A program made the position numbers and the translations under genes. Source: Cyanobacteria bacterium QS_4_48_99 (GTDB taxonomy: Bacteria; Cyanobacteriota; Cyanobacteriia; Cyanobacteriales; Rubidibacteraceae). From it: a DNA stretch of 32,509 nt. Shown in pieces: positions 1 to 32,509 of the stretch. How positions within the stretch are numbered: position 1 is the stretch's first letter; every line of letters begins with the position of its first letter. Under the pieces are notes generated by a model. The model was not told where the DNA came from. It made no database searches and worked only from the letters and a program-made list of their open reading frames with translations. The DNA lies in contig PXPT01000051.1 in NCBI GenBank assembly GCA_003021505.1, positions 1 to 32,509 of the forward strand. The letters are read 5' to 3'.

Positions 1-1
1 G

Positions 2-292
2 TTTCTGGAGTTTTTGCGCCCCTTGGTGCGCGAGAGCGAGGGCAAAATCTTTCTCATGGTTGACCGTGAACCCGTGCATGGAGGGCACCGCGTCCAGGAG
101 TGGCTACCGGCACTGGGAGCACATGGAACTGTTCTATTTACCGCCTTATGTCCCGAGCGCAACCCAGAGGAGTACTTCCACCAGGAGATCTTGGCCCATG
201 CTAGGCGCCAGGGGCGGCCTCACCATGTAGCCGGACTGAAGCGAATGGTGCGCACTTACTTACACCGCATCCAGCAATGGCGGGAAAAGTGA
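2..292 (+). CDS. IS630-family transposase, C-terminal part (cut by window edge)
   Basis: An open frame enters from the left edge and ends at a TGA at 290-292, so only the last 96 or so codons are visible. The product matches the C-terminal DDE domain of IS630-type transposases. A hydrophobic strand ends in the second catalytic aspartate (LMVDREPVH, where the family usually has LDNxxVH). The NPEEYFHQEI segment then supplies the last acidic residue, followed by the usual basic tail. The DREPVH and CPERNPEE wording departs from the common DNLRVHH and SPELNP forms, so this copy may be a divergent or ageing element. The TTG at 14 is internal to the domain and is not a real start. Family assignment is fairly secure; activity cannot be judged without the upstream part and the terminal inverted repeats. 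Confidence 0.75.
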   Translation, partial: FLEFLRPLVRESEGKIFLMVDREPVHGGHRVQEWLPALGAHGTVLFTALCPERNPEEYFHQEILAHARRQGRPHHVAGLKRMVRTYLHRIQQWREK

Positions 293-768
293 AGCCATTT
301 CTTCTGGCTACCCCAACTGCAAGATGTAGGCATCTGATTGTGATCTATTTAGATAAAAAAATAACTTAGGGATGCAACGGCAGCAAGTGCCATTGAGGGC
401 AGTGTCGTGGTGAGGCGGTTGTATTCACTTTTTCTGATTTAGAGTGCAGCGATTTACTGACTTAGCAAAGTATCAACCCACCAACATGGCTGTAAGTCGC
501 TAAAAAGTAAACTAAAAGTAATTATTTTGTGACTAATATTTTTTAATTAACCATAGTTACAGGTATTCATTTTGCCATTTGCCTGCTGCCCTATTCGTTT
601 ATATGGTGAGCGGAATGGGGAATTGGTGCTATATGCGATCCCCAAAAATAGTGTCCTGGCTACCATGCACAGTCGCTTCGCTCCAATTCAACGATGCTCG
701 CGCGTAGCAGATTTCTGCGCGTCGGTTAAAAGTTAAAAATTCAAGTTACACAAGACAGGAAAAAAATC
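293..768. other. Intergenic, 476 bp: degenerate spacer with a dispersed-repeat copy
   Basis: No convincing gene lies here. The left half probably contains the right end of the IS630 element, but no terminal repeat can be proven without the left end. A short plus-strand open frame at 557-736 lacks a start codon and contains a protein-like segment (GERNGELVLYAIPKN, about 605-649). It could be the scrap of a lost gene, and its family was not recognised. The right end, 672-740, is one copy of a dispersed repeat described separately. Confidence 0.5.
672..740 (-). repeat. Dispersed 69-bp repeat, copy 1 (inverted relative to copy 2)
   Basis: This segment is the reverse complement of 6822-6890 with about 4 mismatches in 69 positions. 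Its core contains ATTCAACGATGCTCGCGC and CAGATTTCTGCGCGTCGG. It lies about 30 bp beyond the stop codon of the acylase gene. Confidence 0.85.
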
Positions 769-2868
769 TTAGTTTGTTGAAGGAAAAACTTGGCGAGATT
801 CGAGATGAGCTTTAATTTCCTTGCGAGTTTGCCAGACGGGACGCAATTCGCCATGGGCATACAGCGGCAACTGATCGCCAACGTGGGGAGAGCCGGGTTG
901 AGTGGCGTTACCGTAGACGGTTAGCACCTGGGCGCGAGGTGGATGGGCAAACTCAATAGCGGCGATGTAAGCATCCCCGGCAACTGCTCGCAAGTTTCCC
1001 TCTTCTGCTGGGGCGAAATTAAGCACTCGAAAGCTTCCTAGCTCCCCGTTTGCGCCACTAGCGGGTAAATCTTGGTTGCCATAGCGCAGCCGTGCCACTT
1101 CGCCCCACGGGACATCTAATGCGCCGTAGCGCGATCGCATTTGAGCTGCAATCTCCTCTAGAAGTGCCACAGCACAATTTAAGTCACCTAAACCATCCGG
1201 CGTTGTCAGTGGGGCGCTCTCCTGCCAGGGTGTTGCAAATAACCCAGAATCCTCTACCGAAAATGCCCATAAATAAAAGAGTACCGCCCCTCTGCTATCG
1301 GCGTTGGCTTCTTTATCCCAGGCTTCGAGAACATCTGCTGCCTCTCCCGCTAACTCGTTGCCCAATTGTCGTGCTGCTGGAATCAAATCGTCCCAGAGGC
1401 GGTTCGCTAGTTCTAGATGAGAGGAAAATTTATCAGCAATCATTGCCTCAAAGCTGATGGGTGCATCTTGATTGAGCATATCAATCGAACGCTGGGGGCG
1501 AAAAATATTACTGGTTTCGCCTAAAGAAGCAGGAGTGAGGTAAGTAGGGTAATTGCTGGGGTTGAGAATGCGAGGAAAGGTACTTGTCCAGGGGGGATCA
1601 TTGGCATTCTGCAACCAGCCACTATCTGGGTTGAGCAGGCGGGGTAAATCCGAGTAAGGATGGTAGTCTCTCCACAGCGTTTCGGAAGTATCTCCTGGAA
1701 CAATGCCCTGCCAGTAGTCCCAATCTCCCTGAGAACGTTTTGGCACTTGCGCGTTAAAGAGATAGAGAATCTGCCCGTTTTGGTCAGCGTAGAGAATGTT
1801 AAATAGGGGCAACTGTAAGCGCTGTAGGGCTGCCTCGAATTGGTTAAGATTAGTGGCTTGTGCCATTGACCAAAACTGCTGGATGAGGTGGGGGTGATCT
1901 AAACCCACTACCCGCACTGCCGTGGCTTTCCCGTCTTGAGCAGCAATAATGGGTCCGTGAATGGAACGACGCACTACTAACTTCTCTTCCCGCAGTGTGC
2001 CATCCGCTTGCTTCACTTGCAGGATTTGCGTTTCTGTCTCTAACGAGCGCACTCCTTCATTCCAACGATAGCCTCCATCGACAAGGGTTAATTTGTAGAA
2101 GTCCACGCCATCAAACGGATTGACAGTTAGCGTCCAGCCGAGATGATCGTTAAAAGCGATCGCCAATGCAGGCATTCCCACTACTGCTGTGCCATAAGCA
2201 TCAATCCCTGGTGCGCTAAGTTGCGCTTCGTACAAATGATAGATATCTGACCAAGGTAAATGGGGATTGGCGAGTAACATGGCATTGTCGCTGGCAGAAT
2301 GAGAAGGCGCGATCGCCCAACTATTGGAACCTGCCAGGGGTTGGTTGCGACTCACAGACGCTACTTGCTGCGGATTAAGCACAAAATTGAAATGGATTGC
2401 CTGTTGCATGTGTGCCAGCACATCCACTCCATCTACGGGCAACACCGCCTCAACTTCATCATCAATCTGATCCCCATTCTGTTGGACATATTCATTAATT
2501 CCTGTCGCAAACTCATCGATATAGCGCCGCATCTGCTGGCTTTGCGCTTCATACCATTCCTGCGCCCGCGTGGGAATTCCCATCGTCCTCACGTATCGAT
2601 CCGATTCCAGATACGTCTTACCCCAATACTCCGCTGCCCTTCCTCGTGCTTGCCCATATAGTCGCAAAACTATATTCCCGTGGCTTTGCATCTGTGCCCA
2701 GCCAAAAGCGTGAAATAATCCCTCCGCATCCTTGCCATAAATATGCGGTACACCCCAACTATCCCAGAGAATTTCGGTTTGGTTTGTTTGGCTCACGGAA
2801 GTGCAGGTACTCAACAGTAAAGCGATAACAAGACTCAGCAGGAGCAAGAAAGTTTTGTATAGAGGCAT
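769..2868 (-). CDS. Penicillin-acylase-family (Ntn) amidohydrolase, exported lipoprotein
   Basis: The product is a 699-residue member of the penicillin G acylase / AHL acylase (PvdQ-like) family, which hydrolyses amide bonds of acylated substrates. The ATG at 2868 is preferred over the in-frame TTG at 2886 because it gives a clean signal peptide (MPLYKTF, a leucine-rich core, then LSTC). Cys22 would be lipidated, although Thr just before it is unusual for a lipobox. The alpha-chain signature WDSWGVPHIYG is followed by PLAGSNSWAI, where Ser181 after Gly would be the new N-terminal nucleophile after autocleavage. The C-terminal GDAYIAAIEF and TQPGSPHVGDQLPLY segments are typical of the family. 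Length fits an intact enzyme. It stands alone, divergent from the GNAT gene at 3188. Substrate is unknown; AHLs, other acyl amides or acyl peptides are possible. Confidence 0.88.
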   Translation of the reverse strand: MPLYKTFLLLLSLVIALLLSTCTSVSQTNQTEILWDSWGVPHIYGKDAEGLFHAFGWAQMQSHGNIVLRLYGQARGRAAEYWGKTYLESDRYVRTMGIPTRAQEWYEAQSQQMRRYIDEFATGINEYVQQNGDQIDDEVEAVLPVDGVDVLAHMQQAIHFNFVLNPQQVASVSRNQPLAGSNSWAIAPSHSASDNAMLLANPHLPWSDIYHLYEAQLSAPGIDAYGTAVVGMPALAIAFNDHLGWTLTVNPFDGVDFYKLTLVDGGYRWNEGVRSLETETQILQVKQADGTLREEKLVVRRSIHGPIIAAQDGKATAVRVVGLDHPHLIQQFWSMAQATNLNQFEAALQRLQLPLFNILYADQNGQILYLFNAQVPKRSQGDWDYWQGIVPGDTSETLWRDYHPYSDLPRLLNPDSGWLQNANDPPWTSTFPRILNPSNYPTYLTPASLGETSNIFRPQRSIDMLNQDAPISFEAMIADKFSSHLELANRLWDDLIPAARQLGNELAGEAADVLEAWDKEANADSRGAVLFYLWAFSVEDSGLFATPWQESAPLTTPDGLGDLNCAVALLEEIAAQMRSRYGALDVPWGEVARLRYGNQDLPASGANGELGSFRVLNFAPAEEGNLRAVAGDAYIAAIEFAHPPRAQVLTVYGNATQPGSPHVGDQLPLYAHGELRPVWQTRKEIKAHLESRQVFPSTN

Positions 2869-3187
2869 TGTATAGGTGGCAAGCAATAATTGAGCTGACC
2901 GAATCTAGTATAAACTTTGAGCTGCAATCGCCCTACCTTCACCCACGAGTGATAGCTTCACAAGCAAGTTAAACTAATTAGCAATTATCAATGCACAGTT
3001 CGCAAATAACTGTCCTGTAACCAATTTGCAGTTGCGAATTGTCAATTTTTTAACTCTTCTATCTACAATCAGTGAATTTTTGGATTTACAACGAGCTTGG
3101 GTTAAGCCTAATATTTAGACTTAGAGCTGATTTATAAAATAAACCTAAAAAAGAGAAGTGTAAATATCAAAGGATTACGCGCATCCC
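2869..3187. other. Divergent promoter region, 319 bp
   Basis: This AT-rich spacer separates the minus-strand acylase from the plus-strand GNAT gene and must hold both promoters. No -35/-10 pair was convincing enough to call. The arms ACAGTT (2995-3000) and AACTGT (3008-3013) form a small inverted repeat that could be an operator, but such pairs arise easily by chance. An AAGGA about 12 nt before 3188 may serve as the GNAT ribosome binding site. Confidence 0.4.
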
Positions 3188-3646
3188 ATGTCAGCTATCA
3201 TCACGAGGGAACGCCCTGATACATCCGATGCCATCAGCTTGATTACAGAACTGGAAGCCCTTCTTGAACCTTTTTATCCTCCCGAAAGCCGTCATGGGTT
3301 CAGTGTCGACAAGTTGCTTGCCGAGGACGTGGCGTTTTTCTTGCTGCGCGCAAACGAGACACCGGCGTGTTGTGGCGGCATTAAATTGGTGGGCAGTGAG
3401 TATGGCGAGATCAAGCGGATGTATGTGCGTCCACAATTCCGTGGACTAGGGTTCGCAAAGTTGATGGTCAATCATTTGGCATACTATGCCCATGTTCACA
3501 ACATCACGTTGCTGCGCTTAGAAACTGGGATTCACCAGCGAGAAGCAATAGGGCTTTACGAACGGCTAGGCTTTTACCGCATTCCCCCGTTCGATTCCTA
3601 CACCGACGACCCACTCAGTCTGTGTTATGAGAAGCGGCTCACGTGA
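3188..3646 (+). CDS. GNAT-family N-acetyltransferase
   Basis: This 152-residue protein has the size and layout of a single-domain GNAT enzyme that transfers acetyl from acetyl-CoA to an amine. The central strand GEIKRMYVRPQFRGLGFAKLMVNHL carries motif A, with the RGLGFA pyrophosphate-binding loop (Q/RxxGxG/A) at about residues 88-93. The motif B-like tail LRLETGIHQREAIGLYERLGFYRI has the usual Asn/Glu...LYERLGF closing segment. The ATG at 3188 is preceded by a weak AAGGA. It is followed by about 370 bp without a gene, so it is probably monocistronic. The acceptor substrate cannot be told from sequence; the closest resemblance is to small stand-alone acetyltransferases acting on amino acids or small amines. 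Confidence 0.9.
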   Translation: MSAIITRERPDTSDAISLITELEALLEPFYPPESRHGFSVDKLLAEDVAFFLLRANETPACCGGIKLVGSEYGEIKRMYVRPQFRGLGFAKLMVNHLAYYAHVHNITLLRLETGIHQREAIGLYERLGFYRIPPFDSYTDDPLSLCYEKRLT

Positions 3647-3740
3647 CGATCACTAAGCACCAGAACCTAGCAAATGCCTGAAGATGTCCGTAGATCTCTA
3701 CAAATATAGCTGTTGCCAGTAGTATACTGTTTTTATCTTT

Positions 3741-3890
3741 CTTTATAAATTACCTCTTAGGACGCTACCGGCGTCTCAGCAAAGATGATGAACTTTTGCC
3801 AGAAGTCAGTAAGGCGATGATTTATGGAGCAATGATTAGACTAATGCTCAATCGTGTTGTCTCTTCAGGTTCACTTTATAAATCACCTCT
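3741..3890. repeat. Imperfect 17-bp direct repeat flanking the transposase scrap
   Basis: CTTTATAAATTACCTCT (3741-3757) and CTTTATAAATCACCTCT (3874-3890) differ at one base and lie 133 bp apart, bracketing the IS5-like fragment. They could be an old duplication scar or two remnants of the same element end. Confidence 0.7.
3751..3873 (+). pseudogene. IS5-like transposase C-terminal fragment
   Basis: Frame 3751 onward reads YLLGRYRRLSKDDELLPEV, then SKAMIYGAMIRLMLNRV. This is the familiar C-terminal end of short IS5-group transposases in cyanobacteria, in the form RRLSKDYELLPxxSEAMIYxAMIRLMLRRL. Only about 35-40 residues remain, with no catalytic domain and no upstream continuation. The assignment rests on recall of this tail motif rather than on a search. 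Confidence 0.55.
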
Positions 3891-4015
3891 GATCTATCTT
3901 GCTTTAAAAGTAATAATTCAGATTTCAAGTATAAAAAATAAACCAAATTTTCAAGTTTTTGGTTAAAATGATAGAACTTGCAAAGTAGCTTGAACCGGGT
4001 GGGGTGGGAAATTAA

Positions 4016-6724
4016 ATGAAGCGAATTATCTGTTTGAATTCAGGTTCAAAACAATCTTTAGAAAAACTAACAAATCGCTTTCGCGGAAAAATTATCACCT
4101 CAAAGCCACAAGCCGCACGAAGGCTGCAAGTGCCACACTACGATTTGGAGAGTTTAGCGCGATCGCTGCTTTTTCGTGATCGCCTAACAGTTGCCTCTCC
4201 CTTAATTGCATATCGTACCCGGCGCGACGCAGTTAGAGAAGTAATCGAAACTTCCGATATTGAAGGAACTGCCCGCGCTCAAACCCCAGCACTCCAAGCA
4301 ATTATCCGAGCGGGGATTAATCCAGACATCTTAAGAGAAACCTCTAGCTCACATCGGGTGCAACAATTAGCAAGTTTAGTCGAGGTATACCAAACGCTAC
4401 TTAGGAAAAATCGACGAATCGACTCGGCAGAAATTTTTTGGGAAGCAACCCACTTGCAGCCAGAGCGACAGCCCATTTTGGTGTACGGCTATTTCCAGCC
4501 TCGCCTCGATGAACTTGCTTTTTTAGATGCGATCGCAGGTGAGGGAAGCACATTCATTCTTTCCGGTGGTAACACCGAAATCTTTACTAACAATCGTGAG
4601 GCATTGCAGTGGCTACAACAGCAAGGTTGGTGTATATCAAATGGAGAAGAGGAAACCCCCGACTCTCTCGGAAAGCAACTTCAGCAATGTTTTCTAAGCG
4701 AGGCAGCAGTCCCTACCGGGGTGAACTTTCACGCCTACTCCCACCTAGAAGCGGAAGTGCGGGGAGTGCTTGCTCAAGTGAAAGCGCTTTTAAGTCAAGG
4801 CGTGGCAGCCAACAACATCGTCCTAGTGGCTCGCGACGAAACCCTTTACGGTTCCACTATCCTGGATGTCGCCTGGGAGTACGAGTTACCAGTACGCGCC
4901 CTCTACGACATTCCCTTGCAGGAGACTCGCGTTGGGGTATGGCTGCGGCTATTGCTAGAAACCATCCAGGAGAACTTTCCCTTTGAACTTACTGCTGAAC
5001 TCCTCGCTCATCCCCTTGCAGAGCAATTACCTGCTCAACTCTGGTCAGAAGTGCGAAAACGTCCTCCCCAGGGACTTCAGCATTGGCAAGAGTTGGGAAT
5101 TGACTTCTCCACTCTCAACTGGGGGCAGCAAGATTACCGTGCTGAGTGGGTGCAACGCTTGCAGGAGGTCCTGAGTGACTTTCAAATCCGACAAAATAGC
5201 GGTTTTTGGGCACGAGAAATTGTGGCTTTCTATAAGCTTCAGGAAGCCTTAGTTACCCTGAGTGCGCCTGAAACTGAACGGATTAGCTTGGAAGCGTTTG
5301 CCCAAGACGTACTTGATACGCTAGCGCTGCTGAGTGTCCCTGCTCAACCTGGTAGGGGAGGCGTGGAATTGCACGCACCGCTTTCTTTATTGGGGACAAG
5401 GTACCAATACGTTTTTGTTTTGGGTAGCGCTGAGGGCATTTTACCTGCTCCCATTGAGAATGACCCAGTGCTGGATTTCCAGGAACGCAAGCAGTTAATG
5501 CGAGCAGGATTGCCGTTAGAATCGGCTGCCCAAACTGCTCAACGCGAAGCCTTTTCCTTCTACGCCCTCTTGGAGGTGGCAACAACCGCCGTCACTTTCT
5601 CTTATCCGCAACTCCTGGGTAAGGAGGAATTATTACCCAGTCCCTACCTGGAGCAGTTGGGTGTTAAACCTTGCTCCCCCTCCTCCTTACCCATTGCCAG
5701 TCCCGAAGAAGCACGTCGGGTTGACCTCAGACAAGAGCATTCTGCCTCAGACGCGGTTTTAGCCAACGCCATCCATGCCTGGAGAGTGGAGCAACGCCGG
5801 GAAAGTTCCCAGGAACCGGACGAATACGACGGCGTGGTGGGATTGCCGATTGAGCCTAGCTCACGAGTCTTTAGTGCCTCCCAACTCACTGCTCTAGGGC
5901 AGTGTCCTTTTAAATGGTTTGCTGAAGGGGTTCTTAATCTCAAAGAACTCCCCGAAGCTGAGTCTGATCTCAGTCCTAGTTTGAAAGGTCAGCTCTACCA
6001 CCGCACTCTAGAATTAGCGCTGGCGAATGTGAAGCATGCAGAAGACTTGCGATCGCTGGACACGGAACAACTCCCAACAGCCTTTGCTCAAGCAGAGCAA
6101 GAATTAGCCTGTCCTACCCTTCCGGGATGGGACGTTCGCCGAGCTGAACACCTCGAGGTTTTAAGCCGCAATTTCGCCGAAGAGAAGTTTTTGCCACCAG
6201 GAACGGAAATCGTGGCGCTGGAGACTCAGTTTAAGGCGCAGTGGTACGGTTTGCGAGTGAGGGGGAGGGTAGACCGCATTGACCAACGGTCGCAGCAGGC
6301 TCCGTCGTCTGACGGCGGAGTAATCTGCAACTGCACTGACAGCGGACTAGTGCTTTTAGATTACAAAACCAGTTCCACCAAGCCGGCTGGGATTAAAAAT
6401 GAGGCTGCTAAGGCGAACATTGATATTCAGCTCCCCCTCTACATGGAGGCGGTGCAAACGGCGCTCTATCCAGATGAGCCGGTTACTGACGCTTATTATT
6501 ACTCAGTGACAAAGCACAAAAAGCTTGCCGGAGCCAAACGGGATAAATCAGCGCTGGCAGCCTTTGCAGAGCAGGTGAAATCCAGTTTGCAAACTGGCTA
6601 TTATCCTGTTAAGCCAGATGTTGACCAGCACGTTTGCCGATTTTGTCCCTTTGATTTGGTGTGTCGCCAGGGACCACGCTTGAATAAAAAATACCCATCT
6701 GAGAGTACCCATGAGTCTGACTAA
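4016..6724 (+). CDS. AddB-like PD-(D/E)XK nuclease with iron-sulfur cysteines
   Basis: This 902-residue protein is probably the partner subunit of the helicase-nuclease encoded next. Its C-terminal third is a RecB-type nuclease. It has a GQLYHRTLELAL helix with the metal-binding His, RGRVDRID with an Asp, LLDYKTSST with Asp782 and Lys784, and QLPLYMEAV. Cys630 (ALGQCPFKW) and the CxxC-x5-C set at 874, 877 and 883 match the 4Fe-4S arrangement of AddB nucleases. The first two thirds resemble a decayed UvrD-like fold. The N-terminal SGSKQS segment sits where AddB has its Walker A but lacks the GxGK[ST] pattern, so an active ATPase looks unlikely. It is shorter than the roughly 1,150 residues usual for Firmicute AddB. 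Role inferred: double-strand-break end resection with the downstream protein, 166 bp away. Confidence 0.82.
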   Translation: MKRIICLNSGSKQSLEKLTNRFRGKIITSKPQAARRLQVPHYDLESLARSLLFRDRLTVASPLIAYRTRRDAVREVIETSDIEGTARAQTPALQAIIRAGINPDILRETSSSHRVQQLASLVEVYQTLLRKNRRIDSAEIFWEATHLQPERQPILVYGYFQPRLDELAFLDAIAGEGSTFILSGGNTEIFTNNREALQWLQQQGWCISNGEEETPDSLGKQLQQCFLSEAAVPTGVNFHAYSHLEAEVRGVLAQVKALLSQGVAANNIVLVARDETLYGSTILDVAWEYELPVRALYDIPLQETRVGVWLRLLLETIQENFPFELTAELLAHPLAEQLPAQLWSEVRKRPPQGLQHWQELGIDFSTLNWGQQDYRAEWVQRLQEVLSDFQIRQNSGFWAREIVAFYKLQEALVTLSAPETERISLEAFAQDVLDTLALLSVPAQPGRGGVELHAPLSLLGTRYQYVFVLGSAEGILPAPIENDPVLDFQERKQLMRAGLPLESAAQTAQREAFSFYALLEVATTAVTFSYPQLLGKEELLPSPYLEQLGVKPCSPSSLPIASPEEARRVDLRQEHSASDAVLANAIHAWRVEQRRESSQEPDEYDGVVGLPIEPSSRVFSASQLTALGQCPFKWFAEGVLNLKELPEAESDLSPSLKGQLYHRTLELALANVKHAEDLRSLDTEQLPTAFAQAEQELACPTLPGWDVRRAEHLEVLSRNFAEEKFLPPGTEIVALETQFKAQWYGLRVRGRVDRIDQRSQQAPSSDGGVICNCTDSGLVLLDYKTSSTKPAGIKNEAAKANIDIQLPLYMEAVQTALYPDEPVTDAYYYSVTKHKKLAGAKRDKSALAAFAEQVKSSLQTGYYPVKPDVDQHVCRFCPFDLVCRQGPRLNKKYPSESTHESD

Positions 6725-6821
6725 AACAATTAAAAATTAAAAATTAGAAATTAAAAAATCATAAAGCTATTAGCTTCTAGTTACTAGCCCCTAGCAGCTA
6801 ATAGCTAATAGCTAATTTTGC
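6725..6821. repeat. Degenerate AT-rich repeat tract between addB-like and addA-like genes
   Basis: The tract begins with AATTAAAAATTAAAAATTAGAAATTAAAAAA-like units, then runs through overlapping copies of CTAATAGCTAATAGCTAAT and related CTAG/TTAG words. Such low-complexity heptamer-like spacers are common in filamentous cyanobacteria. A similar tract lies at 20540-20640. Confidence 0.6.
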
Positions 6822-6890
6822 ATTTTTAACTTTTAACCGACGCGCAGAAATCTGCGAGGCGCGAGCATCGTTGAATGGGAGCAAAGCGAC
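6822..6890 (+). repeat. Dispersed 69-bp repeat, copy 2, abutting the addA-like start codon
   Basis: This segment matches the reverse complement of 672-740 with about 4 mismatches. It ends exactly one base before the ATG at 6891. Its GGGAG at about 6878-6882 is the only plausible Shine-Dalgarno for that gene, so the repeat appears to supply its translation start context. Confidence 0.85.
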
Positions 6891-9800
6891 ATGACACCTG
6901 AGCAGCAAGCCGCCGCTTATGCCAATGGCAGTGTTGCCGTCACCGCAGGGGCAGGGACGGGCAAAACGTATATGCTTGCCGAGCGCTACCTGTACTATTT
7001 GCGAGAGCAGGAAGTTTCCCCTCTGGAAATTGTGGCAGTGACTTTTACAGACAAAGCCGCCACAGAACTGCGATCGCGCATCCGAGCTTTAGTTGCCAAA
7101 CAGCTCCCTCACCGCAGTGACTTCCTAGTAGAATTAGAAGCTGCCCCCATCGGCACTTTCCACTCCCTCGCCCGCCGCATTTGTAGCGAGCATCCGGATG
7201 CAGGAGGCGTTCCGCACGACTTTAGGATTCTCGATGAGCAAGAGGGGCAACTCTGGCTAGCTGACTGCTTTAAAACCGCCTTAGCAAAGCTTCCTAGACG
7301 ACTGTATAGTCGCATCCCTTACTCGCTGATGTCGGCGGCGCTGAAGCGCTTACTGGCAGATCCCCTTGCCGCTGAACGGGCTTTAAGGCAGGGAACGCAG
7401 CACTGGGAGGACTTGGCAGCGCAGTTGCGAGAGCAGGCATTAAAAGCATTGCTTGACCATCCCACCTGGCAGGAAACTTGGGAGACGCTACAGACTTATG
7501 CTGGGGAAGCAGGGGATCGCCTGGAAGAACACCGTCAAATTGCAGTTAGCGCGATGGCTGCCTTAGCACAAGGGGAGCAGCGACAAGCATCCCTGGAAGC
7601 AATTGACAGCATCAAGCTCAACGTTGGCAGCAAAAAAAAATGGGCGAGTGGAGCCTTAGATGTGGTCAAAGATACCCTCAAAAGACTGCGTGCCCTAGTA
7701 AAAAAAGCTCTCGCAACTGGTCTCATTACCATCGAACTCAGCTCGGCAGACGATCAACTGGTTCAGATGCTCCCCGACTTGCGCGAGGCTTATCACTTCG
7801 TTTCTGAGACGATCAATGCCATCAAACGGCGTGCCAGGGTGCTAACCTTTGCCGATTTGGAAGTACATGCCCTCGCCGCCCTGAACCATTCCCACGTGCA
7901 GTTTTACTACCAGCAGCGCTATCGTGCCTTCCTAGTTGATGAGTTTCAGGATACCAATTCCACCCAAGCGGAGTTTTTGCAACTGCTCACCCATAATGCT
8001 CAACTGACTATTGTTGGAGATCCCAAGCAGTCCATTTATGGCTTTCGGCGAGCTGATGTCAGCATCTTCGAGCAATTTCGCGATCGCATCCAGAGTTGGG
8101 GAGGGGAGGCAGTGGCACTCAACCAAAGCTTTCGCACCCATCACCCCCTGCTGGAACAAATTAATGGTGTCTTTGCTCCCGTGTTAGGCGAGCTTCATCA
8201 AGAATTAGTCGCCCATCGCCGCGACGCTCCTGCTTCAGCGCCCCATCTACAGGTTTGTACCGTCCCAGCGGTTGATGAGGTGAATAAACCCCAGCGTCAG
8301 TGGGTGGAAGCGCATTACATCGCCCAATCCCTTAAGGAAATGCTCGATTCCCAAACACTAGTTTACTGCAAGCGCACGGACCAATTGCGTCCCATCCGCC
8401 CCCAAGATATTGCCATCCTCTCTCGCACCTGGGAACCACTAGAACGCTACGGAGAGGCTCTAGCAGCCGCAGGAATTCCCGTTGCACCCGCCGGGGGAGG
8501 TAACTTACTGGCAACTCGAGAAGCCAAAGATGCTTGGGCGCTACTGCGGTTCTTGGCTGATCCCAAGGACGACTTGGCACTGGTGGCAGTGCTGCGTAGT
8601 CCTTTTTTTGCGTGGAGCGATCGCGAGTTGTTTGAACTGGCAGGGGAAAGGGAGTATTGGTGGCAGCAGCTCCAAACCTCTGAGCATCCCGAAATTGCTC
8701 GTGCCAAAACCATTCTCTCCCAGCTTCTCGAAAAGCGAAAAGCGGAACCTCCCACTCGCCTCTTGCAACTAGCAGACAGATTGACAGGATACACAGCAGT
8801 GATCGCTAACCTTCCAGGAGCCAAGCGTCGGGAAGCGGATTGGCGGGGATTTCGAGAATTGGTTCGCAGGCTAGAGCAAGGCGGTGGCGATCTGTTTGGG
8901 GTGGTGCGTCGCCTCAAACGCTTGGTTGAGGAAGCAGTAACCGTTCCGCGATCTCCAGTGGAGGCGGGTAATGCTGTCTCTCTCATGACGATTCACAGTG
9001 CCAAGGGGTTAGAGTGGTCTGTGGTAGTGGTGGCTGACTTGACGCGCTCGATCAACAATCGCCCTAAGACTGCCTACTTTGATCCCGAACACGGCGCGGC
9101 GCTACGGTGGGAAGGCGAATCTGGCGAGATGCAAACACCTGTTCTCTACACTTGGTTAGAGCAGCAGCAGCTTCAAGCGCAGCGAAAAGAGGCACTGCGT
9201 GTGCTATACGTAGCTTTAACCAGGGCACGCGATCGCCTCCTACTGACAGCAGCAGATGAACAGGGGGGAAGGTTAGAACAACTGCGCTTGGGTTGGGAGG
9301 CACTCGGAATTCCCATTGAAGAGATTCCGTATGAAACAGAGGCTACCTTGCCACCAGCCCCGCCACTTCCCTCGCTTCCTGATTCCTCGCCCCCGCGCTT
9401 GCTCGACTCGGTGGGTTCAGGTGTGTCTGAATTACCCGTTACTGCCCTGAGTGAATATGCTCAGTGTCCGAAGCGCTTCTGGTTTAATTATATTGAAGCT
9501 CATCCCGGATTGGGCGAGGGGGTAGCAACGCAAACGCAGATAGGCTATTTAACCCACATTGCTCTCGAAAACGGCATTCCGGATCTAGATACCCTAGCTC
9601 GTTATGCGGACAACCATTTAAAACGAGAGTGCCTCGAACAAGCGCTTAACCTCGCGCAACGGTTTGAGGAAGTTCCTGCCTTTGCCCCCTTCCGCGAAAG
9701 TACAACTGCCACCGAAAAAGCAGTGACTTTGAGAATTGGGCAGCTTACTTTTAGAGGGATTGCGGATATCGTCGGCGATGGCTGGGTGCTGGATTTCAAA

Positions 9801-10067
9801 ACTGACCAAGCGGTCGCGCCTCAGCATCACCGCTTCCAGCTTTGGGCTTACGCGCAGGCTTTAGAATCCCCACAGGCTTACATCGCCTATTTACGCCACG
9901 ACTATTTGCACAGCTTTAGCGCTGCTGAGCTGAATGCGGCAGGTGAGGAAGCACCTTCCCTAGTACAAGGCATTGTCAATGGAGATTACTCGGCTGTGCC
10001 ATCCCAGGAAAACTGTTTTTACTGCCCCTACGCCCAAGTTTGCGACTCTTCCTATCAATCCAGATAA
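6891..10067 (+). CDS. AddA-like UvrD/REP helicase fused to RecB-type nuclease
   Basis: This 1,058-residue superfamily 1A helicase-nuclease shows the full motif set. Walker A is AGAGTGKT (19-26), motif Ia VTFTDKAATEL, motif II VDEFQDTN (Asp350, Glu351), motif III GDPKQSIYGFRRAD (from 376) and motif IV LNQSFRTH. Motif V is MTIHSAKGLEWSVV (about 700) and motif VI LYVALTRARDRL (about 770). The C-terminal nuclease has GYLTHIALE, FRGIADIV, WVLDFKTDQ and FQLWAYAQ, so all expected metal-binding and catalytic positions look intact. It also carries Cys859 (YAQCPKRFW) and CFYCPYAQVC (1042, 1045, 1051), an iron-sulfur pattern that classical Bacillus AddA lacks. A single functional ATPase with two nucleases is implied for the pair. 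Function inferred: processing of DNA ends for recombination. Confidence 0.9.
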   Translation: MTPEQQAAAYANGSVAVTAGAGTGKTYMLAERYLYYLREQEVSPLEIVAVTFTDKAATELRSRIRALVAKQLPHRSDFLVELEAAPIGTFHSLARRICSEHPDAGGVPHDFRILDEQEGQLWLADCFKTALAKLPRRLYSRIPYSLMSAALKRLLADPLAAERALRQGTQHWEDLAAQLREQALKALLDHPTWQETWETLQTYAGEAGDRLEEHRQIAVSAMAALAQGEQRQASLEAIDSIKLNVGSKKKWASGALDVVKDTLKRLRALVKKALATGLITIELSSADDQLVQMLPDLREAYHFVSETINAIKRRARVLTFADLEVHALAALNHSHVQFYYQQRYRAFLVDEFQDTNSTQAEFLQLLTHNAQLTIVGDPKQSIYGFRRADVSIFEQFRDRIQSWGGEAVALNQSFRTHHPLLEQINGVFAPVLGELHQELVAHRRDAPASAPHLQVCTVPAVDEVNKPQRQWVEAHYIAQSLKEMLDSQTLVYCKRTDQLRPIRPQDIAILSRTWEPLERYGEALAAAGIPVAPAGGGNLLATREAKDAWALLRFLADPKDDLALVAVLRSPFFAWSDRELFELAGEREYWWQQLQTSEHPEIARAKTILSQLLEKRKAEPPTRLLQLADRLTGYTAVIANLPGAKRREADWRGFRELVRRLEQGGGDLFGVVRRLKRLVEEAVTVPRSPVEAGNAVSLMTIHSAKGLEWSVVVVADLTRSINNRPKTAYFDPEHGAALRWEGESGEMQTPVLYTWLEQQQLQAQRKEALRVLYVALTRARDRLLLTAADEQGGRLEQLRLGWEALGIPIEEIPYETEATLPPAPPLPSLPDSSPPRLLDSVGSGVSELPVTALSEYAQCPKRFWFNYIEAHPGLGEGVATQTQIGYLTHIALENGIPDLDTLARYADNHLKRECLEQALNLAQRFEEVPAFAPFRESTTATEKAVTLRIGQLTFRGIADIVGDGWVLDFKTDQAVAPQHHRFQLWAYAQALESPQAYIAYLRHDYLHSFSAAELNAAGEEAPSLVQGIVNGDYSAVPSQENCFYCPYAQVCDSSYQSR

Positions 10068-10211
10068 CCCAGAAGCTACCGGAAGGAAGTGAGCGCGTGA
10101 GTGCGTGAGAGAGTCACAGATGTCAAACCAAGTTTTTGATCAAATCAGTCAATTTTCCTGCTCACTCCTCACTCCTCACCCTTCACCCTAGAGTCGAAAA
10201 CTACTGACAAT
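10068..10211. other. Convergent spacer with short tandem repeats
   Basis: This is a 144-bp spacer between converging genes. It contains GTGAGCGCGTGAGTGCGTGAG-like words (10089-10110) and a CTCACTCCTCACTCCTCACC run (10161-10180), low-complexity repeats of a kind common in cyanobacterial spacers. No clear intrinsic terminator is visible. Confidence 0.5.
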
Positions 10212-10766
10212 CTAGGAAGTCTCCGAGCGCAACTTGTCAAGATGAGCTAGAACTTCTGCGCTATGAATTGCAGGCTTAACACCGAGAAAAGTTTCTCGTA
10301 ACACTCCCTCTGGATCGATGAGATAGGTATGACGCAAGGCGCGAACACCTAACCAGGAACCATAAGCCTTGCTCACCGAACCATCGGCATCGGCTAACAG
10401 CGGAAATGTCAAGCCTTCTGAATCGCAAAATTCCGCGTGGGAGTTGACATTATCGGCACTCACCCCCAGGATTTGCGCGTTTCTTTCGGTATATTTTGGT
10501 AAGTCTTGCTGAAAGCGGCGAGCCTCCAAGGTGCAGCCCGAGCTGAAATCTTGGGGATAGAAATAGAGAACTACCCACTTGCCCTGATAGTCAGAAAGGG
10601 ATATCTCACCATCGCCAGTGTGAGTGGGCAGGCTAAACTCTGGTGCTGGTTCATCCAACGGGGGCTGCTCGCCACCCATCGCTATGGCAGTGGGAACGAA
10701 GTTGAACCAGGCAAGAAAAGCAAAACAGCTCGCTAGTAGGAGGCTTGAAAAAGTTTGACGAAACAT
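10212..10766 (-). CDS. PrxQ/BCP-type peroxiredoxin with export signal
   Basis: This 184-residue thiol peroxidase has a hydrophobic leader (residues about 7-29) ending in AIA before MGGEQPP. That points to a location in the periplasm or thylakoid lumen. The peroxiredoxin fold starts at PAPEFSLPT. WVVLYFYPQDFSSGCTLEARRF carries the peroxidatic Cys78. The usual resolving cysteine five residues later is Arg83, so this is not the standard 2-Cys PrxQ. Cys114 (HAEFCDSEGLTFPLLAD) could form the disulfide instead, or the enzyme may work with an external thiol. Conserved GVSADNVNSH and LRHTYLIDPEGVL segments support the family. The ATG at 10766 is the natural start. It is convergent with the addA-like gene and divergent from the glycosyltransferase at 11000. 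Confidence 0.9.
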   Translation of the reverse strand: MFRQTFSSLLLASCFAFLAWFNFVPTAIAMGGEQPPLDEPAPEFSLPTHTGDGEISLSDYQGKWVVLYFYPQDFSSGCTLEARRFQQDLPKYTERNAQILGVSADNVNSHAEFCDSEGLTFPLLADADGSVSKAYGSWLGVRALRHTYLIDPEGVLRETFLGVKPAIHSAEVLAHLDKLRSETS

Positions 10767-10999
10767 CTGTGCAAAGAAATCAATACTTTACTTAACACAA
10801 GTTTACAATTTCTTGCTTATTTTAACTGCGATCGCTTCAAACCAGAAATGAGCTCAGATTTAAGTTCTCGTTACCAATCGGGTAAGCTAGCTCTAGCATA
10901 GCTACGCGAGGACTGTCTTCGTCTAATTCCTTGCTTATGAATAAAACTTTATCGTTATATTGATTAAACTAAAATTACTAATTTTCTAGGAGCTAGCTT

Positions 11000-12154
11000 A
11001 TGATTAGCCTCGTTTTATTCCGTCCTGATGTCATTAGCAATGGCACTGCTTTCGAGGCAATGGCTCTCATTTATAAATATCTTCAAAACCATTACGGCTA
11101 TACCTTTACTATCGTCAAGTCAGAAGATAACAGCTACCACGACCCAGCATTCAACATTATTTCTATTCCCAGAAAAAAGTGGCAAGTCAATCCGTATGCC
11201 CTACTGCTCCCAATCCATCGGGGAAATGACAAATACCTAGACAATATTTTGACACAAGCTAACGGTATTCTGACAGTTGACCCCACGATTTACTTTCATA
11301 GCCTGCCAGTTATTCGCAAAGCATCTCAACTCGGAAAACCAGTATGGTTTGACTCTTCCCGAACAGATTTGGGGGGTAGTCAAAGCCTCGGCTGGAAAAT
11401 CAAAAAGCCTATGGTCAAACAAGCCCTTCATCAAACCACAGGAATAATAGTAACAGTGCCCAAATGCATTGAACGCTTCCAAGATTTAGGGTTGCTTGAT
11501 GGTGCGATCGCTTCTAAGTTTACGATTATGGGACACCCTGTTGATACAAAGCAGCTTGCGCCCCAACGAAGACTTTCCGAACAAGACGGAATTCTACGCT
11601 TATTAGTCGCTTCTCGGATGCTCCCAGAAAAAGGTCTACTCTATATCTTAGAAGCGATGAATCCAATTCTGCGAGAACGCAGCGACATACAATTACAATT
11701 ACTAGGCTCTGGTTCCCTAGAACCTTTCCTGAAAAGAGAAGTGGAAGAACAAGGTTTAAATGAAAAAGTAATTTTTCTAGAACCGGTTCCCCATGAAAAA
11801 CTCCCCTCAATTTTAAATGCGGCAGATTTGTTTGTGAATCATGCCATCAATCTTTCTCAGTGGGAAGAATTTTTTGGTTTGCTTAACCTAGAAGCTATGG
11901 CGTGTGGTTTACCATGTGTCCTGTCAAATAGTGGTGGTGTACCCTATGCCATTCGCGAAAAAGATGTCGCCATAATTGTTGAACAGAGGAATATTATCCA
12001 GTTGCGCGAAGCAATTCTCCACTTGCTCAATTCCGAACAGTGGCGACGTGAACTAGGACAAAAAGCTCGTGATTATGTAGAGCGCTACTATGCGCTTCCT
12101 TTGATTGCTGAAAAATATCATCAGATGTTGCAACGAGGAAGAAATTTTTCCTAG
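11000..12154 (+). CDS. Family 4 glycosyltransferase
   Basis: This 384-residue GT-B protein probably transfers a sugar from a nucleotide donor to a surface glycan intermediate. The C-terminal donor domain is clear. LRLLVASRMLPEKGLLYILEAM opens it, QLQLLGSGSLEPFLKREVEE follows, and EEFFGLLNLEAMACGLPCVLSNSGGVPYAI holds the E-x7-E donor-site motif. The N-terminal acceptor domain is more divergent (LVLFRPDVISNGTAFEAM). No signal peptide or membrane helix is evident. A good AGGAG lies 8 nt before the ATG. About 150 bp separates it from the next two family-4 genes on the same strand, so co-transcription is possible but unproven. Sugar and acceptor are unknown. Confidence 0.88.
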   Translation: MISLVLFRPDVISNGTAFEAMALIYKYLQNHYGYTFTIVKSEDNSYHDPAFNIISIPRKKWQVNPYALLLPIHRGNDKYLDNILTQANGILTVDPTIYFHSLPVIRKASQLGKPVWFDSSRTDLGGSQSLGWKIKKPMVKQALHQTTGIIVTVPKCIERFQDLGLLDGAIASKFTIMGHPVDTKQLAPQRRLSEQDGILRLLVASRMLPEKGLLYILEAMNPILRERSDIQLQLLGSGSLEPFLKREVEEQGLNEKVIFLEPVPHEKLPSILNAADLFVNHAINLSQWEEFFGLLNLEAMACGLPCVLSNSGGVPYAIREKDVAIIVEQRNIIQLREAILHLLNSEQWRRELGQKARDYVERYYALPLIAEKYHQMLQRGRNFS

Positions 12155-12311
12155 CCTACGATGATTTTCAAAATTTTCGCGTTGATTTCCAAATCTACGA
12201 GTTTTTGCTGAGTTCACTGGCGAAATGATCGCATACCATTTAACTTAAAAATGCGGCTAATTTTTCCACTATAGGGAAAGGAATGGGCACGCAAGAGTTA
12301 TTTAGATTTAA

Positions 12312-13613
12312 ATGAAAGTTTTACATCTCAGCACTTCCGATTTAGAAGGTGGAGCTGCCCGTGCAGCTTATCGACTGCATGAAGGTTTACAGGAAATTAA
12401 TCTGTCTTCCCAGATGCTAGTGCGAGCTAAGTCTAGTTGCGATCGCACAGTAATTGCTGAGAAGTCTTTAAAAAGCAAGCTAGGACCAATCCTGTCAAAT
12501 TTACCATTACGGTCTTACCCCAAGCGCGATCGCACTTTGTTCTCATTGCAATGGTCTTGGGATGCGATTGCCCCCAGGGTGGCTCAACTCAATCCAGACG
12601 TGCTCAATCTACATTGGGTTAGCAATGGCTACCTCCAGATTGAAACCCTAGCAAAGCTTAATAAGCCCTTAGTTTGGACTCTCCAGGATATGTGGGCTTT
12701 TACTGGGGGATGTCACTACAGCCAAGATTGTGATCGCTACACCGATTCTTGTGGCAAGTGCCCGCAACTGCACAGCAATAAAAACCGAGATCTCTCGCGT
12801 CAGGTGTGGCGGCGCAAAACCAGAGCTTGGAAAAACCTAAATCTCACCATTGTTGCTCCCAGTTCGTGGATGGCTAAGTGTGCCCATTCCAGTTCGCTAT
12901 TTCGCTCGCGACCGATAGAGGTGATTCCTTTTGGCTTGGACACCGAAAAGTACAAACCCGTCAACCCCAGCATAGCGCGAGACCTACTTAATTTGCCTCA
13001 AGATAAGCAGCTTGTGTTATTCGGGGCGCTGGCTGCCACCTCAGATCGAAGAAAAGGATTTGATCTGTTGTTGCCTGCTTTGCAAAAGCTGGGTGAGTCG
13101 GGATGGCAAGATAGGTTCGAGATAGCAGTTTTTGGTGCATCTCAACCAGAAAATCCCGTTGAATTAGGCATGAGGACACATTACCTCGGTCACTTCCAAG
13201 ATGACCTTATGCTCGCCCTCGCCTATTCTGCCGCCGATGTCATGATTGTGCCATCGATACAGGAGTCGTTTGGGCAGACTGCCTCGGAGGCGATGGCTTG
13301 TGGTACGCCAGTTGTCGCCTTCGATGCCACTGGCTTAAGCGATATTGTCGATCATCAGCAAAACGGCTATCTGGCTAAACCTTTTGAGGTTGAGGATTTG
13401 GCTCGAGGGATTACCAGGGTGCTAGAAGATAGTAGTCGCCACCAAAAACTATCTACTCTTGCCCGTGAGAAAGCCGAGCGAGAATTCACCCTAGAACGTC
13501 AGGCACGTCGCTACCAGTCTGTTTATGCTGATATTTTAGAGCGGTGTAACGCCAGGGACTCACCAACTTGGCTTCAGGGCCGCTCTAACTTAGTCGAGAC
13601 TCCCACCCGATGA
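12312..13613 (+). CDS. Family 4 glycosyltransferase, tandem paralogue 1 (HDMW motif reads QDMW)
   Basis: This 433-residue GT-B protein is strikingly similar to the next gene along its whole length. It begins MKVLHLSTSDLEGGAARAAY, the typical N-terminal nucleotide-fold entry. It contains the cysteine-rich GGCHYSQDCDRYTDSCGKCPQ segment (about 129-149), possibly a metal or disulfide-stabilised loop. The donor site QESFGQTASEAMACGTPVV carries the E-x7-E pair. At residue 125 the codon is CAG (Gln) in WTLQDMW, whereas the sister protein has CAT (His) in WTLHDMW. In GT4 enzymes the corresponding His is usually important for catalysis, so this copy may have altered activity. No good Shine-Dalgarno precedes the ATG. 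The C-terminal tail after about residue 412 is unrelated to the sister's. Confidence 0.88.
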   Translation: MKVLHLSTSDLEGGAARAAYRLHEGLQEINLSSQMLVRAKSSCDRTVIAEKSLKSKLGPILSNLPLRSYPKRDRTLFSLQWSWDAIAPRVAQLNPDVLNLHWVSNGYLQIETLAKLNKPLVWTLQDMWAFTGGCHYSQDCDRYTDSCGKCPQLHSNKNRDLSRQVWRRKTRAWKNLNLTIVAPSSWMAKCAHSSSLFRSRPIEVIPFGLDTEKYKPVNPSIARDLLNLPQDKQLVLFGALAATSDRRKGFDLLLPALQKLGESGWQDRFEIAVFGASQPENPVELGMRTHYLGHFQDDLMLALAYSAADVMIVPSIQESFGQTASEAMACGTPVVAFDATGLSDIVDHQQNGYLAKPFEVEDLARGITRVLEDSSRHQKLSTLAREKAEREFTLERQARRYQSVYADILERCNARDSPTWLQGRSNLVETPTR

Positions 13614-13668
13614 GGCGCACAGCATTCTGCTATCGAGCATAGAATAAGGCACTGATAACGGAGGCAGA

Positions 13669-14934
13669 ATGAAAACTCTAAGTCTGAGCACTTCTGATAT
13701 TGAGGGTGGAGCTGCCCGTGCAGCTTATCGACTCCATCAAGCGCTACAGCAGATTGATGTATCTTCCCAGATGGTAGTGCGAGCGAAATTTAGCATTGAC
13801 AGAACAGTCATTGCTGAGAAGGGAATCCTAACTAAGCTAGGACCTCCTTTGGGGGGACTACCACTGCGGTTTTATCCAAAGCGTGATCGCACCCTATTTT
13901 CCCCACAATGGTTTCCAGATGCGATCGCACCCAAAGTGAAGCAACTCAATCCCGATCTTGTCCATCTCCACTGGATTTGCAATGGCTACCTACAAATTGA
14001 AACCCTTGCCAAGTTAAAAAGACCCTTAGTCTGGACACTCCATGATATGTGGGCATTTACAGGCGGGTGTCACTATAGCCAGGAGTGCGATCGCTATACC
14101 CACTCTTGCGGGGCTTGTCCTCAACTGAAAAGCAACAGAAATTGGGACTTATCTCGCTTGGTATGGCAACGTAAAGCGAGAGCGTGGAAAGAGCTTAATC
14201 TAACCATTGTCACTCCTAGCTCATGGCTAGCTCAATGCGCTCACTCAAGTGCTCTTTTTAAGGATCTTCCCATAGAGGTGATTCCTCATGGTCTTGATCT
14301 AGAAAAGTATAAACCCATCGAGCCACAGACAGCCCGAAAGCTACTGAATTTGCCTCAAAATAAGCAACTCATCCTTTTTGGGGCATCACCAGGTACAACA
14401 GGCGATTCTAGGAAGGGATTTCATCTCCTTCAACCAGCTATACAAAATCTCAGCAACTCGGAATGGCAGAACCAAATTGAGCTAGTTGTTTTCGGTGCAT
14501 CCCCACCTGAAAAACCAGTAGATTTAGGTTTTAGAACCCACCACCTTGGGCAATTTTATGATTACATTTCGCTTGCGCTTGTCTATTCCGCTGCTGATGT
14601 CATGGTTGTACCATCAATGCAAGAGGCATTTGGACAGACAGCTTCTGAGGCGCTAGCTTGTGGCACGCCAGTTGTCGCTTTCAATGCCACCGGCTTAACT
14701 GATATTGTCGATCATCGGCAGAACGGCTATCTAGCTAAGCCTTTTGAAGTTGAAGATTTGGCTCAGGGAATTGTCTGGGTGCTAGAAAACAAAGAGCGGC
14801 ATGAAAAACTGCGTATGTTTGCCCGCGAGAAAGCAGAGCGAGAGTTTAGCCTAGAACTCCAGGCACGCCGATACTTGTCCCTTTTTACCAAAATTTTAGA
14901 AGGAGGCGATCGCCAATTTTCAAAAATGGATTAG
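13669..14934 (+). CDS. Family 4 glycosyltransferase, tandem paralogue 2
   Basis: This 421-residue protein is the duplicate of the preceding gene, 55 bp downstream. It shares MKxLxLSTSDxEGGAARAAY, LPLRxYPKRDRTLFS, the cysteine-rich GGCHYSQECDRYTHSCGACPQ loop, and QEAFGQTASEALACGTPVV with the E-x7-E donor motif. Here the WTLHDMW motif is intact (His125). A GGAGG lies a few bases before the ATG at 13669, a better ribosome site than its sister has. A 29-bp stretch near the 5' end (13705-13733) is identical to 12348-12376, which suggests recent duplication or gene conversion. Function: sugar transfer in surface-glycan assembly; donor and acceptor unknown. Confidence 0.9.
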   Translation: MKTLSLSTSDIEGGAARAAYRLHQALQQIDVSSQMVVRAKFSIDRTVIAEKGILTKLGPPLGGLPLRFYPKRDRTLFSPQWFPDAIAPKVKQLNPDLVHLHWICNGYLQIETLAKLKRPLVWTLHDMWAFTGGCHYSQECDRYTHSCGACPQLKSNRNWDLSRLVWQRKARAWKELNLTIVTPSSWLAQCAHSSALFKDLPIEVIPHGLDLEKYKPIEPQTARKLLNLPQNKQLILFGASPGTTGDSRKGFHLLQPAIQNLSNSEWQNQIELVVFGASPPEKPVDLGFRTHHLGQFYDYISLALVYSAADVMVVPSMQEAFGQTASEALACGTPVVAFNATGLTDIVDHRQNGYLAKPFEVEDLAQGIVWVLENKERHEKLRMFAREKAEREFSLELQARRYLSLFTKILEGGDRQFSKMD

Positions 14935-15134
14935 CGATTCGGGCGAGAGCGCAAATGAGAGCAAGCGCGGTTAAATACCTATAGTGAAGGCAGACACACG
15001 CCTACGCGGAGAAGTTTTTATTCATCAAACAAATTTAAGATAAGAAATTAGTCGCAATATTCCCGTGTTTCCAACGATTTACCCCGATTAAGGATTATTT
15101 ATAATTCACCAAGCATTGGAAAGGCTGAATCTAT

Positions 15135-16178
15135 ATGCTGAATCAAGCCCCCCCCAAAAGCCCCAAAAGCCGGAACGAGCTCGACCAGGCAAGAAAAGCT
15201 GTTGAGGATCTTTTCCCCCCTAGAGCTGCAATTTTCTGGTCTGACCTCTTGATTTCTGCTGCGCTGGGCTGGAGCGCCTTTGCCTTAGCCTGTATAGCTG
15301 AATCACTCTCAGTGAAGATGGTTGTTGCAACTGTAGTAGCCGCCATCGCCCTTTATCGGGCTTTAATGTTCGTACACGAACTCAGTCACTTGAGAGCAGA
15401 TGCTCCCAGGGGGTTTACTGAGGTTTGGAATCTAATTGTAGGAATTCCCTGCCTCTTCCCCTCCTTTCTTTACGTGGGGGTGCATGCTGATCACCATAAG
15501 CTGTCCACCTATGGCACAGCTCAAGATCCCGAGTATATGCCCTTTGCTGGGGCAAGAGTCGCGATTATGGGTTTTTTGGCTCAAAGTCTTTTGCTGCCAG
15601 CAATTTTCTCGGTGCGGTTTCTGGTGCTAGCACCATTAGGAATCCTATTTCCCCCTCTACACCACTTTCTAGAGCGACGTGTTTCAGCTTTCTCCATGAA
15701 TCCGGCTTACTACCGAAAGGTGTCTGATCAGGTGCGTAGGCACATAATCGTGACTGAGCTGGTGATTCTTGGAATTTGGGCAATTCCCATCGCACTTGCG
15801 GCAGCTGGCATACTTCCCTGGCGCGTTTTTCTAATCTGGTATGGCGTTGTCGGATGTATTAGCTTCATTAACGCCCTGCGAACCCTCGCTGCCCATCGTT
15901 ACCGAAATGACGGTGAGCGTATGGATCGAACCACGCAGTTACTAGACTCCATTGATACGCCTGGAAGGCCCTGGACTATCCTCTGGGCACCAGTTGGTCT
16001 GCGATACCATGCCCTGCACCACTACTTTCCGAGCATTCCTTACCATAATTTGCCCCTTGCTCATCAACGCCTCATACAAGCGTTACCCACTGAATCACCT
16101 TACTGCCAAACAACTAGCCCTAGCCTGTGGCATTCCCTAAGAACACTTTGGCGCAATGACAAAACAATTAAAAATTAA
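15135..16178 (+). CDS. Membrane fatty-acid-desaturase-family di-iron oxygenase
   Basis: This 347-residue integral membrane protein carries the histidine boxes of the desaturase/hydroxylase superfamily. They are HELSH at 81-85, HADHH at 117-121 and HALHH at 292-296, with an extra AAHRY near 253. These bind a di-iron centre that inserts a double bond or hydroxyl into a lipid chain, using O2 and reduced ferredoxin. Hydrophobic segments occur around 36-75, 100-115, 140-175 and 205-245. HKLSTYGTAQDPEY and HHYFPSIPYHNL are family-like. It heads a same-strand run with three GT1 glycosyltransferases and an MFS transporter, so the substrate may be the lipid part of a glycolipid. Position specificity cannot be read from sequence; a carotenoid ring enzyme is a weaker alternative. 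Confidence 0.88.
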   Translation: MLNQAPPKSPKSRNELDQARKAVEDLFPPRAAIFWSDLLISAALGWSAFALACIAESLSVKMVVATVVAAIALYRALMFVHELSHLRADAPRGFTEVWNLIVGIPCLFPSFLYVGVHADHHKLSTYGTAQDPEYMPFAGARVAIMGFLAQSLLLPAIFSVRFLVLAPLGILFPPLHHFLERRVSAFSMNPAYYRKVSDQVRRHIIVTELVILGIWAIPIALAAAGILPWRVFLIWYGVVGCISFINALRTLAAHRYRNDGERMDRTTQLLDSIDTPGRPWTILWAPVGLRYHALHHYFPSIPYHNLPLAHQRLIQALPTESPYCQTTSPSLWHSLRTLWRNDKTIKN

Positions 16179-16183
16179 GGGAG

Positions 16184-16204
16184 GGGCGAGCCGTCGGCTT
16201 GCCC
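16184..16204 (+). terminator. Hairpin just after the desaturase stop
   Basis: GGGCGAGCC (16184-16192) pairs with GGCTTGCCC (16196-16204) through one G-U pair across a 3-nt loop. No clean U-run follows, only AAAATTTTTGCATTTTT about 10 nt on. It may be a weak terminator, an mRNA stabiliser, or a copy of a dispersed cyanobacterial palindrome. Confidence 0.4.
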
Positions 16205-16226
16205 GTACAAAGTGAAAATTTTTGCA

Positions 16227-16278
16227 TTTTTAATGGGTGTATTTAAATAGCGTTTTTAATGGGTGTATTTAAATAGCG
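16227..16278. repeat. Exact 26-bp tandem duplication
   Basis: The unit (core AATGGGTGTATTTAAATAGCG, preceded by five T) occurs twice head to tail at 16227-16252 and 16253-16278 without mismatch. It lies in the spacer before the first GT1 gene and may alter its upstream region. Confidence 0.95.
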
Positions 16279-16345
16279 TTCCTTGCTCCAAGCCTCCAAC
16301 TTCAGGCGGAGACAATGCGTGCATTTTGCATTTTTAATAATTAAA

Positions 16346-17644
16346 TTGCTTCGTGACTCAATCGGTATTATCTGTCCCCCTCTGCCTAGCCATATCGGTT
16401 GCATGGCGGCGTTGGGACGGGAACTACAGCAACGCAACCACCGCGTCACCTTCTTGGGGATTGCAGACATTGAATCTCAAGTGGAAGCTGAAGGTCTGCA
16501 CTTCTGGCAGATTGGTCAATCGGACCACCCACCAGGTTCAGTTTCTCAATTTCGATCGCAAATGGGAAAAATGAGCGGACTATCTGCCATGCGCTTTGCA
16601 TTTAGAACGGTTCAGCTTTCTAATGAGATGATTTGCCGCGATGCCCCAGGCGCTCTTCAAGAGGTAGGTGTAGAACTACTACTAGTTGACCAAGGCGAAC
16701 CCATGGGGGGGACGGTAGCCGAATTCCTGGATATTCCTTTTATTAGTATCTGTTGCGGTTTGCCCATTAATCGGGAAGCGAGCATTCCACCTTATTTTAC
16801 CCCCTGGCAATACCACAATAGCTGGTGGGCGCGATCACGCAATCAATTTGGTTACGCTATTTTCGACACGTTGTCCCGCTCAATTGCCAAGCAAATCACC
16901 CAAAAGCGACAACAATGGAAACTGCCCGCTTATCGCCATCCCGATGATGCCTTTTCTCAGCTTGCTCAGATTAGCCAAATACCCGCCGAATTTGACTTTC
17001 CTCACCGAGCCCTTCCAAAGTGCTTTCACTACACTGGTTCGTTTCGCAAGAGTTCCACACGGTCAGTGCCTTTTCCTTATGAACAACTAACTAACCAGCC
17101 CTTAATCTACGCTTCTATGGGCACAATCCAGAATCGCCAGCAGGAAATTTTCGACTCCATTGCCGCAGCTTGTGAAAAACTAGATGCCCAATTAGTCATT
17201 TCCCTCGGAGGCGGGGGATGCGTAGAAGACTATCAGGGACTCTCCCGAAATCCCTTAATTGTCAAGTATGCGCCTCAAATGGAGCTACTCGCCAAAGCCA
17301 GTTTAATGATTACCCACGCGGGTCTTAACACCATCTTGGAGTGCTTAGGTCATGGAGTGCCGATGGTGGCAATTCCGATTACTGGCGACCAGTTGGGCGT
17401 GGGAGCGCGCCTTGGTTGGACTGGGGCTGGAGAAGTAGTACCCCTATCGCGTTTAAGCGTCCCTAGGCTTCGGGAAGCAGTGCAACAGGTATGGGCAGAA
17501 GATTCCTATCGTCAGAATGCAGCCAAACTGAGAGAATCTATCCATCAGGCGGGTGGTGTAGTGCGAGCTGCTGATCTCGTTGAACAGGTCATCGCCACTG
17601 GGAAACCTGTCCTTGCCAGCAGAACTCAAATTCCGCAGCAATAG
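16346..17644 (+). CDS. GT1-family (CrtX/MGT-like) glycosyltransferase 1, start disturbed
   Basis: This enzyme of about 432 residues belongs to the GT1 group that glucosylates lipids, carotenoids or polyketides from UDP-sugars. The N-terminal catalytic His is in PPLPSHIGCMAALGREL. The donor-site region is YAPQMELLAKASLMITHAG, then LNTILECLGHGVPMVAIPITGDQ, all as expected. The start is odd. A GTG at 16353 followed by ACTCA aligns with the GTGACTCAC start of the next gene, but one base is missing, which puts that GTG out of frame. The readable frame has only TTG candidates, at 16346 (chosen; adds a few residues) and 16283. The stop overlaps the AGGAGG that serves the next gene, 8 nt away, so the two are translationally close. 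Identity as a GT1 is secure; present-day expression is uncertain. Confidence 0.82.
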   Translation: MLRDSIGIICPPLPSHIGCMAALGRELQQRNHRVTFLGIADIESQVEAEGLHFWQIGQSDHPPGSVSQFRSQMGKMSGLSAMRFAFRTVQLSNEMICRDAPGALQEVGVELLLVDQGEPMGGTVAEFLDIPFISICCGLPINREASIPPYFTPWQYHNSWWARSRNQFGYAIFDTLSRSIAKQITQKRQQWKLPAYRHPDDAFSQLAQISQIPAEFDFPHRALPKCFHYTGSFRKSSTRSVPFPYEQLTNQPLIYASMGTIQNRQQEIFDSIAAACEKLDAQLVISLGGGGCVEDYQGLSRNPLIVKYAPQMELLAKASLMITHAGLNTILECLGHGVPMVAIPITGDQLGVGARLGWTGAGEVVPLSRLSVPRLREAVQQVWAEDSYRQNAAKLRESIHQAGGVVRAADLVEQVIATGKPVLASRTQIPQQ

Positions 17645-18105
17645 GAGGAACCGTGACTCACATCGGCGTAATTTCTCACCAGGCGCCAAGCCATATCGGC
17701 TGTATAGCTAGCTTAGGACGGGAGCTACGACCGCGTGGTCATCGCTTCACTTTCTTCAATTTCCCCAACACTAAATCACAGGTGCTCTCAGAAGGAGTAG
17801 ATTTTTCGCCAATAGGCGAGTCCGATCATCCGCTCGGGTGGCTTGAGCAATCTCATGAAAACCAGGGAAAATTAAGTGGCATATCTGCGATTCGCTTTGC
17901 CCTAGATTCCCTCCGAAAAGCGCAGGCTGCAATATTTCGCGATTCCCCTGACGCTCTGAAAGCAGTAGGGGTGGAGTTATTGCTGGTCGATCCCGCAGTA
18001 CCGACTGGTGGGACAGTAGCCGATTTTTTAGGCATCCCCTTCATCTCCGTTTGTACTGGTATGCCTTTGAATCGGGAAGCAGGCGTGTCGCCTTATTTTA
18101 CCCCT

Positions 18106-18279
18106 TGGAATTACCACAATACCTGGTGGGCAAAATTGCGAAACCTCTGGGGATACTATTGGAATTACCACAATACCTGGTGGGCAAAATTGCGAAACCT
18201 CTGGGGATACTATTGGAATTACCACAATACCTGGTGGGCAAAATTGCGAAACAATACCTGGTGGGCAAAATTGCGAAAC
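18106..18279 (+). repeat. In-frame coding tandem repeats, 54-bp and 27-bp units
   Basis: Two exact 54-bp copies (18106-18159, 18160-18213) are followed by a 39-bp partial copy (18214-18252). An exact 27-bp repeat of that copy's last part (18253-18279) comes next. All lengths are multiples of three and the copies are essentially identical, so the duplications are recent. Confidence 0.97.
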
Positions 18280-19096
18280 CTCTGGGGGTACTATTTGCTG
18301 GATCTGCTATCCCGTCCGGTTGCTGGTGACATTGCCTTGCAGCGCCAGAAATGGAAGTTGCCTCCTTACCGTAACTTCAACGATTGCTTCTCCTCACTGG
18401 CTCAAATCTGCGAACTGCCTGCTGCTGCTGAGTTTGATTTTCCCAGAAAGGCTTTGCCAAGGTACTTCCACTATGTTGGTCCACTTAAAACACCTTCTCC
18501 TCAGGCAATTTCCTTCCCTTTCGAGCGCTTGACCGAACAACCGCTGATCTATGCCTCATTGGGAACAAGCTACGCTAACCAGGAGGATCGGCAAAATATT
18601 TTTCACCAAATTGCCGAAGCCTGCATGGATCTCGATGCCCAGTTGATTATTTCTTTGGGAGGATTAGGCCAGGTTGAGGAGTTCCCAAACCTGCCCGGTG
18701 ACCCCTTAGTAGTCGAGTATGCGCCTCAACTCGAACTTTTGGCTAAGGCAAGACTAACTATTACTCACGCTGGACCCAATACTTTACTAGAATCTCTCAG
18801 TTATGGCGTACCTGTCGTTTCCATTCCGATTGCCACGACCAACCAGCATTCGCCGCGCGTGTGTCCTGGACTGGCGTTGGTGAGGTTATCCCTCCCAAGC
18901 GGCTTAGCGTGACTAAACTTCGCGCGTTAGTAAAGCGAGTGTTGAACGAAGATGTCTACAAGAAAAATGCGGCAAAAGTGAGGGAATCTATTCGCCAATC
19001 TGGTGGGCTCACTCGCGCAGCCGATATGGTTGAGCAAGTTATTGCGACTAGAGAGCCTGTTTTTGCAGAGCAAGAACAACATAATTCGCAACTCGT

Positions 19097-19114
19097 AGTT
19101 CGTAATTACGAACT
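19097..19114. repeat. Perfect 18-bp palindrome
   Basis: AGTTCGTAATTACGAACT reads the same on both strands. It covers the last codons of the frameshifted GT1 tail, which look unlike the family (LVVRNYEL), as if a small palindromic element replaced the natural C-terminus. It could also act as a hairpin between this gene and the MFS gene. Confidence 0.85.
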
Positions 19115-19171
19115 GCCCTGATCAGGAGTAGGCAATCCCTGCCGCCCTTTTGTAAGAACTAGAGGAGTGTA

Positions 19172-20425
19172 ATGGAGAAGCCCTCGCGACTGTTAAATCG
19201 AAATTTCTTTTTGCTTTGGCAGGGTCAATTAGTTAGCCAGACAGGCAACCAGGTAGCGATTGTGGCGATGTTGTTCTGGATCGAGCAAACAACTGATTCT
19301 GCTAGCTTGGTGGGACTAATTATGATGGTTTCTGCACTCCCTTCGGTACTACTTGGTCCGATTGGCGGAACCTTTGCCGACCACTATTCCCGCCGCGCCA
19401 TTATTGTTTATAGTGACCTTTTCAGTGGTCTTGCGGGTCTTTCCTTGGCGGGTCTCATATTTATCGCTCCAGAAAAAGTTAACCTCATTTTAGTTTGGCT
19501 GTTTGTTGTTTCCAGCTTAATTGCTTTGTTTGGTTCTTTTTTTAGACCCGCGATTACGGCTGCCATTCCGGATATTGTTCCTCAAAATCAAGTCGCTAGA
19601 GCCAATTCTTTAAATGAAGCTTCTGAGCAGATTGCAACGTTTATTGGTTATGGATTAGGCGGTGTCCTGTTTCAGTTTTTGGGAGCGCCGGTACTTTTTC
19701 TGTTTAATGGCTTAACTTTTCTTTTTAGTGCTGCGAGTGAATATTTTATTACCATCCCGCAAGCAACTCCGGCAAGCAGTACCAACTGGAAACAAGCATT
19801 CCGTAAGTTCCAAATAGACACAGCAGAAGGGTTTCGCTATCTTTGGCATAAAGATGGGATGAAAGCGCTTTTCTTAGCAGCGGCTTCCTTGAATGTGTTT
19901 GCTGTTCCCATTTTTGTCTTACTTCCCTTCTACGTGAAAGATTTCCTGAGAGTTAGTGCCAGTTGGTATGGTTTTCTGATGGCAGCATTCGGGGCGGGCT
20001 GCCTAGCGGGATATGTTACAGCTAGTGTAATTCGCTTTTCTGGTAAATCTAGAAGTACAATGATGTCGTTGTTGGTGTTGGGAACATCTCTTGCACTTGC
20101 GGGGTTAGGATTTGTTCGTATTCCGCTAGTTGCGCTCCTGTTAATGTTCGGCTTAGGGACAATGATTGGGCTTGTTAACGTGGTTGCCATCACCATTTTG
20201 CAAGTAACTACTCCCGACTATATGCGAGGGCGAATTTTTGGGCTTTTAGGAACGCTTTCCCAGGCTCTAACCCCCCTAGCAATGGGACTTAGCGGTCTTA
20301 TTGCAGATTGGAGTAGTCAAAATATTCCGCTTATTTATATTGCCTGTGGAGGAATTTCCTTGGTGATCGCAATTACTCTCTCAATGAACCAAAAACTTCA
20401 TGATTTCTTAGCCTATGAACAGTAA
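19172..20425 (+). CDS. MFS transporter (EntS-like exporter type)
   Basis: This 417-residue protein has about 12 hydrophobic helices and the entry LLNRNFFLLWQGQLVSQTGNQV, characteristic of the EntS/MFS_3 branch of major facilitator exporters. The motif-A-like loop GGTFADHYSRRAIIVYSD joins helices 2 and 3, and a related GRIFGLLGTLSQ loop occurs in the second half. A GAGGAG just before the ATG at 19172 gives a strong ribosome site. It lies 50 bp after the broken GT1 gene and before the third GT1 gene. Inference from context: it may export the glycosylated product of this cassette using the proton gradient. The EntS branch handles siderophores and drugs, so another amphipathic small molecule is possible. 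It looks intact. Confidence 0.9.
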   Translation: MEKPSRLLNRNFFLLWQGQLVSQTGNQVAIVAMLFWIEQTTDSASLVGLIMMVSALPSVLLGPIGGTFADHYSRRAIIVYSDLFSGLAGLSLAGLIFIAPEKVNLILVWLFVVSSLIALFGSFFRPAITAAIPDIVPQNQVARANSLNEASEQIATFIGYGLGGVLFQFLGAPVLFLFNGLTFLFSAASEYFITIPQATPASSTNWKQAFRKFQIDTAEGFRYLWHKDGMKALFLAAASLNVFAVPIFVLLPFYVKDFLRVSASWYGFLMAAFGAGCLAGYVTASVIRFSGKSRSTMMSLLVLGTSLALAGLGFVRIPLVALLLMFGLGTMIGLVNVVAITILQVTTPDYMRGRIFGLLGTLSQALTPLAMGLSGLIADWSSQNIPLIYIACGGISLVIAITLSMNQKLHDFLAYEQ

Positions 20426-20539
20426 TCAATTTGGGAGTTAAATGTATACCAAGATCCTCACTTAAACCTCACCTATGTTGCCATTTTTTTGCATGAGCTT
20501 GGCTAAGGAAGATGGTTTGACCGTTGCTTCACTCCAATT

Positions 20540-20640
20540 ATAAATATCTTTAGTCCTTAGTCCTTTGTCATTAGTTGCTAACGCTTACAGGGTTCGACTG
20601 TTTGTTACTAATGACTAGTGACTGATGGCTAATGACTCAC
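20540..20640. repeat. Degenerate TAATGACT-type repeat tract
   Basis: The spacer between the MFS and third GT1 genes contains many overlapping words such as TAGTCCTTAGTCC, TCATTAGT, CTAATGACTAGTGACTGATGG and CTAATGACTC. It ends in AT-rich TTTAATTTTTAATTG before the start at 20664. It resembles the tract at 6725-6821. Confidence 0.55.
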
Positions 20641-20663
20641 CAACTTTTTAATTTTTAATTGTT

Positions 20664-21938
20664 ATGACCCACTTTGGCATAATTTCTCCTCCTGTTTCTG
20701 GGCACCTTAATCCCATGGCAGTTTTAGGTCGGGAATTGCAGCGGCGCGGGCATCGAGTCACTTTTTTTCATATGCCCGACATTGAATCCAAGATTCGCTC
20801 AGAAGGGCTAGAGTTCTGGTCAATTGGTCACTCTGACCATCCACCGGGCTCGCTACCCGAATCGATTGCCCAACTCGGTCGGCTCAGTGGTTTAGCAGCA
20901 CTGCGCTTTGCCATCCAAGCGATTCAAAAAACGACCAACATGATTTGCCGCGATGCGCCCAGTGCCATCAAAAAAGCAGGTGTAGAAGTATTGCTAGTTG
21001 ATCAGACTGAACCTGCTGGTGGGACAGTGGCAGAGCATTTAGGTTTGCCGTTTATTACTGTCTGCTGCGCCCTGGTAATTAACCGCGAACCAACCATTCC
21101 CCCCATTTTTACACCTTGGGGGTACAAAACTGCTTGGTGGACACAGATAGCTAATCGAGCGGGCTATTCCCTGTGGGATCGCATCACTCACCCCCTTCAA
21201 ACCGTCCTGGCTGAGTATCGGCAGCAGTGGAACCTGCCCCCCTACAAAAGCCACGACGATTCTTTTTCTAGTTTGGCTCAAATCAGCCAGCAACCTCCCG
21301 ATTTTGACTTTCCTCGGACGACTTTACCTGCCCACTTCCACTATGTCGGTCCTTTACGCGACCCATCGCCACAAGCAGTTCCTTTTCCTTATGAGCAGTT
21401 GACTGGGCAGCCACTCATCTACACTTCCCTCGGCACTCAGCAGAACACTAAAGAAGACCTGTTTGATAAGATTGCAGCAGCCTGTGAGGGGCTGGACGTG
21501 CAATTAGTGGTTTCTCATGGTGGGGGGATGAGTGCCCAAGCAGCTCAAGCGTTACCAGGCTCGCCCTTGGTAGTTTCTTACGCTCCTCAATTTGAACTTC
21601 TTTCAAGAGCCAAACTGACTATCTCCCACGCTGGTCTCAATACAGTTCTAGATTCCCTTAGTAATGGGGTTCCCCTCGTTACCATTCCGATTACTTACGA
21701 GCAACCTGCGATCGCTGCTCGCTTGCGCTGGGTAGGAGCGGGTGAAGTCCTTCCTCTCAAGCGCCTCAGTGTCTCTAGACTTAGGGCAATGGTGCTGCGA
21801 GTACTCCAAGAGGAATCCTACACCAAAAATGCCGCAAAGCTCAAAGCCTCAATTCAGCAAGCAGGCGGCGTGACGCGAGCCGCCGATTTGATCGAGCAGG
21901 CAATTTTACCCAATAGGTCACTTTTTCCTCACTACTGA
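20664..21938 (+). CDS. GT1-family (CrtX/MGT-like) glycosyltransferase 3, intact
   Basis: This 424-residue protein is the only undamaged member of the GT1 trio. It has MTHFGIISPPVSGHLNPMAV with the catalytic His of the GH motif, and GVEVLLVDQTEPAGGTVAEH with the Asp that normally partners that His. The donor-binding block is YAPQFELLSRAKLTISHAG, then LNTVLDSLSNGVPLVTIPI. The conserved Glu of the HxGxxTxxE motif is Asp here, and the terminal DQ pair is EQ. The tail RLSVSRLRAMVLRVLQEESY, then NAAKLKASIQQAGGVTRAADL, is typical. It has no strong Shine-Dalgarno and begins straight after an AT-rich repeat tract. Likely role: glycosylation of a lipid-like acceptor, possibly the product of the linked desaturase; a zeaxanthin glucosyltransferase is an alternative. 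Confidence 0.88.
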   Translation: MTHFGIISPPVSGHLNPMAVLGRELQRRGHRVTFFHMPDIESKIRSEGLEFWSIGHSDHPPGSLPESIAQLGRLSGLAALRFAIQAIQKTTNMICRDAPSAIKKAGVEVLLVDQTEPAGGTVAEHLGLPFITVCCALVINREPTIPPIFTPWGYKTAWWTQIANRAGYSLWDRITHPLQTVLAEYRQQWNLPPYKSHDDSFSSLAQISQQPPDFDFPRTTLPAHFHYVGPLRDPSPQAVPFPYEQLTGQPLIYTSLGTQQNTKEDLFDKIAAACEGLDVQLVVSHGGGMSAQAAQALPGSPLVVSYAPQFELLSRAKLTISHAGLNTVLDSLSNGVPLVTIPITYEQPAIAARLRWVGAGEVLPLKRLSVSRLRAMVLRVLQEESYTKNAAKLKASIQQAGGVTRAADLIEQAILPNRSLFPHY

Positions 21939-22074
21939 GTGCTACTTTAGGAATTATCCTGGGGAAGATGATAGCTAAAGTAGGTCAAACCTAGAAACTT
22001 CGTCTTTAGCTACTCTTCCCTTCTAGGGAATGAGAAATGTCAGAAGTCCGCTTAGGGTAACCTAGGCTAACCAT

Positions 22075-22081
22075 AAGGAGG
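22075..22081 (+). promoter_or_regulatory. Strong Shine-Dalgarno AAGGAGG for the PEP-CTERM gene
   Basis: AAGGAGG lies 9 nt before the ATG at 22091. It is one of the strongest ribosome sites in the window and implies efficient translation of the surface protein. Confidence 0.85.
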
Positions 22082-22090
22082 AAAAAGCAA

Positions 22091-22723
22091 ATGAAAATCA
22101 ATCTAGCTAGTATAGGAGCTGCTGTGCCTCTAGCAGTTGCAGTAGCTGCCCCTGCTGGAGCTGTCAACTTGGCACCAGGAAGCAATCTCAATATTGATGG
22201 CAGCGTTAACGTTCCCAATCAGAGTACGTTTGAATTCTTTGACTTTGTAGGCGATAGTTCCAGTGTAACTGAGGATACGGCAGAACCCGTTGGCCAATAC
22301 GGGGAGTTCACAGTAGGCGCTGGGAATACCGGAAGTTTTCAAGGTTTAGAAGGCCAAGTCGGCGATATTCTCAGCTTTGACAGAGGGACTGACCTGAGTG
22401 CTAACCCTCTGCTCCGAGTAGACGACCCAGAGGGCGTAACGCAGAACTTCTTTGCGACTACCCCTCCCACTACTCAATTTGAGGGCAATACAGCAATCGT
22501 CCGAGTGAACGGTGTATTTCGGAACGGGAATGAAATTGTGGCGGATGGAACCTTTACCTCTCAGTTCGCTCGCGGTTCCACTGGGGAAACTACCTATTCC
22601 GCAAGCTTAACTACCGTTCCAGAACCCACGACTATGGCTGGTTCAGCTATAGCCCTAGGCGCGGGCGCCTTTCTGAAAAGAAAAAGGGCAAAGAAGCAGA
22701 AGAAAGAAGAGGAAACTGTCTAG
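22091..22723 (+). CDS. PEP-CTERM exported surface protein
   Basis: This 210-residue protein starts with a signal peptide (MKINLASIGAAVPLAVAVAA, then PAGA|VNL). It ends with a textbook PEP-CTERM sorting tag at about 176-210: VPEPTTMAGSAIALGAGAF, a short hydrophobic helix, then LKRKRAKKQKK. Such tags are recognised by exosortases, which process proteins for the outer surface or matrix; no exosortase is in this window. The middle is acidic and Gly/Thr/Asn-rich with no cysteine (GSFQGLEGQVGDILSFDRG, NTAIVRVNGVFRNG), consistent with a secreted beta-rich domain. It sits between the glycolipid-like cassette and the exopolysaccharide cluster and is followed by a hairpin, so it is probably a separate transcription unit. 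Function beyond surface location is unknown. Confidence 0.9.
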   Translation: MKINLASIGAAVPLAVAVAAPAGAVNLAPGSNLNIDGSVNVPNQSTFEFFDFVGDSSSVTEDTAEPVGQYGEFTVGAGNTGSFQGLEGQVGDILSFDRGTDLSANPLLRVDDPEGVTQNFFATTPPTTQFEGNTAIVRVNGVFRNGNEIVADGTFTSQFARGSTGETTYSASLTTVPEPTTMAGSAIALGAGAFLKRKRAKKQKKEEETV

Positions 22724-22769
22724 ATAAGCCTCACAGTTGTTCTGTAGCATAGAGACGAAAAATTTTGTT

Positions 22770-22798
22770 CCCCCTCTAGGTTTTCTAACCAGAGGGGG
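22770..22798 (+). terminator. Strong hairpin after the PEP-CTERM gene
   Basis: CCCCCTCT (22770-22777) pairs with AGAGGGGG (22791-22798). Inside, GGTT (22779-22782) pairs with AACC (22787-22790) around a TTCT loop, with one bulged A. The 12-bp stem is followed by ATTACTTCTTATTG, only moderately T-rich. It lies between convergent blocks and probably works as a terminator. Confidence 0.7.
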
Positions 22799-23141
22799 AT
22801 TACTTCTTATTGGATAGAAAATTAGGGTATTAAGAAAATAATTCACAAAGCGCAAGAGATGAAGAATAAAAACGGGGAACCTGCTTATAATCAGCCCCAC
22901 ATTTCCCTAGCAAGAAGGAAGCAAGGAATGGGGAAAGGAGTTAGCGATACTCGAACGCTCCGCTTTCCTCCTGCGCGTCGGTTTGAGGTTTTCTAATCAG
23001 AGACCTAAAAGATGCTAAATCCCTCGATCCCTTGATATGTTCGCACGAAGTTCTGAGGATAGCAACTCCAACACTACCCACAAGGGCAGAGTAATCTGCA
23101 ACCTTTGATCCTTGCCTTTGGAGTAGAAACAGTTAGCTAAA
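22799..23141. other. Convergent intergenic region, 343 bp beyond the hairpin
   Basis: No gene was found. A 13-bp piece CTGCGCGTCGGTT (22971-22983) matches the core of the 69-bp dispersed repeat and may be a truncated third copy. AGGTTTTCTAAYCAGAG occurs both in the terminator hairpin and again near 22987-23003. The rest is unremarkable spacer. Confidence 0.45.
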
Positions 23142-23915
23142 CTAGTGAATTGATTCAGGGATTGCTACCTGCTCTTTGTCTCTATGCCAGTTCTTTTTAA
23201 AAGCAGCGTAAGGCAAATTGTCTTGTTTGAGTCTAGGAAGAAACGAAGTTTGTATTCCCGCTACATTCAAATAGCAAAAGAATGAACAACAAGTATCGAT
23301 GACTTGGCGATTGTTAGCGTTTAAATAATAAATCCTCGGCGGCTTCCCTCTATTCCAGTAGCGGTCGTCAGGAATGTCTCCTAGAGGAGCCGTAATTATA
23401 TTGTTGCGAAAAAACGGTAAATGTAAACTCTTTTTCAGAATCCGAATTAAAAACTCATGCTGAATCGCTACAAAATGATTAATTCCTAAAAGACGACCTA
23501 GTGATTGTACGCCCAGAATAAGCATCATCATTGTGGGTCGCCTAATTTTAGTTCTAAGGTTATCAGAAATGGCTAGGCTAGAAATATCAGCTATGTTAGA
23601 AGTCGAAGCGGTGAAGTAAGGTCGCCAGTGTTCTTTGCCAAAAAAAGTTTCACTTTTCAAAGGCATCCCCTCACGCCTGAGTTGGACATTCATGTTTCCA
23701 ATTACCGAACCCTGCTCAGAAATAACGACTGCACAGTCGTTGTCATCCGCCAAGCTGTTAATTTCCCAAACTTCCCGGTATCTCTCTTCTGCTAGGAGAC
23801 GCCCCTTCTTGTAAAAAATATCGTTTTGGTTTACAATGTGGGCTTTCATCAAGGGCGAAGAAGCATTATCGCTCAAAGGCTCTTGCTGCTGAAGAGAATC
23901 ATATGCACTAACCAT
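23142..23915 (-). CDS. Putative GNAT-fold N-acyltransferase, LuxI/FeeM (exosortase-associated acyltransferase)-like
   Basis: This protein of about 257 residues is tentatively placed with the GNAT-fold acyl transferases that include AHL synthases, FeeM N-acyl-amino-acid synthases and the PEP-CTERM/exosortase-associated acyltransferases. The basis is layout. RYREVWEIN comes early, then a strand pair CAVVISEQGSVIGNMNVQL. NIADISSLAISDNLR follows, where LuxI-type enzymes have an E-x-SRxAV strand. Then come the helix MLILGVQSLGRLLG and the strand-helix INHFVAIQHEFLIRILKK. The ATG at 23915 is preferred because AGGAG lies 7 nt upstream; the frame also stays open to a TTG at 24026. It is the last gene of the exopolysaccharide block and lies near the PEP-CTERM gene. 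Family is inferred, not proven; product and acyl donor are unknown. Confidence 0.5.
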   Translation of the reverse strand: MVSAYDSLQQQEPLSDNASSPLMKAHIVNQNDIFYKKGRLLAEERYREVWEINSLADDNDCAVVISEQGSVIGNMNVQLRREGMPLKSETFFGKEHWRPYFTASTSNIADISSLAISDNLRTKIRRPTMMMLILGVQSLGRLLGINHFVAIQHEFLIRILKKSLHLPFFRNNIITAPLGDIPDDRYWNRGKPPRIYYLNANNRQVIDTCCSFFCYLNVAGIQTSFLPRLKQDNLPYAAFKKNWHRDKEQVAIPESIH

Positions 23916-24380
23916 CTGTTCGCTCCTATGTCTAAATAGCATGGAATGCCCAGCATAAACTGCACGGGGCATAGGCTCTTCGCGAGATCGACCCAAGTTA
24001 GGGTGAAGCCTCTTAACGAATCTCAATATGTGAACGATAAGCCCACAATGTGAAATTCCAGTGAAAAAAGCAAAATTTCGGGAAAAGGAGTACAGATTTC
24101 TGCCGAAGTACTCCCAAATAAGGGCTGAGGGAGCGAAACGAGGGGAGACTACTTCGCGACTCGCTCGATGCGGAGCGAATGATTGGAACGGGGAGCGATC
24201 GCGCTGAGATTGAGCCTGCTATTCAGCTTAGAACCCCATGTCGAAGGTGGAGTCGGATAAGTTCCCAGGATTCAGAAAAATTTTCCAAACGATTTGTTCC
24301 AGGAGCTATGGAACATTAAAGCGTTCTCTAGATTTGGTAAACCTCCTGCTGTAGCTATCCCCACTATAGGAATGGGAAGC
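23916..24380. other. Intergenic, 465 bp, upstream of the GNAT-like gene
   Basis: No supported gene lies here. It contains a HIP1 site (24198-24205), GC-rich words such as GCGACTCGCTCGATGCGGAGCG (about 24157-24178), and one inverted repeat listed separately. Its length suggests that the GNAT-like gene has its own promoter rather than depending on the Wzy-like gene upstream. Confidence 0.45.
24087..24114. promoter_or_regulatory. Inverted repeat upstream of the GNAT-like gene
   Basis: GGAGTAC (24087-24093) and GTACTCC (24108-24114) are exact 7-bp arms separated by 14 bp, about 170 bp upstream of the chosen ATG. This could be a regulator-binding site or an RNA hairpin. No specific regulator is implied. 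Confidence 0.35.
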
Positions 24381-25760
24381 TTATCGAGTTTGCAAGAATC
24401 TTTGAGCGCTTTTAGAAGAGAAAGGGCTTTGATCCTTTTTTCTGCACTGATGTTCTTGCCATCGCAGACCGATTATACTAGCTACATAGAGCATGTAACC
24501 CGGTTCTTCCATCTGGCTAAAGATTAGACCAAAAACAACTACGGTGAGGACAAGGAACCTGGAAATGTCATCGAGACAAAGCCTACGCCATACAACAAAC
24601 CAGATATAGATAAACGATGCTAACCCTAAAAATCCTAAATCTCCCCAAATACCTGCCCAGCCAAATAGGGGAGAGAAAAAACTAGATTGATCACCAAGCC
24701 AACTCTCCGATACGGCTGCCCAAACAGCATCGCTAGCAGGATGTTGAGTAGCACCTAATGATTCTAGCAGAGAGTTATATTCTTCAAGCATCCATCCTCC
24801 CAATCGCCCTACGGTATGACCAGGTCCGAGACCAAGCCACGGATGTAAAGGTGACTCATAATAGGAAGGAACGATGCGAAACACCGAAGTTTTGAGTAAA
24901 GTTGCCTCTCCATCGAGACCATAGATTTCTGGTCTAACCCAAGTGTTAAAACCCGCAAAGGCTGATAGGTTTTGGGCAGCCCAAAATAATCCACCACCGA
25001 GAATAACTGCAACGATTAAATACGTTAATGCCTTTCCAATTTCCTGGAGCTGAGAAACCAATAAAAGTATTCCAGCTACCATAGATACAAACAGCACTTG
25101 CTTGGCGTCAGAAATAATTACCTCTCCCAAAGCAGCGACAGCAACAGCACAGCGGAGCCATAGAGGGCGGTTTTTAGCAGTTGTGAAATAATACAAGCCA
25201 AAGGTCATTGCCACAGAAGCACCCACAACGTGACCAGCTCCCTGACCGATGAAAACGCCCGTAATGTTGTCTGGACCCCCTTCGCGGAGATGCCAATTAA
25301 GAATAAAGCGCTGGATATAGGCAAAGAAAAGGTTGGTAAAGGAAGCAAACACGATACAGGCTCGAAATTTTGCTAACCTTTCTGGCGTCATAGAAATACT
25401 AATGATTGCCAGCAGTAAAAGGAAATGTTCGCATAAAAGTAAGTAATCGACAACAACATTAATTATGCCTGCATTATTCAACCAAGCGCTAGTCACAGTA
25501 GTTCCAAAAAAAATAAGTAGGGCAAAGAGCATTTCCTTGACAATAGAAATCTGATTGCGATCTTTTACCCTAGTTTTAGCTAGTGTAAATACACAGAGCC
25601 AAGGAACTAGTATTAAATGTAGAAAATTAATAGCTGCTGGAAAATTTAACCATTCCAAAAAACGTGGAAAAAAAGCAGTCAAAAATACTAAGCTTACTAA
25701 AATAGAAAGTTGGATATTTCCTGGCTTTTTTTGGGGGGATCCTGCTATTTTTATCGACAT
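24381..25760 (-). CDS. Wzy/O-antigen-ligase-like polysaccharide polymerase
   Basis: This 459-residue protein has about 10-12 hydrophobic segments and a large soluble loop between about 275 and 375. That is the topology of Wzy polymerases and O-antigen ligases, which join lipid-linked repeat units on the outer face of the inner membrane. The loop holds SPLHPWLGLGPGHTVGRLGG, resembling the HPxxGxGxG signature of the family. GQGAGHVVGASVAMTFGLYYF and SDAKQVLFVSMVAGILLLVS are typical intramembrane stretches. The ATG at 25760 is clear. It lies 131 bp downstream of a family-4 glycosyltransferase in transcription order, at the end of a glycosyltransferase run, a usual place for a polymerase. Polymerase versus ligase cannot be separated from sequence alone. 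Confidence 0.78.
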   Translation of the reverse strand: MSIKIAGSPQKKPGNIQLSILVSLVFLTAFFPRFLEWLNFPAAINFLHLILVPWLCVFTLAKTRVKDRNQISIVKEMLFALLIFFGTTVTSAWLNNAGIINVVVDYLLLCEHFLLLLAIISISMTPERLAKFRACIVFASFTNLFFAYIQRFILNWHLREGGPDNITGVFIGQGAGHVVGASVAMTFGLYYFTTAKNRPLWLRCAVAVAALGEVIISDAKQVLFVSMVAGILLLVSQLQEIGKALTYLIVAVILGGGLFWAAQNLSAFAGFNTWVRPEIYGLDGEATLLKTSVFRIVPSYYESPLHPWLGLGPGHTVGRLGGWMLEEYNSLLESLGATQHPASDAVWAAVSESWLGDQSSFFSPLFGWAGIWGDLGFLGLASFIYIWFVVWRRLCLDDISRFLVLTVVVFGLIFSQMEEPGYMLYVASIIGLRWQEHQCRKKDQSPFSSKSAQRFLQTR

Positions 25761-25891
25761 TTTTAATGTTTTTATTTATGACATTTTGGGAGCTCTATTT
25801 AAGCTAATTTACCCATTAATTCAAATGAACCGATCATAACTAGACAAAGGAAAGCACATTTCTAATACAGCAAGTTCTCTAGAAATCTCAG

Positions 25892-27052
25892 TTATTGACT
25901 AACTAGTTCATAAATCTCGATTAATTTTTGGTAGTTCTGCTGGGCTGTATATTTAGCCTCGAATTCAGCTCTTGCCTCTCGACGCATTTGAGCAAGTTCC
26001 TTTGGGTGCGCTAAGAGCCACTCCACTTGGGCTGCCAAGTCCACTGAGTCGCCTGGACAAAAGTGGAGTCCGGTGCGACTATGATCAACTAGTTCAGCGA
26101 TCGCGCCGATGTGGGCAGCAATCACTGGGGTTCCCTTGGCAAACGCCTCCACTGCCACGCGCCCAAAGGTTTCGTACCATTTCGATGGGAAAATCAAAGC
26201 CATTGCCTCTCCCATGAGGACGTGAACTTCTGTCATCGGTTTGCGCCCCAGCCATTCCACTTGGGGAAGTCGCTTCGTTATCTCTGCTACCTGGGGAGCG
26301 AGCGGACCGTCTCCAACAATCTTGAGAGGCATCTGGGTGCGGTGGTTTTCCCAGGCAGCAAGCAGAGTATCGAGTCCCTTTTCCATAGAAAGTCGTCCCA
26401 CGTAGAGGGCGTAGCCACCGCGCCCTTCACCAGGACTAGGATGGGGATGAATAAAGTTGGGTTTGACGACAATCTTCTCTGCTGGAATCCCGCCCTCAAT
26501 GAATTTCTGCCGAGCAAACTCAGTCAAGGCAATGTAGGCATCCACCATGTTTGTCCAAGTTCCTTTGGCACGGTGTACGGTAAGCATGGTTGCGGTTGCT
26601 CCACTGGCTGCACGATTGCCTCGGTAGCAGCTATGTAGAACGCCGGGATAAGGAAAGAACTTCCCTAAGCAGTCCTCGCATACGTGCCCATCCCGGAAAA
26701 AAAGGGCGTTGGGGCAGAGGAGACGGTAATTCCGAAGCGTCTGGACTACAGGAACTTTTTCTGCTTTCGCGGCGTAGTAAACTGAGGGAGAGATTAAAGG
26801 GAAAAAATTCTGGACATGAACTACATCGTAGGTTGATTTCCGAAGCTGCTGTTTGACAGTTTGATGAGCCTCCCTAGACCAAACAGTTCTTAGTGCTAAC
26901 TGTGCCCCACCTTGCTCTGCAACGCGATCATTGTGTTCCTCATAGGCATCAACCTGGTGTCCCATCTCCCGCAAAAGGCGTTCTTCCGACTCGCGGGACT
27001 CATCTTCCCCACCGCGAATTTGATAATTATTATGTATGCTGAGAATGTGCAT
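25892..27052 (-). CDS. Family 4 glycosyltransferase
   Basis: This 386-residue GT-B enzyme looks intact. The N-terminal domain opens MHILSIHNNYQIRGGEDE, a well-known entry for capsular-polysaccharide GT4s with a gly-rich loop. A cysteine-containing stretch follows (TLRNYRLLCPNALFFRDG, then VCEDC). The donor domain starts GGYALYVGRLSMEKGLDTLL, and the E-x7-E motif is in YETFGRVAVEAFAKGTPVI. Transcription order places it between the GT4 at 27357 and the Wzy-like polymerase. Gaps of 304 and 131 bp argue against tight translational coupling. Probable role: sugar addition to the lipid-linked repeat unit of an exopolysaccharide on the cytoplasmic face; the sugar is unknown. Confidence 0.92.
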   Translation of the reverse strand: MHILSIHNNYQIRGGEDESRESEERLLREMGHQVDAYEEHNDRVAEQGGAQLALRTVWSREAHQTVKQQLRKSTYDVVHVQNFFPLISPSVYYAAKAEKVPVVQTLRNYRLLCPNALFFRDGHVCEDCLGKFFPYPGVLHSCYRGNRAASGATATMLTVHRAKGTWTNMVDAYIALTEFARQKFIEGGIPAEKIVVKPNFIHPHPSPGEGRGGYALYVGRLSMEKGLDTLLAAWENHRTQMPLKIVGDGPLAPQVAEITKRLPQVEWLGRKPMTEVHVLMGEAMALIFPSKWYETFGRVAVEAFAKGTPVIAAHIGAIAELVDHSRTGLHFCPGDSVDLAAQVEWLLAHPKELAQMRREARAEFEAKYTAQQNYQKLIEIYELVSQ

Positions 27053-27356
27053 ATCTTTAGTTCGTGCAGACTTGCTTAAATAGATACCTAGTCTGGAGAT
27101 TTTTTAGTTTTGTTGAAGACTAAGTTTGCGTTTGCATATTCCATTTATAGGAGCTGTAATTTTGCTAAAATGATTGGTACTTATTAAGGTGGCCTCAGTC
27201 GAGACTAACCCTTAGATTCAAGTTTGGCAGTGAGAAAAAAGTAGGATATCGAGTAAGAAAAGAGGTTAAAAAGTAAAGAGCGATCGCTCTCTACACTACC
27301 GCCCCACTTTAAATTTCCCGAATTAGGGTTACTAGCAACAGGAAAAGGGACTGAGT
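27053..27356. other. Intergenic, 304 bp
   Basis: This is AT-rich spacer between two minus-strand glycosyltransferase genes. It contains the 14-bp palindrome AGAGCGATCGCTCT (27277-27290), built on a HIP1 octamer. It probably holds a promoter for the downstream GT4. No gene or clear terminator is visible. Confidence 0.45.
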
Positions 27357-28496
27357 TCAAAGGTTTCCTTGCAAAACATTCCGATAAATCTCTTCTAAAA
27401 CCAAGTTCTGCTTGGAGCGATCAAAATTGGCTCGCATGTGTTCCTGTCCCCTAACACTAAAGCTTTGCCAAAGCTCGCGGTCTTTCAACAAGCACAAACT
27501 GTATTCAGCAAGCCCGTCCTCATCTCGTTCAGTGGCTAGAAAACCCGTCTCCCCATGAACCACTCCCTCCGGGATGCCTGCATGAACTGTACTGACTACT
27601 GGTAATCCCATTGCTTGAGCCTCAAGCACGACAGTAGGAAGTCCCTCCGAATCTCCCTGGGAAGCGGTAACACTGGGTGCTGCTAGTAGAGAGGCGCGAT
27701 TCATCCAGCTTTGTACAACATGGTAGGGCTGTGCTCCTAAGAACTGGTAGCGATGGAGTAACTTGGTTGCTAACGCTTCCAACTCTGCCCGCAGTGGTCC
27801 ATCGCCAATCATGACTAGTTCCACATTGGGTAGCACTGATTGCACGCGAGCCATTGCTCGAATGAGGTACTCACCCCCCTTTTTTTCCGTTAATCGACCC
27901 ACAAAAAGAACGGCTGGTTCGCGAGGGAAATTGGGGTCTGGGCAGAAGTTAGCAGTATCTATACCGTGGTAGTGAACTGCGATTTTATCGGGTGGAAAGC
28001 CCTGTTCGATCAGTTTTTCTCGAATAAATTTAGAGACGGCAATAAACAGTCGAGTCTCGCGCTGGAGGGCTTCCAAGCGGCGGAAGTAAATCCAGTGGTT
28101 GAGGGAGGAGTAGCGGGAATACTCCACCTTGACTGTGGCATCGGCACCTCGAAAGTGGACTATTAGGGGGACTTGGAGCGATCGCGCCCATGGAAGAGCC
28201 AACGCCCCACTGAGACCAAATTGGGCATGAATAAGAGCAGGATTCAACTGCTGGACTTGTCGAGCTAGTCTGGGGGCAAATCCTGAGAGCTTGAATAAGC
28301 CCTCCTCTGCCTTACCGAGCAAACTGCCCCGATTGATAACCAAGGAGCGTTCCGGGGGCAAATTTAGCCCTTCAACTAGGCGCGAACCTACGTAGTAGGG
28401 CGTAAACTGTTGCAGTCCTTCTCCCAGAGCCTGAATGAAAGTCTGAGAAGGAGGCAGCAGGAGGCTGCTGAAAAAAACGACATTTCGATTAATCAT
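27357..28496 (-). CDS. Family 4 glycosyltransferase (colanic-acid/EpsE-like)
   Basis: This 379-residue GT-B protein has LLLPPSQTFIQALGEGLQQF at the N-terminus. The LIHAQFGLSGALALPWARSL and VPLIVHFRGADATV segments follow, typical of GT4 enzymes near capsule and colanic-acid loci. The donor domain runs from PAVLFVGRLTEKKGGEYLIRAM through MIGDGPLRAELEALATKL to SQGDSEGLPTVVLEAQAMGL. The last carries the E-x7-E pair in the EGLP form. An AGGAAG precedes the ATG at 28496, and only 45 bp separates it from the upstream GT4 pseudogene, consistent with one operon. It looks intact. It should add one sugar to a membrane-linked glycan intermediate; specificity is not readable. Confidence 0.92.
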   Translation of the reverse strand: MINRNVVFFSSLLLPPSQTFIQALGEGLQQFTPYYVGSRLVEGLNLPPERSLVINRGSLLGKAEEGLFKLSGFAPRLARQVQQLNPALIHAQFGLSGALALPWARSLQVPLIVHFRGADATVKVEYSRYSSLNHWIYFRRLEALQRETRLFIAVSKFIREKLIEQGFPPDKIAVHYHGIDTANFCPDPNFPREPAVLFVGRLTEKKGGEYLIRAMARVQSVLPNVELVMIGDGPLRAELEALATKLLHRYQFLGAQPYHVVQSWMNRASLLAAPSVTASQGDSEGLPTVVLEAQAMGLPVVSTVHAGIPEGVVHGETGFLATERDEDGLAEYSLCLLKDRELWQSFSVRGQEHMRANFDRSKQNLVLEEIYRNVLQGNL

Positions 28497-28541
28497 GGTT
28501 CATACTTCCTACCAGAAGGATTCCCGCAATTTTTCCTGCTA

Positions 28542-29676
28542 TTAACACTTTTCATCGAGAATTTCTTCATAAAGCTGTGCCAAACGCTGACCTTTCCTTT
28601 CCCAGTTAAATACCTCGCTGACCCGTTTCTGTCCCGCCCCTCCCATATGGCTTCGTAGTTCCGAGTCGTTAGCTAAACGAACCATCGCCTCGGCTAAATC
28701 GGGCGCTACTTGCTCGGGGGTACTTGCAGGGATTCTGAAGCCTGTTTCCTCTGTTACCTGTGAAGCCGGTCCTCCGAGATTTAGGCAGATTATCGGTCGC
28801 CCGAGCGACATCGCTTCGAGGCACACCCAGCCTCCCGAGTCATGCAGACTGGGATGAACTAGTGCCAGACATTCACCCAGCTTCTGCAAAGTTTGCTCCC
28901 GTGGCAACTTCCCCCAAAACTTCACTTGGCTAGCAATTCCCAACTCCTCAGCTAGAGCTTGCAAGCGCTCCTGTTCTGGTCCCTCGCCTAAAATCCAATA
29001 CTCAGCATCATTGGGCAAATTCGCCAGAGCAAAAGCACGGAGTCCCAAATGAAGTCCCTTCCAGTGCAAAAGTCTTGCCATACTAATAAACCGAACTGGA
29101 GAACTTTCAGGCATGGCAAACTGGGCAAGGTGCGCAATTTCTGTTTTTGATAAACCTGATTCGGAGAAAACCTGCACATTTTTTGCACCCATTTTCTGTA
29201 ATCGCTCCGCCGTATCCTTAGTCGTCGCCCGGACTAAGACACTCCGCCGTGCCGTCAAGCGAGCAAACGGGTCGCGCTCGCCTAATCGGTGAGCCAGGGT
29301 TCGCAAAGTTTCATAAACCTTTCCGCGAAACGGGAAATCTTGCCAGAAACCCCTTGGTGCAGATTCTCCGCCTCCCACTGGTCCCCAAACAAAAGGAACT
29401 GGCAGAAGCGAGAGAAAACTCGGCGAGGAATATCTGACATAAGTGACGTGATGAATGAGGTCGAAGCCCAATTCCTGATGTAGCTTCCCGGCAGTGAAGT
29501 AGGCACTCATTTGCCAGAGATAGTAGTGGAGTTGCACCAAGTTTTGTCCCTGATTCAACTGCTGCATCCACCCAGGCAACGACCAACTCGCGAACCAGGT
29601 TCCAACCCACCCCTGGCTCTGACCCCTCGCCTGGTCTACAGGCATAGGCGGAAACTAGAACCTTTAAGCACTTCAT
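28542..29676 (-). pseudogene. Family 4 glycosyltransferase with an out-of-frame N-terminal deletion
   Basis: The gene begins at ATG 29676, with GAGGA about 13 nt upstream, as MKCLKVLVSAYACRPGEGSE, then PGVGWNLVREL. This is the classic start of a widespread GT4 group. At about 29580-29590 the text jumps to SLPGWMQQLNQGQNLVQLHY in a different frame. Intact relatives, as I recall them, have roughly 30 further residues between these two blocks, so about 100 bp seem to be missing. From the original ATG the product would stop after 121 codons. A GTG/TTG start near 29645 in the second frame could give a 367-residue protein, but without the first strand and gly-rich loop. The rest is well preserved (VRFISMARLLHWKGLHLGLR, DSGGWVCLEAMSLGRPII). 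Probably inactive unless the deletion is an assembly artefact. Confidence 0.8.
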
Positions 29677-29843
29677 CTTGCACTTAATTCCTCAAAACAA
29701 AACTTGGATAAAACTGGCAGTTACTTGAATAACTACACTGCTTTCAGTAGTAATCTGATATATACAGAGAAGCCTGAAGGCAAAACACTATCATATTCAA
29801 TCCATGAATTCTCCAGTAACTGGCTTTAGTCTACAGAACCACT

Positions 29844-30869
29844 CTATTTGAGAAGAGCTTGTTTATAAGCACGGAAATCGCGCTTATGATAACGCCAGTT
29901 ATTAAACTGCCTAGCACTAAAGTAAGCCAAACTTCTCAAGGGAGTAAACAACTGCGACCTTAACCAAGAGAACTCAATGTAATAGCCATATTGATGTAAG
30001 TAAGGAGTAGAAAATAATTCAAAAATGAATCTGTCCTTTTTTGACATATTGTCTAGATACTTTTGGGTGTTGTTACTATCAACACCTCCTTTGATTTTGG
30101 CATGAATGTTTATTTTATGTTCCGGTAATATCAAATCTTTATTTTTGTTAGAATCTTGATATTGGTTTGACATAGATGGGTCGTATTCAATCTCCAAGAA
30201 TGCACAAAGTTTTTTCAGTGTATCTTCCGAACGGCTCAATATATCTTCGTATCTCAGCTCATAGATTGAAGGGTCATGAAACTCTTCAACACGTCGGAGA
30301 CCATCAATCCAATAAAGTGCAGATTGAATAACACCTTTTGGACCAAATTTAGCGTTACTTTGGCTCTTTAAGTGAACTTTTTTGTAGGACAAATGGACAT
30401 CTCTACCATCTCGCACTAGGTGTATTATTTTAGCTTCTGGATATACGTCTAGGATGCGGTTTATATTAGCAATTAACACAGGAGTTTTTATGCCCCATTG
30501 CAAATTTTCTAACCCTTCTTGTTTTAAGTAAGCTTCATAAATTGCAGAATTAACTGTTGGAAAAGTTTGAGGAGCATGCTCTTTCAAATATGAAAGCAAA
30601 TAGTTTTCTGTTAAGCCCCATCCATCATTTTGAGAAGTCCTTATAAAAAATCTTACTATTTCTCTGTAATCTTCTTCGTTGAAAGACTGTTTGTTCTTAT
30701 AGAATGGATAGGCTCTTGCAATAAAATCACTCTCGTGAGGAATATGTATTTGATTGCTAGCATTTAATATTCCTCTTAATAAAGTAGTTCCTGATCTACC
30801 TGAACTTACAATAAATACAGGTGATAGTTTAGTTTCTGGTTTTTTATCCATGCTTTTTAAAAGACTCAT
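29844..30869 (-). CDS. Sulfotransferase (PAPS-dependent)
   Basis: This 341-residue cytoplasmic sulfotransferase should move sulfate from PAPS to a carbohydrate or other hydroxyl. FIVSSGRSGTTLLRGIL (19-35) is the 5'-phosphosulfate-binding loop. IIHLVRDGRDVHLSYKK (about 148) is the 3'-phosphate-binding segment with the typical RDxRD-like form. YELRYEDILSRSEDTLKKLC, then AFLEI, is the usual follow-on helix. It lies between two glycosyltransferase genes in the same direction, which suggests a sulfated exopolysaccharide. The gene is visibly richer in A+T than its neighbours and lacks a clear Shine-Dalgarno at either Met1 or Met7, so it may have been acquired separately. It looks intact. Acceptor is unknown. 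Confidence 0.9.
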   Translation of the reverse strand: MSLLKSMDKKPETKLSPVFIVSSGRSGTTLLRGILNASNQIHIPHESDFIARAYPFYKNKQSFNEEDYREIVRFFIRTSQNDGWGLTENYLLSYLKEHAPQTFPTVNSAIYEAYLKQEGLENLQWGIKTPVLIANINRILDVYPEAKIIHLVRDGRDVHLSYKKVHLKSQSNAKFGPKGVIQSALYWIDGLRRVEEFHDPSIYELRYEDILSRSEDTLKKLCAFLEIEYDPSMSNQYQDSNKNKDLILPEHKINIHAKIKGGVDSNNTQKYLDNMSKKDRFIFELFSTPYLHQYGYYIEFSWLRSQLFTPLRSLAYFSARQFNNWRYHKRDFRAYKQALLK

Positions 30870-30911
30870 TCAAAACAATAAATATTGGGATCTAAAAACT
30901 TTATTAATTAA

Positions 30912-32011
30912 TTAACTTCCTAAAACAAATGATGTTACTTTGCCAAGAAACTTCGCTGCAGCCTCTGGGGTATACTGCGCCATTAACTGCTCTGATTTGT
31001 GACCCATTGATGCAGCTAGGTCTGGGTCATTGATAAAACGGCGCATCAACTCAGCCAGTTTGGCAGGCTCGTAAGGATCTTGCCTAAAACCATCGCTTCG
31101 AGCAATACCAGACCCCAAGTGTCTTCCAGGGTGGGGAGAACAAAAACATCAGCTTTGCGGAAGTAGGCACCCAAATGGTTGTAATCAACTCGCCCAGCCC
31201 ACTGCACGCACTTGGTCAAATCATTTTTTTGAGTGAAGTTTTCTAGTTCCTCCCGCTGCGGACCATCGCCCACAACGAGTAAGGTATAGTCCTCACATCC
31301 CTGCCGCTGGAGGATGGCGCACGCCTCCAGTAATCGGTCGAGTCCCTTCCTGGGAATAATGCCTCCTACAACAATAAACACTGGTTGCTGCAACTGGGGA
31401 AAACTGGGCTCTTCTAAGTTTCCCGACAGCGAGTTGGCAGCAGGAACCTCATAGGGTTGAACAAAAACACGACTTTCTTCTGCCTTCAGAACTTTGGTGA
31501 GATAGGCTTTGCCAGCGTGACTATTGCTGATGCAGGCATCTGCCGCCCGAACCATTGCCCGCCGCACGGCTAGACGCACTGCTGAATTGCGATAATCCAC
31601 ACTGGGTGAACTGCCTTCGTAAGCAATGACAACTTCCCATTTGCCTAGTGGCTTTGACAGCAGTGCCAACAGTGTCCACATGCCGAAGGAGTTGGAGAAG
31701 ATGACGTGGGGCTTAAATTGGAGTAATCGATTAACAATGTTGAGCGGCAGGTACGTGAAACTAGAACCATAGCCTGTTGATGCTTTCGCAAGCGGTATGA
31801 CTTTCCTCTGCCCGACGACTTCAACAGTAAATGAGTCCTCAAACCCGGAAGCGTAACCACGCCAATTTGCAGCAAAAGCGGTCATTTTTGGGAACAGCTT
31901 TGCCAATTCACTCAAAGTGGGATGCCAGTAGTAAAAGGCTGATGTTAGCAGCCATGCAATGCGAAGATCGGCATTGCTATTAACCTCAAGGCAATTTTGA
32001 ACATTTCCCAT
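30912..32011 (-). pseudogene. Family 4 glycosyltransferase with an out-of-frame C-terminal deletion
   Basis: Translation starts at ATG 32011 behind GGAGAGGA. The product begins MGNVQNCLEVNSNADLRIAW and has a good GT-B layout. FIVVGGIIPRKGLDRLLEAC opens the donor domain, with LLVVGDGPQREELENF next. FVLPTLEDTWGLVLLEAMVL holds the donor-site acidic residues. Directly after GK (about 31085) the frame changes. The expected tail (DPYEPAKLAELMRRFINDPD, then KFLGKVTSF) is found in another frame ending at 30912. Roughly 25-30 residues that normally follow LEAMxxGxP are missing, so about 80 bp seem deleted. The first frame ends after 321 codons with an unrelated tail. Probably inactive, as the donor-site floor is lost. 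Confidence 0.82.
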
Positions 32012-32050
32012 TTTTCCTCTCCAGAAATAGCTAGATGAATCTTTCCCTGT

Positions 32051-32509
32051 TTAGTAGCCCACATACAGCATTGCTTTGCCAAGGGTATCGAGAGTCCGGG
32101 TCTCGCCATTGCGCGTTTCCTGTACCCAGATTTGGATGGGATTGCCCCCGAAACTCCGCTCTGCCAAACCCACCAGACAGATGGCAGACTGATTGTTAAT
32201 AAAGGCGGGGTCAATCTTCTCGCCGCCGGTGGAGTAGAGAAAAGCACCGAGGACTTCTGTTCGACCGCCGTTAATAGTCTTGACAATGGTGCCGGGTCGC
32301 TCGGTCTTGAGTCCGAGAACCCAGAGGCTGCCGCCGTCATTGATAATCTTGGCGTCGTCACTAGTTTGCTGAGTATTCGTTTCCTGATTGAGTTGGCGAG
32401 CCCAGACGTTTTGGTTCCGAAAGACGACTGGATTCGCAAAGACCACGTCATCAATAAACAAATCCCCGGTGCCAGTGCTGGTATTGGCGTAATTCGGATT
32501 CTGCAAGCT
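32051..32509 (-). CDS. C-terminal part of a parallel beta-helix (pectate-lyase-superfamily-like) protein, cut by window edge
   Basis: The frame runs in from the right edge and ends at 32051, leaving 152 visible codons. No start is visible; the TTG at 32506 is internal. The text DLFIDDVVFANPVVFRNQNV, then WARQLNQE, and NDGGSLWVLGLKTERPGTIV, then NGGRTEVLGAFLY, resembles the C-terminal end of large right-handed beta-helix proteins in bacteria (Pectate_lyase_3 type). These often carry a glycan-binding or glycan-cleaving domain upstream. It precedes the exopolysaccharide genes by 39 bp in the same direction, so it could act on the polymer made there. No catalytic residue lies in the visible part. 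Moderate confidence in the fold; enzyme activity is not shown. Confidence 0.55.
   Translation of the reverse strand, partial: SLQNPNYANTSTGTGDLFIDDVVFANPVVFRNQNVWARQLNQETNTQQTSDDAKIINDGGSLWVLGLKTERPGTIVKTINGGRTEVLGAFLYSTGGEKIDPAFINNQSAICLVGLAERSFGGNPIQIWVQETRNGETRTLDTLGKAMLYVGY

Follow-up and report, generated by a model that had tools for sequence, protein, structure and literature searches.

Does an exact in-frame tandem array inside a glycosyltransferase gene mark an enzyme of adaptive, variable length, or a gene in decay? The question was raised by a locus in the draft genome of Cyanobacteria bacterium QS_4_48_99 (GenBank assembly GCA_003021505.1; 3.62 Mb, 196 contigs, 99.9% completeness), within a 32,509-nucleotide stretch of DNA that was analyzed as a whole (contig C51, PXPT01000051.1; here called the window). 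Here, we report that the array is probably a recent intragenic tandem duplication in a redundant GT1/MGT-type gene, now a pseudogene, and that no other genome searched carries it.

The window, whose homologues mark it as cyanobacterial, contained three GT1/MGT-type glycosyltransferase genes (A, B, and C, with the array in B) and a desaturase-like gene upstream; an MFS transporter gene sits between B and C.

16283 to 17644, plus strand: paralogue A, intact, sister of gene B, single unit (domains, alignment, and tree)
17653 to 18912, plus strand: gene B, GT1/MGT-type glycosyltransferase open reading frame (ORF) as found, GTG start, 419 amino acids, with the insert, truncated by a frameshift
20664 to 21938, plus strand: paralogue C, intact, with one unit and a predicted complete GT-B fold (domains, alignment, and model)

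Gene B scored above the Pfam gathering thresholds for UDPGT (53.8 bits; cut-off, 19.5) and Glyco_tran_28_C (30.4 bits; cut-off, 22). It missed the curated cut-off of NCBIfam MGT (TIGR01426, 260 bits) at 102.1 bits, a miss that is not special to gene B, since the intact paralogues also fell below it (157.7 and 191.4 bits). The two Pfam domains are shared with GT1/MGT-type glycosyltransferases (YojK, YjiC, OleI/OleD, and CalG1-4), as are PDB sequence and fold matches; Bacillus subtilis YojK (8h5d/7vm0) ranked first among the fold matches. The nearest solved structures were YojK and macrolide glycosyltransferases, and the fold is otherwise GT-B. Gene B differs from these enzymes in its 45-amino-acid tandem insert, which lies in the N-terminal (acceptor-side) domain, and in having no in-frame C-terminal part beyond the donor-sugar motif. 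The fetched flanks of the glycosyltransferase copies of other species showed no conserved gene neighborhood, so no hint of function came from synteny, and the search for a related plasmid returned no match. Directly upstream of paralogue A, an exact 26-bp tandem repeat (2.1 copies) occupies intergenic positions 16227 to 16280 of the window.

The array was delimited with TRF and a repeat search of the window, which gave a 54-bp period at 18105 to 18252 (2.7 copies, 100% match) and a 27-bp period at 18224 to 18279 (2.1 copies, 100% match). A preliminary description of the locus had claimed exact in-frame 54-bp and 27-bp duplications at 18106 to 18279 within a glycosyltransferase, in its N-terminal acceptor-side domain. 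The duplications and the domain, now assigned to a GT1/MGT-type GT-B enzyme, were as described; the location was right and the extent slightly short, as the last unit extends to 18293 and the whole array spans 18105 to 18293.

18105 to 18158, plus strand: 54-bp unit, copy 1 (repeat searches)
18159 to 18212, plus strand: 54-bp unit, second copy, identical to the first (repeat searches)
18213 to 18293, plus strand: third unit, 81 bp, with an internal 27-bp duplication and a synonymous GGG variant (repeat searches and codon listing)
18224 to 18279, plus strand: 27-bp tandem duplication nested in the 54-bp array, 2.1 copies, 100% match (TRF)

In total, the array adds 135 bp (45 residues) to gene B and keeps the frame throughout. 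The sole base difference among the copies is in a glycine codon (GGA in the first two copies, GGG in the last), in keeping with the earlier remark that the copies are essentially identical and the units multiples of three. With shifts of 20 to 200 bp scanned, the longest exact self-match in the array was 94 bp (shift, 54 bp), whereas six surrogates of the window, generated with a first-order Markov model, reached 10 to 13 bp. No inverted repeats near the array were found by the repeat search, nor was a second copy of the array found elsewhere in the genome by genome search.

Gene B was aligned with 68 homologues (paralogues A and C and 66 others; 69 sequences in total). One WxYxxxWWxxLRNxxGY-type unit was present in 68/68 homologues, none of which had a length change at the array site, and the insert was found in gene B only; the 45 extra residues first noted relative to the paralogues are thus extra relative to the 66 other homologues as well. 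A search of 60 related genomes gave matches in 28, the homologues mostly matching as two pieces on either side of the insert. When the repeat region was searched against 291 genomes of the order, the expanded form was found only in this genome, and the matches in 46 others covered about one unit each or were weak. Among the relatives compared, a between-species comparison, copy number at the site did not vary (one unit each); no second genome of the same genus was found among the relatives searched, and a literature search yielded no relevant report of glycosyltransferases with such repeats. The array is genuine as far as the assembly goes, and it is recent: its copies are near identical and it is absent from every relative examined, so the earlier view of it as fresh holds.

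About 540 bp 3′ of the array, at 18835 to 18836, the frame of gene B breaks, and the ORF stops at 18912 after 25 final residues unlike those of any homologue.

18835 to 18836, plus strand: frameshift site; two bases stand in place of the family's N codon in IPIANDQP, with an apparent loss of 1 nt (alignment)
18837 to 19121, plus strand: rest of the C-terminal glycosyltransferase domain, conserved, in another frame (P0001 from 18852)

The remainder (AARVSWTGVGEV...) runs in another frame with no stop until 19121 and is 58 to 59% identical to A and C. Gene B as found has neither an intact D/E-Q motif nor a complete C-terminal domain in one frame, and its last ~90 codons are out of frame. A putative 1-nt deletion affecting the N codon best explains the break; this codon belongs to the NDQ motif, and the D/E-Q pair is the donor-sugar motif of GT1 enzymes. 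A 4-nt deletion near 18847 was considered as the lesion and dropped, since a 1-nt loss at 18835 to 18836 is simpler and fits the family consensus IPIANDQP..AAR. A programmed −1 frameshift was rejected because no X XXY YYZ slippery heptamer was visible on inspection around GCCACGACC. With its reading frame disrupted relative to conserved, intact homologues, gene B is classed as a probable pseudogene. Inside the last codons of the out-of-frame remainder lies a palindrome (AGTTCGTAATTACGAACT; window positions 19097 to 19114), which has near copies at two other places in the genome and similar stretches on contigs C162, C112, and C85; it resembles a dispersed repeat that has inserted into the end of the coding sequence.

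In the tree, A and B were sisters (SH-aLRT, 97), with B the faster member of the pair (branch length, 0.62 versus 0.39 for A). Lineage-specific residues of A and B, counted with C as the outgroup, gave B-to-A ratios of 27:14 before the insert, 17:20 from the insert to the lesion, and 9:8 after the lesion; these counts suggest relaxed constraint only in the N-terminal part of gene B. Third codon positions dominate in every segment of B, both sides of the lesion included, and residues at near-invariant family positions are largely kept. As the third-position dominance persists past the lesion, gene B appears to have been constrained until recently, and the break looks recent.

The AlphaFold model of the gene B ORF as found had a pLDDT of 51 to 55 over the insert (residues 151 to 200) and 32 to 53 over the frameshifted tail. 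The model of paralogue C had a mean pLDDT of 91.8, with 92 to 96 in the N-domain region matching the insert of B; beyond the lesion point it had one strand and four helices, the part that the frame of B loses.

Recent intragenic tandem duplications in bacterial genes are microhomology or slippage events. The array in gene B resembles them in its near-identical head-to-tail copies, ~2-nt end microhomology, secondary expansion, and occurrence in one genome only, and it shows no difference of kind beyond a 27-bp unit nested in a 54-bp one. Sequence inspection found two bases in common with the alternative flank at each junction (TT for the 54-bp unit, AC for the 27-bp unit), so the founding events look microhomology mediated rather than due to slippage on an older repeat. 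In the order of events and by the mechanism that we infer, a 54-bp segment would have been duplicated via the ~2-nt TT microhomology, slippage or unequal recombination would then have brought the array to three units, and one of these would have gained the 27-bp duplication via the AC microhomology, again of ~2 nt. The slippage-type expansion originally proposed would accordingly suit the step from two to three copies, which recombination could also explain, and would not suit the founding duplications. Separately, at a time that cannot be ordered relative to the duplications, one nucleotide would have been lost from the donor-sugar NDQ motif. The product would be a C-terminally truncated protein that should neither bind the donor nor transfer sugar, and any remaining function would be carried by the intact paralogues A and C. 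We infer both this loss of activity and the absence of a sequencing error at the lesion.

Three points tell against the pseudogene reading. The dominance of third codon positions in every segment indicates constraint until recently; unit sizes of 54 and 27 both keep the frame (two independent neutral events would do so in ~1/9 of cases), so selection may still have acted on the protein when the duplications arose; and the frameshift, seen in one assembly, could be a consensus error. Were the duplication real and the frameshift a base-call or assembly error, a full-length enzyme with a 45-residue acceptor-side insert would work, perhaps with altered acceptor use. This is unlikely, even though, past the lesion, the remainder stays open up to its natural end and is conserved, with third positions dominant, the unit lengths keep the frame, and near-invariant residues are largely retained. 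The 99.9% completeness of the genome counts against widespread indel errors, if not against a single wrong base, other genes of the contig are broken too, and no homologue tolerates a length change at the array site; the low confidence of the modeled insert points the same way, although it is expected where alignment depth is missing. With an intact frame, gene B would have an unusual, naturally expanded acceptor-side region for a GT1 enzyme. The fuller proposal, in which the frameshift is an error and a full-length GT1 enzyme is made with its acceptor-side helix region rebuilt by nested tandem expansion, seems highly improbable; if true, it would be a natural experiment in acceptor-specificity change by repeat growth. 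The altered acceptor pocket that the preliminary description had envisaged would need a working enzyme, and finds no support in a gene frameshifted in its donor-sugar motif, with its last ~90 codons out of frame.

It is very unlikely that the tandem copies arose by misassembly of a single-copy gene. Short-read assemblers usually collapse repeats and seldom create them, the synonymous difference and the nested 27-bp duplication are not readily made by one misassembly, and further exact arrays are present in this genome; on the other side are the draft state of the assembly (196 contigs, one assembly of one strain) and the breaks in gene B itself and in other genes. Exact in-frame repeats within coding sequence, with a copy number that slippage or recombination could change, are also what gene B shares with length-variable surface-protein repeats and contingency loci, and copy number might tune or switch the enzyme. 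We find this scarcely credible for a globular GT1 enzyme: all 68 aligned homologues have a single unit, no expanded form was found elsewhere in the 291 genomes of the order, units that are multiples of three cannot switch the frame, and the gene is broken elsewhere. The likeness to length-variable surface loci drawn earlier is not upheld, as the product of gene B is a GT1 enzyme and no surface protein. Read as a probable pseudogene with a recent duplication, gene B is a clean example of why the whole reading frame should be checked before in-frame repeats in an enzyme are taken as adaptive length variation; it is otherwise ordinary gene decay within a cluster of redundant glycosyltransferases.

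Duplications and broken genes were also found elsewhere in the genome. The tandem-repeat background was measured on 60 stretches and the window (0.83 Mb in all), which contained eight exact arrays with a period of at least 20 bp; the commonest arrays had periods of 7 and 14. A case comparable to the array in gene B is found in an NDH-2-like oxidoreductase gene (L088, 17834 to 19261, plus strand), in which 39 bp are exactly duplicated in tandem and in frame (RSGKNAIALKNHL twice); this gene has a premature in-frame TAG at 18626, the same frame continuing after it. Within the window, frame comparison identified two further glycosyltransferase genes with disrupted frames.

28542 to 29676, minus strand: group 1 glycosyltransferase gene, apparently broken
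31046 to 32011, minus strand: group 1 glycosyltransferase ORF, ending early after LEAMVLGK

In the former, the N-terminal part (MKCLKVLVSAYACRPGEGSEPGVGWNLVREL) is in one frame and the rest (GWMQQLNQGQN...) in another, the pattern that an out-of-frame internal deletion would leave; in the latter, a C-terminal remnant (EPAKLAELMRRFINDPDLAASMGHK...) goes on in another frame. With these broken glycosyltransferases and the NDH-2-like case, gene B is in line with a wider pattern of dispensable genes that carry duplications and breaks. Homologous glycosyltransferase copies split between frames were also found in other species (L050, L052, L054, L056, and L057). The window further contains heptanucleotide tandem repeats (AATTAAA, AGCTAAT, and ACTAATG) at 6728 to 6757, 6796 to 6816, and 20607 to 20637.
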